The position numbers were made by a program, and so were the translations under genes. The notes beneath the pieces are model-generated. The model was not told the DNA's origin. It saw nothing but the letters and a program-made list of their open reading frames with translations, and did not search any database. From Microvelia longipes (lineage: Eukaryota > Arthropoda > Insecta > Hemiptera > Veliidae), in NCBI GenBank assembly GCA_018340805.1, contig JACMZG010001863.1, positions 60,262,300 through 60,326,299 of the forward strand: a stretch of 64,000 nucleotides of DNA, given 5' to 3'. Shown here piece by piece: positions 1 to 64,000 of the stretch (position 1 is the first letter of the stretch; each line of letters opens with the position of its first letter).

Positions 1-459
1 GGTGTTTTTGGCAGTGGAAGTTAAAGAAAAGGATGACCCATTTGTATAAATCCTAGTTAGAGAGATATTCGAGTAAACCTACCTGGTCATTTTCGTTATT
101 AAATCAACGAGTTTACAACTTATCATTAGAGAGTTAGGGGGTTTATATAATTAGACATAAATAATAACAATGATACTAATTCTAACTTTATGCACACAAC
201 TATTCTGCCAAAGCAAGAAAAATAGGTTATCCGAGTAGAAAAGCAGACCCTAACCTTTAAACATAACACAGGGACAAAAGACTAAACACTTATTGCTAGG
301 AGTCGCATACTTTAGGGATCACAAAACTTCTCTTCTGTACAAATAGGTATGCCTAGGTTTTTTCTCGGGGGGGGGGGGTTATCTCCCCGGAAGGAAAAAT
401 TAAATGTAATCCTCATCCGTTCCGCGGTTCGGTGAAAAAAATAACCCCTTAATTAAAGT
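1..459. other. AT-rich sequence without recognised gene
   Basis: No coding, RNA or repeat unit could be identified. A run of 12 G lies at 367-378 next to a GC-rich patch. Short open frames have no protein-like composition. Confidence 0.5.
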
Positions 460-640
460 TCCGGGTACGGGGTTCCTCGGAACTTTTCCTCATCCCATCG
501 AATTCGCTACACTCATCCTCTCAACTTCGGACTCGCTTCGCTCGTCCTCAGAATATGCAATCGCCAAATTTATCTGCATAATGTCTTCGACTCGCTTCGC
601 TCGTCCTCAGATAGTAAATGCATCCGTTTTATTACAAAAG
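460..640 (+). repeat. Interspersed repeat with GC-rich TCGCTTCGCTCG motifs
   Basis: This block holds two copies of the motif CGGACTCGCTTCGCTCGTCC in an otherwise AT-rich setting, preceded by GGGTACGGGG and followed by an AGTAAATGCATCCG tail. The same order of blocks recurs at 28855-29040 (+), 45200-45365 (-) and partly at 774-850, 10751-10843, 13850-13985 and 53255-53345, so it is a dispersed family. No coding capacity or clear terminal repeats are seen. Transposition mechanism unknown. Confidence 0.7.
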
Positions 641-773
641 TACACCACGTTTTGTTCTAATACGATAAGTATATCCATGATTTTTGTTGGATTATAAGAG
701 ATAAGCAGCATGTAATGTGTATTATCTGTATTACATGTATTATGGATTACATACAAACAGATGTATGTATTAT

Positions 774-850
774 CTGAGGACGAGCAAAGTGAGTACGAAG
801 CAGGGAGGATGAGGAAAGATCTGAAGTACTATCTGTACCCGATTTTTTTT
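774..850 (-). repeat. Partial inverted copy of the TCGCTTCGCTCG repeat
   Basis: Reverse-strand fragment of the family seen at 460-640, including the GAGGACGAGCAAAG motif and the GTACCCGATTTTTT end. With the forward copy it forms an inverted pair about 130 bp apart. Confidence 0.6.
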
Positions 851-865
851 TATTACGAAGAAACT

Positions 866-952
866 AAAGGTGGTCAGGTTAACTATCAAGGTAATTTTGC
901 GATGTTTCAAAATTTGAACTAATAGGGCCTTCGTAGTAATAATATGTCTATA
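866..952 (+). repeat. 3' end of MITE-A repeat
   Basis: Matches the 3' end of the 320-bp inverted-repeat element described at 19063-19383: AAGGTGGTCAGGTT, then ATGTTTCAAAATTT, then a GTAGTAATAATAT terminus. Only the last ~85 bp are present. Confidence 0.65.
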
Positions 953-1001
953 GTTTTAAAAATACTACATTATACTTTAAACTTCCGAGTTTATTTAGTA
1001 A

Positions 1002-1485
1002 TGAGTTCAATCCCAGCACGGCCTCTAGAATTTTATGAGAGGGATAAAAACTGCGTACCACGTCCTTCAAAAGGGACGTAAAGCTGTGTCTCGAGCCTGG
1101 CGTTGTCAGATACTCAGATACTCGTAAAGATCCTTACCCTAAATGAAACTGGTATAGGCAAATTTAGGACCCTCATAGTAGATTCATTATAATACTATAG
1201 TTTGTCTGCCTTGTAGTTTAAAGTGTTTGGAGGTTTGGTTTAACAGTGAGAGCACGTGTTGTTCATAGTTTTCACTAGACTATAAGAGACAGTGAAAATA
1301 TGTATGATTGCTTGAAAAAGCATGAGAGAACCATAAAATTCATGGCTCTCTGTCTAGATAGATGAATAATCTACACTGAAAAAAAGGAGTAGAACACTAT
1401 CTTAGGGAGCTGGCAAAAAGGGTCCAACAACGTGGCCTACTTGCCTGGTAGTTACTACCACTCCCAATATTACTACTACTACTAC
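1002..1485 (+). mobile_element. tRNA-derived SINE (family 1), 5'-truncated
   Basis: A pol III box B-like block (GAGTTCAATCCCAG at about 1003) starts this copy. It runs through a body with GAAGGACGTAAAG-like and TAGGGAGCTGGC blocks to a (TAC)n tail at about 1471-1485. The whole body aligns in reverse with the complete copy at 39414-39965, which has the tRNA head (box A and box B) and a perfect 16-bp duplication. This copy lacks box A, so it is truncated at the 5' end. It does not encode protein; SINEs move using the reverse transcriptase of a partner LINE. Confidence 0.8.
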
Positions 1486-2440
1486 ATATACAAGTACAGA
1501 ATGCCATAATCAATTTCAAATGTATTCTAATGAGCCATTAAAATGCCGTGATGCATGTAATAAAGAATAATTATAAATTAAAGCTCTATTTCGTGCTTCA
1601 AACATTTAGCTAATCATTTTACAGCACTATAATACTATAATCATTAATAAATAAGAAAAAAATGGTACTAATTGGCTCCAAACAAATTTATTTTAGGGAA
1701 AATTATCAGTTACACAAAGTGCGGTACACAGGATACAAAATTGTGTTTTAATCATATTTTGCTTTCAAGTTTTTTTATTTAACAGCTCTGTATACCTATC
1801 AATTATACTAACACACGAAATTTACAATAATTTCCAAATTAAACAAAAAAATAATATAAATACGCTAAACAGGTGTAATACAGGAGAAATAACGAGTTGA
1901 AATACGGAGATACAGTGGTACCAACAGAGGTGTCCATGAGGAGGTGTGGGAAACAACGCTTGCCAACTGTCGTATCCTTATGGATAACACCCTACAAACA
2001 CATGGCTCGTGAAACAGAATATGACAAACTTTCAACCAATACGTGATAAACGCTAACAGTTTTGTGCACTTAAGTCAAAACTATGAATACGTCATTAAAA
2101 CGAATAAACTTTTTTTACATTTTTAAAAATGTAAAAACACTTACTCACCACACTCACTCACACTAACAAACTAACACTACACAATATTACACCACTCTTA
2201 TTTAAAAACTTATTACTTATAAATATTATTTTTTTTTCCTAATTATTTTTTAATATAATATTAAAGATTCTTATTATTGAATTAATTAGATCCTTATCAT
2301 ATTTTTCTTATCTATTAAATCAACCAATACTCATTAATCATCAAATATTTTCTTTATATCTTATTTAAACTAACCCCCCCCCAAAAAAAAAACAAAAAAA
2401 AACGCATGTATCAAATATAAAAAAAAATTAAACCAATAGA
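1486..2440. other. AT-rich, no recognised feature
   Basis: Very A+T-rich with homopolymer runs (for example C9 then A9 near 2377-2395). No open frame of protein-like composition and no recognisable repeat ends. Confidence 0.5.
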
Positions 2441-2555
2441 CTCCCTCCTGCAGCACAGATCCCTGATCTAAGCAGGAGGTATCTTTGTATATTATTTGTT
2501 ATGAAATTTATACCTACTGATTTATATATTAATAAAGAATTGTTGTAAAAAAAAA
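2441..2555 (+). mobile_element. Candidate non-LTR retrotransposon 3' tail
   Basis: A perfect 8-bp hairpin stem (CCTCCTGC at 2444-2451 with GCAGGAGG at 2472-2479) is followed by AATAAA at 2531 and an A9 tract at 2547-2555. A hairpin with a closely related stem (GCCTCCTC/GAGGAGGC) sits upstream of the A-rich end of the reverse transcriptase remnant at 50601-51790. This suggests a severely 5'-truncated copy of a related element. No coding sequence remains. Confidence 0.45.
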
Positions 2556-4019
2556 CATTTGCTTCAGACCTCATTCAAGAGGGGGAAGTTTGTCTAGCAA
2601 AATACCTAACCCCACTTGTTTCATCAAATGTCAAATGACCAAAATTGTGCCAGTATGAAGTAATTTAATTAACCAGTAAGGCGAACACGGCAGCCCTTGT
2701 GCCCTCACCAAAAAAAACTTAAAGAAAAAACAAAGAATTAAAAAAAAAATAGCTAATAATATATAAAAGAGTTTTTTTTGGACTGGTATGATATATATTT
2801 AAAATTAAATTTCTGAAGACTGCAGTCCTTTATAAATATTATTATAATAACCTTACATATAATCTCACAACGTTCATTGAGCCCGAATAGAATGACGTGC
2901 GAATCCGACGTTATAGAAAATATTCGAGGTACCACACCCATTTCATAGCTAAGTTCGCTCATTCAGTGTAACTTTCAAAATCGAATCTCATCCTCAAAGC
3001 CAACTCTATGAGGAGGAGATCACTCCTTGTAGAGATAGGATAACCGATTCAATCCATACTAAACTTATTGAAACTGAGTATTAAAAAATAATAGGGTTTC
3101 AAACTTAAGGTAAAACATAAGTAGAGTTTACAAGTAGAGTAGATCTTTCTATAAATAATTTGTAGGTACATAGTCTAGTCAAAGAACGGGTTTTGCGTAA
3201 AATTTTAAATATTTCAAATTTTATTTTGGGGATCTGTTAGAAAATTTTTTGGGATACCCCTAAAATAAAATCTCCTAACTTTCTATCTCAGCTGCGATCG
3301 GAGTGGACTAAAACATGTCCCATTTTTTATGTTTTCGTTCATATTTTGGAAGGAGTACAAAATATCAATAATCCTTTCAAAGAAAGTTTGAAGCTAGATA
3401 AATTTATTTTAAGCCAAATAAATTTATTTAATTTAGTTTACTCTTTATTTTAAGCCGTTAGCAAACGATTTCATATTAAAAATTAAACATTCATTCTTGT
3501 ATAAAGTTCAGAAAATAAAAATTGTCACTTTCGCGCGATATTATTCCACATTCTCAACCATAACTTAGCGACAAACCGATAAAACATTATAATTTTTGAA
3601 TATAGTGCAGTAACTAATAATATCGGTACCTAATAATTACAGTTAAAGAAATACATGAATAATATTAACAAAAATGTTGAAGATTTTCCATTCTATAAAC
3701 AAATTTCTATGAAACATTAAGTATAATTAAATTTGGGAAAGATATTTAAAATAAATGTTGCCTTTGTTTGCTGTATTTTGGCGACATACTTATACGACGT
3801 TTCAATAATGGGAGGAATGTTAAAGAAAGATTTCATTGATATTAGGTCGAAGCAGGCGAGCACCAGACCAAACTATCCAAAGTAAAGAAGTAGAAAGTCC
3901 AGTTTTAGTGAGAATAAGTTGGAAAGGAGGTTGGATATCGAGTAAGGGTCTGTTGCTAGGTAACAGTTACTTTCTCTCCCTACTATATATTAGCCACCCT
4001 AAACCAATCTCTTTGTTTC
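2556..4019. other. No recognised gene
   Basis: AT-rich sequence. Short frames near 2753-2962 (-) and 3836-4120 (+) have no start context, no recognisable motif and skewed composition, and were not called as genes. Confidence 0.45.
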
Positions 4020-4480
4020 AAGGAGGAGCCAATCGTATTGTCTCACACGCCCCCCTCCCCAGAAAAGAGTCTTTTGTTTCAACCAATCCTATTGTTTCAT
4101 TCAATGACCCCTTATCTTAACAACAGCACAACTCTTTTGTTTTAGCCAATCCAATCCTTTTGTTCTAATCCCCCCCTCTTGATATCTCCCTATTGTTCTG
4201 GCCAATCCAATTCTTTTGTTCTAACATATTCTTTTGTTTCAGACCAATCGCATTGTTTAGAAATAAACCTTTACTCAATTCTGTTCCTTTGTTTCAACCA
4301 ATCCTATTGTTTAGTTGTTACCCCCAAAGTGTTAACTTTCCTTTGTCACAACCAATCCTATTGTTTAATCACAATGGAAATAATCATCAGCTTTTGCTGG
4401 AGCCAATCCTATTGTTCCACAATCCTTTTGTTTTATTTCCCCTTTTACATCTTTTGCTCAGTCCAATCCTATTGTTCTAG
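4020..4480 (+). repeat. Degenerate ~54-bp repeat carrying nine CCAAT motifs
   Basis: CCAAT occurs at 4029, 4083, 4146, 4202, 4244, 4298, 4352, 4403 and 4463, mostly as CCAATCCTATTGTT preceded by a CTTTTGTT-like block. Spacing is 42-63 bp, mean about 54. It reads as a decayed minisatellite. Two overlapping open frames across it are compositional by-products. CCAAT is the NF-Y core, but no promoter or gene is visible beside it. Confidence 0.7.
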
Positions 4481-4751
4481 CAACTCATTATCAAACTTCC
4501 TCAACAATTGTTTTACACCCCTATTCCCTTCTTAATTATTCAACCATTCCCTTGTCGTTATTGTCTATTTATTTTGTAGTCCTCTATTTTTTTAGTTGAC
4601 CTTTAATGTTTTATATACTTACTGTCTATTTTTCTTTAGTTAGATCTGAAGTCATTTTGACAGGAGGGGGGGGTTGAAGGAGTAGGGGAAAAATACGGTT
4701 CCAAACAAAAAACTATCGAGCACACATTTTACTCTGTTTATCGGTCAAATT

Positions 4752-4920
4752 TTTGTGAAATCATTCAAACTTTTTAAATTTCACAAACTTCACAAAAAAA
4801 TAAGTTTGTGAAAAAATTCACCTCTGAAAAAATTCACAATTCTTGTGAAAATTCACAATCTTCTGTGAAAAAAATTCACAATCTCTTTGTAAAAAATTCT
4901 TTGTGAAATCACTCACAAAC
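4752..4920. repeat. Short repeats of TTGTGAA / TTCACAA
   Basis: Dense alternating TGTGAAA and TTCACAA words, about a dozen in 170 bp, give many overlapping small inverted repeats. The flanks (4481-4751, 4921-5491) are AT-rich with no recognised gene. Confidence 0.6.
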
Positions 4921-5491
4921 TATTAAATGTAATATTATTCTTAAAAATGAATGAAATTAGCAATTCTGACAGATAAAAAAAGCTGTGAAAAAAACATTGT
5001 TAGCACACATTCCAAAATAAAAACAAAAGATATGAGTTCCATTTGTTACATAGGAACCCATAGAGCGAGTAGACTTCCCCCTTCTCCTTTCACTCCCCCC
5101 CTCTCAAAATGACTTTAGTTAGATCATTCTAGGGTACCATAATATTCTGTATCAATTCATTATGGTCTTATTTCATCACTAATAAGAGGAACCATATGGA
5201 GACCAATTCTACAAACTTATTAATCTCGTTTATCACTTAAAACTAACTTTTTATGTCAAATTTTAGCAATTAGTTAATACTATCCAACGCACCAAACCAC
5301 AAATCTTCTCTTTGAATGAAGTTCTTATCCTGTCAAAATTAGTTTTTTAATTCTTCAATTTACCAGCACATAGTTACTTTCCTTACAAACTTCATTACTT
5401 ATTATTCTATCAGTAAATTTAAAAGAACTAATAGAAATCTGAACTAATAGGAAATGCATATGATGTTTAAAAAAATACTATAATTAAAAAC

Positions 5492-5725
5492 AATTAATAT
5501 ATTGTCAACCACAGTAGTATAAAAAGATGATAACTGACCGGTTTCGACTTTAAGTCATCATCTGACGTAGAGTCTGTAAACAGAGATGTTTACAGACTCT
5601 GATCTCTCTGTAAACAGTCTGTTTCAACAGACTGTGATCAGTCTCTAAACAGCTCTGATGATGACGTAAAGTCAAAACCGGTCAGTTATAATTTTTTATA
5701 CTATTTGGTTGACAATATATTAATT
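5492..5725. mobile_element. Fold-back element with hammerhead-like arms (family B)
   Basis: Inverted arms share AATTAATATATTGTCAACCA and then an ATAACTGACCGGTTT block at both ends, enclosing about 110 bp with further small repeats around CTGTAAACAG. Each arm contains a hammerhead-like string: the right arm reads CTGATGATGAC...GTC.AAAACCGGTC on the plus strand, the left arm the equivalent on the minus strand. No protein is encoded. Ends, size and arm structure fit a short non-autonomous element. Confidence 0.75.
5655..5683 (+). ncRNA. Degenerate hammerhead-like motif, right arm of family B
   Basis: CTGATGA is followed by U and a possible helix II (GAC..GTC). The GAAA box has become AAAA. The following ACCGGT is self-complementary and ends in GGTC, the usual GUC cleavage triplet. 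The left-arm copy (about 5535-5563, minus) keeps GAAACCGGTC but reads CAGATGA. Both arms therefore carry one core mutation and are probably inactive. Confidence 0.4.
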
Positions 5726-6263
5726 TTTCTAATTTTAGTCTGATTTTTTTTTAATTAAACATCATGGTGGGTCTATACCACAAATCTCCGTCAAAACAAC
5801 TAATGAATTGTATGGAACAATGTCAGTCATCGGTTTTCTTTATGACCCAATGCTTCCAGTTTTGTAATTTTACTATACCTTATTTGTGTGCTTTTCTATT
5901 TTCGGCAATAAAAGGAACATTGAAATAGCTAAGCAGGCGATAGTAACTGTTTTCGTCAAATATCTTACTAAATCGTACGTTTTTTACTGTCATTTACGCG
6001 ATACCTCAGACTGATAGGCTTTTAACCTACTGTTACCAATATTAACTGTTACCAATATTAAGTCCATCAAAGAAGTTAAACAGAACAATAAATAAATGCA
6101 TGAAATAAAATAATAATGAAATAAATAAAAAAATTAAATTAAAATAAACCTAAGCATCTATTAATATTTATTTACTGACAAATCAAAAATGTTAACATGA
6201 AGTACTAATGTATATAGCGAACTCAAAAAGAAAAGCACAGAGCTCCTACTGATTTGAGTGTTC
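5726..6263. other. No gene; one 16-bp direct duplication
   Basis: AT-rich sequence; ACTGTTACCAATATTA is directly duplicated near 6031-6061. Nothing else recognised. Confidence 0.5.
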
Positions 6264-6475
6264 CTTGTATCTTGCATGTTAATGTTATATGTATTGCATT
6301 AAGTATTTACTTGCATGTTAAGTTATATGTATCTTGCATGTTAAGTTATATGTATCTTGCATTTTAAGTACTATTAAGTATTTGCATGTTAAGTTATATG
6401 TATCTTGCATGTTAAGTTATATGTATCTTGCATGTTAAGTTTATATGTATCTTGCAGTTAAATTATATTATCTTG
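6264..6475 (+). repeat. ~23-bp minisatellite
   Basis: Imperfect tandem copies of TGCATGTTAAGTTATATG plus TATCT, about seven or eight units with small deletions. Non-coding. Confidence 0.8.
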
Positions 6476-7190
6476 GTTATTCATTCAATAAATGCTTATT
6501 ATTATAAGAAACAAAAGAATAGAGCCACTTAACAAAAGTAGAAATCTACTCCGAAAAATTAGAAAGAATCTCTTCTGCAATTCGTGTGATGACAGACCCA
6601 AAAGATAGCAACTCATTTCTTAAATTTATTTAAGTTCAAAGTAGAAGACTTGGCTCAGATTTTCTTGTATTGTTTCATCATGGACTTAATCAACATCAAT
6701 AGATCGTGGAACTCTATTTGAAAAGTGCTAATGTAACATTGCAGTTCTACTTACTATTAATAATAATTTTACCAAAAAACATGATTCATTTGGTTTCAAA
6801 GTATATGATGACCTTTAGTTGGGAAAGCCAAATTTATTTTAAATAAATTTAAATGTGAAACTTTTTTTTATTATTCTGATCATGATTAATTTATTTAAAA
6901 AAAAAATCTATTAGGAACGATTAAATTGTGTTTGTTTGAGAGAATAAGTAGAACTGCTCTTATAGTAAAGTAAGTAGAGACAGTTGCACTCATACGCGAT
7001 AATTTCTACGATTATGTATCAGCTTAATTTATCGGAGAAAATAATTTCATGTACTTGAAAGTACATGAATGATGTATGATTCTGAAGGAAGTTTTTGATT
7101 CTAACTCAAAACCATGATGACGGTTAAGAAACAACGCGTAGCCCCTCATTGTTAAAAAGGGGAGAGGCGCATATTATCCCACTAACTCTT

Positions 7191-7785
7191 AGTCCTGACT
7201 GACCAAAATACATTTATTCTACAAAATCTAGTCTGACTGACCCAAAATACATTTTATTCTACTAAAATCATAGTCCTGATGACCCAAAATACATTTTATT
7301 CTACTAAAACCTTAGTCCTGACTGACCCAAAATACATTTTTATTCTACTAAAACCTTAGTCCTGACTGACCCAAAATACATTTTTATTCTACTAAAATCT
7401 TAGTCCTGACTGACCCAAAATACATTTTTAAAAATCTAGTCTGACTGACCCACAAATACATTTTTATCTCTAAAACCTTAGTCCTGACTGACAAATACAT
7501 TTTATTCACTAAAAAACTTAGTCTGACTGACCCAAAATACATTTTATTCTACTAATCTTAGTCCGAGACCCAAAAATATTTTATTCTACTAAACTTAGAC
7601 TGACCCCAAATACATTTTTATCTACTAAAATCTGTCTGACTGATTCAAAATACATTTTATTCTACTAAAATCTTGTCCTGACAGACCCAAAATACATTTT
7701 TATTCTCTAAATCTAGTCCTGACTGACTGATCAAAATACATTTTTATTCTACTAAAATCTTAGTCCTGACTGACCCAAATGACAG
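7191..7785 (+). repeat. ~44-bp minisatellite
   Basis: Roughly 13 imperfect tandem copies containing CCTGACTGACCCAAAATAC followed by a TTTTTATTCTACTAAAA block. Differences between units are mostly one-base losses in A or T runs. The flanking blocks 6476-7190 and 7786-8430 are AT-rich with no recognised gene. Confidence 0.85.
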
Positions 7786-8439
7786 CAACTTATAAAATTT
7801 GCTGAACTGAACATGTCTGATCAAATAAAATTTTAAAAAAATTAAATATTTTCCAACTTCTTAAAACAATACATTGTTCAGTAGGATGCAAATAAAAAAT
7901 AAATTTTTGATGTTCTTTGGAGCATTCATATCTGAAGGATATGGTGTACGAAAAGTTTGGTGGCTTCAGTCGAGTTTCCTGTCTGCCAGCATGACATTGT
8001 AAGAAACAAAAAGTATTTTCATCACTTGAAAAATCAGTTTGAAGCCTCTGGGAAACTCGTGAGGGTGAATGTAATCAATATGGCTTCTCGAACCAAGACC
8101 TGCACTACGAGGAAACCTTAAATATGCATCTTGCACTTCTCAACACTTAGCTCTCTTATAGTTTTTCTTGTCTTGCACATGCATCACAGATTCAAAAATT
8201 AATATCTATTTATTATTTTAAGATGCAAGGAATAATTATATTATTCTTTGTATAATATAATACTTTGTTAAAAAATTAACAAGGACCTTGATCGATAATT
8301 TTTTGTGGTGTTTTAGTAGGCTCAGCATTGTTTCTTACGCGGCATCATGGTGTTGAGTAAGAGTCAAAAACTACCTTCAAAATCAAGGTACATAATAGTT
8401 ATTATGCACCAGGGAGTAAGAATGTCATTATCCCCTGAG

Positions 8440-8640
8440 CATTATGTTGGTTCCTGAGGCAAAAGCCGAGGAAACCAAAGGATTTAAATCCTGAGGCGAA
8501 GCCGAGATATTTATTTGTTTAACTCCTGAGGCGAAGCCCGAGGGAGTTATAGCTATTTACTCCCGAGGCGAAGCCCGGGGAGGAAAATTGGCGAGGGAAT
8601 AATGGCATTTTACTCCCAAGGTGCATACAAGATTATCTCC
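8440..8640. repeat. GC-rich hairpin repeats (GAGGCGAAGCCGAGG)
   Basis: Four imperfect units around CCTGAGGCGAAGCCGAGG at about 8452, 8491, 8522 and 8562, each able to fold as CTCGGC/GCCGAG, then TTTTACTCCCAAGGTGCATA. The same series ends in the same sequence at 22400-22600, so it is part of a dispersed element. GATTATCTCCAGACG at its right side is mirrored by CCGTCTGGAGATAA near 9630-9645, which may mark the two ends of a ~1.2-kb element enclosing the exon at 8708-9042. Confidence 0.65.
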
Positions 8641-8707
8641 AGACGTCGACATTGAAAATAAAGTAAGAATGTCTTTTTCAAGATTTTTCAACTGAAAATT
8701 ATCTTAC

Positions 8708-9042
8708 CTTTATCATAAGAAACTCGTCGTTGATGAATTATGCAAAAAGTCTTCAACTTGATTCTTAGTAAAAACATTCGCTTTTTTTTGCATCAATAAA
8801 CCTCGTTTTTTTCTTTTTAATAACACTATTAGTGATGCATAGCTATTGATATTAAAGTTTCTCTCACAAAGCAAAGATGATTTGATCATTGAATACACAG
8901 TGACCGCAGACTTGACGCTTGTTTTGTTTTCATTCATTATCAAATAAACAAGCAATGCATTTCACTTACTTGTTGTATATATATCATGACACCAACTTTT
9001 AAAATTGTTACTTGCTTTGTCATATAACTTTTTCGATTTTCG
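8708..9042 (-). pseudogene. Tyrosine-recombinase-like N-terminal exon fragment (putative)
   Basis: Read on the minus strand from 9042, the translation starts KSKKLYDKASNNFKSWCHD and, after an apparent one-base loss near 8957 (within SEN.ALLVYLI), runs through SAVTVYSMIKSSLL, NINSYASLIVLLKRKKRG and QKKANVFTKNQVEDFL. It stops at TGA 8715-8713, just before a good splice donor (AAG|GTAAGAT at 8708/8707). The order FK.WC - ALLVYL - YSM.KS - LKR - K..VFTK.Q...FL resembles the DNA-binding half of tyrosine-recombinase-like proteins common in insects. That assignment is from memory of the family. The catalytic R-H-R-Y half is not here. Two frame breaks make it a decayed element piece or a poorly polished exon; it lies inside the repeat pair described at 8440-8640. 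Confidence 0.4.
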
Positions 9043-9818
9043 TTGGTAACAAGTTTTTCTTTTACCAAGTTCGCTTCAATAAGCAAATGTCAGGAGGTGT
9101 AAATTTGTTAAAACATTCAATATCACAAACAATATTATCTGACATATTGAATATTAGAGTAGAATATTAGAGCAGTTATAAGTAATATTTGAATCTAATT
9201 ATAAAAGTTTTAAGACAGGTTAAACAGTTAAAGCTAAGGTTTAAACTAAAAAACTTTGAATGTAATGATATTTTGTCGAAAAAACAAATGAGTATGCAAA
9301 TTCTTTAAAATGATTAAAAAAATCAAATAGCCAACTTAATTTTTACTGTTAAATAAAGAACTAGTTTTTATTTTTTAAATTATTTATTCTTATATTATTA
9401 TTAGCATTACACTAGTTCTACTTAAAATATTGCTAATGTTATATTCTTTTTTATACATCTTATTTTGTATATCTTCTATTATAGGTATCTTAGTTTCAAA
9501 TAAAAATATTATATACTATTCAGTTTGTCGATTATTAAGTTAAGTTGGCAACTGTACTTTTTTACTCCCTTGGGAGTAAAAAGTGATTCTTTACTCTCTT
9601 AAATCAGTCACATTAAATTTCGTAGTATATACCGTCTGGAGATAAAATATTTTTAATTTTATCCAATTAATTAAGCTGATACATAATTTTGACAAAAAAA
9701 ATATCGCGGATGAGTGCAACTATCTCTATCTAGCTTACTATAAGAGCATTTCGACTTATTCGCTCAAAAAACACGCAATCAAATCTATCCTAATAGCAAT
9801 ATTTAGGTCAATATTTAG
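9043..9818. other. AT-rich; small palindrome near 9562
   Basis: No gene seen. A near-perfect palindrome TTTTTACTCCCTTGGGAGTAAAAA lies at about 9559-9582 (halves TTTTTACTCCC and GGGAGTAAAAA). A related TTTACTCCCTAGGGAGGAAAA occurs near 53757. Both sit beside a 'TTGGCAACT'/'TTGCCAACTT' block, suggesting the same element end. Confidence 0.45.
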
Positions 9819-9965
9819 GAAGATTTAGGTCTTCCGGGGTGACCGCGTCAATGTAGATGAAGAATCCCGACGTTCGCTTCTACTGTGGGAGCATCTTCAG
9901 TGATGTAGGAAATCATGGATAGGACACAATGCATTGGACACAATTCACTACAAAACTGAACTGTT
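9819..9965 (+). mobile_element. Fragment of fold-back family C
   Basis: Begins GAAGATTTAGGTCTTCCGG and continues through GACCGCGTCAATGTAGATGA. It matches the arm of the element at 60807-61025 and the ends of 63066-63862. Only one arm is present. Confidence 0.7.
9868..9900 (-). ncRNA. Hammerhead-like motif in family C (one core base missing)
   Basis: On the minus strand CTGAAGA is followed by U, a possible helix II (GCTCCCAC/GTAGAAGC) and GAACGTC. Compared with the intact copy at 60859-60891 one A of GAAA is missing, so it is likely inactive or a homopolymer error. Confidence 0.4.
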
Positions 9966-10302
9966 ATCGAGTAAGCATAAGTGCAATTTTAATTTTGTAT
10001 TTTTAATAGAATTCCAAGATCTATTGATGTTGACTAAGGCCATGAAACAATACAAGAAAAATCTGAGCCAAAGAGTATTCTACCTTTGAACTTTATAAAC
10101 TTTAGAAAGGGTTGGTAAGGCTAATACTAACAGAGCTGCATTCTAGCGGCGGAATGGCTAAGCTTATAGTTCCAAAATATTCTAATAGAAAGCATTACAA
10201 GCCAAAAAGCCCGCTTTTTTTTAAATTGATTCTTTCACATACAGTCTCTAGAATCCGACCAAAACCTGTATAATCGTAATTCCGAGATTGGCCTACATCA
10301 TT

Positions 10303-10400
10303 ATAAGGATGTAAATAAAAGTCTATCCACAAATAAATTTCAACCAATTAATGATGACAAATTCGGCTTTCAACCTAATACAGGTCATCCTTGTATACAT
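10303..10400. repeat. Repeat sharing 35 identical bases with 16253-16287
   Basis: ATAAGGATGTAAATAAAAG and the following 16 bases (to 10337) recur exactly at 16253-16287. The stretch after it contains a degenerate hammerhead-family end (TTCGGCTTTCAACCTAATAC, then GGTCATCC). ACATCATTATA appears on both sides in opposite orientation, suggesting a small fold-back. Confidence 0.55.
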
Positions 10401-10750
10401 CATTATAGTTTGTTGTCACCATTCATTACTTTTCCTTATTTATAACTTTCCTTATTAAATTTTTCTCATGTAATAATAATGATATAATAATAAAATACAT
10501 TGCTAATATTCTTACAAACTATTATAATATAAAAAAATGTACTCGAGAACATAATATTTAAAAGAATTACCCGTATTATTTGTTTGAATGCCTATCTATC
10601 GAAGTACATTTATAAGCTTTAACAAGCCAAACGCTATGACACATTAGATATTTGATTACCTAATAAGTCTAAGGTCGAACGTCGTGAGACCAAAGACTTG
10701 AGCTTTAGTTAAGATGGTTTTACTTTGCTCAATTTACATGCCCAATAACA

Positions 10751-10843
10751 TTTTGAGGACGAGTGAAGCGAGTCTGATGGTATTATACATGAAACTATTG
10801 ATCTCAAATTCATGCTGAGGCTGAGCGTAGCGAGTTCGAAAAC
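10751..10843 (-). repeat. Copy of the TCGCTTCGCTCG repeat
   Basis: Reverse-oriented, diverged motifs GAGGACGAGTGAAGCGAGTC and GAGCGTAGCGAGTTCG match the family at 460-640. Confidence 0.6.
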
Positions 10844-11122
10844 ATAAAATTAGACTTTGGATAACCATTCTATTCTAAGATTGACTGTTGCAAGATAGAT
10901 GTAGTACCACCTTACTTAACTTGAATATTAACCTTACTTAAATATTAAAGCAATTTATAAAGTGGATCATGGTTTAGAAAAAAAAATAATTTTAGGAAAC
11001 AATGTTGTTTAACTTAATGTTATTAACTTCCTTCCTTGAGTTCCTTTTTAGGGAACTCATTAAAATAAGTTGTTGAGTTATGAAATAACTAATTATAAGT
11101 AATGAGTTGTGGAGTTTCAAGT

Positions 11123-11592
11123 AATGAAGTAAAACAGAGTCTCTCCACTAATGATATATATTTTACATAGCCAGCTTTCAATCTTAACAGATCATCATCA
11201 GTGCCTAACCAACAAAGTAAAAATATATTACATAAAATACCCTAAATAAAAATAACATCAATAAAAGCAAAACAATAAAATGAAATAAATGCATCATTAA
11301 AATAAAATAGGGAATCAAAATAAACACATTGACCAAATAAAAACAAATGAAGTAAACGAAATAAATAAAAACACAAAACATTAAATATATATAAAATAAC
11401 TATTTTATTTTAATTATGCATTTATTTCATTTTATTGTATTGCTTTTTATTCTAGTATGTTATTTTTAGTTAGAGTATTTTATGTGGTATATTTTTACTT
11501 TGTTGGTTAGGCACTGAAGATGATCTGCTAAGATTGAAAGCTGGCTATGTCAAATATATATCATTAGTGTATAGACTCTGTTTTACTTCATT
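11123..11592. mobile_element. 470-bp fold-back element with hammerhead-like arms (family E)
   Basis: The ends AATGAAGTAAAACAGAGTCT are inverted at 11123 and 11592. The arms continue through ACTAATGATATATAT, AGCCAGCTTTCAATCTTA and GTGCCTAACCAACAAAG. The centre is A-rich (AAATAAA words). The left arm on the minus strand contains a full hammerhead-like core (11168-11214). No protein coding. The GAGTCTCTCC block links it to the elements at 27762-28007 and 41311-41437. Confidence 0.75.
11168..11214 (-). ncRNA. Candidate minimal hammerhead ribozyme, family E
   Basis: Minus strand: GGCA-CTGATGA-U-GATCT-loop-AGATT-GAAA-GCTGGCT-A. Helix II (GATCT/AGATT) pairs with one wobble. AGCUGGCU is self-complementary apart from a U.G wobble and could form helix III. 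The cleavage position would be UA. Helix I could pair GCA with UGU. One extra U lies between CTGATGA and helix II relative to the textbook core. The right-arm copy (about 11513-11550, plus) has CTGAAGA, allowed because core position 7 is variable. Confidence 0.45.
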
Positions 11593-13427
11593 CCTATATT
11601 TATGTTTTTTAATTTAATTTTGATAAACACTTTTCAACATTTTTCTGCATTAGTCCACTATGATTATATTATAAATACCTCGATGTTTTAATTAATTATA
11701 GTAGCTTTTTGTTTTGATCAACTTCAAAAAATGTTAGTTCATTAAGTTATCGAAATAAACATTTAAAAATCATAAATTAATTATCTATGATGTATTTTTT
11801 TTTCTCATAGAAGTAAGTCGATAAAATATTGTATGCAAAAAGGCAGAAAAGAAAAGATCTCTGATGACAATTAAGTTTTTTATCTGCCTCGGCTTCGTTT
11901 CGATAGTCAAATTTTTAATTACTTGCCTAGGCTTCGCCTCTGCAGGTAATTTTATAGACACCCTTCCTCTTTAGCTTGGGGGCTTAATTTATACCTAGTC
12001 AGTAAAATTCAATTTTCATACATTTTAACCTAGATTTTGTTTGTTAGTTAAAAAAATAACTTTTCTCAGATAAGTTGTTGTTCACTGCCCCTTATTTAAA
12101 GCTAGATAGATTAAAACGAAGTACATGGACGCAATGCATTGTAGTAGACGTCTGGTGTGCATCAATCAAAATATTTATTTAGAGTATATTTGTACAATAA
12201 ATTTGTATCATGCTTTACGCCCTATAATAATTTGATTGTTAATTAATGATTGCGCGCATTTAAAAATTTGATTTTTTAAATGTGTGTATTGACTCCGGAC
12301 CGATTTTATGTTTCCAAAAACACATAAAAAATACTCTGATAAAACTTGGTAGTTCACTGACAGTTACTTCAGATTTCCGGTCTTATTGCCTCCAGACCGA
12401 TTTCATTCGATTAATCGTCACGAAAGAAACCCAACAGAGTAATCTCGGCTTTCATATATTACATTAATACATATTTATGTAATATATAATTAGATTTATA
12501 TCAAAATAATAAGGTACAATTAGTAGATATAAGATATCTAAATAAATAATAAGATTTATATCAAAATACGTAACTTCCGAATTTACTTTTTACATTTTAT
12601 TTGCTACGTCATACCACCGGTAGTATCTGAAAAAAACATATCTAAGTACATGATACTTCTCTCACCTGAGTGCAATTACTGGATTGTTTCTCTAACAAGC
12701 CTTTCCAAGCCACTAAAACTGCATCAACCCAAATACTTGTAGCAATAATTGTTGTATTATTCAATAAAAAATGTTAAAAATTACTACGTGAAGGGTCATC
12801 ACACTAGGTTTGTTTGGCACGTAACTCCAGTGCACACTACAGTACCCTAGGGTTAGAACCAGAGACTATAGAGCTATAAAAGTTAGAACTATGTTCGGGC
12901 ACTTCCAAGATCGTACTCCGAATTGCTCTAGACAGCACTACACTGTGTGTAACGAATCCCGGGCAAGAATTTTTTTCTTTTATGTTATTTCAAATGAATT
13001 ATATGAAATATTAGTGATAACTTTTGTGTTTTAAAATGTTTTGCACTCATAACAAACCATTACTTATAAATTTTCAAGTTCTTGTTGTTCCATTACTTTT
13101 CGCTCAAATGATCAAATTATTACTTGGAGATTGAGCAAATAGTCATATTATCTAACAAAGCAACTCAATTAAACAATAATTTGAACAAACAGTGTAGGTA
13201 AAATGTAAATAATTATTATTTATTTTGTTTATCTATAGAGGTTAGATAACCCATTTAGACAACCAAGGTTATTTACAGTTTTTACCCTTTTTTTGTTCGC
13301 GCACGCATGTAATTCAGAGTTTACTCTACAATACCCTTGATTGGTCCAAAGTGAAAAATTTGAGTGAAAAGAAGAATAATGCAGAGTAGAGTAGTGTACT
13401 CCAGTTCATGTTCCGAACAAACTAACT
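11593..13427. other. No gene; small hairpin repeat at 11876-11955
   Basis: TGCCTCGGCTTCGTTTCG and TGCCTAGGCTTCGCCTC at 11876-11955 resemble the GC-rich hairpin units at 8440-8640. The remainder is AT-rich, with a 61-codon frame at 12282-12467 that shows no recognisable motif. Confidence 0.45.
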
Positions 13428-13525
13428 AGGTGATTCCTCCCATCAAGCCTGTCAACTTACTTTAACCAGTATGAGCACTGTATCAAATACATTTATTGTA
13501 GATAATAATCTATTAGTTAAGTTAA
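13428..13525 (+). mobile_element. Retroelement 3' tail shared with 31180-31294
   Basis: AGGTGATTCCTC, ATCAAGCC and the stretch CAAATACATTTATTGTAGA align in order with 31180-31294, where the match ends in an A13 tail. This copy lacks the long tail. Probably a 5'-truncated LINE or SINE. Confidence 0.6.
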
Positions 13526-13570
13526 TAAATGTTTTAGTTTAGTTTTATAATGAAAATTCGCTTATAGCTT

Positions 13571-13622
13571 AGTAAAGTTTAAGTTAAGTTAAGTTTAAGT
13601 TTTAGTAGTTAAAAGTTTTAGA
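13571..13622 (+). repeat. Simple repeat of AAGTT words
   Basis: Imperfect tandem AAGTTT/AAGTTA words next to the retroelement tail; perhaps its microsatellite end. Confidence 0.5.
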
Positions 13623-13849
13623 AAAAAACTTTTCTATCTGTAGGTAGAATGTTTAAGAGACAAGGCGATGCATTCTGTGGAGGAAAAAAAGGACTAGGTT
13701 TACTTAGTATTATGACTACTAGAATGCGCTGTGGTAGCTGCCGAGAGTAGAAATATTTACTACTATAGCTATCTAGTTGAGATTCCTTGTACTATAACCT
13801 TACGCTATATTCCGCTAGGTACCACTCCAATACCGATACCATGGAACTT

Positions 13850-13985
13850 TACTTACCTAATTTGGCTTCGCTACTCTCATCCTCAACTCTTCGAGCTCTG
13901 TTCGCTCGTCCACTGAACATAAAAACCCTAATTTATATTTAACTAAGTCTTCGGACTTGCTTAGCTCGTCTTTAGACAGTAAAAA
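13850..13985 (+). repeat. Copy of the TCGCTTCGCTCG repeat
   Basis: GGCTTCGCTACTCTCATCC, CTGTTCGCTCGTCC and TTGCTTAGCTCGTC match the family at 460-640 in order. Confidence 0.6.
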
Positions 13986-14892
13986 TTGCCGTTATATATT
14001 TTAAGCGTTGGCCCATCCAGATACTGATATCGCTGCTTAAAATTAAGTACGTTTGTCAATTACACAATATTGTCAATCCGCGAATCGTATTAAGTACACA
14101 GAATAAAAACGGTTAAATACGCTGTAAGAATAATGCGGAGGGAATTCAGTCGGATACGCCAGAACTAGGGAAATCAAATCTAGATCGAACCTCCCGATAC
14201 AATTAGTACGTTTACACACACTTCTTAATCCGCGGATCGTATTGGATACGATCTCTCAATACGGTAATATTAGCTGTATGAACCATGCGGAGGGGATCCG
14301 ATCGCATACGCTAGAACTAGGGAGATGGAATCTAAATGGATCCCCCGATACGCTGTATGTACCTTTAGAGACGATCGTATTTGGCGGATAACCTTCTCGT
14401 CGAACTTTTATTTCACTTCTATATTACCGTTTTTTATCAAATAACTTTTGGAATATTATTTTTTTGTGTAAGTTTATTATTATGCAAAGAAATCACTATT
14501 TAATTAAATATATTTTTTGTTTAAACTTCCTTACAACAAAAAATGAACCTTCACTATAACAGACGCGACGTTTTGGCGGGATCTGTTATCACGTAATCTC
14601 ACTCGATCGACTAAAAAAATGCGGTCCAAGAACCTTATCGTATTTTCGATAATCGCCTGTCAACAAGAACCTGATCGCCTGTTAAATACGCTGTGTGTAC
14701 GTAATGTAAGTACCTTGAGAAGCGATCGTATTTGAAATATAACCTTCTCGACGAACTATGTCATTTTACTTCGCTTAAATATTACCGTTTTTCACCAAAT
14801 AACTTATCAAACATTATTATTTTTTTAGTGTAACTTTGTTATTATACAAAGTAAAGAAATCATAATTTAATTAAATATATTTTTGTTTATAG

Positions 14893-15809
14893 TACGACAC
14901 ACGGCTAAAATCAATTGACAGCGCGCCAAAAATCTGTGAGGGAAAGAATTCTATTAGTTCAGACCGACCCCGCTCTTTCCCCCTCACCTCATGCCAACCT
15001 CGGTATAAAAAAATACTTTTTCGTAAATAAAATCATAAAAAAGGCAACACTGGTTGTAAATATTGTAACCTCGCGTCGCTTTTATTTCCCTCATTGTGCA
15101 TATTGATCTGTTGATTTCGTTTCGTTCATTCCAATCTGTTCAATTCATCCAATTATTGCGAAGTTGTAATATGATCTGAGTGCCTATATATGACGCTTGG
15201 ACATTGACGTATTCTTCAAGCATTTCTTGCTATTTGAGTACAGCGCAGGTTTTGTGCTCTGTCAACCAAAAGACAACATTTTTTTGAAAAGTCCATGTCT
15301 TTCAATAGATGACAGTCTTGACTTTTTTAAGTCTTGAATGCATATTGTGTCATATTATTTTTATAAAATGAAACAATACGCATTCAATTATACAAACTTG
15401 ACACAAAAAAGCAGTTTGTTTTGGAAAAAAGTAGTTATAGCTGACAATTTATTTAAATCGTCAAACTTTTATCATAGAACTATTATGATCCATTGCATTA
15501 CGTAATTAACAACTTTAACTCCACTTAATTCATACTTCCAGAACAAATTTAAAGCAACACTTAGTTGGTAAATGTATAAGATACAACAATATTCCTTCTT
15601 AAAAAGTAAATAAATAATTTTTAAAAATAAAAAAATATGATATCAAATGAAAACAAATAATAAAATTCAAAACATAACCTGACTTTCAGTGTTGCCAGAG
15701 TAGGGAATTGTTTTTGTTACATAAAAGAAGGGATTTTTTTATTAAAAAAAGAGGGTTGAAAGCATTGAGATTTTGGCGGGCTGTCAATTGATTTTAGCCG
15801 TGTGTCGTA
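14893..15809. mobile_element. 917-bp nested inverted-repeat transposon with TTATAG duplication
   Basis: Terminal inverted repeats of about 40 bp start TACGACACACGGCTAAAATC at 14893 and end with the complement at 15809, with one mismatch and one indel. TTATAG is duplicated exactly on both sides (14887-14892 and 15810-15815). The interrupted family F sequence is continuous at 14510-14540 and at 46110-46140, which act as paralogous empty sites. No transposase frame is visible inside (best frame 63 codons), so it is non-autonomous. The 6-bp duplication does not by itself decide the superfamily. Confidence 0.85.
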
Positions 15810-15966
15810 TTATAGAACTTTCTTATAACATAACCTAAGTTAACCTTCACAATAAAAAGACGCGATGTTTTGACAGGATCATATCTTTTGGCGACAGTTA
15901 TAACGTCATCTAACTCGATGGACTAAACAAATAAGTTGCAAGAACCGGATCGTATAAATTGCGTAT

Positions 15967-16024
15967 GCAATACGATCACCTGTTAAATACGAGTATACTC
16001 GTATTTAACAGGTGATCGTATTGC
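15967..16024. repeat. 58-bp perfect palindrome
   Basis: GCAATACGATCACCTGTTAA and on to GAGTA are mirrored exactly with no spacer (centre 15995/15996). It sits at the right side of the family F cluster, probably two element ends joined head to head. Confidence 0.9.
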
Positions 16025-16252
16025 TGGTTAAAGTATTGTTTACAGTGTCGGCGCCGTAGTCTAGGGCTCGGCGGTGTACGCTACCGCTTGACTCGTTTCC
16101 TTTCCTACCGCGTTCGTAATACCACGAAAGTTCTATCTTTGATATAAATTGTATAAGTAAAAAAAGAAAGCCACTTGAACCGGTTTGTACATTAGGTGAA
16201 AATTACATTTACAGTTAATATTTAAATTATAAGCGCTAGTGGATTTTTTACC

Positions 16253-16287
16253 ATAAGGATGTAAATAAAAGTCTATCCACAAATAAA
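16253..16287 (+). repeat. 35-bp exact repeat of 10303-10337
   Basis: Identical to 10303-10337 and followed by TTTACATCCTTATTTAC, which is partly inverted relative to GGATGTAAATAAA at its start, so a small fold-back is possible. Confidence 0.6.
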
Positions 16288-16406
16288 CTATATTTACATC
16301 CTTATTTACAGTTACATTTGGTACTGTAATGCGGATATTCAGAGAACTAAAAGTGACATAATTTGCTCAGGACTTTTTAAGGTCCAAAGAGCCTAATACT
16401 TAGAGG

Positions 16407-16485
16407 CATAGAGATATATATCTCTAGTATATACTAGAGGGCATAGCCTATCTTAATACATTGTACGGCCTGAAATACATTGAAC
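16407..16485 (+). repeat. 5' end of MITE-A
   Basis: CATAGAGATATATA, TACTAGAGGGCATAGCCT and GGCCTGAAA match the start of the element at 19063. Only ~80 bp remain. Confidence 0.65.
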
Positions 16486-17479
16486 TGTTTTAAAATTATC
16501 AATTAATTTAAAAGTTTATTATTAAATTATTCTTATTTCTTTTAAAGTTAATAGAAAATTCAGTATCATAAAGGCTCAAGCTGTAACTTTCAACTACCAT
16601 TAATTTCTTCAATAACCCAGTTCACAATGCATTGTTTGAGATTTAGAAAAAACAACTTGAGATTTTAAGACATAAAGTGAGCCTGTTGTTTTTCTCATTA
16701 TAAGTGTGAAATATAAAATTAATGTTATTAATACTTGTGTATTAATGTATTTAGTAGAGCAAGTGTGTATTTAGTAGAACATTGAATTTTCGTGCCAAGG
16801 TTCATCTAAATTGAATCAGCCGTTTGAGCTCTAGCGCGTTTAAAAAAATGTGTACTTCCATACACTTGTACATAAGTACAAAAACCAAATTATTTTTTTG
16901 ATTTTTAAGACCTACAGGAGCTGAAATATCGACGTATTATAAAAATGAGGGTGTTACAATGCTCCCTCTCATTTCAAGAAGTAGGGCAGGGAAGCAAATT
17001 TAAATTTTATATCCTTGGTACATAAATAAATATTGCTTACTTGGACCATAGTCTTCACGTACTATGATAGTTTCCTTGAAGCATTCCCGCATATCTTCGC
17101 CAAACTAAACAGATAATAATAAAAAAATATATAAATATATAAGAACAATAATACAATAAATACACAGACATAAGGATGACCAGCTGTAAGTTGACTTTAC
17201 ATTAAACATTGTAACGATTTTGTTTATACCATCCTCTTTATTAATTTTAGTTCGGTAAAATTGGAGGAGTGTTTTTAAGTTTGAGAGGTATTTTACTTTT
17301 AAATTGAATTTAGGCGCCAAACAGTTAGCTATCACTGTGGCAACACTGATTTATTTTCCTTTATTTAATTATTTACATTGATTATTTTTATTTACTTTCT
17401 TATTTAAAGTTTAGAATATATTTTAATGAGTGGTATATATAATTTTGAGAGTTGTATAAATGAATTTTTGTATATATTT
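16486..17479. other. AT-rich, no recognised feature
   Basis: No repeat ends, RNA or protein motif recognised. A 76-codon minus-strand frame at 17105-17335 is hydrophobic and AT-driven and was not called. Confidence 0.45.
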
Positions 17480-18660
17480 ACAGTTTGTTTTGTCGTTTAG
17501 GAAGGTTACAAGGTGTGTGGAAGCTTACGTTGTGAGCAACAGGGGTTACACGTTTTTCCTTGTGGTTTTGAGTGCTAGTTTTGCCTTTTTCTAAGGGATT
17601 ATCAAACTAATCTTGGTTAGTGAGGATATTTGAGAACGCTGTTCTCAAATCTTAAGTTTGAGAGAAACCAGTGCACCGAGAAGTATAGTCTGACTGTTAG
17701 CAGTGTGAAACCTGCTGCTGCTGTGTTTTCTGTGTCGCTAGTGAAGTTGCCTGTGGCCTGGCTTACTTCCACTCTGACTATTTTGTGGTTTACTTCATCT
17801 ACAAGTAATTAAATTCAGTTTGTGACAGACCCTACCACCAATCGGGTCTTACCTGTATTTCTCCTCTCTCCTACACCTACCTGATCATTCGTCGTCTACA
17901 GCTAAGTACTAATGGGTTTTTAGGTAAGATAAATTAAAATATTTGTACGCCCAGCCTTCAAGTTAGGAGCGGTAGAGGACTATCGCTATTTAACTTGTAA
18001 GGGGCCCCAAAAACATATTTCTAGTTTTAGTCAGGTTATTTACCTATTTTGATATTAGTTTTATGTGGAGCTCAGTCTACTTACTGAAGATTAGGAATTT
18101 ATTGTATGCTTTATTTTGGTATAAGAACCATTTATTTTTTTATTTATTTGACCCGGTATCCTAAGTATCCGGATTGGTTAGTTTTGGGTTACCCCTCTGG
18201 TGACTGTTGGTTATCTGACTGAGCCCCAAGATTTAGATTTGGACTGGGCAGAACAGAGGTTGTTCTGTTTCATTCAATACAGACTTATATTTTATTTAAG
18301 TTCAAATTGTGTTACCTTTCTTTATATGTTACCTGGTGATCATGTAAGTGATCACCATCCGATCCGTAAAGTCTAGTTTATACCTTTGTTGTAGCGACCT
18401 GTCTTACCTGATTCCTTGCAGACTGTTTTCCACATTCGGCAGTCTGTGCACCTACCTTCCTTATCCCCTCCGATTGTGGTTTGTAGGTGTCCGCTGAGGT
18501 ACGGTGTACCTCATTGTTTGTGTTTTATTTCCTTTGTTTTACCTTACTCTTATGAATGTGGTGGCGCCTATTTACAGCCCACAAAGCTTACCTACGCCCA
18601 GAATGCATACCTACTGAGTTGGGCATACCACTACTCTGAACACCCCGTAGTTGGTTATAA
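17480..18660 (+). other. T-rich, higher-GC island of unknown nature
   Basis: About 1.2 kb stands out from its surroundings: the plus strand is T-rich and contains more G+C, with many TTACCT and CTACC words. Two open frames (17630-17812 and 18416-18814) look unlike known proteins. Splice-like signals occur (for example TTCCTTGCAG near 18420). It could be an LTR or leader of a retroelement, an untranslated exon, or unrelated unique sequence. No partner copy was seen in the window, so no call is made. Confidence 0.3.
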
Positions 18661-19062
18661 CATGTATTTTATAGCATATATATTATACAACATATATCAG
18701 CTTTACAAAGCTAAAGACTATACCATTAAAGACATAGAGTCATTTTCTGGAGAAAATTTGTTAATATATATTTTGATATTTGTTTTGTCCCCTTCCAATA
18801 TTAATTGCAATTAGTAATTTAAGAACTGTAACCAAAATTAGTTTAATATGATAAAAAAAATCGTAATTTTAAGTTATATTTAATGCAATTCACTGTTGTC
18901 TGTATGTTCTTCAAAATCTTAATAAAAACATGTGATTTACCTTTACTATGGTTTCTACTAATTTATGACAACTAATTTTCGTTCTAATTTATTGTAACAA
19001 TTATTTCACAGAATTTAATACAAAATCATTAAACTATCATTTACATATTAAAGTACAAAAAC

Positions 19063-19383
19063 CATAGAGATATATACTAGAGGGGGCATAGCCTATCTCA
19101 TTACATTGAGAGGCCTGAAACATCTTATTGGGGGCTCTCAGGGGCTCTGTGTAACCTTATTGAAACCTCCTTCAAGAGTGAGTTAAGGTTTTAATTAATA
19201 AATTGATTTCGGCTTCCCGCACATTTTTAGTGTTTTGATTTGTATTTTTAACGTTTTACTATATAAGTTACTGTAATTTTGTACTGATTATTTCATTATA
19301 TTTATAATCGAAGGTGGTCAGGTTACTTTTCCTATGTTTCAAAATTTAACCTATAGGGCCCTTCTAGTAATAATATCTCTATG
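19063..19383 (+). mobile_element. MITE-A, complete 321-bp copy
   Basis: Ends are inverted: CATAGAGATATATACTAGAG at 19063 against CTAGTAATAATATCTCTATG ending at 19383. Internal blocks GGCCTGAAACATC, GGGGCTCTGTGTAACC and AAGAGTGAGTTAAGG recur at 20459-19508 (inverted), 48860-50263, 52236-52440 and as fragments elsewhere. No coding. This is the reference copy for the family in this window. Confidence 0.8.
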
Positions 19384-19507
19384 ATTTTTTTATTTATAAG
19401 CCAGCAATCAGCTGATCACGCATGTCTGAATTTTTTTACACAGGTTAGTATAGGAGTTTCCCTACTTGGTTTATATATTACTTTAGTCGCCACTAAACAT
19501 TAATTAG
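19384..19507 (+). repeat. Interspersed repeat block (CAGCTGATCACGCATGTC)
   Basis: The block AATCAGCTGATCACGCATG followed by GGTTAGTATAGGAG and TTCCCTACTTGG recurs at 48757-48842 and at 59713-60228, where it is split by another element. It may be part of a larger element together with the flanking MITE-A copies. Confidence 0.65.
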
Positions 19508-19677
19508 CATAGAGGTTTACTACTAGAGGGGCCCTATAAGATAAATTTTGAAACATCGAAAAATTAACCTGACTCCCTCGCTTAGGAATTGAATCAAATA
19601 ATCAGTACAATATTACAATAAATTATATAGCAGAACGTTAGTAGGGGAGAAAAGCCGATCCGAGAACCGCCTCCACC

Positions 19678-19890
19678 TATATGAGCCATTTGGAGCTATA
19701 TCGGAGCCATTTAGAGCCGCTTTGGAGCCTATATGAGCCATTTGGAGTCTTTTAGAGCCGCTCTGGAGCCATGTGGAGCTTAAATGAGCCAATTAGAGCC
19801 GCTTTGGAGCCTATGTGAGCAATATGGAGCTATATCGGAGCCTATATGAGCCATTTGGAGCCAACATGAGGTATCGCAGAGCCTATATGA
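19678..19890 (+). repeat. Minisatellite of GAGCC words
   Basis: Around a dozen imperfect ~18-20-bp units of the type GGAGCCTATATGAGCCATTT. Internal to the element at 19641-20260. Confidence 0.8.
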
Positions 19891-19910
19891 GCCTAATTTT
19901 GAAAAAACTT

Positions 19911-20093
19911 GCATAAACATGTCAAAACCTGTTGAAACTTGTTAAAACTATCATTAGTGTGACGTCATCGCATAAACATGTCCAAAACTGTTGAACTTGT
20001 TAAAAATTGCTTTAGTGTGACGTCATCGCATAAACATGTCAAAACCTGTTGAAACATGTTATAACTTGCATTAGTGTGACGTCATCGCATTAA
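19911..20093 (+). repeat. Three 59-bp units, each with a TGACGTCA site
   Basis: Units start GCATAAACATGTC at 19911, 19970 and 20028 with a remnant at 20087 (periods 59, 58, 59). Each contains one perfect TGACGTCA palindrome (19960-19967, 20018-20025, 20077-20084), the consensus CRE/ATF site. No gene is adjacent, so regulatory use is unproven. Confidence 0.8.
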
Positions 20094-20459
20094 CGCATTC
20101 TACTTATAAGTAGAAATAGGTGCAATAACATTCTGAGAGTTCGGCTGGTCCTGTGTTTAGCGTCTTTGACTCGTAATCGAAGGTGCTTGGGTTGGCGGAG
20201 GAGAAGGAGGAGGAGGAGGCGGAGGTGGAGGCGGTTCTCGGATCGGCTTTTCTCCCCTACTAATACAACGTTGAAAATACAAATCAAAACACAAGCCATG
20301 CTCAGGAAGCCGAAAACAATTGATCTATTATAACCTTAACTCACTCTTGGAGGAGGTTTCCTTGAGGTTACACAGAGCCCCTGATGGCTCCAAAAAGATG
20401 TTTCAGGCCTTCTCAATGTAATAAGATAGGCTATGCCTCCTTTAGTATATATCTCTACG

Positions 20460-22399
20460 TATAAATAGGTCAAGTAGTGCAGCAAATGACTTCTTCACTA
20501 GTTGTTGTTTAGCTCCAAGCCATATATATAGTTAAAGATCTATATTGTTAATAATTACAAAAGAAAATACTAGTGGTTATTATTAAGGAAAATGATGTCT
20601 TTGTGTTTTCCTTGACGTTCAATGCTTTATGCGGCGGATAAAGAAAAGAAAATTTTGAGTTGTGCAGATAATAATCTACATTGAACAAGCACGCCTCCGT
20701 CCTATTGCTTTCAACTCTACACAAAGACATCTCTACTCACACACAGCTTATTCAAAAATTAGACATTGTAAAGAACTTTTAAATTCTGTAAACAATTGTT
20801 ATACTTGGTGGGACGAATTCGTTGAAACATAAGTTAAACAAAATAACTTGTTTTACCATCCTACAACCATAAAACTTTGCCTAAAGGTGTAACCAAACAA
20901 ATAATGTTTAATGTTTTGTACATAATATATATATAGGGTGTTTCATAAAAAGTGTCCACCAGAAAAGGAGGTGATAGTACTTCTCAAAAGGAACAAAAAA
21001 TGTCCTATAATATAAACCCCGATCTCCAACCGTTTTCCCACAAGGTCAAATGTAATATTTTGAAAAAATATTTGACCTCACATCATAAAATTGTTAATAG
21101 GGTTTTAACTGTTCAAGCTAGAAACGCGAAATTGGTCTCATTAGAAAGCTGAGTAAATTTCCTAAAGGACAAACTACTAACTATGTCAAATATTTGAGAA
21201 CTACTGCCCAAAATTTTGCATGAAACATGATTTTTTGAAAAAAATGAATTTTATGGAATGTTTATAGTAGGGCATTAGAGGAAGTAAGAGATAAGCAAAA
21301 GTTCAGCCAAGAACGGAAAAAACTTCTCTTATGATTGATTGTTCCATAAAATTCAATCTTCTAGCTCCATAACTGTAGACTCTGGGAGGGGAGCGTTAGT
21401 GGCCACGCTAAAATATCCTTATTAACCCTACGTCAAGTCAAGGCCCGGTCGCAAGTCAGTGGGTCAGAGTATAACTTTTGATCGTCTACAGCTTGACACC
21501 TACCTTTAACTAGTCACCATGGCCATTTCCTTTCCAATTTCAAAAAGTGATCTTCGGTAACTGATATTATCATGCATCGTCCCGTCTTTCTTTCTTTATG
21601 TATATTTTTGTCTTTATGAATAGAGTTTTATATGATCGAAGTGCGACTTTAATTTTCTCATGTATTTATGTGACCTGACTCAGTGAGTCCTTACTGTTTT
21701 TCTTCGAGTGTATATGTGATTGTTTTTTTCACCACCAGTTGTTACCTCATCACTCTTCAATTATCTGTAGCCTTTGTTTTTGTCATCTTTATCTTTTGTA
21801 TGTGTCTATGTCCTACTCTCTACTATCAGCATCCGAAAAGCATTCAAAACATTTATTTATTTATTTATTATAAGCTTGTGGTTGCCTTACAAAAAGTCGA
21901 TGTTTATAAAATACTTTTATGATATAAAAGTCGATGTTTTCAAAATGGTGAGAAATATCAATATGAAATTCTGTGAATCAACTAATTGAATTCTGTGTAT
22001 TCAATTGGCCAACTATAGCGGAACATTTGCGTTAAGTTTTAAATCGATCGGTAAACTTTCTTATGTTATACGTTTTCTTCTTTGATTTTCGATTATTCGA
22101 CAAAATAGGCTATTGAAGTCTGAAAAGTATTATCTTCCGGGCAATACAACTAGAACTAATGTCTAATTTTTATGCCAAGTAACAACACTCTCGCATAAAC
22201 ACAAAAGGAGTTATGCGTGACGCAGACAGCAGTAAGAACGCTATGAAAATGCCTGAAACTTATGAATATGGGGAAACCTCGGTTTCAGATGTTTACGGTG
22301 AACACTATGCTTTTCTTTATGCGTACGGTAATAAGTGAGAAAAAGTAAAAATTAATAGTTATTTATGCTATTAAGAATGCTAATAGTAAAGAATGCTAT
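20460..22399. other. No recognised gene
   Basis: Contains GGGTGTTTCATAAAAAGTG at 20937, a string resembling common insect transposon ends, but no partner end was found. A TTTA-rich stretch at 21855-21872 follows a T-rich, possibly retro-derived tail. Short frames (20952-21152, 21683-21989) have no recognisable motif. Confidence 0.4.
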
Positions 22400-22600
22400 T
22401 ATTTCCCTATGGAGTTAGTTGGTTCCTAAGGCGTAAGCCGAGGGAACCAAGTCATTTAAATCCCGAGGCGAAGCCGAGAACCAATGCGTTTAACTTCCGA
22501 GGCAAAGCTGAGGGAGTTATGACTACTAACTCCTGAGGCCAAGCCGAGGTAGGTAATTGCGAGGGGGAAAAATAGCATTTTACTCCCAAGGTGCATACAA
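22400..22600. repeat. Second copy of the GC-rich hairpin repeats
   Basis: Four units of TCCCGAGGCGAAGCCGAG type, then TTTTACTCCCAAGGTGCATA, align in order with 8440-8640. Immediately followed by the hammerhead-array element. Confidence 0.7.
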
Positions 22601-22749
22601 GATTTTATCTCATTTAAATATTTGACACAATATAATTATGCGAGAGACACCTAGGAAATGTAACAAGCAAAATGCAATGCTACATCTGGGAACTGTTCCA
22701 TCATTCGACATTCGTCATTATTGATGGCTCGACATAATGTCATGTCCCA

Positions 22750-22790
22750 CTCTGTTTCGTTACGTCTAACTCATCAGGGCGCCGACAGAG
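22750..22790 (-). ncRNA. Hammerhead ribozyme in the inverted partial copy
   Basis: On the minus strand it reads CTCTGTC, GGCGCC, CTGATGA, GTTA-GACG-TAAC, GAAA, CAGAG. All invariant core positions are present; see 23023-23063 for the folding. Confidence 0.85.
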
Positions 22791-23022
22791 CCTGAACAGC
22801 CTGACAGTTCCCAGATGTAGCATTGCATTTTGCTTGTTACATTTCCTAGGTGTCTCTCGCACAATTATATTGTCAACTATTCATGTTTTGCAAAACTCGG
22901 TAGTATCAATGATACATGTTTTGCTTGCCATGCATGATGGCGTAAGAGAGCACCGCTTGTCTCTGGTAAGTACTTCACATTATATTCTTCGGAATTAATT
23001 TGAAGGTCAGAGTGAGTTCAGG

Positions 23023-23063
23023 CTCTGTCGGTGCCCTGATGAGTTAGACGTAACGAAACAGAG
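23023..23063 (+). ncRNA. Hammerhead ribozyme, unit 1
   Basis: A self-cleaving RNA motif of 41 nt. Helix III pairs CTCTGT with ACAGAG (6 bp). The cleavage triplet is GUC, cut after C 23029. Helix I is only GGTGCC (23030-23035). The core CTGATGA (23036-23042) is followed by helix II GTTA/TAAC with a GACG loop, and GAA plus the paired A of helix III. G10.1-C11.1, G12-A13-A14 and A15.1-U16.1 are all as required. Helix I is too short to close as a hairpin but is self-complementary with two G.U pairs, so cleavage would need pairing between two copies. No experimental evidence is available here. Confidence 0.88.
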
Positions 23064-23337
23064 TGGGACATGACATTATGTCGAGCCATCAATGATGACG
23101 AATGTCGAATGATGGAACAGTTCCCAGATGTAGCATTGCATTTAGCTTGTTACATTTCCTAGGTGTCTCTCGCACAATTATATTGTGTCAACTATTCATG
23201 TTTTGCAAAACTCGGTAGTATCAAATGATACATGTTTTGCTTGCCATGCATGATGGCGGTAAGAGAGCACCGCTCGTCTCTGGTAAGTACTTCACATTAT
23301 ATTCTTCGGAATTAATTGAAGTCAGAGTGAGTTCAGG

Positions 23338-23378
23338 CTCTGTCGGTGCCCTGATGAGTTAGACGTAACGAAACAGAG
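23338..23378 (+). ncRNA. Hammerhead ribozyme, unit 2
   Basis: Identical 41-nt core to unit 1, helix I GGTGCC. Its predicted cleavage site lies 315 nt downstream of that in unit 1. Confidence 0.88.
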
Positions 23379-23651
23379 TGGGACATGACATTATGTCGAG
23401 CCATCAATGATGACGAATGTCGAATGATGAACAGTTCCCAGATGTAGCATTGCATTTAGCTTGTTACATTTCCTAGGTGTCTCCGCACAATTATATTGTG
23501 TCAACTATTCATGTTTTGCAAAACTCGGTAGTATCAAATGATACATGTTTTGCTTGCCATGCATGATGGCGGTAAGAGAGCACCGCTCGTCTCTGGTAAG
23601 TACTTCACATTATATTCTTCGGAATTAATTGAAGGTCAGAGTGAGTTCAGG

Positions 23652-23692
23652 CTCTGTCGGCGCCCTGATGAGTTAGACGTAACGAAACAGAG
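23652..23692 (+). ncRNA. Hammerhead ribozyme, unit 3
   Basis: Same core, but helix I is GGCGCC, a perfect self-complementary hexamer, replacing the wobble version. Cleavage spacing from unit 2 is 314 nt. Confidence 0.88.
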
Positions 23693-23963
23693 TGGGACAT
23701 GACATTATGTCGAGCCATCAATGATGACGAATGTCGAATGATGGAACAGTTCCAGATGTACCATTGCATTTAGCTTGTTACATTTCCTAGGTGTCTCTCG
23801 CACAATTATATTGTGTCAACTATTCATTTTGCAAAACTCGGTAGTATCAAATGATACATGTTTTGCTTGCCATGCATGATGGCGTAAGAGAGCACCGCTC
23901 GTCTCTGGTAAGTACTTCACATTATATTCTTCGGAATTAATTGAAGGTCAGAGTGAGTTCAGG

Positions 23964-24003
23964 CTCTGTCGGCGCCTGATGAGTTAGACGTAACGAAACA
24001 GAG
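23964..24003 (+). ncRNA. Hammerhead ribozyme, unit 4 (one C fewer)
   Basis: Core as in the other units, but the CCC before TGATGA has lost one C, leaving GGCGC before CTGATGA. In view of many homopolymer differences in this assembly the loss may be a consensus error. Confidence 0.8.
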
Positions 24004-24185
24004 TGGGACATGACATTATGTCGAGCCATCAATGATGACGAATGTCGAATGATGGAACAGTTCCCAGATGTAGCATTGCATTTTGCTTGTTACATTTCCT
24101 AGGTGTCTCTCGCACAATTATATTGTGTCAACTATTCATGTTTTGCAAAACTCGGTAGTATTAAATGATATATCATTTAAATATT

Positions 24186-25438
24186 GTTATATTATTATAT
24201 TCATACGTGTTGTGTATTTTATTCTAATTTTTTGGAGTGTTTCTCCAAAAAACAATATTTTTATTGCTCCAAACAACTCATTTGAGCTGAAACGGATTTT
24301 GAGCAAATGAACTATTTTTATTGTACGAGTCCCCCATATAAATTTTTGCGGACTCCATATCTTCCGCCCTCTTGATCGAAAAGAAGATTGAAGGGAGAGG
24401 GTATTCGTCAAGTTGGACCCGGGCGGATTTCAAATAATTGAAATTCGCAAGTCTTTATCGCTTAGAAACCCCTCCACTAGCTCTCAACTAATAAAGTTAT
24501 ATCAGTGAATAATTGTATTAGTTAAGAGCTCGAATGATCTCTAACTGCTGATAACTGCTCTATAGGCGGACTGAGCCTAAAAGGCCCTAGGAGGCTTTGG
24601 CTTAAAAGAGCCCAAACCTAGGGCCCTAATGCCGAATAGAGAGGGGGGGTCATATAATGCTTTTAGAGGGGTCAACTTCTAACTAGAGTAATAATCATGA
24701 TTATAGCAAGCTTAATTTTTTTTTTTAATTTAAATTTCAAATTTAATAAAATTAAAATCAAATAGTATTATTTTATTTAAATAAATTAAAATAAACTTAG
24801 GTAAAACTTTTTATTAATTTAAATGAAATTATTAACTAAACTATTTTAGTTTTAATTTTAGGGCCCTTTAGTACTCATGTAGGGCCCTGATCAAGTATGT
24901 TAAAGACCTCTTGAGGCCCTAGTCTTCCGTTTGGGACCATTAAAGGTCCAAGTCTAAAAAATAAAGGTCCAAGAAAAAAGAAGAAGGACCTTAATTGAGG
25001 TAACAAATTGAAAATATTTTTAAGTAGATTAAAAACATTTGTCTCTAGGACCCCTTTGATTCTTGTGTTATAAATATATCAAATATGTTAATAATTTTTC
25101 AATTTTCTAGTTTTTCTTTAAGTTTATTTTTGGCTGAGGGGCCTAAGGAGGGCTGCCGCCCTCGCCCTCACAGGCCTGTCCGCCTCTATGTCCAGAGATA
25201 TTCATATTCAAAAGCAAGTAGGAGGTTGCAGATCAATAAATTACTTCTTCCAATTACCATAAATATAAGCTATCAAATTTTAAGGTTTTGAATTCTTTAA
25301 GCTATTATGGAGTGAAATGCAAAAGCTGTCATTTCTAGAAGTCAAATCTATGCCCTCATGTCAGATGTTTGGTCTAAAACGTGTCACCCATTAAAGTGCA
25401 CATTCATCATAATATTCACTCATCCATAATCTAGCAGG
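24186..25438. other. AT-rich, no recognised gene
   Basis: Repeated AGGGCCCT and AAGGTCC words (24580-24630, 24850-25000) resemble 42600-43040, possibly one old dispersed repeat. A GC-rich patch at 25138-25190 (GGCTGCCGCCCTCGCCCT) has no identified role. Confidence 0.4.
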
Positions 25439-25709
25439 TGCATAAACAGACGGCAACCTATCTTCCGACCATGGTGATCTACAAAGATTTAGAAATTCGG
25501 ATCTTTAAGCACAAAATTGGGCGTCAAAATTATTGCTATTACAACACTTGACATCCCCCCTACCCCTATTTCCCTATCATAGGGGTAGGGGGAATGGCAA
25601 GTGTTGTGATAGCAATAATTTAGACGCCCAATTTTGTGATTAAAGACCTGAATTTCTAAATCTGTGCAGATCACCAAAGTCGGAAGATAGGTTGCCGTCT
25701 GTTAATGCA
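25439..25709. mobile_element. 271-bp near-perfect fold-back element
   Basis: The ends TGCATAAACAGACGGCAACC and the complementary GGTTGCCGTCTGTTAATGCA bracket two arms of about 125 bp, which meet at a short centre in CCCCTATTTCCCTATCATAG. Arm identity is high with few indels, so a transcript would form a long hairpin. No coding. The duplication at the ends was not resolved. Confidence 0.85.
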
Positions 25710-26068
25710 GCTACTCCTAATATAGGGGATATGGACACAAAATGTATTTTATTATACAGAAATCAAAAGAATGACGAAGCGTATTTTAGATCAGCATAGA
25801 TTAACTATGCATCATCTCCATCAACCTGATCTATTATATCCTTATAAAACTTTATACGACTTTGTGGTCAGATATGTAATAAAAAATAGAATATAAAATC
25901 TATAAATATAATATAACCATAGAAACAGGTGATAATGCATATGTATTGTGGACAACATAATAGAGCTGGAGGGGGAATCACACAGCGGAGGGAGTGAAAA
26001 GCCAAGAAATGACGGCCCTATTGTAATATGGGGATATAAAGGACAATGGAACACAATGCACCTCCCCA

Positions 26069-26145
26069 GCAACAAAGCACTCCGGGGGGGCACCGCGTCT
26101 CGCAGGAGGGGCAACAAAGCGCTCCGGAGGGGGGCACCGCGTCTC
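26069..26145 (+). repeat. Two tandem ~42-bp GC-rich units
   Basis: GCAACAAAGC.CTCCGG followed by GGCACCGCGTCTC occurs twice, 42 bp apart. Frames are open on both strands across it (25842-26336) because of composition. I do not regard it as a gene. Confidence 0.6.
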
Positions 26146-26828
26146 ATTATACACCACTTATCCATTCACTCCCTTTTAAAAACCAGGCCAGGCACCGTTT
26201 TAATTATCATATCTCCCTCCTCTTTAGAGAACAGAGTGGAAATCTCGTGGAAAGCTGGAAAATCATCCGGAGCAAACCCTTTCACCGGACTCCGACAATA
26301 AATTATTTTTACCAAAAAACAACAACAATCGACTAGAATAATCAAACTAAAAAACATTCTAAACAATAATAATACTGATACACAACACCCAATATTATCT
26401 ACCCTTTCCACGGCTTCCCCTCCTAAGAGGGGGCTTGTATTGTCTTCAACAAAAGACTCTGCTTTCCATTCTTCTATTTAATTCACTAAAACAAAAAATG
26501 CTTTGAAAAGAAGAATCCGCAGAAGAGATAAAGCATTGAAACAAAAAGTTTTTGTATAAAAATCATAACAGATAAATAATAAGTTACAACCTCTTTTATA
26601 CCCGAATAAAACCAGTTTGATGACAAAACTTACTAAGCACTAAAATGCAAATTCATGCTGCTGGTTTTCGATTCCAGATGATTCTAGAGAAAGTCTATCT
26701 TCCTTTATGAAGTTTCGTCATCATCAAGCTGCTGTCACATAGTAGCTACTCTATTGATGATTCTTTGTTTTAGTAAATTTTCGAGTGGGGAGAGGTGGAG
26801 TTTTCGGAGGGGGGACTCACTGATCAAT

Positions 26829-26829
<1 letters not shown>

Positions 26830-26901
<72 letters not shown>
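26830..26901. repeat. (TA)n microsatellite
   Basis: About 36 TA dinucleotides with a few breaks. It follows GGGGGGACTCACTGATCA, and a related GTGACTCACTTATCA sits beside the (TA)n array at 58505-58580. Confidence 0.9.
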
Positions 26902-26903
<2 letters not shown>

Positions 26904-27066
26904 GTGCAAATTTTTGCTTCGGGAAATCACAAGAATAATATTCATGCAGCAATCTAGTCATTAAGAAATGTCTACGCATTACGAATTAAGTATGCAACAC
27001 ACCTACAATAATGTATTAACACATTAATGTATTACACGCATTCTTAAATAAATTTATTAATACGAA

Positions 27067-27081
27067 TATATATATATATAA

Positions 27082-27134
<53 letters not shown>
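27067..27134. repeat. (TA)n microsatellite
   Basis: TA dinucleotide array with one AATACT break. Confidence 0.9.
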
Positions 27135-27136
<2 letters not shown>

Positions 27137-27346
27137 GGTTCAGATGTTAATTTTAACATGCTTTATAATTTTGAATCAAATAAAATCGGTCAGGAAAAAA
27201 TAATACCTTTCAAAATGATCAAAAGTCGAAAAGCCGTAATAAATAACGGGAGTACCTAAATTACGGTTGGTTAGTTAGCAAAACCTGTCGAGTAGGGTGT
27301 CGTTTTTTATGTTTTTTGGGCTGCTGAATAAAATAAAACCGGTTCA

Positions 27347-27400
27347 GAGTCGATATGACCACTTAAAGTATTTGAGTACTTTAAGTAGTCATATCGACTC
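27347..27400. repeat. 54-bp inverted repeat (24-bp arms, 6-nt loop)
   Basis: GAGTCGATATGACCACTTAA plus 4 bases is inverted after TTTGAG, with one mismatch. It sits at the start of the SINE-like sequence at 27398-27552. It is not followed by a T-tract and there is no gene, so it is not a terminator. Confidence 0.8.
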
Positions 27401-27552
27401 TTGGATTTGAGTCTCGCTTGGCTTTGAGGCCAGGTTTGAATCTTGGTATTTATTTACACAAGTGTACCGAATCTTTGCTCGTCATATTTACATGATATAA
27501 GTTAAGGACTACAAAATAATTCAGGCGCAGAGATCCTCAAGCCGGGCGAATT
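27398..27552 (+). mobile_element. tRNA-derived SINE fragment (family 3)
   Basis: A box B-like CCAGGTTTGAATCTTGG is followed by sequence ending AAGCCGGGCGAATTTTCTTG, the ending also found at 33238-33372 and, inverted, at 53375-53490. The short tail motif alone recurs at 32585, 45077, 45613 and 54218. Box A is not clear. Confidence 0.55.
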
Positions 27553-27761
27553 TTCTTGCTTAAGCAACAATTCTTGCTTAAGCTTCCGGTTTGTGCTTTA
27601 TAATGTGAGTAGTAGCGTCGCAACTTGTTATTTAATTTTTCAACAAAAAAAAAGTGCGCAATAAATTAGTATAACTAGAGCTCTAAATGAGCGCAAATAT
27701 GCTGTTAAGTGCCGATTTTGGAACGATGACTATAAACAATGACGATGACAATGACGATGAC

Positions 27762-28007
27762 TAAATAATTAAATGAAAAGTCTCTCCGCAAAATAAAAAA
27801 CTTTATTGGCAAAGCGCTTTCAACCTAGCTAGAGGTCATCTATATATCTAAGAAGACGAATCTAATATCTAAAGCTAAATCATAGACTCACTCGTCTTCC
27901 TTTTATTTCTTCAACGGTTATGCACTGATGATGGCCTCTAGCTAGGTTGAAAGCGCTTTGCCAATAAAGTTTTTATTTTGTGGAGAGACTTTTCATTTAA
28001 TTATTTA
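27762..28007. mobile_element. 246-bp fold-back element with hammerhead-like arm (family H)
   Basis: TAAATAATTAAATGAAAAGT with CTCTCC is inverted at both ends. The arms include AAAGCGCTTTCAACCTAGC. The right arm contains a full hammerhead-like core (27922-27963); the left arm has lost the CTGATGA box. The following GAACTCCATTCACGCTCATTCTCAA-type sequence also follows the element at 41311-41437. Confidence 0.75.
27922..27963 (+). ncRNA. Candidate minimal hammerhead ribozyme, family H
   Basis: GCA-CTGATGA-U-GGCCT-CTAGCT-AGGTT-GAAA-GCGCT-T-TGC. Helix II has three Watson-Crick and two G.U pairs. AGCGCU is self-complementary (helix III). Helix I pairs GCA with TGC. Cleavage would be after UU. The extra U before helix II is shared with other families in the window. 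Confidence 0.5.
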
Positions 28008-28854
28008 TGATGAACTCCATTCACGCTCATTCTCAAGATGTGATGACTATATAGTGTCTTATAATCTGTGAGACAAATATGACATTTTTTCTGAAAAATA
28101 AAAAGTTGTGAAGCTACTGTTCAGGTTCTAAGGATATGCCCTATAAACATTGCACACATTGAAAAAAAGACTTCACAGAGATTTAAAATTTAATTGTTTT
28201 TCCAGATCTGGTTTTGAGTGTGGCTATTCTACCCCTGAGTACTAGGAAAGTCTCACCCCCTCTCCCAGAAGGGTGGCTTTTACGCTTTTAAGTACCGTAA
28301 AAAAATTAAGGTATATTTATATATTCGACATAATAAAATATTAAGTTTGTACTAGCGTATACTAGCGTATTTGTTTTTAAAAATATTTTTAATGTATAAC
28401 GAGCAAATTTATAACAATCATGAAAAATAACTTGAAACTTTTACTAATATTCATAATGTCTTGAATATTACATATATTGAATAATATATATTCATAGTGT
28501 ATGTTTTTTTTTGTATGTTATGTAAATTATTTTTAGTATTAACCCTTTTATGTACTATATAGACCCAGGTACAATCACTATTTTTTTATCTCTTTTTCTC
28601 TGTAATTTTGTACATTCAAAAATATTATTTGTACTTCTTGTTAAAAAAAATAATAAACATTTATTTATTTATTCATAAACTTCGTTTTAAACGCAAGTAC
28701 AAACGAATTACTTTACTAGCGTATAAAGCTATGTCGAAAAATTCAACTATTTTTAAAATAAAATTTTAAATTTTAAAACCAATTGATAATTTCAAGGATC
28801 AAAACTGCCATATTTCAATTAGAAAATTTGCGAGAATGACTTTAAAAAATCGGG
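28008..28854. other. No gene; possible retroelement tail
   Basis: A TTAAAAAAAATAATAAACAT stretch followed by TTTATTTATTT near 28640-28672 looks like a poly(A)-bearing retroelement end. Otherwise AT-rich without recognised features. Confidence 0.35.
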
Positions 28855-29040
28855 TAAGGAACTTTTTTCCATAACATCAGATTCGCTATGCTCATCCCTT
28901 CTGCTACGGATTCGCTTCGTTCGTCCTCAGAATATGCAACTCATTAAATTTATACTGTAACACGGCCTTTGGACTCGTTCCACTCGTCTTCAGAAAGTAA
29001 ATACATCCGTTTCATTCTCAGCGGTCACCCATCGAGAAAC
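28855..29040 (+). repeat. Near-complete copy of the TCGCTTCGCTCG repeat
   Basis: AAATCGGGTAAGGAACTTTT, then GGATTCGCTTCGTTCGTCC, a second CTCGTTCCACTCGTC motif and the tail CATTCTCAGCGGTCACC. The copy at 45200-45365 shows the same order and tail. Confidence 0.7.
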
Positions 29041-30598
29041 GAGCCACGCTTGATACTGCTTAACTGTATGATCTAACAAACATCAAGGAAATGCTTGACA
29101 TACTACTCCAGTTAATACTATAATGGCCAGTTTTACCATAGCCATACCACTCAACTCATAAATGAGAACGCTATAATTTAGCGAGCACGGAATATCGATA
29201 TGGTATGACGATACATGGAAGACTTATACCCCTATCATGGATTAAATTCAACATACATATGATATGAAATAACGAAACATTTTCTTACATATTTGTCAAT
29301 TCATGCATACTTCCCCTAAAATAAATGGCTGGGAGCAAATGTCACTCACCAAGATAGTCTTTCACGAAGAGCAAACCTTGTTCTAACTTAAAATGTCGGC
29401 ACACAAAGATTAATGAGATCCGTAGCCACCAGGATTTCTTTGTCCCGTTAAAACTGTTTTTAAAAACAATTTAAACTTTCAAAAGGAATTTATGGAAAAC
29501 TGGGGACGACAATTGCTTGTTATGAAAGAGAGGTCAAGAAGGAGAAGTTTTAGCCAAGTTGGAAGAATAGATGTGCCGAGCTTATTGTGTCCCGGTGGAC
29601 ATTGTCCCCAACAGACCGGGACACGGACTCTCTATCAATACCTGCATATTAATCAGTCCCCCAAACAAGACAACTTGAGTCTTAACAATAAAGCCCCAGG
29701 GAAAGAGCGACAAAGGAGAAGTCTGGACAAAGGGAACAGCATAAAGGAATTCTGGGGATCTGATTTATATCTGTGAGGCAAAGTGGACATTCACAAACTC
29801 CTTTCTCAATACAATACCCCTTCCTGCTTATCCTCAAATACCCCATTTACATACAATAAGTCAGCGTAAACAATTGCTGAAGTACGATGATAGTTTTATT
29901 CTTAATTATTAATTAAGAAAAATATTTCTAATTTTCCATTATTCAGACATAAATATCAGACTAGAAGTCAAGGCGATGAGAATAGTTGCGCCTAGCTGCA
30001 GAACATCAGCTGCGTGTAATCACAGTGCTTTCACAGCTCCTAGACTGTACAATAACTCGCCCATACATATTCTTTCTACTATCTTTCTGTTTTCTAGGTC
30101 CTTACAAGACCTTTAAAAAATAAGTTAAAAAAATTCTTAGGTACCTAATTAGGCAATACAATTATTTTTTCTCTTTTGTTTGTTTAACTTTGTTGACTTA
30201 AATTTATAAATGTATACTTTTTTTATGCTTTTTACTTTATTTAATTAGATATAGGAGTAGATATAAGCATTAGATATAAGGAGTAGACTCGTGTCGCGCA
30301 CAAGCCTTGAGCTTATGCGACAACAAATGGTCAATATATATATTTTATTTATTTGTAATTTAACCTTTGTAAACAGGTATTTTTATGTAAATAAATGATT
30401 TATTTATTATTTATTGAATTTGTTTAAAAAATCGATAAAACGTACTTTGTAAAAATAATGCCTTTCGGTAGCAAATAATTTACAATCAGCGATTAATTAT
30501 GTCATTTTTAATTTAATATTGTATTGATAACATTATTGCCCTGGAGTGAGTACAAAATCCGTTTAAGAGGTCCCCAACAACGTAAAAAACGTTTATAT
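29041..30598. other. No confident gene; 10-bp hairpin at 29587-29624
   Basis: GTGTCCCGGT (29587-29596) pairs perfectly with ACCGGGACAC (29615-29624) inside a purine-rich stretch with a 94-codon open frame (29492-29776). The frame is Arg/Lys/Gln-rich, resembles nothing I recognise and is probably compositional. The remainder is AT-rich. Confidence 0.4.
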
Positions 30599-30601
30599 AA
30601 A

Positions 30602-30669
<68 letters not shown>

Positions 30670-30691
30670 CTATATATATATTTATATATAT
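30599..30691. repeat. (TA)n microsatellite
   Basis: TA dinucleotide array with few interruptions. It produces long Tyr-Ile frames that are not genes. Confidence 0.9.
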
Positions 30692-31179
30692 AAACATGGA
30701 AAAGACTCCATTTTTGTTAAGACACTCGATGGTCCTTCTAGCATTAATTACGACGCCTTCTCTTTGACGACTGTATGTTAAGAGGGGAAGTTTTGAACTC
30801 TCTGAGGGACTGCACCTCGCAGTGTCAGGGGAGATATAACATATCGAATGTTTTCAGTGAACTAATAAGGTCAGAGTGATGAAATGTCACATGTGTAACA
30901 CACCACATGCATAATGTCACATCCTCAGAGAATTACTCCCAATAGTGCTTTCACGAATCTATAAAATTATTTAAAAATTGATTTTTCGTAAAACGGCGCC
31001 TTCGAAGATAGTGGCCGCGTGACCTTCTGTTATAATCGATATTAATTTAAATTCAAAAACGCAAAACATTTCAGAAAATTCAACTATTCAAAAGTCAACT
31101 AATTTCTATTCACTAATTTATTTCAAGCCAATTTTTATATTGTAAGTAAAATTTCAACATTTACCTAACCACGCCAAGG

Positions 31180-31294
31180 AGTATCACCACTGGGTGATTC
31201 CTCTATCAAGCCCAAGTCACTTTTACCAACATTAGCACTATATGTCAAATACATTTATTGTAGACAATAATCAATAAAGTTAAAAAAAAAAAAA
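31180..31294 (+). mobile_element. Retroelement 3' tail with A13
   Basis: GGGTGATTCCTC, ATCAAGCC and CAAATACATTTATTGTAGAC match 13428-13525 and end in an A13 run at 31282-31294. 5' extent unknown. Confidence 0.65.
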
Positions 31295-31404
31295 GCTTTA
31301 AGCGAATTCCCAAAAGAAGTATGGGCTTATTATGTTAGGGTTATGAAGGCAGGGAGGTGGATTTTGTGAAAGAGTGGACCTAATATACATATATTCTGAT
31401 CAAG

Positions 31405-31405
31405 T

Positions 31406-31482
<77 letters not shown>
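31405..31482. repeat. (TA)n microsatellite
   Basis: TA array with three breaks. Confidence 0.9.
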
Positions 31483-31488
<6 letters not shown>

Positions 31489-31841
31489 GTACTACTGTGT
31501 ATGGCTAACAAATAATTACGTCCGGGTTTTATCCATTGACATACATAGCATAATAATCTAAAGTAATCACATTTTATGACTTAAACATTTGAAAATTTGC
31601 TTACATCATAGACGAATTCCACTTATTTAAACTAGTTAAATTACTAACTGATTCATGTGGCCGCGAAGCGGCTCCTGGCGCTGAGACCGCGGAGCGGCCA
31701 AGAGGCCTAAGGGTTCTGTTTATTTGATGTTAGAGCAGATAACATCAGTTTTCCAAAATAAATCTGGTTGAATAAGACGCGAACACGTCAAGAGAAACTG
31801 TAGTTTTCTACTCTAGTTGTTTAGGAGTGTATCGCCCTACC

Positions 31842-32093
31842 CTTATAATAATAATAATAAAGCCCTTTTAGAGTTTTGCGGCTCATCAGGGATAAACCCC
31901 CTGCGGGAACCACCTCGGGTGGTAGTAGCAACCGTTACGTGTAAAGTGAATTCTAAAGTTGGCGATAATTTATGTAAACAATAATTTTATATAAACTAAG
32001 AGCGTAACCTAGGATGCGAACCACAGACCTCTGTGGTGTAAAGGTCAGTGTATGGACTAACGCTTTAACGACCTCGGCCACGGAGGCGGTTAC
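31842..32093 (-). mobile_element. tRNA-derived SINE (family 2)
   Basis: On the minus strand a tRNA-like head CCGTGGCCGAGGTCGTTAAA (box A region of the Leu/Ser type) and box B-like TGTGGTTCGCATCC lead to a body CGAGGTGGTTCCCGCAGGG..CTGATGAGCC and a (TTA)n tail. CGCCCTACC is directly repeated on both sides (31833-31841 and 32094-32102), consistent with a 9-bp target duplication. Homologous to 42373-42599. Confidence 0.8.
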
Positions 32094-32558
32094 CGCCCTA
32101 CCATATAGAGGAGTATTTAACTGGTTTATTCTATTACAACACTTCCACGGTGTGTCCCTTTTATGTAACTTCTTTATTTGGTTGCCGATAATATTTTTTT
32201 TTAATAATAAAAAGATAATTAATGGGTTATCCGGAAGGATTTCTTCCTTGGGAAGTGATTTAAAATGCTAACCTAAAGCACCTAACTAAAATGATAATAA
32301 ACACGAGCTCAAATTTGTCATGAGAATACTTCTCTCAATCCTTTTACCTGTTTTATGTAAATACTATTACAGTAACAAAAGAAACGGCCCCCCCCCCCGA
32401 CCCACCTGTGGTGTTAGGGAACCATCAAATGAATGTGCTTCAGATGGCCCTAAACCTGAGTGCTCCTTAATGCGAGCTAATTTATATCACTAGTAATGTT
32501 CTATACTAAGACTTGTCACACAATTCAGAAGCAACAAATCTAAAACGATTTCTACCAT

Positions 32559-32625
32559 CAATAGGAAGATATTTCTGGGGCGGAATTCAGCAAGCCGAGC
32601 GAATTTTCTTTGAAATCGGTTCTTC
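32559..32625 (+). repeat. Family 3 SINE tail fragment
   Basis: GCAAGCCGAGCGAATTTTCT followed by TTGAAATCGG, the end sequence of family 3 SINEs, without head. Confidence 0.5.
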
Positions 32626-32669
32626 TTTAATCCATTATTCTGAAATAAGTACAGATTTTTTTCGAATGT

Positions 32670-32865
32670 CCCAGTGGTGTACAAGTTAGTACGTGCGCCT
32701 GCCACCAAGATAGTCCAATTCCGGACGGGGCCTCTATATAAGGGATGGAAATTCTTTCACGTGCCGTCTTTCAAAAGGGACGTTAAGACAGTGGTTCTGT
32801 GCCTGTGCGATGTCAGGTACTCGTAATAGATCCCTAACCCTAAATAGACCATGGTTTAGGAAATA
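32670..32865 (+). mobile_element. Old copy of SINE family 1
   Basis: A box A-like CAGTGGTGTACAAGTTAGTA and degenerate box B (TCCAATTCCGG) precede CAAAAGGGACGTTAAG and GATGTCAGGTACTCG, which match 39414-39965. More diverged than the other two copies and truncated at the 3' side. Confidence 0.7.
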
Positions 32866-32958
32866 TTTAGTACCTATATATACCTAGTATAGTACCTATA
32901 TACCTACAGAGTAATAAAATAAGTCACTCCACTGGTGTCAACAATTTATTTAAAATAA

Positions 32959-33002
32959 AGCGTAACCGGCTTTCAACCAACTAAAGGTCATCATCAGTGC
33001 CT
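32959..33002 (-). ncRNA. Candidate minimal hammerhead-like motif
   Basis: Minus strand: GGCA-CTGATGA-U-GACC..GGTT-GAAA-GCCGGTT-A. Core boxes are complete. AGCCGGUU is self-complementary with G.U pairs. Helix I is not supported by the flanking bases, so activity is doubtful. Confidence 0.4.
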
Positions 33003-33237
33003 AACAAAAAAATAAATAAAAGAAATTACAAAATGGTAAAAAACAAAAATCTAAAACTAAGTTAAAATATAAAAGCCCCCTCTTCAATGCGAAGTTAGTC
33101 TAATAACAGTCAACAGTAAGAAAAAGACTCAAAACCTAGCTTCCTAACACCTCACCGATATGTTTTATCTTTTTATTCTTTTGTCAAACAAATGTCACAA
33201 AGGTTGTCTCTTGCAATGCTTTTTAGGGTGCTGTAAA

Positions 33238-33372
33238 AAATTGTCCGGAGTCGATACCATCACAGAAAGTAATAAAAGCCAGGGTTCCCAGGTTCGAATC
33301 TTTGTACTGGCAATAATTTTTTATCGTGGCACACATGTTCGCACGCCGGGCGAATTTTCTTGGAAATCTTTG
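33238..33372 (+). mobile_element. tRNA-derived SINE fragment (family 3)
   Basis: Box B-like CCAGGTTCGAATCTTTGTAC and the end CGCCGGGCGAATTTTCTTGG. It lies about 100 bp left of the assembly gap. Twenty bases spanning 33356-33375 (TTTCTTGGAAATCTTTGGTT) also occur in every 558-bp unit of the coding array, perhaps by chance. Confidence 0.55.
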
Positions 33373-33473
33373 GTTCCGTGGCATCTACCTCTTATGTCAC
33401 CCTCGTTAGCATAATGTCTAAGACAGACAGGACAAAAATACTCCCATGGAACACAGTTATACTTGGCAGAATA

Positions 33474-33483
33474 NNNNNNNNNN
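33474..33483. other. Assembly gap (10 N)
   Basis: Ten N between SINE-containing sequence and the coding repeat array, a conventional size for a join of unknown length. A lone N at 38843 marks the other edge. The array may thus be collapsed, expanded or misplaced. Confidence 0.95.
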
Positions 33484-36400
33484 CTTTACTTACCAGTTTC
33501 ACAGCGCATGGTTTCAGAGTAGTTGTTGTTGGTTTACGTGTTGTTGTTTTAGTTGATGGCTTAGGTGTTGTTTTGATTGGTGGTATTTTGACTTTCTCAA
33601 CACAACCTTTTATCAGCAATTTCACTTTAATCACTTTAGTTACTTCAAACTTGACAATCACTTTCTTTACATAATGATGTGGTTTTTTCAAAACGTTCTC
33701 AAATCATCAATAATTGTTTTCAATGATACTTTAATTGTTTTCTTTACAGGTCGTTTAACATTTGGTTTTATGAATTTTCGTTTATGAATTACAATTGTAA
33801 CAGACTTGAAGTATTTGCTCAATTTGTCACCTGGATTTACCGATATTACTTTCAATCCGACTGATGTGATTCTATTTGGTTTATTTGTCTAGTGCCTTTT
33901 ACGATATTGACAACAATTGTGTGTTTTTTGCCAGGTTTAAATTCGACACCTTGTTTTGGATTTTTCCAATCAGGTCTCAATTTTTTAATATCTTTCTTGG
34001 AAATCTTTGGTTGAACTGTAATCTTTGTCAAATCTCCATCTTTACTTACCAGTTTCACAGCGCATGGTTCAGAGTAGTTGTTGTTGGTTTACGTGTTGTT
34101 GTTTTAGTTGATGGCTTAGGTGTTGTTTTGATTGGTGGTATTTTGACTTTCTCAACACAACCTTTTATCAGCAATTTCACTTTAATCACTTTAGTTACTT
34201 CAAACTTGACAATCACTTTCTTTACATAATGATGTGGTTTTTTCAAAACGTTCTTCAAATCATCAATAATTGTTTTCAATGATACTTTAATTGTTTTCTT
34301 TACAGGTCGTTTAACATTTGGTTTTATGAATTTTCGTTTATGAATTACAATTGTAACAGACTTGAAGTATTTGCTCAATTTGTCACCTGGATTTACCGAT
34401 ATTACTTTCAATCCGACTGATGTGATTCTATTTGGTTTATTTTGTCTAGTGCCTTTTACGATATTGACAACAATTGTGTGTTTTTTGCCAGGTTTAAATT
34501 CGACACCTTTTGGATTTTTCCAATCAGGTCTCAATTTTTTAATATCTTTCTTGGAAATCTTTGGTTGAACTGTAATCTTTGTCAAATCTCCATCTTTACT
34601 TACCAGTTTCACAGCGCATGGTTTCAGAGTAGTTGTTGTTGGTTTACGTGTTGTTGTTTTAGTTGATGGCTTAGGTGTTGTTTTGATTGGTGGTATTTTG
34701 ACTTTCTCAACACAACCTTTTATCAGCAATTTCACTTTAATCACTTTAGTTACTTCAAACTTGACAATCACTTTCTTTACATAATGATGTGGTTTTTTCA
34801 AAACGTTCTTCAAATCATCAATAATTGTTTTCAATGATACTTTAATTGTTTTCTTTACAGGTCGTTTAACATTTGGTTTTATGAATTTTCGTTTATGAAT
34901 TACAATTGTAACAGACTTGAAGTATTTGCTCAATTTGTCACCTGGATTTACCGATATTACTTTCAATCCGACTGATGTGATTCTATTGGTTTATTTTGTC
35001 TAGTGCCTTTTACGATATTGACAACAATTGTGTGTTTTTTGCCAGGTTTAAATTCGACACCTTGTTTTGGATTTTTCCAATCAGGTCTCAATTTTTTAAT
35101 ATCTTTCTTGGAAATCTTTGGTTGAACTGTAATCTTTGTCAAATCTCCATCTTTACTTACCAGTTTCACAGCGCATGGTTTCAGAGTAGTTGTTGTTGGT
35201 TTACGTGTTGTTGTTTTAGTTGATGGCTTAGGTGTTGTTTTGATTGGTGGTATTTTGACTTTCTCAACACAACCTTTTATCAGCAATTTCACTTTAATCA
35301 CTTTAGTTACTTCAAACTTGACAATCACTTTCTTTACATAATGATGTGGTTTTTTCAAAACGTTCTTCAAATCATCAATAATTGTTTTCAATGATACTTT
35401 AATTGTTTTCTTTACAGGTCGTTTAACATTTGGTTTTATGAATTTTCGTTTATGAATTACAATTGTAACAGACTTGAAGTATTTGCTCAATTTGTCACCT
35501 GGATTTACCGATATTACTTTCAATCCGACTGATGTGATTCTATTTGGTTTATTTTGTCTAGTGCCTTTTACGATATTGACAACAATTGTGTGTTTTTTGC
35601 CAGGTTTAAATTCGACACCTTGTTTTGGATTTTTCCAATCAGGTCTCAATTTTTTAATATCTTTCTTGGAAATCTTGGTTGAACTGTAATCTTTGTCAAA
35701 TCTCCATCTTTACTTACCAGTTTCACAGCGCATGGTTTCAGAGTAGTTGTTGTTGGTTTACGTGTTGTTGTTTTAGTTGATGGCTTAGGTGTTGTTTTGA
35801 TTGGTGGTATTTTGACTTTCTCAACACAACCTTTTATCAGCAATTTCACTTTAATCACTTTAGTTACTTCAAACTTGACAATCACTTTCTTTACATAATG
35901 ATGTGGTTTTTTCAAAACGTTTCTCAAATCATCAATAATTGTTTCAATGATACTTTAATTGTTTTCTTTACAGGTCGTTTAACATTTGGTTTTATGAATT
36001 TTCGTTTATGAATTACAATTGTAACAGACTTGAAGTATTTGCTCAATTTGTCACCTGGATTTACCGATATTACTTTCAATCCGACTGATGTGATTCTATT
36101 TGGTTTATTTTGTCTAGTGCCTTTTACGATATTGACAACAATTGTGTGTTTTTGCCAGGTTTAAATTCGACACCTTGTTTTGGATTTTTCCAATCAGGTC
36201 TCAATTTTTTAATATCTTTCTTGGAAATCTTTGGTTGAACTGTAATCTTTGTCAAATCTCCATCTTTACTTACCAGTTTCACAGCGCATGGTTTCAGAGT
36301 AGTTGTTTGTTGGTTTACGTGTTGTTGTTTTAGTTGATGGCTTAGGTGTTGTTTTGATTGGTGGTATTTTGACTTTCTCAACACAACCTTTTATCAGCAA

Positions 36401-38842
36401 TTTCACTTTAATCACTTTAGTTACTTCAAACTTGACAATCACTTTCTTTACATAATGATGTGGTTTTTTCAAAACGTTCTTCAAATCATCAATAATTGTT
36501 TTCAATGATACTTTAATTGTTTTCTTTACAGGTCGTTTAACATTTGGTTTTATGAATTTTCGTTTATGAATTACAATTGTAACAGACTTGAAGTATTTGC
36601 TCAATTTGTCACCTGGATTTACCGATATTACTTTCAATCCGACTGATGTGATTCTATTTGGTTTATTTTGTCTAGTGCCTTTTACGATATTGACAACAAT
36701 TGTGTGTTTTTTGCCAGGTTTAAATTCGACACCTTGTTTTGGATTTTTCCAATCAGGTCTCAATTTTTTAATATCTTTCTTGGAAATCTTTGGTTGAACT
36801 GTAATCTTTGTCAAATCTCCATCTTTACTTACCAGTTTCACAGCGCATGGTTTCAGAGTAGTTGTTGTTGGTTTACGTGTTGTTGTTTTAGTTGATGGCT
36901 TAGGTGTTGTTTTGATTGGTGGTATTTTGACTTTCTCAACACAACCTTTTATCAGCAATTTCACTTTAATCACTTTAGTTACTTCAAACTTGACAATCAC
37001 TTTCTTTACATAATGATGTTTTTTTCAAAACGTTCTTCAAATCATCAATAATTGTTTTCAATGATACTTTAATTGTTTTCTTTACAGGTCGTTTAACATT
37101 TGGTTTTATGAATTTTCGTTTATGAATTACAATTGTAACAGACTTGAAGTATTTGCTCAATTTGTCACCTGGATTTACCGATATTACTTTCAATCCGACT
37201 GATGTGATTCTATTTGGTTTATTTTGTCTAGTGCCTTTTACGATATTGACAACAATTGTGTTTTTTTGCCAGGTTTAAATTCGACACCTTGTTTTGGATT
37301 TTTCCAATCAGGTCTCAATTTTTTAATATCTTTCTTGGAAATCTTTGGTTGAACTGTAATCTTTGTCAAATCTCCATCTTTACTTACCAGTTTCACAGCG
37401 CATGGTTTCAGAGTAGTTGTTGTTGGTTTACGTGTTGTTGTTTTAGTTGATGGCTTAGGTGTTGTTTTGATTGGTGGTATTTTGACTTTCTCAACACAAC
37501 CTTTTATCAGCAATTTCACTTTAATCACTTTAGTTACTTCAAACTTGACAATCACTTTCTTTACATAATGATGTGGTTTTTTCAAAACGTTCTTCAAATC
37601 ATCAATAATTGTTTTCAATGATACTTTAATTGTTTTTTTTACAGGTCGTTTAACATTTGGTTTTATGAATTTTCGTTTATGAATTACAATTGTAACAGAC
37701 TTGAAGTATTTGCTCAATTTGTCACCTGGATTTACCGATATTACTTTCAATCCGACTGATGTGATTCTATTTGGTTTATTTTGTCTAGTGCCTTTTACGA
37801 TATTGACAACAATTGTGTGTTTTTTGCCAGGTTTAAATTCGACACCTTGTTTTGGATTTTTCCAATCAGGTCTCAATTTTTTAATATCTTTCTTGGAAAT
37901 CTTTGGTTGAACTGTAATCTTTGTCAAATCTCCATCTTTACTTACCAGTTTCACAGCGCATGGTTTCAGAGTAGTTGTTGTTGGTTTACGTGTTGTTGTT
38001 TTAGTTGATGGCTTAGGTGTTGTTTTGATTGGTGGTATTTTGACTTTCTCAACACAACCTTTTATCAGCAATTTCACTTTAATCACTTTAGTTACTTCAA
38101 ACTTGACAATCACTTTCTTACATAATGATGTGGTTTTTTCAAAACGTTCTTCAAATCATCAATAATTGTTTTCAATGATACTTTAATTGTTTTCTTTACA
38201 GGTCGTTTAACATTTGGTTTTATGAATTTTCGTTTATGAATTACAATTGTAACAGACTTGAAGTATTTGCTCAATTTGTCACCTGGATTTACCGATATTA
38301 CTTTCAATCCGACTGATGTGATTCTATTTGGTTTATTTTGTCTAGTGCCTTTTACGATATTGACAACAATTGTGTGTGTTTTTTGCCAGGTTTAAATTCG
38401 ACACCTTGTTTTGGATTTTTCCAATCAGGTCTCAATTTTTTAATATCTTTCTTGGAAATCTTTGGTTGAACTGTAATCTTTGTCAAATCTCCATCTTTAC
38501 TTACCAGTTTCACAGCGCATGGTTTCAGAGTAGTTGTTGTTGGTTTACGTGTTGTTGTTTTAGTTGATGGCTTAGGTGTTGTTTTGATTGGTGGTATTTT
38601 GACTTTCTCAACACAACCTTTTATCAGCAATTTCACTTTAATCACTTTAGTTACTTCAAACTTGACAATCACTTTCTTTACATAATGATGTGGTTTTTTC
38701 AAAACGTTCTTCAAATCATCAATAATTGTTTTCAATGATACTTTAATTGTTTTCTTTACAGGTCGTTTAACATTTGGTTTTATGAATTTTCGTTTATGAA
38801 TTACAATTGTAACAGACTTGAAGTATTTGCTCAATTTGTCAC
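33484..38842 (-). CDS. Giant tandem-repeat protein, 9.6 units of 186 residues (partial, both ends missing)
   Basis: The minus strand carries 9.6 head-to-tail 558-bp units, each open for 186 codons. One unit begins KPCAVKLVSKDGDLTKI, continues through KLRPDWKNPKQGVEFKPGKK, GLKVISVNPGDKLSKYFKSV and KKPHHYVKKVIVKFEVTK to LLIKGCVEKVKIPP, then the linker TTPKPSTKTTTRKPTTTT. It has 44 Lys (24%), two Cys (residues 3 and 157 of the unit as started here) and alternating hydrophobic runs suggesting a beta-rich domain, with a mucin-like Thr/Pro linker between domains. No signal peptide or end is present. Frame breaks (for example near 34071, 34986, 35675, 36306, 37020, 38118) are 1-3-base length changes, mostly in T runs, while base substitutions are almost absent, so sequencing error is likelier than decay. 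Function unknown; a secreted structural, cuticular, adhesive or silk-like role is only a guess. Confidence 0.75.
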
Positions 38843-38887
38843 NATAAAATAAATTATTATATCATTCATTTTATATTTTTAATAAGT

Positions 38888-38935
38888 TTCACACTTTAAC
38901 CGTTAGGGCCTCTCTAGTAATAATATCTCTATGTT
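38888..38935 (+). repeat. 3' end of MITE-A
   Basis: CTCTAGTAATAATATCTCTATG terminus (last 20 bases AGTAATAATATCTCTATG plus flanks) directly beside the array's right edge. Only the end is present. Confidence 0.6.
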
Positions 38936-39397
38936 TCTATATAGTAAGCAGACTATTCTTCTTTTAAACTTTTGGTTCTCAACCACCTCCTTATCATCTC
39001 CCAGTTCTAAATGATCTTAAAATGCTCCTCGTTGGTCGGTAACCCCCAACTTCGAAGTTGATATTAAGTGGTTAAGTAAAGTATGTCACTATCTTCTTTT
39101 GAAAGAAAATATTCTTCCAGTAAAGTAAGAGGAATAGGAAGATAGTACCCTCCTTCAAGTTTTTAAAAACTCGTTAACATGTTGCTTATCATTCACTCCC
39201 TTATCACTGACTCTCTTATCATTTAATAAGCAAAATAAATTATTGTTGGTTTCGCTTCTTCGATATTTTACATGAAAATTGTCATGTAAAAATAAGAAAG
39301 TCTTGATTTTAATATTGTCGAATGGACTAAGACAGGGTTACGTTAAGTGTGGCCCGTGAGCTAATGGACAAAATATTGAACAAACAAACATTAATTA
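38936..39397. other. No recognised feature
   Basis: AT-rich unique-looking sequence between the array and the SINE. No exon for the adjacent repeat protein was recognised. Confidence 0.45.
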
Positions 39398-39413
39398 CTT
39401 AATTTTAATGCTA

Positions 39414-39965
39414 GTAGTAGTAATATGGGGGAGTGGTAGTAACTACCAGGCAAGTAGCCACGTGGTTAGGCCCTTTTGCCAGCTCCCTAAGATAGTGTTC
39501 TACTCCTTTAATTTCAAGTGTAGGTATATTGTCATCTAATCTAGACAGAAGAGCCGTGAATTTCTATGGTTCCTCTCATGCTTTTTCAAGCAATCATACA
39601 TATTTACACTGACTCTTATAGTCTAGTGAAAACTGGGAAACAACACGTGTTCTCACTGTTAAACCAAACTTCCTCACACTTTAAACTAGAAGGCAGAAAC
39701 AGTATAGTATTATAATGAATCTACTATGAGGGTCCTAAATTTTGCCTATACAAAGTTTCATTTAGGGTAAGGGATCTTTAACGAGTACCTGACAACGTAC
39801 AGGCTCGAGACCACCGGCTTTACGTCCCTTCTGAAGGACGTGGTACGCAGAATTTTTATCCCTCTCATAAAAATCCTAGAGGCCCGTGCTGGGATTGAAC
39901 CCATGACTAAAGTCCATTCATTCTGTATATTGGCCGCGTACCTTAACCACTACACCACGGGTGAC
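39414..39965 (-). mobile_element. Full-length tRNA-derived SINE (family 1) with 16-bp target duplication
   Basis: On the minus strand the head reads CCCGTGGTGTAGTGGTTAAG (box A) ... GGGTTCAATCCCAGCACGGG (box B), followed by a ~450-bp body and a short (TAC)n tail. A perfect duplication CTTAATTTTAATGCTA flanks it (39398-39413 and 39966-39981), so the insertion is recent. At 552 bp it is long for a SINE. It does not encode protein; a 3' region shared with a partner LINE was not identified. Confidence 0.9.
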
Positions 39966-40117
39966 CTTAATTTTAATGCTATTATAAATAATAATTATAA
40001 TAATAGTTATCATAAATTAAAGGAACAAAGAAGAGTCTCTCCAACAAATTACTGTCCTGCTAGCACTATAGTTCCAACTCTCTCGCATAAATACGCTAGG
40101 AGCTAAGATTACAACAG

Positions 40118-40615
40118 ACACACACACACACACATACCCACAGACAATATTGACAGAACCATTCAGAATGTTTTAAAAACACCTAAAAAGGTTAACACAT
40201 AAAGCTTGTATTGTACATTACAATTATTACAATTATTCAGAATGTTTTAAAACACATTACTGTATGTACATTACAATTAGTACATTACAAATTCAGAATG
40301 TTTTAAAAACACATTAGCTTGTATTGTACATTACAATTATTACAATTACAATTAGTACATTACAATTATTCAGAATGTTTTAAAAACACATTAGCTTGTA
40401 TTGTACATTACAATATTACAATTACAATTAGTAATTTACAATTATTCATTTTTAAAAACACATTAGCTTGTATTGTACAATACAATTAGCAATTAGTACA
40501 TTACAATATTCAGAAACACATTAGCTTGTATTGTACATTAAAATTATTCAGATGTTTAAAAACACCTAAAAGGTTAACACATAAAGCTTGTATTGTACAT
40601 TACGGAGATAAAGGT
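40118..40615 (+). repeat. (AC)n and a ~75-bp degenerate minisatellite
   Basis: An (AC)n run at 40118-40134 precedes five or six imperfect units of ATTCAGAATGTTTTAAAA, CACATTAGCTTGTATTG and TACATTACAATTA words. Unit lengths vary because the TACAATTA part is itself repeated. Confidence 0.75.
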
Positions 40616-40734
40616 CATAAGTTGAACTTTTTGGAGAACTTAGAGATATTCAGAAGTCAAGACACTGTTGGTGATCTGAATTTGAATGAAAGAGGGGAGC
40701 GAACGCCGCTTATCAATGTGCTACTACGAGCGCC

Positions 40735-41015
40735 CAAAGAGACTAAAACTATTAGAGGGAGACCCGTTTAACACAGTGATAAGGGGTCTGGAAAAGTGAA
40801 ACGTTTCCATAGGTGCCCTAACTGTACTTACCCCCACTATAGTCTCCCTAGAGAGAGCGAACTACTCCCATCCCCCTACAACGTCTACGGAGCACATATT
40901 TATACACCCAAAGAGACTAAAACTTTGACGTCACCAATGTACCGTTACGGCACCTAGCTACCCAAGGAATGATAAGAGCTGTCGTATCCTCCCTCTAATA
41001 GTTTTAGTCTCTTTG
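40735..41015. mobile_element. hAT-type MITE with 8-bp duplication (copy 1, 281 bp)
   Basis: The ends CAAAGAGACTAAAACTATTA and the complementary TAATAGTTTTAGTCTCTTTG are inverted. CGAGCGCC is duplicated exactly on both sides (40727-40734 and 41016-41023). Eight-bp duplications and CA..TG ends are typical of hAT transposons. The start of the end repeat recurs internally at about 40910-40930, and the element is shorter than copy 2 (47084-47541). Non-autonomous. Confidence 0.9.
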
Positions 41016-41310
41016 CGAGCGCCGCACCCTGCATCCACCAGTATATTTCTTGTTTCAAGCCTACTCAAACCTTCTTGATTTTGTTTTATATTTAAAACTA
41101 CCTTTTGCAACACTTTTATCTCAGCTCAACGGTAATATTTCTATTTATTCTTTTTTAATTTATTTATTTATTTACATATTAGTATTTATTTTTATTTATT
41201 TATATTTTAATTATCGCTCCATTTCTGTAATTTATCTGTTTCTTTGGTATATTTTTGTAATTTTTTTATGTATAGTTTGTTTTGACATTTTTTGTCTTAT
41301 ATATTTAATA

Positions 41311-41351
41311 GGCACTGATGATGACCTCTTGTTAGGTCGAAAGCGCTCTGC
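41311..41351 (+). ncRNA. Best-preserved minimal hammerhead ribozyme, family H
   Basis: GGCA-CTGATGA-U-GACCT-CTTGTT-AGGTC-GAAA-GCGCT-C-TGCT. Helix II GACCT/AGGTC is fully paired. Helix III is the self-complementary AGCGCU. Cleavage would follow C 41348. Helix I pairs GGCA with TGCT (last pair G.U). Only the extra U after CTGATGA departs from the canonical core. Confidence 0.6.
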
Positions 41352-41437
41352 TTTACTTTTAATAAAATCTAAAACTGTGGAGAGACTTTTTATACTTTCG
41401 TTCTATTACGATGGACTCCATTTATGCTCATTCTCAA
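41311..41437 (+). mobile_element. Element end of family H carrying a hammerhead
   Basis: From GGCACTGATGATGACC through GTGGAGAGACTTTTTAT to GACTCCATTTATGCTCATTC it aligns with the right arm and flank of 27762-28007. Upstream sequence (41050-41310) is T-rich with (TTTA)n, and the CTCAACGGT block precedes the motif as at 27912 and 54908. Left end not found. Confidence 0.6.
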
Positions 41438-41449
41438 ACACCTAAAAAG

Positions 41450-42060
41450 GTTAATTCAGGTAAAATTCCGGTTTCAGATTTTTCGCAAACACAATTCTTC
41501 TTCAAAATACGGAAAAGACGGCATAAACGAGGATAAGTAGAAAAGAGAAAAAGCTCAAAGACAGCAGAAACAAGGTAAAAAATAAATTAAATCAATCACC
41601 AGGTAAAAAGTGAATGACTCAGCAAGTCTGGCTCGAGTACCTGTGTCAGGAGTCACGTTAAGTAAGGTAAGGTAAGTCTATTGTCAAGGGACGTATAAAG
41701 TGATAACCTGACACGTCTATTGTAGCAGACTTCTTTGCCAAGCTGTTATTATCCACTTCAAACTTCTATTCTTTTCACCTAATGCCTATTCATTTCCGTT
41801 AGTGTTTACAGCTGGGTATGAGGGTTTCTCATCACAGTATAAACTAAGATAAATATAAATTAAATAAACAGTCATTACGTCTCCATCTATTTCTGTTTTG
41901 TAACAAGTTCGGAAAACCGTATTTGTAAGAAAATAATGAAAGAGATATAAAAGAGTAGAAGAAAAGAAAGGAGAAAAGGAAATAATCAAGATATGAAGAG
42001 ATTTGGGTTTAAAGCTCTTTCTCAGTGCAATATCAAGTTATGACTCTTTATTAAAAAATA
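41450..42060. other. Purine-rich stretch, no gene recognised
   Basis: A/G-rich plus strand with GAAAAGAG-type words (41490-41590, 41935-42010). No frame with recognisable motif. Confidence 0.35.
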
Positions 42061-42117
42061 AATAAATAAAATAAATAAATAAATAAAATAAATAATATAT
42101 ATATAAATAAATAAATA

Positions 42118-42118
42118 A

Positions 42119-42170
<52 letters not shown>
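42118..42170. repeat. (TA)n microsatellite
   Basis: TA array preceded by (AAAT)n. Confidence 0.9.
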
Positions 42171-42174
<4 letters not shown>

Positions 42175-42200
42175 CGTGTGTTTTATAGTTATTATAATTA

Positions 42201-42334
42201 GATCATTTGATGCTACCGAGTTTAGCAAAACAAAAATAGTTGACACAATATAATTGTGCGAGAGACACCTAAGAAATGTAGCATTGAATTTTGCTTGTTA
42301 CATTTCCGAGGTGTCTTTCGCAGAATTATATTGT
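42201..42334 (-). mobile_element. Solo, internally deleted element G with 13-bp duplication
   Basis: GTTATTATAATTA is duplicated exactly (42188-42200 and 42335-42347). Between lie an ACAATATAATT..GCG end, an inverted copy of the same end and the CTCGGTAGCATCAAATGAT terminus, matching the ends of 22623-24172 on the opposite strand. The ribozyme-bearing part is missing. This copy fixes the element boundaries. Confidence 0.8.
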
Positions 42335-42372
42335 GTTATTATAATTATTTAATACATTCATAACAACGGAGT

Positions 42373-42599
42373 CTGCCTCCGTTGCCGTGATCGTAAAGGC
42401 GTTCGATATCGGCACCGGAGGTCCGGGGTTCGCAGCCCGGGATATGCTCTAAGATTTTATGAATAGTATTTGTATTGAAATGATTTCGCCAACTTGAATT
42501 AATTCTTAGAGTGTAGTAGATGCAACCCACCTGAGGTGGTTCCCGCAGGGTGAATACCCTGATGGGCCGAAAGGCCCTAAAACGGGCATTTTATTTTTT
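42373..42599 (+). mobile_element. tRNA-derived SINE (family 2) with 13-bp target duplication
   Basis: The head CTCCGTTGCCGTGATCGTAA and box B-like CCGGGGTTCGCAGCCCGG lead to a body TGAGGTGGTTCCCGCAGGG and a T-rich end. ATAACAACGGAGT is perfectly duplicated (42360-42372 and 42600-42612). Near the 3' end GGGCC-GAAA-GGCCC makes a 5-bp hairpin with a GNRA-type loop. Partner LINE unknown. Confidence 0.88.
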
Positions 42600-42612
42600 A
42601 TAACAACGGAGT

Positions 42613-43439
42613 GAAAGGGCCCAATACTCATAGAAAATCCCAAAAGAACTCCTAAAGACAAATGTTTTAAAATATTTTCAATATGTTACCTAAATCTAGG
42701 GTCATTAAGATCCTATTTATTTTACCTAGACTTTTAAGGACCCCTTAACGAAAGTAGGCTCTAACATATTTTTATTTAATTTTTTAATATAATGCTATGA
42801 CGATTTGCAATTGTAAAAAAATACTTATACGCAAATAAAAATAAAAAAAAAATTATTTATTCATACTCAATCAATGCCCTAAAACAGCATCAAGAGGCTC
42901 TAGATGTTTATGTTTTTTAAGTAATTAAAAATATATTCTTAATTATAGATCTTTAAGGCCTCTATTCAATATGCCTGGACCTTTGAAGATCCTATAAAGG
43001 AAGACTATAAGGGATTCTAATTTTCTTTGACAAGTCCATCTAGATGTTTATGCATCAGCTTCATGGCTGAATATAAAATAGTGTTAAAACATGGCCTCGC
43101 TATGATTGCTTATCAACGCTGTCTTCGTCAGTAGACATACAAATTAATTCGACCGCCTAAACTCAAATTTAATTTTTTAATTATAACTAAAAAAGTTGAA
43201 TTAATAATAAAATTAGTAATTTGCCAAATACCCAGTCAACTTGATTACTAGCAACTTTGCCCCCCCCCCTCTTAGTCTGATCTACTGATGAAAGGATTTC
43301 GAATTATTTTTTTTGGTGTGATACCCTTATAAAAACCACATAAAAAATATCAGATTTTGTTCGCTTTAAGATAAATTTCATTATGTTTTATATTTTAAGT
43401 AAAAAACTTCTCAGCCAATTCTTTCATTTACTTGTTTAA
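42613..43439. other. No gene; old repeat words
   Basis: Recurring TTAAGG.CC and AGGGTC words resemble 24580-25010. AT-rich; nothing else recognised. Confidence 0.35.
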
Positions 43440-44000
43440 ATTAAAATGAATAAAATAGGTTTAGAAGACAAGGGGGGTATTATTGGGGAAATTTCAGATA
43501 AAAGAAAACAATAACAATAAGAGGAGGGGGGATGGGGGATAGTTGATAAAATTTGAGAACACTCCCCTTCTACTTGTCTTTATTCAAAAAATATTTTAAA
43601 ACGCTAATGTCGGTTTTTATTGTTTCTTAGATTTCAATGAAAGAGATTTGTAAGAAAGGGAAAGAACAGATAAAGGTCGAGAAAAGTATTGCGTTTACTC
43701 GAATCAACCGTGAAATAATTCAGACGAGAAAATCTTTCAACAAAATAACAGAGAGACAAAAAGTTTCAACAAAGATACAATACGGACAGAATGGGGTTAT
43801 CAAAACTCCTCGCTAGGGGGCGTCGTAAAGAATAAAGTATTATTCAGGAAAAAAACGAAAGAAGGGAATGAATGGAAAAACTAAACAAAACCTGACAATG
43901 GTCAGGAAAACAATGAAAGAAAAATGAGGAGGTGATGAAAAGAATTTTCGAACAAAAGGAATAAAAACAATTGTCAAAAGGATGAAGACAACACACCGCC
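43440..44000. other. Purine-rich stretch of about 560 bp
   Basis: The plus strand is strongly A/G-biased (GAAAGAGA, AAAGAAGGGAATG words). No long frame or RNA motif. Compositional bias could mark an old retroelement or an unusual DNA structure. Confidence 0.4.
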
Positions 44001-44767
44001 TGTATGAGCTTCGACTGTTTCAATATACTGTTTAGTAAACAGTGCTTTACAATAAGTTTCCTGATACAACTTTTCTTTTAACTAGACCCTAATATAAACC
44101 ATCACAGGGCTAACCTGCTAGGAACCTGCAATATTCGGGTACTTATAGAACTTTCAAAACACACTATGATGAATAACACCACATGATAAAGGAAATTATT
44201 ATATAAACTGATTAATGAAATATTTTTAAGAGTTTAGAACTCTATAACTTTGTCACAATGGAAGTAATAAGTTATCAAATGACCTACTACATCAGGGAAT
44301 AGATCATTTCAACTAATTAAATTTTATCTTTAATTTAAAAGTTTAATTTAATAACAAAGCGTTTTCCAAACCTCCATATCCTTGCGGGTTTATTTTGAAA
44401 GCGAAGGGGGCGTAATCGGCCCAGCAATCAAGGCTGCCAACATCAGCCAACTGACTTATTGCTTAGGTAGTCTAAACTAATCTTTTTTAAATTTTAGGTT
44501 AAAGAGAAGAACAAATAGTGGCAATATTTTGCCACTATTTTTTCAAGAAGACATTGAGACTGCTCTAGGATTGCCGATGAAATTTAGCTGTCCAATTAAT
44601 TCTCAAACGTTTATTTATACTTAAGAATAGTTAACAATAATGACTAGGATGTTGTATAGCAATATTAAAGATTATAACATTTATATAATATATCTACTGC
44701 CCACCAGTGGCGTAGCAAGCTCACAAAACGCCCTCCTGCGAAATACTAAATGCGCCACTTAGCATAG
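44001..44767. other. No recognised feature
   Basis: AT-rich; a small palindrome ATAGTGGCAAAATATTGCCACTAT lies near 44514-44541 (halves AATAGTGGCAA/TTGCCACTATT). No gene. Confidence 0.4.
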
Positions 44768-44818
44768 CATATATATACATACTATATATAATATATAATT
44801 ATATATATATATATATAT

Positions 44819-44873
<55 letters not shown>
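44768..44873. repeat. (TA)n microsatellite
   Basis: About 100 bp of TA dinucleotides with minor breaks. Confidence 0.9.
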
Positions 44874-44876
<3 letters not shown>

Positions 44877-45199
44877 TTACAGACACGTCTTGTAAAAACT
44901 TCTAAAATAATAGTAATTGATACATAAACTTATTTAGAATTTTACGTAAAATTCTAAATGCTTTGTAATTTTTAAGAGGAAGTTCAAAAATAAACAATTA
45001 AAAATGAAAAAAAATGTTTTAAATGAATTGATTCATTTATTAAAATTGTTCATCAAAGCGTTAAAGTCTATTAATTTAGCGAATTTTCTTTGACCAAATG
45101 TTTGAATAAAAAATGCTACAAAAATCAAACCTAGAATAACAGAAACCCTAGTAAAAACCAGGTTTGGGTGACGTCAGGTTTAGGGGGCATTGAGCGTGG

Positions 45200-45365
45200 T
45201 CATTGCTTTATAGGTGACCGCTGAGAATGCATTTACTATTGCAGTATAAATTTGAAGAACTGTATTTCTAAGGACGAGCGAAGCGAGTCCAAAGCAGGGA
45301 GGATGAGTGTAGCAAATCCGATGTAATGAGAAAAAGTTCTGAGATACCCCCGTACCTAATTTTTT
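45200..45365 (-). repeat. Near-complete copy of the TCGCTTCGCTCG repeat
   Basis: Reverse copy from GGTGACCGCTGAGAATG through GGACGAGCGAAGCGAGTCC to GTACCTAATTTTTTTT, the same block order as 28855-29040. Confidence 0.7.
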
Positions 45366-45786
45366 TTGTACAAATGGACCTCCTGCAGGACTGCACCAGT
45401 CACGGTCGGAGGCCGTGTAGCCCTGATACCTACGCCCCTACTGCCCACGCATTAGCAAATCCATTTAAAAATTCCTCATCCAAAATATATGAATACGTAA
45501 AAGCGGGTAAGTTGTTAAAAAATCTCATGTTAAAACAAAAGGCCATTGGCCTGTTGGTCGTTACGCGACCATATTAATGTAGTCCAGTCTCACTTTATAG
45601 CATCATTAGTTTTAGCGAATTTTCTTCTTAAAAATGTCGCTTATGAAGTTGTTCGGATGACGGAAGTTGTTTGTAAGTGGCGTCTTGCCACAAGAGAGTA
45701 GTTGTAAATGTTAGCCTCATAAAGTTGGATAAATATATCAAGTTTCAGCTCGATCCAATCAGTTTTAGATCTTTAGTGGATATTTA

Positions 45787-46291
45787 GTACGTTCACACAC
45801 ACTTTAGATCCGCGTATCGTATAGAGTACGATCTCTCAATACGGTAATTTAAGCTGTATGAATCTTGCGGAGGGGAACCGATCGCATACGCTAGAACTAG
45901 GGAGATGGAATCTGAATGGATCCCCCGATACGCTGTCTTTTTGTGTGTGTACCTTTAGAGACGATCGTATTTAACGGATAACCTTCTCGTCGAACTTTTA
46001 TTTCACTTTATTTCACTTCTATATAACCGTTTTTGATCAAATAACTTTTGGAATATTGTTTTTTTTAGTGTAACTTTATTATTATGCAAAGAAATTTAAT
46101 TAAATATATGTTTTGTTTTAAATTTCCTTATAACCAAAAGTGAAGCTTCACTATACAAGACGCCATGTTTTGGCGGGATCAGTTATCACTCGATCGACTA
46201 AACAAATACGCTGCAAGAACCGTGAAGTTAGTTGACCGTATTGTATACGTATTCTAAACGATACGCGGATCTAGAGTGTGTGTGAACGTAC
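45787..46291. mobile_element. Complete 505-bp family F element (TA-flanked)
   Basis: The ends GTACGTTCACACACACTTTA and the complement (CTAGAGTGTGTGTGAACGTAC) are inverted, with TA on both sides (45785-45786 and 46292-46293). Internal palindromic words such as ATCCGCGTATCGTAT continue the arms. No transposase frame. TA duplication is compatible with Tc1/mariner-type origin. Confidence 0.85.
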
Positions 46292-46299
46292 TAATTGAT

Positions 46300-46345
46300 A
46301 GATAGATTTGTAAATGGATGAAAATAAAGATTTATTATTATTATT
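46300..46345 (+). repeat. LINE-like tail with (TTA)n
   Basis: TTTGTAAATGGATGAAAATA followed by AAGATTTATTATTATTATT resembles the microsatellite tail of RTE-type retroelements. Very short. Confidence 0.35.
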
Positions 46346-47083
46346 AGAAACTTTTGCTTATTTATTAATGCGATGGTAATATTATTTAATAAACAATAAA
46401 TTTCTGTACCTTAATTTGATTGATATTTGTTACAAGTTTTATGTTGATCCAAGAAAACAATCTAAAGTTATGGTTCAAACACACACACAAATATATATAT
46501 ATATAGCACTGGTTTTTAAACAATTTAAACACTATTGAAACATTAAAGTACCTTTATGCGGTTCCGAATTATTTAAACAGCTTGTACCGTGATATTCATA
46601 TTCGAATAACGTATTATACAGTTTACACTGGTTATTCGGAGGAAATATTTAAATTTTAGTGTTATCATGGACAGGGTTTATTTTAAGTAATAGGAATGAA
46701 ATGAATTACCTGAGACTTGTCAACATTCTGGTCCATATCCGTTCTTAAATATTCCTGTAACAAAAGTAACAGTCATCATTGCAAGACGTTTTTTTAATAT
46801 TTTAAAAGATGGGCCGTTCTAAAACCCAGTTTCGATCAGCTTAAATCAATCCAGAGCAGTGGGGGTCACAGATGTGATAGAGGTCTATAGTTAGTTCTTT
46901 TATTAAAGACCCTATGATATAGAGATATAATGCATATAGGGATGGCTATAAGGTGAAATCTTAAGAACTAGGTTTGTCTAAATGTGAAATTTACAATCAG
47001 GTAAGTTAGGTTATTTAAGGTTTCATTAGTCCCCTCATACACTTATATCTCCCACTCCTAGGCACTGTAAGGTTTCGTAAGGT

Positions 47084-47541
47084 CAAAGAGACTAATACTA
47101 TTAGAGGGAGTACAGGACCTGATTAACACAGTAATAAGGGGTCTGGAAGTGAGACAGTTTCCATAGGTGCCGTAACTGTACTTACCTCTACTTTAGTCTC
47201 CCTAGAGAGAGACTAGATACTCCTCATCCCCTCTACAACTTCTATTGTAGCATGCACTCTACTAACGGCGGACATTTCTCAGTGATGCCACATTAAACCA
47301 CTTTATTCACAACTAACAATTAAAGAATACATGCAATAGATAATAATTAAAACATATTTTAAATTCATTTTACTTGATTTAAAACAAAATAGTCGAAAAA
47401 TAATGTAATATTTACGTGAAATTGTAATTATTATGAAAAATAAAAAAAAAATGACGTCACCAATGTACTGTTACGGCACCTAGCTACCCAAGGAATGATA
47501 AGAACTGTTGTATCCTCCCTCTAATAGTTTTAGTCTCTTTG
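47084..47541. mobile_element. hAT-type MITE with 8-bp duplication (copy 2, 458 bp)
   Basis: CAAAGAGACTAATACTATTA and TAATAGTTTTAGTCTCTTTG are inverted ends. CGTAAGGT is exactly duplicated (47076-47083 and 47542-47549). It matches copy 1 (40735-41015) at both ends and carries about 180 bp more in the centre. No transposase. Confidence 0.92.
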
Positions 47542-47659
47542 CGTAAGGTACAGTAAGGTAATAGATGACATAACAAGATTAACCTGCTGCTATTTGCTAA
47601 CCTAATAATGGATTTAATATTAACTGACTTTTAAAATTATATTAAAGACTTTAATTATT

Positions 47660-48232
47660 TCAAAATTAATATATAAACATACGAACAATACAATATTATA
47701 TTGCTTAATAATACGAACAATACAATATTATATATTGCTTAATAGTACGAACAATACAATATATATATTGCTTAATAATACGAACAATACATATTTATAT
47801 TGCTAATATTACGAACAATACAATATTATATGCTAATAATACGAACAAATTACAATAGTTATATTGCTTAATATACGACAATACAAATTATTGCTATATA
47901 TACAAATTATATATTGCTTAATAATACAACAATTATTATATATTGCTTAATAATACGAACAATACAATATTATATATGCTTATAATGAGATATATATATT
48001 GCTTAATAATACGAACAATACAATATTATATTATTGCTTATAATTAATATAACATACGAAATACAATATTATAATATTGCTTAATAATACGAACAATACA
48101 ATATTATATATTGCTTAATAATACGAACAATAAATATTATATATTGCTAATAATACGAACAATACAATATTATATATGCTTAATAATACGAACAATACAA
48201 TATTATATATTGCTTAATAATACGAACAATAG
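47660..48232 (+). repeat. 34-bp minisatellite
   Basis: About 17 imperfect units of AATACGAACAATACAATATT plus ATATATTGCTTAAT, with many one-base losses. Confidence 0.85.
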
Positions 48233-48756
48233 TAAAGAAATTAATTATTGTCAAAACCTCAATATAGTTATGGGTTTACTTTAAAGGCAAAGCGTCGTAA
48301 CCGGCCTTATAGCGTAATCAGTATTAAAAGCTGCCGCAACATTCATTAGTTTAATACAGCTGACTATTGTCCTAATTGTACTCTTAGGACTGTCAGAATA
48401 AAATAAGCACTGACTGCTGTACACTCAGTGTAGGAAAAGTAAATAAATACAAGCCCTTTTTAGTCTATTTCAGCCTGGCTAATAGTATAAAGGACATAAC
48501 GACATCTGTTCACATATCTTAACATAGAGACATATTATTAAAGGTGTGATAGTCTATTTTAAATTTGATTGTAACAATTATTGAACAGAATTTAATTTAA
48601 AACTTTTAAATTAACACGTACATATTAATGTTATAAAAAACTATTCAAATTAAAACTCATCTTAAATTATCAGTGTTGCCATTAAAATAAAACACAAAAA
48701 AGGTAAATCTTAGAGAGCTCATACGCAGTTATTCCGATTTTTATATTTTTGAGCCA
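48233..48756. other. No recognised gene
   Basis: AT-rich. Some sequence near 48540-48720 resembles 59540-59690 (ATTATT.AACAGAATTTAAT, CACGTACATATTAA, AGTGTTGCCA), indicating the shared repeat extends left of the CAGCTGATCACG block. Confidence 0.5.
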
Positions 48757-48842
48757 GCTATCAGCTGATCACGCATGTCTGAATTTTTTACACGGGTTAG
48801 TATAGGAGTTTCCTTACTTGGTTCATGTACTACTTAAGTCTA
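48757..48842 (+). repeat. CAGCTGATCACGCATGTC repeat block, empty-site copy
   Basis: Contains uninterrupted GGGTTAGTATAGGAGTTTCC, the site that is split by another element at 59758-60188. Confidence 0.7.
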
Positions 48843-48859
48843 TGTCAACGTATTGTTAG

Positions 48860-50263
48860 GCCTGAAACATCATTTTGAGGCTCTTAGGGGCTCTGTGTAA
48901 CCTCATTTAAACTACTTCCAAGAGCGAGGTAAGGTTATAATGAATCAATTGTCATTGGCGTTTTGATTTGTATTTTAAACGTTCTACTATATAAATTATG
49001 TAATTTTGTCCTGTTTGTTTTATTATGTAGATAGTCAAAGATGGCCAGGATATTTTTTGATGTTTCAAAATTAGCCCCACGTTGGGCGCCAAAAAAAAAA
49101 AAAAAAATTTATAACAATTAATTAAGCCCAACTCAGTTGGTAGTAGGGGCGAACTACCAAGTCTCTTCAAGACTTATCCTAACTTACCATAAATATTAAG
49201 CCTTCTTTAAAATCAAGAATAGGCTCATTCAAATTCATATAGAATCGTTTTAATAAAAATAAGGCGCCAGTTCTTTGCCTACTTCGTAGGGTGGGGAGAA
49301 GAACCAACCCCAGGCTCCAGTCCAAATTTCGATATAGGTTGATTTAAAACTTATATGACACAATAAAACACACTATTTTAAACATTGATTCATAATTTAA
49401 AACCAATAAAAATTAAATAAACTGTATTTAAATTAAAATAAACAAAAAAATTAAATTCGATAAGGTTTCTAACCTCCATAAGGCCTTCATATTTTATAAA
49501 ATTGACATTATACCTGACGAATAAGTACTTATAGATTAACCTAGAATTAAACCTAAAAGTAGGTAAAAGTATTTATCCTGAGCTTGACTCTCCTTAAGCT
49601 TTATGATTGTGAGCAATATAACCAATATCTAATGAACTATGACAACTCTCTCAATAAAATGCCACATCAAATCCTCCGGTGCCAAAAACCCTAAAACCAA
49701 GAGCAACGAGAATTAGAACTTAAGAATTCTACAATTTTACATAAACCAAGAAAACTCTAGTTGAAAATGAAACATTAATCTAAAATGGAAACGGCCTTAC
49801 CTTCAGAGAAGGGTTCCAAAACCAAACAAACTAATCCATAAATTTGGTAAAAAAAATAACTATGTTCCTCGATAAATCAGATGAAATAACTACTCAATTT
49901 CCATTGAACAAACTAACTTATAAAATAGAACTAATAAATTGGCCCGGGGGCCGAAGCCACCCGGGGCCTAACCAAAAAGAAGGTCCTTTTTTTCGACCAC
50001 GTCTCCACTTCGGAGGCGTCACCATGGTTACCAACTGAAACTCAATTCCATAATTACCAAAATAAAATAAATCTAATAATAGAAGTAGGACTACCCCTAA
50101 ATATAAACGAAACCTCAAAAAAAATGAATTTAGCAAAATGAACTTAAAATTAAATACTTAAATATTTTGAAAATTTCGGAACAAAACCATAACTTTTTGG
50201 AATCACCGAAATTAATACAAAATATAACGTTACAACCAACAGGGCCAAATAATAATATCTTAA
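48860..50263 (+). mobile_element. MITE-A copy split by an LTR-like insertion
   Basis: The left part (48860-49072: GGCCTGAAACATCAT .. ATGTTTCAAAATT) and right part (50242-50263: GGGCCAAATAATAATATCTT) together match 19063-19383. Eight or so bases are missing at the junction and no target duplication is evident. Confidence 0.7.
49073..50241 (-). mobile_element. LTR-like fragment with tRNA-Lys primer-binding-site-like sequence
   Basis: On the minus strand the fragment starts TGTTGGTTGTAACG and ends in T17 followed by TGGCGCCCAACGTGGGGCT. The plus-strand reading of that end, AGCCCCACGTTGGGCGCCA (49073-49091), equals the 3' end of eukaryotic tRNA-Lys including CCA, which is not encoded in tRNA genes. 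This is expected for a primer binding site just inside a 5' LTR, or for a retrocopied tRNA end followed by A17. The T-rich minus strand and TG start favour an LTR. No gag or pol is present, so it is a remnant. Superfamily not decided. Confidence 0.5.
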
Positions 50264-50600
50264 TGCCTCTTAACTCATAGGGTAGGTAGGTTAGGGTTAG
50301 TTAATTCAAAGCCCAGTATTGCCATTACAATCAGATTAAATCTCTATGCCTAGATAAAGGATTGTAATTTTTTAAACAAGTTCTTTATGGGCAAAAGTAC
50401 ACAATATTTATTTTGTGTGAACCGGAGCCATATTTTATTTATTGATTTAGGGTAATATGTGCTTCTTTATTTTTGTTTTATTTATTTATTTGTTATTTTT
50501 GTGGTATGAATTTAGATAATTTTTTTGGGGGTGTGGGGGTTTGTTTGTGTTAAGGATAATTATATATTTTGGTTTGAGTATTTTATTTTTTATATTATTA
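50264..50600. other. AT-rich, no recognised gene
   Basis: G/T-rich stretch at 50520-50560 (TTTTTTTGGGGGTGTGGGGG). No other feature. Confidence 0.4.
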
Positions 50601-51790
50601 TTTTTTTTAATATATAATAATTAGATTTATTTCCATCTTAATAACTATTTACAATTTTAACATAAAAAAATATAATACAATAATCTTCAATTTCTTTTTT
50701 AATTATAATGAAAAAACAAAAGATGAGCCTCCTCAAGGCAAATGCCAGAGGGAGGAGGCTGCCTGTAAACCTTTGCATAGGTTTTATTTGCAACACATTT
50801 ATTATTGTTTTCTAAACCTTAATAACAATAGATAGATTATACAGACAAAAAAAATGTATATTATATATAAAAAATATAGAACTCTGTACCTAATATAATT
50901 GCTAATAGTTAGAGATAAGGTATTTAAGATTTGATTAAATGTAATTATTTAGTCGGCTTTTAGCGTGGGGTCGTGGTAGATCGTATCCGTAAAGTGTAAA
51001 AGTTTTCATTTCAAAAAGAATATAATTTTATATTAATTATTAGATTCTTTGTGTCTTATCATTCTTATTTCTAATATAGAATAGTTTTTTAAGTTTATTT
51101 TTAAATTTTTCTTGAGAGTCAGCTATTTTTATATCTTGAGGTAGTGAATTGAATAGAGTTGGTGCTAGATATCTGTAAAATCTTTGCATTTTAGTGGTGT
51201 GACAAAGTGGTATATGCTGTGATTTATATGCTTGATATCTAGTATTGTACGTATGGACTGGAGTTGGATTATCTTAATTATTATAATATTTTGTAAGTAT
51301 AACTTTTTCGTATAATAATTGAATTGGTAAAACATTAAAATCTTTGTATAATTCTGCAGTAGATGATTTTCTTGGTCTACGTAAAATAATTTTAATTATT
51401 CTTCTTTGCAATATATTTAATGATTTAAAATTTGTTTGCGAGGCTGATCCATACACTATGATACCATAGTGCATTAATGATTCTGATAATGCAAAATATA
51501 TCTGACGCAAATTTTGTTGAGGCAATATTTTTCTTAATTGCAAGAAATAATAAACAGTTTTTCTAAGTCTTGTATTTAATGTATGTATGTGATTTTTCCA
51601 ATTTAGATTTTCATTAATTATAACCCCCAGGTATTTTATGTTTTGCACTTTATCCAGTTTGGTACAGTCACAGTTTTGTCGCTTCTGGCATTCTAATTTA
51701 TTGTCTAAATATTGTCAAAAGATATTTTTGATGGTGTTTAGAATAAGTTTATATTGTAATGGTAGTTTGCAAGAGTTTCAAAAAGCGTTG
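50601..51790 (-). mobile_element. Truncated non-LTR retrotransposon
   Basis: Includes the reverse transcriptase 3' portion (51775-51040), a 3' untranslated region with a perfect 8-bp hairpin (GCCTCCTC at 50752-50759 complement, GAGGAGGC at 50727-50734 complement) and an end GGAAATAAATCT..A8 at about 50601-50608. The 5' part is missing, which is usual for LINE copies. Confidence 0.75.
51040..51775 (-). pseudogene. Non-LTR reverse transcriptase, C-terminal part
   Basis: The minus-strand translation contains NIKYLGVIINENLNWKNHI, matching the conserved KYLG(V/I) block at the end of the reverse transcriptase of Jockey/CR1-type elements. It continues with LRQIYFALSESLMHYGIIV, a NILQRRIIKIILRRPR block and then PVHTYNTRYQAY and YRYLAPTLFNSLPQDIK..KFKNKLKKLF, the usual C-terminal layout. 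An upstream CDCTKLDKVQ also fits. One in-frame stop (TAA 51276-51274) splits otherwise continuous coding, and an in-frame TGA lies near 51719. The catalytic FADD region and endonuclease are absent. The copy is dead but not very old. Family assignment rests on motif recall. Confidence 0.8.
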
Positions 51791-52235
51791 CGATTGTAAT
51801 TTTAAACACGCAGGATTAATATCCACCGATCAATAATATTTTATAGCAATTTGTTAATATCACTAATGTCTGCTAGATTCTTCGTGGGTTCATTTTGTTA
51901 GTAAACCCTTTAGAACATCTGGATAGTGCCTATGCTAAACCCTTCTTTACTCGGCATCTTTTAGTACCAGACATTGTTTTACAATACGGTTCACAAATCA
52001 TATTGACCTATGACTAATTGCTTCTCTTCACGCTATAAAACAACAGCTATAATTAAATTCAATAACGGACGCAAGCCCGCAACATAATCGATTTTGATAG
52101 ATGATTAAAAATATATAGAGATAACATCTGTTGGATCCATTAGCTGCGTCAATACTAAGGGTAGATAGATAGATTCAGTCACACATATCCCATGACGAAA
52201 TTTAAGGTACAATATGGTTCTTAGTTCAGTAAACC
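51791..52235. other. No recognised feature
   Basis: AT-rich; short frames (52105-52296) overlap the start of the MITE-A copy and are not genes. Confidence 0.45.
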
Positions 52236-52440
52236 CATAGAGATATCTACTAGAGGAAGCATAGCTTATCTCAATACATTGAAAGACCTGAAACATCTTT
52301 GGGGGTCTCAGGGGCTCTGTGTAACCTCATTGAAACCTCCTCTAAGAGTGAGTTAAGGTTGTAATAAATTAATTGATTTCGGCCTTCCACATAGTGTTTG
52401 TGTTTTGATTTGTATTATAAATGGTCTACTATATACCATA
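52236..52440 (+). mobile_element. MITE-A, 3'-truncated
   Basis: CATAGAGATATCTACTAGAG to ATTATAAATGGTCTACTATA matches the first two thirds of 19063-19383, then breaks into ATATATAT sequence. Confidence 0.75.
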
Positions 52441-52486
52441 TTACTATATATATATATTTGATTACTATATTACTATCAAATATACT

Positions 52487-52685
52487 AATGCTTGTAAATA
52501 TATGAGGTCTTGGCGGTTTACTTTGTGACTTGGTCACTACGCAGCTTCAGATAGTCTGGTACTAAACATCTCGTATAGAGTGTGAACAGCCTATTTAATA
52601 AGCTTATTATGCATTTCTGTGAGGCCACTGGTAATGGCCAAGTCACAAAGTGAAACCGCCAAGACCTCATATATTTACAAGCGTT
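52487..52685. mobile_element. 199-bp inverted-repeat element
   Basis: AATGCTTGTAAATATATGAG with GTCTTGGCGGTTT..ACTTTGTGACTTGG is inverted at the right end (arms about 47 bp, two differences). The centre is 100 bp without coding. Target duplication not resolved. Confidence 0.8.
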
Positions 52686-53254
52686 ATTGGGAACCTACGA
52701 CTTGCCTTATTCAATGATCTCACAACTTTTTACGCTAGCTTTGGCTCTTTTTTTACAAACATGCGTTTTTGTTGGGATTACAGTTATTAAAAATAAAAGG
52801 CTATTTTGAAGAATACAAACTCCTACTCCGCCCTGCCATCGTAAGGGCAAATATTGTTTAAATGACTGTATAAGTAGTAGGCAAAAAACGTATGTACGTA
52901 TAACATGTATGTTAGTGTTTAACAGACGAATTTTATACTCAACCAAGACAAGGAAGCAAAGATGAGTCAGCACAACAGCTGGATACACATTTCAACTATT
53001 AAAAATAAGTAACAAAAAATGCTACTGCGAGGGTGTAACGACTACTTGAAAGCAACTTTGATTACTTAGTAAGTCGAGAGCCACTTCCCCACGCCCGGGC
53101 GTTTTTTAAATAAATACAACCATGCAATATGGAGGGCCGTAACTTGACAGACTATTAGAAGGCTACAATTAAAATACGAGTTCCCTCCTTTCATCAGTAT
53201 AAACGCTTTTACACGAAATACAATTTACACTGAAGATGTTACTGATTTAAAAAA
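52686..53254. other. No recognised gene
   Basis: A 93-codon minus-strand frame (52707-52988) shows no recognised motif and no supporting exon structure. Confidence 0.4.
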
Positions 53255-53345
53255 AATCGGGTACAGGGTACCTCGCAACTTTTCTTTACGACATTGGATT
53301 CGCAACGCTCATTCTCTCCACTTCGGACTTTTATAGTAAATAAAA
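53255..53345 (+). repeat. Truncated copy of the TCGCTTCGCTCG repeat
   Basis: AAAAAATCGGGTACAGGGTA, TTCGCAACGCTCATTCTC and CACTTCGGACTTTT; truncated before the second motif. Confidence 0.6.
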
Positions 53346-53374
53346 CCGTTTTTTTTTTAAGTTTTTTTTTCTAA

Positions 53375-53490
53375 AGAAATTATGCCGGCTTGCGGACCAC
53401 TGCGCTTATTTTGTAGTTATAACTCTCCGGAACAAAGATTCGAACCCAGGCCTCTAGGTTTGAGTACTTTGACTACTAGGATCAACTTAT
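53375..53490 (-). mobile_element. tRNA-derived SINE fragment (family 3)
   Basis: The minus strand has a tRNA-like head with CCTGGGTTCGAATCTTTG (box B) and an end GCAAGCCGGCATAATTTC, matching 33238-33372 and 27398-27552. Confidence 0.6.
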
Positions 53491-54750
53491 GACAAGTTTC
53501 GTTTAACTTAAAGCTACAAAAAATATTGAAAAACACCTAACTCAACATTTGTTGATTACCTACCATTTTATTAACTTATCAGTTATTTACCACCATTTTT
53601 TTCATTTTTTTGGTTCCTCAGAGTGGTTAAATTGACTCCGGACTGGTTTTATTCTATTCAATGCCCAAAAAACCCCAGCAAGAAAAAGTATTTTATCTAC
53701 TCCTTGTAGTGTAAGTTCTACTTACAGTCTTGTTATCTCACAGTGTAAATGTACTTTTACTCCCTAGGGAGGAAAAGTGAAAGTGTTGCCAACTTGACAG
53801 AATTTTTTAGTAAAATTTTAGGACATTTGTAGGATTTTTTTCTGTGTTATGTTGGTACTACGGGTAGAATATACAATATACACACGCTAATGTTTAAATT
53901 ACAAACATAGTATTACACATTATTCAATTGACAGCTTGTAATAAAATAATTTGAAGATAACAACTTTATTCTCTCTTCATCAGAGTAATTGACATGGTAA
54001 GAATAAACTAAACCAACACAATAATAATTAAGGAGCTGAAGAATATATTAATAGTTGTTAGTATTAGTTCTCTAGTCGTAGATAAGATTTAATATGCAAC
54101 AAGGGATGAAAGTTTTCAGCTCTCGTATTATCTCCCTCGTCAAGCCTCGGGAGCCAAAATGTTCCGGATTCCGGCCACACTCCGGAGTTCTACTCCCGCC
54201 ATGACGCCTATCCTATTAGCGAATTTTACTCAGAGAAATTTCGCTAATATACTCAAGCGGCCTATGTTTTTATGATATTTGATAAACGCGGAATGAAAGC
54301 TTTATAATTTTCAGCTTTAAAACTTCTTTATAAAAGTAGTTTTATAACTGTCAGCTTGTTTTAAAAAGAAAAATATAAAAAGTTGAGAATTATTTAAGGT
54401 GTATTGAAGCATCTTTATAACTTGATCTGACTGAGCAGGGGAGTAGGGTGAAACAAAGCAGGACAAAGGTCCAATATTTGGAGGTACTATCACCCTCAAT
54501 ACAACAATACCTAACCCCCCCCCACAGACAATATCTCTAGCACAATGCACCCGACAAAACAACTTGAGATATAAAACCGTGGCTAGAAAGAAATATCGCT
54601 CCTTTGTTAGCATCTAGCACTAGCATATCTCCTCATAGTTATGCTCTCACAAGACAGACTTATAATCCTTAACTAATTTTCCTTTCCTTCTCATTATTTC
54701 TATATAGAGAGGACAGCGTTTCAACGACACAAGTTTGTGTTGTTTAAATA
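53491..54750. other. No confident gene
   Basis: Includes a small palindromic TTTACTCCCTAGGGAGGAAAA near 53757 and a family 3 tail with self-inverted ATTAGCGAATTTT/AAATTTCGCTAAT near 54217-54248. A 98-codon frame at 54317-54613 (-) has no recognisable motif. Confidence 0.4.
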
Positions 54751-54751
54751 T

Positions 54752-54796
54752 AAATATAATATAATATAATATATAATATAATATAATATAATATAA
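54752..54796. repeat. (TAATA)n microsatellite
   Basis: Tandem ATAAT pentamers. Confidence 0.85.
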
Positions 54797-54907
54797 TACA
54801 AATATAGTATTCACTTTTTTATTTGTTTAATTGTCCATTAATAAATAATATCAGGCTCAGATATCAAGTAAATAAACACAGACTTGCTCTTCTTCTTCTC
54901 GACATCT

Positions 54908-54950
54908 CAACGGTTTGGCACTGATGATGACCTCTTTGTAGGTTGAAAAA
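54908..54950 (+). ncRNA. Degenerate hammerhead-like motif, family H
   Basis: CTCAACGGTTTGGCA-CTGATGA-U-GACCT..AGGTT-GAAA is kept, but the helix III and cleavage segment is AAAACATT, so cleavage is not expected. Confidence 0.35.
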
Positions 54951-54964
54951 ACATTAATATTCTT

Positions 54965-56316
54965 TAATTCAAATCTATTTATTTCAGCATTTATTTTATA
55001 ACCTATGTTATAATGATGGACATTATTATACATCTGTAAAATAACATTTATATGTTATAATTATAGACATTATAAAACATCTGTTAAATAAATTTATATG
55101 TTATAATTATAGCATTATTATACATCTGTAAAATAATATTTGTACATTATTATACATCATAAAATACATTATTATACATCTGTTAAATAAAATTTATATG
55201 TTATAATTATAGACATTATTATACATCTGTAAAATAATATTTATGTTATAATGATAGACATTATAACATCTGTAAAATAAATTTATATTTATGATAGACA
55301 TTATTATAATAGTAAAATAATATTTATATGTTATAAATTATAGACATTATTATACATGTAAAATAATATATAAATGATAGACATATACATCTGTAAAAAT
55401 ATTTATATGTTATAATGATAGACCATTATATACATCTGTAAAATAATATTTATATGTATTAGATAGACATTATTATACATCTGTAAAATAATATTTATAT
55501 GTTATATATAGACATTATTAACATCTGTAAAAATATATATTTATAATGATAGATAAATATATTTATATGTTACATTATTATAATCTGTAAAATAATATTT
55601 ATATGTTATAATTATAGATATTAATATACCTGTAAAATAATATTTATATGTAATAATGATAGACATTATTATACATCTGTAAAATAATATTATATTTATA
55701 ATGATAGACATTATTATACATCTTAAAATAATATTATATGTATAATTATAGACATTATTATACATCTGTAAAATAATATTTATATGTTATAATGATAGAC
55801 ATTATTATACCTGTAAAATAATATTTATATGTTATAATATAGACATTATTATACATCTGTAAAATAATATTGTATATGTTATATTATAGACATTATTATA
55901 CATCTGTAAAATAATATTTTATGTTTATAATGATAGACATATTATACATCTGTAAATAATATTTATATGTTATTAGACATTATATACATCTGTAAAATAA
56001 TATTTATATGTCATAAGATAGACATTATATAATCTGAAATAATATTTGTATGTTTAATTATAGACTTATTATACATCTGTAAAATAATATTTATATGTTA
56101 TAATGATAGACATTATTATACATCTGTAAAATAATATTTATATGTTATAAGATAGACATTATTATAAAATAATTTTGTTCATGTAAAATAATATTTATAT
56201 GTTATAATTATAGACATTATTATACATCTGTAAATAATATTTATATGTTATAATGATAGACATTATTATACATCTGTAAATATATTTATATAATGAAGAC
56301 ATTATTATAAAAAAAA
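54965..56316 (+). repeat. 47-bp minisatellite, first block
   Basis: Around 28 imperfect units of TATGTTATAATGATAGACAT, TATTATACATCTGTAAAA and TAATATTTA. Small deletions are frequent. Confidence 0.9.
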
Positions 56317-56648
56317 TATACAAAAAAATAAACGAAAATCTTAAATAACATAATATATGAAGAATAACATATATATGATATAACAAATGATAATTGAGGA
56401 ATTAGCTGCAGTCGATACTTGCTGTTGGATATGGATATCACTGGACCGATTTCGACTTAACGCCATTATCAGCAGGCAGGGCAATACTCGAGATCTCAAC
56501 TAATAAAGTTATCACAATATATTGTGCGAGAGACACCTAGGAAATGCAAGCATGAACAAGCAAATGCAATGCTACATCTGGGAACTCATTATTGATGGCT
56601 CGACATTACATTAATGACGAATGTCAAATGAAGGATCAGTTCCCAGAT
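56317..56648 (+). repeat. Non-satellite insert, copy 1 of a ~333-bp duplication
   Basis: Nearly identical to 57499-57833 (a few one-base differences). Contains a degenerate hammerhead-like motif (56439-56475, minus) and a fragment of element G (GCGAGAGACACCTAGGAAAT). At its right edge it returns to the 47-bp satellite. Confidence 0.88.
56439..56475 (-). ncRNA. Degenerate hammerhead-like motif in the duplicated segment
   Basis: Minus strand: CTG-CTGATAATG..GTTAAGTC-GAAATCGGTC-CAG. Helix I CTG/CAG and the GGUC cleavage site are kept, but G8 of the core is A and helix III (AUCGGU) has a mismatch. Repeated at 57623-57659. Confidence 0.35.
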
Positions 56649-57498
56649 AATTATAGACATTATTATACCTGTAAAATAATATTTATGTTTATTATAGCAT
56701 TATTATACATCTGTAAAATAATTTTATTTATATACATTGTAAAAAATATTTATATGTTATAGATAGACATTATTATACATCTGTAAAATAATATTTATAT
56801 GTTATACGATAGACATTATTATACATCTGTAAAATAATATTTATATGTTATAATTATAGACATTATTATACATCTGTAAAATAATATTTATATGTTATAA
56901 TGATAGACATTATTATACATCTGTAAAATAATATTTTATGTTATAATGATAGACATTTATTATACATCTGTAAAATAATATTTAATATGTTATAATTATA
57001 GACATTATTATACATCTGTAAAATAATTATATGTTATAATATAGACATTATATACATTGTATAGATACATTATTAATACATCTGTAAAAATAATATATTT
57101 ATATGTTATAATGATAGACATTATTATACATCTGTAAAATAATATTTATATGTTATAATGATAGACATTATTATACATCTGTAAAATAATATTTATACAT
57201 CTGTAAAAATATTTTATATAATGATAGAATTATTATACATCTGTAAAATAATTTTATAGTTATAATTATAGACATTATTATACATCTGTAAAATAATATT
57301 ATATGTTATAATGATACATTATTATACATCTGTAAATAATATTTGTATGTTATACATGATAGACATATTAACATCTGTAAAATAATATTATATGTATAAT
57401 GATAACATAATACATCTGTAAATAATATTTATATGTTATAATGATAGACATTATTATAATCTGTAAAATATATTTATAGGTTTAATTATAGATATTAA
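56649..57498 (+). repeat. 47-bp minisatellite, second block
   Basis: About 18 further units of the same 47-bp repeat. Confidence 0.9.
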
Positions 57499-57910
57499 TA
57501 TACAAAAAAAATTAACGAAAATCTTAAATAACATAATATATGAAGAATAACATATATATGATATAACAAATGATAATTGAGGAATTAGCTGCAGTCGATA
57601 CTTGCTGTTGGATATGGATATCACTGGACCGATTTCGACTTAACGCCATTATCAGCAGGCAGGGCAATACTCGAGATCTCAACTAATAAAGTTATCACAA
57701 TATAATTGTGCGAGAGACACCTAGGAAATGCAAGCATGAACAAGCAAATGCAATGCTACATCTGGGAACTCATTATTGATGGCTCGACATTACATTAATG
57801 ACGAACGTCAAATGAAGGATCAGTTCCCAGATATAGCATTGCATTTTGCTTGTTACATTTCCTAGGTGTAAAACATCGACTATTCATGATTTGCAAAACA
57901 CGGTAGTATT
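57499..57910 (+). repeat. Copy 2 of the ~333-bp duplication plus element G fragment
   Basis: 57499-57833 repeats 56317-56648; after the end of the duplication the element G sequence continues (TAGCATTGCATTTTGCTTG, then GCAAAACACGGTAGTAT at about 57890-57906). Copy 2 is therefore the original junction and copy 1 the derived one. Confidence 0.8.
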
Positions 57911-58282
57911 AAATAATATAATAAAGTTTTATCAGTAAATAACTTCTAGTCTCAATAGGCAGGACGAGCCCTCTGAAGACCCTAGGCGAGGGTTCATATT
58001 AGGAATGTGTACCGATTCAAGGCCGTGTCCTTGAGAGAGGTGTGTGTAAAAAAATTACCAAAATACAGTGTTATTAATATCAAATTCCTTAGGATTGAAT
58101 GCTGTTTTCAAAATAGTTAATTTGACGATATTCTCAAATTTAATTTTTTAAAGTTACAAAATTATTATGGTAATTAGATACCATAATAATAATTTTCGAG
58201 TTTAGAAATATGTTTCCCCATATTTTTTAGGGATTATTCGGAGAAAAGTAAGTACTCCACGATTAATTTTCACATTACAAAT
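57911..58282. other. No recognised feature
   Basis: AT-rich sequence between element G fragment and (TA)n array. Confidence 0.45.
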
Positions 58283-58391
58283 TAATATATATATATATAT
58301 ATAATATATATATATATATATAATATATATATATATAATAATATATATATATATTATATATATATTTATATATATATAATATAATATATAT
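58283..58391. repeat. (TA)n microsatellite
   Basis: TA array with several breaks. Together with 58505-58580 it brackets a short unique segment (58392-58504) that is open in several frames. Confidence 0.9.
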
Positions 58392-58504
58392 AATGTGGTG
58401 TGTGAATGAAATTTTGGTTCCTATAGAGTTTATGGAACACGGAAAATATTCGAACGCTTTCTCGAATCGAAATGAAACTGGTACAAAAATCAACCTTGAT
58501 GATA

Positions 58505-58505
58505 A

Positions 58506-58559
<54 letters not shown>

Positions 58560-58580
58560 TATATATATATATATAATATA
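58505..58580. repeat. (TA)n microsatellite
   Basis: TA array followed by GATAAGTGAGTCACCCC, the inverse of the flank at 26810-26830. Confidence 0.9.
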
Positions 58581-59700
58581 TGATAAGTGAGTCACCCCTT
58601 GATAAATTCACGCTCCCCTACCTCCTCCATATCCCTAACCTCCCAAAACCTCATAAGCTCATTTTTTTTTTAAAAAATGAAAATGAATTGAAAATTCACC
58701 AAAAGGTCAATTTTTTGGAGAAGGGGGTTACAAGACGTTTTTAAAACACCAAATATTTTTACTTTCTAGTTTAAATTTTTTTTATAAATTAGTGTTACGT
58801 TTTAGCGTAAGGAGACCAAAAGGATGCTAACCTCATATGTGACCAGCGGCAGGTGTAATTGCAGTAGACAAAGATCTTATTGCCATGTTCAGAGTTAAAT
58901 ATTACCCAAATTTTCCTAGACCTGTCTCTCCTCGTCCTGTAGCTAGGCAGGAGCCGTAGGCCCCCCTCCTCTCGACTACTACTTTTGACGAAAAGTAAGT
59001 ACTAACTAAAGTAATATATATAAAGCAAGTAAGGAAACAAACACGATTTCTATCAGACCTGGCATGTAGTTCACATTTTGTCCACCAGGGAGTTGCCTCA
59101 AATTTTCCTACGGGCGTAAATATAAACAAACTATTTACGTTCTAAAACTTTTTGTTTTTAGTGCATTTATTTGTACAATTTAGTATAAAATGTAAATAAT
59201 TTGTGTTAAAAATACGTTTTGTCGCATCCAATAGAGGTTTAAATGCTAATCTTGAAATACTAGGTTTTTTAAATTACTTAAAACGAGCGGCTAATTTAAC
59301 TTCTTTTTTTGAGTGCACTACTTAACTTAGTACATTTTTGCGTGTAATACTTGATTTTTCCCCTTCAAATATTAATTGTAATTAGTAATTTTACAACATT
59401 AACCAAACATTTTTGTATATAATAAAAGGAATCGTGATTTTAAGTTATATTTATGGTAATACATTGTCGTCTGGATGTTCTTCAGAATTTTAATAAAAAC
59501 GTGTACTTTACCTTTACTATATTTTCTCTTTTTCTTTAACTAAATTATTGTAACAATTATTTAACAGAATTTAATACAAAATCATTAAACTATCACGTAC
59601 ATATTAAAGTAATAAAACACGATTAAAAGTAAAACTCACCTAATGTTATCAGGGTTGCCAATAAAACTAAGTAAAAAAACGTAAATGTATTTTTTTTATT
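58581..59700. other. No recognised gene
   Basis: A 75-codon minus-strand frame at 58902-59129 has no motif. From about 59370 the sequence resembles 18790-19060 and 48540-48720, part of the repeat that carries the CAGCTGATCACG block. Confidence 0.45.
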
Positions 59701-59757
59701 TTTGAGCCTGCAATCAGCTGATCACGCATGTCTGAATTTTTTTACACAGGTTAGTAT

Positions 59758-60188
59758 TAGACCAAGAGCCCAGAGGTGTTTTGTTAATAAAAAGTGTAAT
59801 GGCTGGAACCGGTCTCAATTTTTCGTAGATATCTTCCTGAACAAGGATTTGCAATTCTGCAGACTCGTAACGGATGGGTGTCCCAGGCAGAACGCACTTT
59901 TACATGTCAAATTTACAACCCAAGTTAACAAACAGTGTAATGGCTGGAACCGGTCTCAATTTTTCGTGAATACCTTTCTGAACAAGGCTCTGCAATTCTG
60001 CCGACTCGTATCGGATGGGTGTCCCAGGCAGAACCTTTGACCCCTAAAGTGCGTTCTGCCTGGCACACCCATCCGATACGAGTCGGCAGAATTGCAGATC
60101 CTTGTTCAGGAAGGTATTTACGAAAAATTGAGACAGGTTCCAGCCATTACACTTTTTATTAACAAAACACCCCTGTGCTCTTGGTCTA
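59758..60188. mobile_element. 431-bp fold-back element with duplicated left arm and 3-bp TAT duplication
   Basis: TAGACCAAGAG starts and CTCTTGGTCTA ends the element. TAT flanks both sides (59755-59757 and 60189-60191). Uninterrupted sites at about 19446-19460 and 48796-48810 read GGTTAGTATAGGAG, proving the insertion. The arm (GTGTAATGGCTGGAACCGGT to GGGTGTCCCAGGCAGAAC) is present twice on the left and once inverted on the right. Each arm is open for about 38 codons on the strand reading VLPGTPIRYESAELQ. No transposase. Confidence 0.88.
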
Positions 60189-60239
60189 TATAGGAGTTTC
60201 CCTACTTGGTTTATATATTACTTTAGTACTAACTAATGT

Positions 60240-60806
60240 GAAATTTTCAGGGCAGGCCCTTAAAGGTGTGTAAAACTTAGCCCCCTCTGCAATTGGTTTC
60301 GCCCTCCCTAAAAGTTTAGGCTGGCTACGGTCCAGCCCCTCTATAGATGAATATTCTTATTTTTGTACCACCCGACTAAATTAAACCTTAGACCCTTAAG
60401 TTTGCCAGAAGAATTTTACATTTTAATTTAAAATGATCGTAGAAAGAGCAGTGGCATAGTTACCCAAGTCTATTTAATTTTCTTCAACCTTTTAATTAAA
60501 ATGGATTTTAAAATAATTATTTTCTTTAAAAGAGCAGTATGAATAGGAAAATAGAGTATGAAAATTTCTTAGTATGTTATTAGACGGTTTAAAAGCATTA
60601 ATCGGCTTTTTAAATGCAAGTAACCGCAGCAAAAGAATAGACAGCTAGATACGACTACCTGACAGACAGATGATTTCCTTTCATTTTTCCATTTCTGAAA
60701 AGGGTAATTCCAATTTTTCAATCGGAGTCTCCGCCAATAAATACTGTCAATGATGGGAGGGGGTTTTTAAATATTTGACTATTTCAAAAGAAATTAAATG
60801 TATAAT
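60240..60806. other. No recognised feature
   Basis: AT-rich, no gene or repeat recognised. Confidence 0.45.
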
Positions 60807-61025
60807 GAAGATTTAGGTCTTCCGGTGGTGACCGCATCAAATGTAAATGAAGAATCGCGACGTTTCGCTTCCACTGTGGGAGCATCTTCAGGGATGTAGG
60901 ACATCATGGATAGAAACGCAATACAAAACTGAACTGAACGAAACGATCCGTTTCTTCATCTACATTGACGCGGTCACCACCGGAAGACCTAAATCTTTAA
61001 GACAATAACCGCGGAAGCCTACGCA
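60807..61025. mobile_element. Fold-back element of family C with hammerhead-like core
   Basis: GAAGATTTAGGTCTTCCGGT with GGTGACCGC is inverted at 60960-60998, and the end GACAATAACCGCGGAAGCCT with ACGCAG recurs at 63842-63862. The left arm holds the core at 60859-60891. No coding. Confidence 0.75.
60859..60891 (-). ncRNA. Candidate minimal hammerhead ribozyme, family C
   Basis: Minus strand: CTGAAGA-U-GCTCCCAC-A-GTGGAAGC-GAAA-CGTC. Helix II is 8 bp with one mismatch. ACGU is self-complementary (minimal helix III) and ends in the GUC triplet. CTGAAGA fits the consensus since position 7 is variable. Helix I pairing from the flanks is weak, so activity is uncertain. Confidence 0.5.
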
Positions 61026-61170
61026 GTTTAAATGTATTAATTATTTTGACATTATTATAACATCATACAATTTAACTGAAACGTTTCACCTAGTCAGATT
61101 CACTACACTCGTTCTCAACATTTCGCAACAAGAAAATCAACTATTTACATTGCAATATGTCTTCAGACAG

Positions 61171-61230
61171 ATACGCTTGAGAGATCGTATTCTATACGAT
61201 CCGCGGATCTAGAAGTGTGCGTGATCGTAC
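61171..61230 (-). repeat. End fragment of family F
   Basis: Ends TCCGCGGATCTAGAAGTGTG then CGTGATCGTAC followed by TA, matching the right end of 45787-46291. Confidence 0.65.
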
Positions 61231-61520
61231 TAAATCTTATTAGGCATAAAACATATTAGAAACAAATTTAAAAAAGTTGTGACTACTTATGAATAAAAGT
61301 GAAAGTTGTTAAGTAATTTTTAACGTAATTTTTTAAGTCCTTTTTTAATGCAGAACGGAGCTGATACGTGTTTGGCTTTTATTCTCTTCCTTTAAAACTA
61401 CGTACAATTAGCAAAAGGCCTCGCTTTGGTCGTCGAAAGCAAAATCACCACTTAGCCTAAATAATCTATATTTTACTTTTCTGCTTTATATATTGTAAAT
61501 GCTCGTTGATTTGTACCCCC

Positions 61521-61680
61521 GTAGGTTCCTTAGGGCCCCTTATATTACTTGTTTACCGTAGGGTGTCCTAGGTGCCCTTATATTACGTTTTTGTACCCGG
61601 TAGGGTGTCCCTAGGTGCCTTTATATTACGTTTTTGTATCCGGTAGGGTGTCCCTACGTGCCCTGATATTACATATTTCA
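61521..61680 (+). repeat. ~42-bp minisatellite
   Basis: Four imperfect units starting at 61521, 61558, 61600 and 61643 with GTAGGGTGTCCCTAGGTGCC and TTATATTACGTTTTTGTA. Confidence 0.8.
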
Positions 61681-62088
61681 TAAATATATTAAAATTATCT
61701 TTTTAAATAAGTATATAAATGGTAGATATAATATTGTAATGTTTATTACTTAAAACAAATTTGTTCCTAAGTCATAAAATATTGTATGACATGATTGAAT
61801 ACATTACTGAATGAAATAAGCATCGCGCCATGCCTGGCCGGGTGTTTTTTTTTAATAGAATTTGTAATTTATCAAAGTGAAATTACTTAAATGGAAACGA
61901 TAATATATTTTATGCATTTAGATTTAAACTAATCATGGAAATATAAAACTGGGTGATTTAAATGTGGTATTTTGTATAAGGAACTGCCCCATTTCTTTAA
62001 AACAATAGCCTGAGCAAATGCTCCGATACAGGGGGTTTATTGTTTGCGACTCTCGCTGGCTGCCTCAGTATGTACTCTACAATTATCA
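61681..62088. other. No recognised feature
   Basis: AT-rich; nothing recognised. Confidence 0.45.
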
Positions 62089-62262
62089 TTTGATACTACC
62101 GAGTTTTGCAAAACATGAGTTGGACGTAACGAAACAGAGTGGAACATGACATGATGTCGAGCCATCAATGATGACGAATGTCGAATGATGAAACAGTTCC
62201 CAGATTAGCATGCATTTTTCTTGTTACATTCCTAGGTGTCTCTCGCACAATTTAATTTGTGT
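62089..62262 (+). mobile_element. Element G fragment with partial hammerhead
   Basis: Starts with the inverted terminus ATCATTTGATACTACCGAG and GTTTTGCAAAACATG, then GAGTTGGACGTAACGAAACAGAG (only the 3' part of the ribozyme, 62116-62139) and the unit sequence down to the CACAATTTAATTTGTGT end. The CTGA box and cleavage site are deleted. Confidence 0.7.
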
Positions 62263-63065
62263 ACTCTACAAAATTATTTATAAAATCATTTCTACAAGTT
62301 ATTACTTATCCATTTATCGATTTTTTCAAGACAATGTTTTTCATTCTGTTTTAAAAATACTTTTTAAAATAAATTTACACTGCAAGTGTGTATAATGTTC
62401 TTACACTTGACTGCTGATCTTGGGGAATAGCACCAGAAAACCATGTATATAAAGCATACAGGGACAATACAATACATAGGGGTGGGGCACAATGCCTCAC
62501 TCCGGGTCTTATCAATGAGTGCATGCAAATGTCTGAAAGAGACCTGGGGGGGGGGTAATTGTATCGAAAAGTCCCTTGTGTTTTAACAAGGTAAAGGGGG
62601 GGGGACTCGATTTGTGAGCCTTATTACACCAGACTGAGTGGGAACCTTCAGGGGCCCTATAGCTGCGAAAGGGGGCGATACTTTGAGAGGGGGTTCTCAG
62701 TCAAAAGACGAATAGCAAGAAAAAAAAAAAGAATTCAATCTACATTTCTTTTCTTTACAAATAGAAGAATAAAGTTTGAAAGTCTAAACCCGAAAAAATA
62801 ACCTTCACGTGAAAAAATATAAAGAAAATGAAATACATAGAAAGAAACCTTATTTACTTTGGTTTATTTTCAGTTTTTCCTTCTGCCCTTGTTTGCTTTC
62901 CTATGGTCATTCTATGCATTTGTAAGCTTCATTATATAAATAATAATTAATAAAGAAACAATTTATATTGTTTTTACCGTCTGGGTCCACTATTATCTAA
63001 ATCGATTCTTTTTTTTGTACTTTCGATATCTTCTTTAGAGAAGAAATATTGTCGCAGTATAAAGA
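62263..63065. other. No recognised gene
   Basis: G-runs near 62548-62556 and 62595-62604 and a purine-rich stretch at 62695-62880. No coding or repeat unit recognised. Confidence 0.4.
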
Positions 63066-63862
63066 TTATTGAAGATTAAGTCTTTCAGGTGGTGACCGCC
63101 GTCAATGTGATGAAAATTCGCGTTCCAACTTCCAATTTATACCGATGGGTATACTAGGAAAAGTAATTGTGTTTTGCAAGAAAATTCCGAAACCAAGATG
63201 TCACCGAAATTATACGTTTAGGGTGTTTTTAGGCTCCTGCGGGTTTTCAAAAGTTTTCGTATGTGTGTGTTTCTGTTCTCATCGTAGCTCCTAGGTGTAT
63301 TATGTAGAGAGTTGAAACTTTGGCACAAAATCCCGTCTACTGCCTGGATGTTGTATTTAGAAAATACCAATTTGAGATTTAGCACGCATAATAGCTATAA
63401 GATTATTAAGATAAGATTTGTATAGATATTAACTATTATATGTATAAGATTACATTTTTTGCCAGTTCCTCTCATCAATTTATTTTTATCAAATGACTTA
63501 ATTAAATAACCACTGACTAACATTATCATTAATAAATAACTTTTTAATTTTAAAAAAAAAATCAGAAAATAATCTAATTGAGTTGAAATTTGGTAACAAG
63601 TGTAATCGCCTGTACGTAACTAAGATAAATACATTTAGTTACATAGCACATTAAAAGTTCGTTTTTAATAGACAGTAATAATCCATGATTATTTATTGAT
63701 CATAAAACTTAAGCCATTAAAAAAATTCAGAGGGACCCCCGTAGCCATTTTTATTCATGATTTCCAACATCCCTAAGGAAATCCGAAACGTCGGATTCTT
63801 CACTACCGACGAGTCACTACCAGAAACCTAAATCTTCATGACAATACGCCGAAGCTACGCAG
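63066..63862. mobile_element. Long copy of family C (about 800 bp)
   Basis: Diverged ends GAAGATTAAGTCTTTCAGG with GGTGACCGCC (left) and ACCTAAATCTTCATGACAAT..GCTACGCAG (right) match 60807-61025. A degenerate ribozyme region (CCGAAACGTCGGATTCTTC at about 63785) remains on the right arm. The ~650-bp centre (GTTTTTAGGCTCCTGCGGG, GTGTGTGTTTCTGTTC) has no long frame. Confidence 0.6.
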
Positions 63863-64000
63863 AATATTATTACTAAGAGAGGCTATGTTGAATTTAAAAC
63901 ATAGAAAAAGTAACTGAATACCTTCAAAATCATAAAATCGAATATAACGTAACAACTGACAGTAACTTTATATAAATTAATTATATTATCCCATATATGG

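Follow-up and report, generated by a model that had tools for sequence, protein, structure and literature searches.

A high-copy retrozyme-like element of unusual hammerhead type in Microvelia longipes, with a probable Penelope-type mode of insertion

An insertion of tandem and inverted units with type III hammerhead cores

Within the 64,000-nucleotide stretch of Microvelia longipes contig JACMZG010001863.1 that was analysed here (the window), positions 22623 to 24172 hold an inverted partial unit followed by 4.4 direct units, with five hammerhead ribozyme cores in all. The original prediction of a tandem array of 314-bp units at this place was borne out: Tandem Repeats Finder reported a period of 313, 4.4 copies, and 97% matches from 22804 to 24170. 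The 13-bp sequence TCATTTAAATATT stands as a direct repeat just outside, at 22610 to 22622 and again at 24173 to 24185, and this target-site duplication (TSD) marks the whole of 22623-24172 as one insertion with exact limits. The inverted arm (22623..22797, minus strand), found by blastn of 22617-22797 against a doubled unit and then trimmed by the TSD, consists of one partial unit with its outer end at about unit position 161 (end A). The direct arm (22804..24172, plus strand) comprises a partial unit, three full units, and another partial unit, and its outer end lies at about unit position 203 (end B). The full units, all on the plus strand, are u1 (23030..23344, 315 nt, the reference for all unit positions), u2 (23345..23658, 314 nt), and u3 (23659..23970, 312 nt); the G+C content is 0.42.

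The motif CTCTGTC-N5/6-CTGATGA-GTTA-GACG-TAAC-GAAA-CAGAG occurs at all five places, and every core has the conserved CUGANGA, GAAA, and UH elements together with the G10.1-C11.1 and A15.1-U16.1 pairs, just as had been claimed for the four direct units and the inverted copy. All are of type III. The inverted arm bears a complete core on the minus strand (22749..22791; helix I segment GGCGCC), which matches the Rfam model RF00008 at 37.0 bits (E 6.9e-6) and has its predicted cut at 22784/22783. On the plus strand, the cores at 23022..23064 and 23337..23379, both with GGTGCC, score 35.6 bits (E 1.7e-5), with predicted cuts after 23029 and 23344; the core at 23651..23693, with GGCGCC, scores 37.0 bits (E 6.9e-6; cut after 23658); and the core at 23963..24004, whose helix I segment GGCGC is one base short, scores 31.9 bits (E 1.9e-4; cut after 23970). 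These are the four direct-strand cut positions that had been foreseen, and their spacing gives the units of 315, 314, and 312 nt. RNA of the array is predicted to cleave itself into pieces of unit length.

None of the five cores reaches the RF00008 gathering score of 48.5 bits (range, 31.9 to 37.0), a shortfall explained by helix I being a 6-nt self-complementary segment without a loop; the alignments place the deficit in helix I and its loop. Scores under threshold in all units had been named beforehand as grounds for rejecting the hammerhead, and formally such scores were obtained. Yet all five cores match the model at E-values of 6.9e-6 to 1.9e-4 in a search space of 1.8 kb, and a type III descriptor (helix III of at least 4 bp) had no hits in 60 dinucleotide shuffles of the window on both strands; both results show that the motif is no product of chance. 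A type I reading of the core was rejected: CAGAGTGGG after GAAA puts G where H is required, and Rfam aligns the core as type III. Searching the whole genome with the type I model RF00163 gave no matches, though the control was also silent in every genome.

Helix III consists of 6 bp plus a G-U, and helix II of 4 bp with a 4-nt loop. The stretch available for helix I, loop included, is only 5 to 6 nt long; an ordinary hairpin is impossible there, and the cores do not possess a helix I of several pairs with a loop contacting loop II. The hammerhead had been called complete, which is accurate for the conserved core and does not hold in the sense of a self-standing monomeric ribozyme, helix I being loopless and palindromic. 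Our test for purifying selection on the hammerhead was not significant, its columns showing no significant excess of conservation over the remainder of the unit (p = 0.135 and 0.16). None is expected in a family that is young and 97% identical, so conservation is uninformative in this case.

The family is a high-copy one: the genome, of 664.6 Mb in 1470 contigs, yielded at least 226 matches, a count based on 40 scored among 3971 first-look candidates. The same genome has 121 matches to Chitin_bind_4, a cuticle domain that marks arthropods. The 36 loci that were fetched had been picked from the best matches and are thus biased toward close copies; together with four window pieces they make 40 sequences, in which we found 212 full-core motifs. 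Four further partial copies lie in the window and, like the TSD, the loopless helix I, and the head-to-head architecture, go beyond the original prediction. They are a short two-armed copy (42201..42334, minus strand; ends B and A; TSD GTTATTATAATTA at 42188-42200 and 42335-42347), a two-armed copy of about 90% identity (62083..62261, minus strand; ends B and A; TSD TACTCTACAA), an older two-armed copy of about 78 to 80% identity (57694..57918, plus strand; ends A and B; TSD TAATAAAGTT), and a truncated copy (56507..56648, plus strand) with end A present and the other side broken at about unit position 100, beside a 45-bp tandem array. The repeats flanking window copies W2, W3, and W4 have to be read against the result of the TSD search there, in which random places in the repetitive surroundings gave equally long and sometimes longer matches. 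No relatives were found in prokaryote genome contigs, and the one exact 19-nt pattern match in viral contigs (L045), which has neither helix II nor GAAA, was taken as chance. Judged from its sequence, we consider 22623-24172 to be a real insertion of a high-copy, non-coding, retrozyme-like element with an unusual type of hammerhead.

Other features of the window were recorded in passing. The 45- to 47-bp tandem array has about 54 copies (55004-57504), and sequence from one side of it is duplicated inside the array (flanks 56440-56648 and 57600-57830) along with a truncated retrozyme copy; there seems to have been a segmental duplication spanning the array. A tandem coding repeat of about 556 bp (33276-38861, minus strand) contains ORF pieces of up to 311 aa that are Lys/Thr-rich with TTTPKPSTKTTTRKPTTTT linkers and belong to no confident Pfam family, and an assembly gap of 10 N (33474-33483) falls inside it. 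At 51274-51714 on the minus strand, a 146-aa frame resembles by eye the C-terminal part of a non-LTR reverse transcriptase, with one relative at 32% identity and no Pfam match.

Two fixed ends and the layout of Penelope-like elements

Blastn with unit u1 in the 36 fetched loci and the window identified 21 closed two-armed copies, all ordered as minus-strand units, a junction at a variable place, and plus-strand units. Of 58 outward 3' array ends, 48 fall at two unit positions about 40 nt apart, 25 at 150-172 (A) and 23 at 196-214 (B), these end windows having been set after the data were seen; the other 10 lie elsewhere. Fourteen of the 21 two-armed copies have one A end and one B end, none has two ends alike, and seven have one end elsewhere. 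A perfect direct repeat of 9 to 14 bp borders 11 of the 21, and a shorter or one-mismatch repeat borders three more (L009, L011, and L022, that of L011 read by eye). After trimming by the TSD, A ends lie near 157-162 and B ends near 200-205, with exceptions that include L029 and L009, whose A ends are a few bases shorter. The combination of exact ends, TSDs, and head-to-head arms is seen repeatedly at unrelated sites, even where a copy measures only about 135 to 230 bp. Both positions coincide with the 3' foot of a predicted hairpin, ACAAT-TAT-ATTGT for A and GTATC-AAAT-GATAC for B, the first preserved in 255 of 296 segments and the second in 249 of 270.

Some copies have features of their own. 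Two loci carry very long head-to-head arrays of about 21 and more than 20 units (L022, 743-7540, and L032, 375-7601), which form long near-perfect palindromes in the chromosome. In L011, the stretch at 1337-1506, between two pieces of the inverted arm, includes in inverted orientation the host DNA that lies immediately to the right of the element, and it looks as if flanking DNA had been copied into the insertion.

Penelope-like elements have been called only a strong candidate for the mobilisation of animal retrozymes (PMC7229834). In the account given for the anole Penelope, reverse transcription by the purified protein has two neighbouring internal start points, both strands of the target are cut and extended, and the sequence from one start point to the other is the 30- to 40-bp "tail" of genomic copies (PMC11167929). 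Rotifer Penelope copies are described as head-to-head, with a 31-bp tail at one inverted end and TSDs of 8 to 10 bp (PMC3846280). The element studied here resembles these in its head-to-head inverted copy, in having one end, and only one, that is longer by 30 to 40 nt, and in similar TSD length (PMC11167929, PMC3846280). Its copies match the Penelope signature in every respect that sequence can show, and the structural evidence for Penelope-type insertion is strong.

The genome itself contains an element of the RT-GIY-YIG kind, and at least 63 GIY-YIG matches above threshold were obtained among 150 scored. In one locus (L066), RVT_1, at a score below Pfam's own cut-off, and GIY-YIG occupy two neighbouring ORFs; an inverted 979-bp piece is present at 98%, and the right end is 31 nt longer than the left. 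The 11-mer TGTAAACTTAT lies on both sides of this copy, and since it occurs once more upstream, the target itself being repeated, the duplication is weaker evidence. The closest named relative of one Penelope reverse transcriptase in the genome came from a ladybird, at 35% identity. When the retrozyme unit was compared with the 3' ends of 20 Penelope-like loci (23 less the 3 that hold a retrozyme copy), the longest common match was 13 nt (E 0.59), and for want of similarity in this comparison we rejected the idea that the unit derives from a terminal repeat of Penelope. A retrozyme copy lies within 1.5 kb of 3 of 20 Penelope loci (L049, L053, and L065), a closeness that may be only a matter of repeat-rich regions.

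Fragments resembling the genome's Penelope-like 3' parts are also scattered through the window, at 32907-33182, 41280-41434, 27897-28033, 11120-11235, 6805-6889, and 42370-42601, the last of them adjoining a retrozyme copy; the best cases reach 94% to L064 and 95% to L061. In some of them there is CTGATGATGACC...GGTTGAAA, which resembles a hammerhead core but has an additional base ahead of helix II. Another locus, L047, differs from the Penelope loci: its positions 389-1692 hold an intronless ORF of 352 aa, metallophosphoesterase-like by eye, beside an 80-aa GIY-YIG ORF, and the stretch could be a host gene or an endogenised piece of a large DNA virus.

A palindromic helix I and variants shared within insertions

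Across the 40 sequences (36 fetched loci and 4 window pieces), 197 of 242 motifs have GGCGCC as the helix I segment and 5 have GGTGCC; segments of 3 to 8 nt also occur as variants. Over the whole motif, 158 of 241 are identical. GGCGCC is self-complementary, and two such segments can therefore pair with each other, whether they lie in adjacent units or in separate molecules; taken with the type III topology, this leads to the prediction that cleavage would take place in a dimer joined through helix I. Dimerisation would keep the 6-bp stem of helix I, the partner replacing the loop.

Folding with ViennaRNA put the strand-swapped dimer through GGCGCC, in which each core is built from both strands and helix I forms a continuous 6-bp duplex, at -30.3 kcal/mol, versus -14.8 for two monomeric hammerhead folds. 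This dimer lies 2.5 kcal/mol above the overall dimer minimum free energy (MFE) of -32.8, and for the monomeric hammerhead fold the distance from the MFE of the motif itself is 4.2 kcal/mol. A 6-nt segment allows at most one base pair closed by a tetraloop, and even that pair costs energy (-5.2 versus -7.4 kcal/mol without it). We also folded 52 two-unit transcripts, taking no more than two from each strand of a locus. Helix I between units had a mean probability of 0.53 and exceeded 0.5 in 24 of them, and the swapped helices III averaged 0.23 and 0.30 versus 0.02 and 0.14 for the local ones. Helix I and both swapped helices III did not all exceed 0.5 in any of the 52 folds, and for the window's own GGTGCC-GGTGCC pair the inter-unit helix I was near 0. 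In a 121-nt piece, local helices III and II had probabilities of 0.43 and 0.49. The circular fold of the unit was only moderately stable relative to shuffles (z of -2.9, -1.7, and -2.0). In silico the dimer is favoured over the monomer, a result that is suggestive and not proof. GGTACC, likewise self-complementary, occurs in a single diverged copy next to a Penelope element; we considered it as a compensatory change in helix I and set it aside, because this copy has a disrupted helix III and the substitutions fall in a CpG.

Within an insertion the units are more alike than chance would make them, with a difference of 0.0108 versus a mean of 0.0191 under permutation (minimum of 2000 permutations, 0.0166). 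Near-private variants, defined as substitutions present in at least 75% of an insertion's own units and at most 5% of units elsewhere, were found in 15 of 32 insertions with at least four segments; each of 20 permutations of the labels gave none. The site is covered by both arms in 10 cases, and in 8 of these the variant is present in the two arms alike. The window array is mixed, with some variants confined to inner units and 202C present in four of five; L024 likewise exemplifies heterogeneous arrays. The repeated private variants are moderate evidence for rolling-circle copying with both arms derived from the same circle, and gene conversion or unequal exchange could be another source of clonal units.

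Relation to known elements and competing explanations

Small hammerheads that are associated with Penelope and cleave as dimers were reportedly described by Luense in 2017, and a 2014 paper by Cervera and de la Pena is said to be directly relevant earlier work. The original prediction saw a match with animal retrozymes and Penelope-associated hammerheads; this stands for size, tandem layout, G+C content, the long TSD, and the Penelope-type layout, and is not supported for the type of hammerhead. The account of animal non-LTR retrozymes in PMC7229834 gives them tandem units of 150 to 450 bp with one hammerhead each, a G+C content below 50%, long TSDs, and RNA predicted to be self-paired, and describes no LTR, PBS, or PPT; the present element is like them in all this, with non-coding units within that range and a TSD of more than 4 bp. 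Unlike the hammerheads of those retrozymes, which are described, as are those of Penelope, as type I with a weak helix III (PMC7229834, PMC7761336), ours is of type III with a palindromic helix I, and head-to-head arms with two fixed ends find no mention in the passages of PMC7229834 on these retrozymes. Because of the type III strand order, we file the element as retrozyme-like, a variant. Penelope-like elements also place a hammerhead upstream of the reverse transcription start sites (PMC11167929), but they are described with an ORF and a minimal type I hammerhead, whereas here there is no ORF, a unit of only 314 bp, and a type III hammerhead.

The type III order, the 4-bp helix II, and its 4-nt loop are shared with plant LTR retrozymes and viroid-like satellites (PMC4918200). 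Unlike the element described here, with its 13-bp TSD and tandem and head-to-head units, plant LTR retrozymes have units of about 700 bp in LTRs and TSDs of 4 bp (PMC4918200). A typical type III hammerhead is described with a 6-bp helix I and a loop of 6 to 8 nt (PMC7936874), and this loop is absent here. Type III hammerheads are known in animals from HDV-like RNAs of toad and termite and from dipteran genomes (PMC7936874), as well as from mammalian Clec2 (PMC6155905); they have an extended helix I, and in the relevant passages of these two sources none is described as a tandem retrozyme. In the satellite hammerheads of newts and axolotl, a palindrome is said to extend helix III in the dimer (PMC7229834, PMC3088659). 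The new element is like these satellites (PMC7229834) and the viroid ASBVd (PMC6155905) in having a palindromic closed helix that is too short by itself and is thought to be extended in the dimer, with the difference that the common helix there is helix III of a type I ribozyme and here would be helix I of a type III ribozyme. Searches of open-licence papers, judged by titles, abstracts, and selected passages, turned up no report joining retrozymes with two-ended target-primed insertion and none of a helix I dimer of a natural hammerhead; priority is not certain for either.

The reading that we prefer, with a probability of roughly 0.7, is that of a high-copy, non-coding, retrozyme-like element with a type III hammerhead predicted to cleave as a dimer, likely forming circles and likely inserted by a Penelope-type reverse transcriptase from two fixed starts. 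Unit RNA would be transcribed from an array, its hammerheads would pair as dimers through helix I and cut it into unit-length pieces, and these would likely be closed into circles. A Penelope-type enzyme would begin at two fixed places on the RNA, one for each cut target strand, and rolling-circle reverse transcription round the RNA would produce the multimeric arms. A fuller version has two Penelope-type reverse transcriptases starting at neighbouring hairpins of the same circle, the cDNAs joined head to head, and the circles cut by helix I-paired hammerheads; we offer it tentatively, at a little under even chances.

The dimer is where another view of the same element could be taken, with the hammerhead acting as an ordinary monomer or needing bound Penelope protein and the palindrome being an incidental relic of a lost helix I loop. 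The anole Penelope hammerhead is described as cleaving only with its protein added (PMC11167929), the local helices III and II can form, and helix I variants of other lengths exist; moreover, GGCGCC is common through recent descent, so its uniformity is no proof of selection. Against this stand the single tetraloop-closed pair that the segment could form, the energy which that pair costs, and the greater distance of the monomer fold from its MFE, and we regard this view as unlikely, if well worth keeping in mind. The growth of the arrays is another point of dispute, as they might expand like ordinary satellite DNA, by unequal exchange and gene conversion, with reverse transcription responsible for the founding copies at most. 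The length of L032, at more than 20 units, and the heterogeneous L024 would suit such growth, and concerted evolution also gives homogeneity within insertions; but exact ends, TSDs, and head-to-head arms are seen at unrelated sites, even in the shortest copies, and the combination of an A end with a B end (14 of 21 copies) is not what satellite growth would predict. We think such growth improbable.

Much the same low probability attaches to mobilisation by a LINE-type target-primed enzyme through twin priming. LINE twin priming also inverts 5' parts, the window has the non-LTR-like frame at 51274-51714, and no sequence link between retrozyme and Penelope elements was found. We know of no LINE twin priming from two fixed internal starts without poly(A) or a 3' repeat. 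Two such starts are the behaviour described for Penelope (PMC11167929), and the retrozyme shares its layout with L066, a Penelope-like copy from this genome. A fold-back or inverted-repeat DNA transposon with hammerhead-like motifs by chance would account for the inverted arms and for target duplications that differ little in length; but the ends are not mirror images, lying about 40 nt apart in all 14 copies with both ends classed, the duplication varies from 9 to 14 bp, and the inner junction differs in position between copies, so that we give this explanation hardly any weight.

If the Penelope-type retrozyme reading is followed, the start-site signature of Penelope is borne by the retrozyme copies themselves, in a non-coding RNA of 314 nt. 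Two hairpins would then be all that the enzyme needs, and the question becomes amenable to tests in vitro. Standard annotation probably overlooks elements of this sort, as their hammerheads fall short of the curated Rfam threshold. Their repeated private variants represent genomic support for the copying of one RNA circle, which has so far been proposed, not shown, and a type III hammerhead pairing through helix I would add a second solution beside the dimer trick of helix III.
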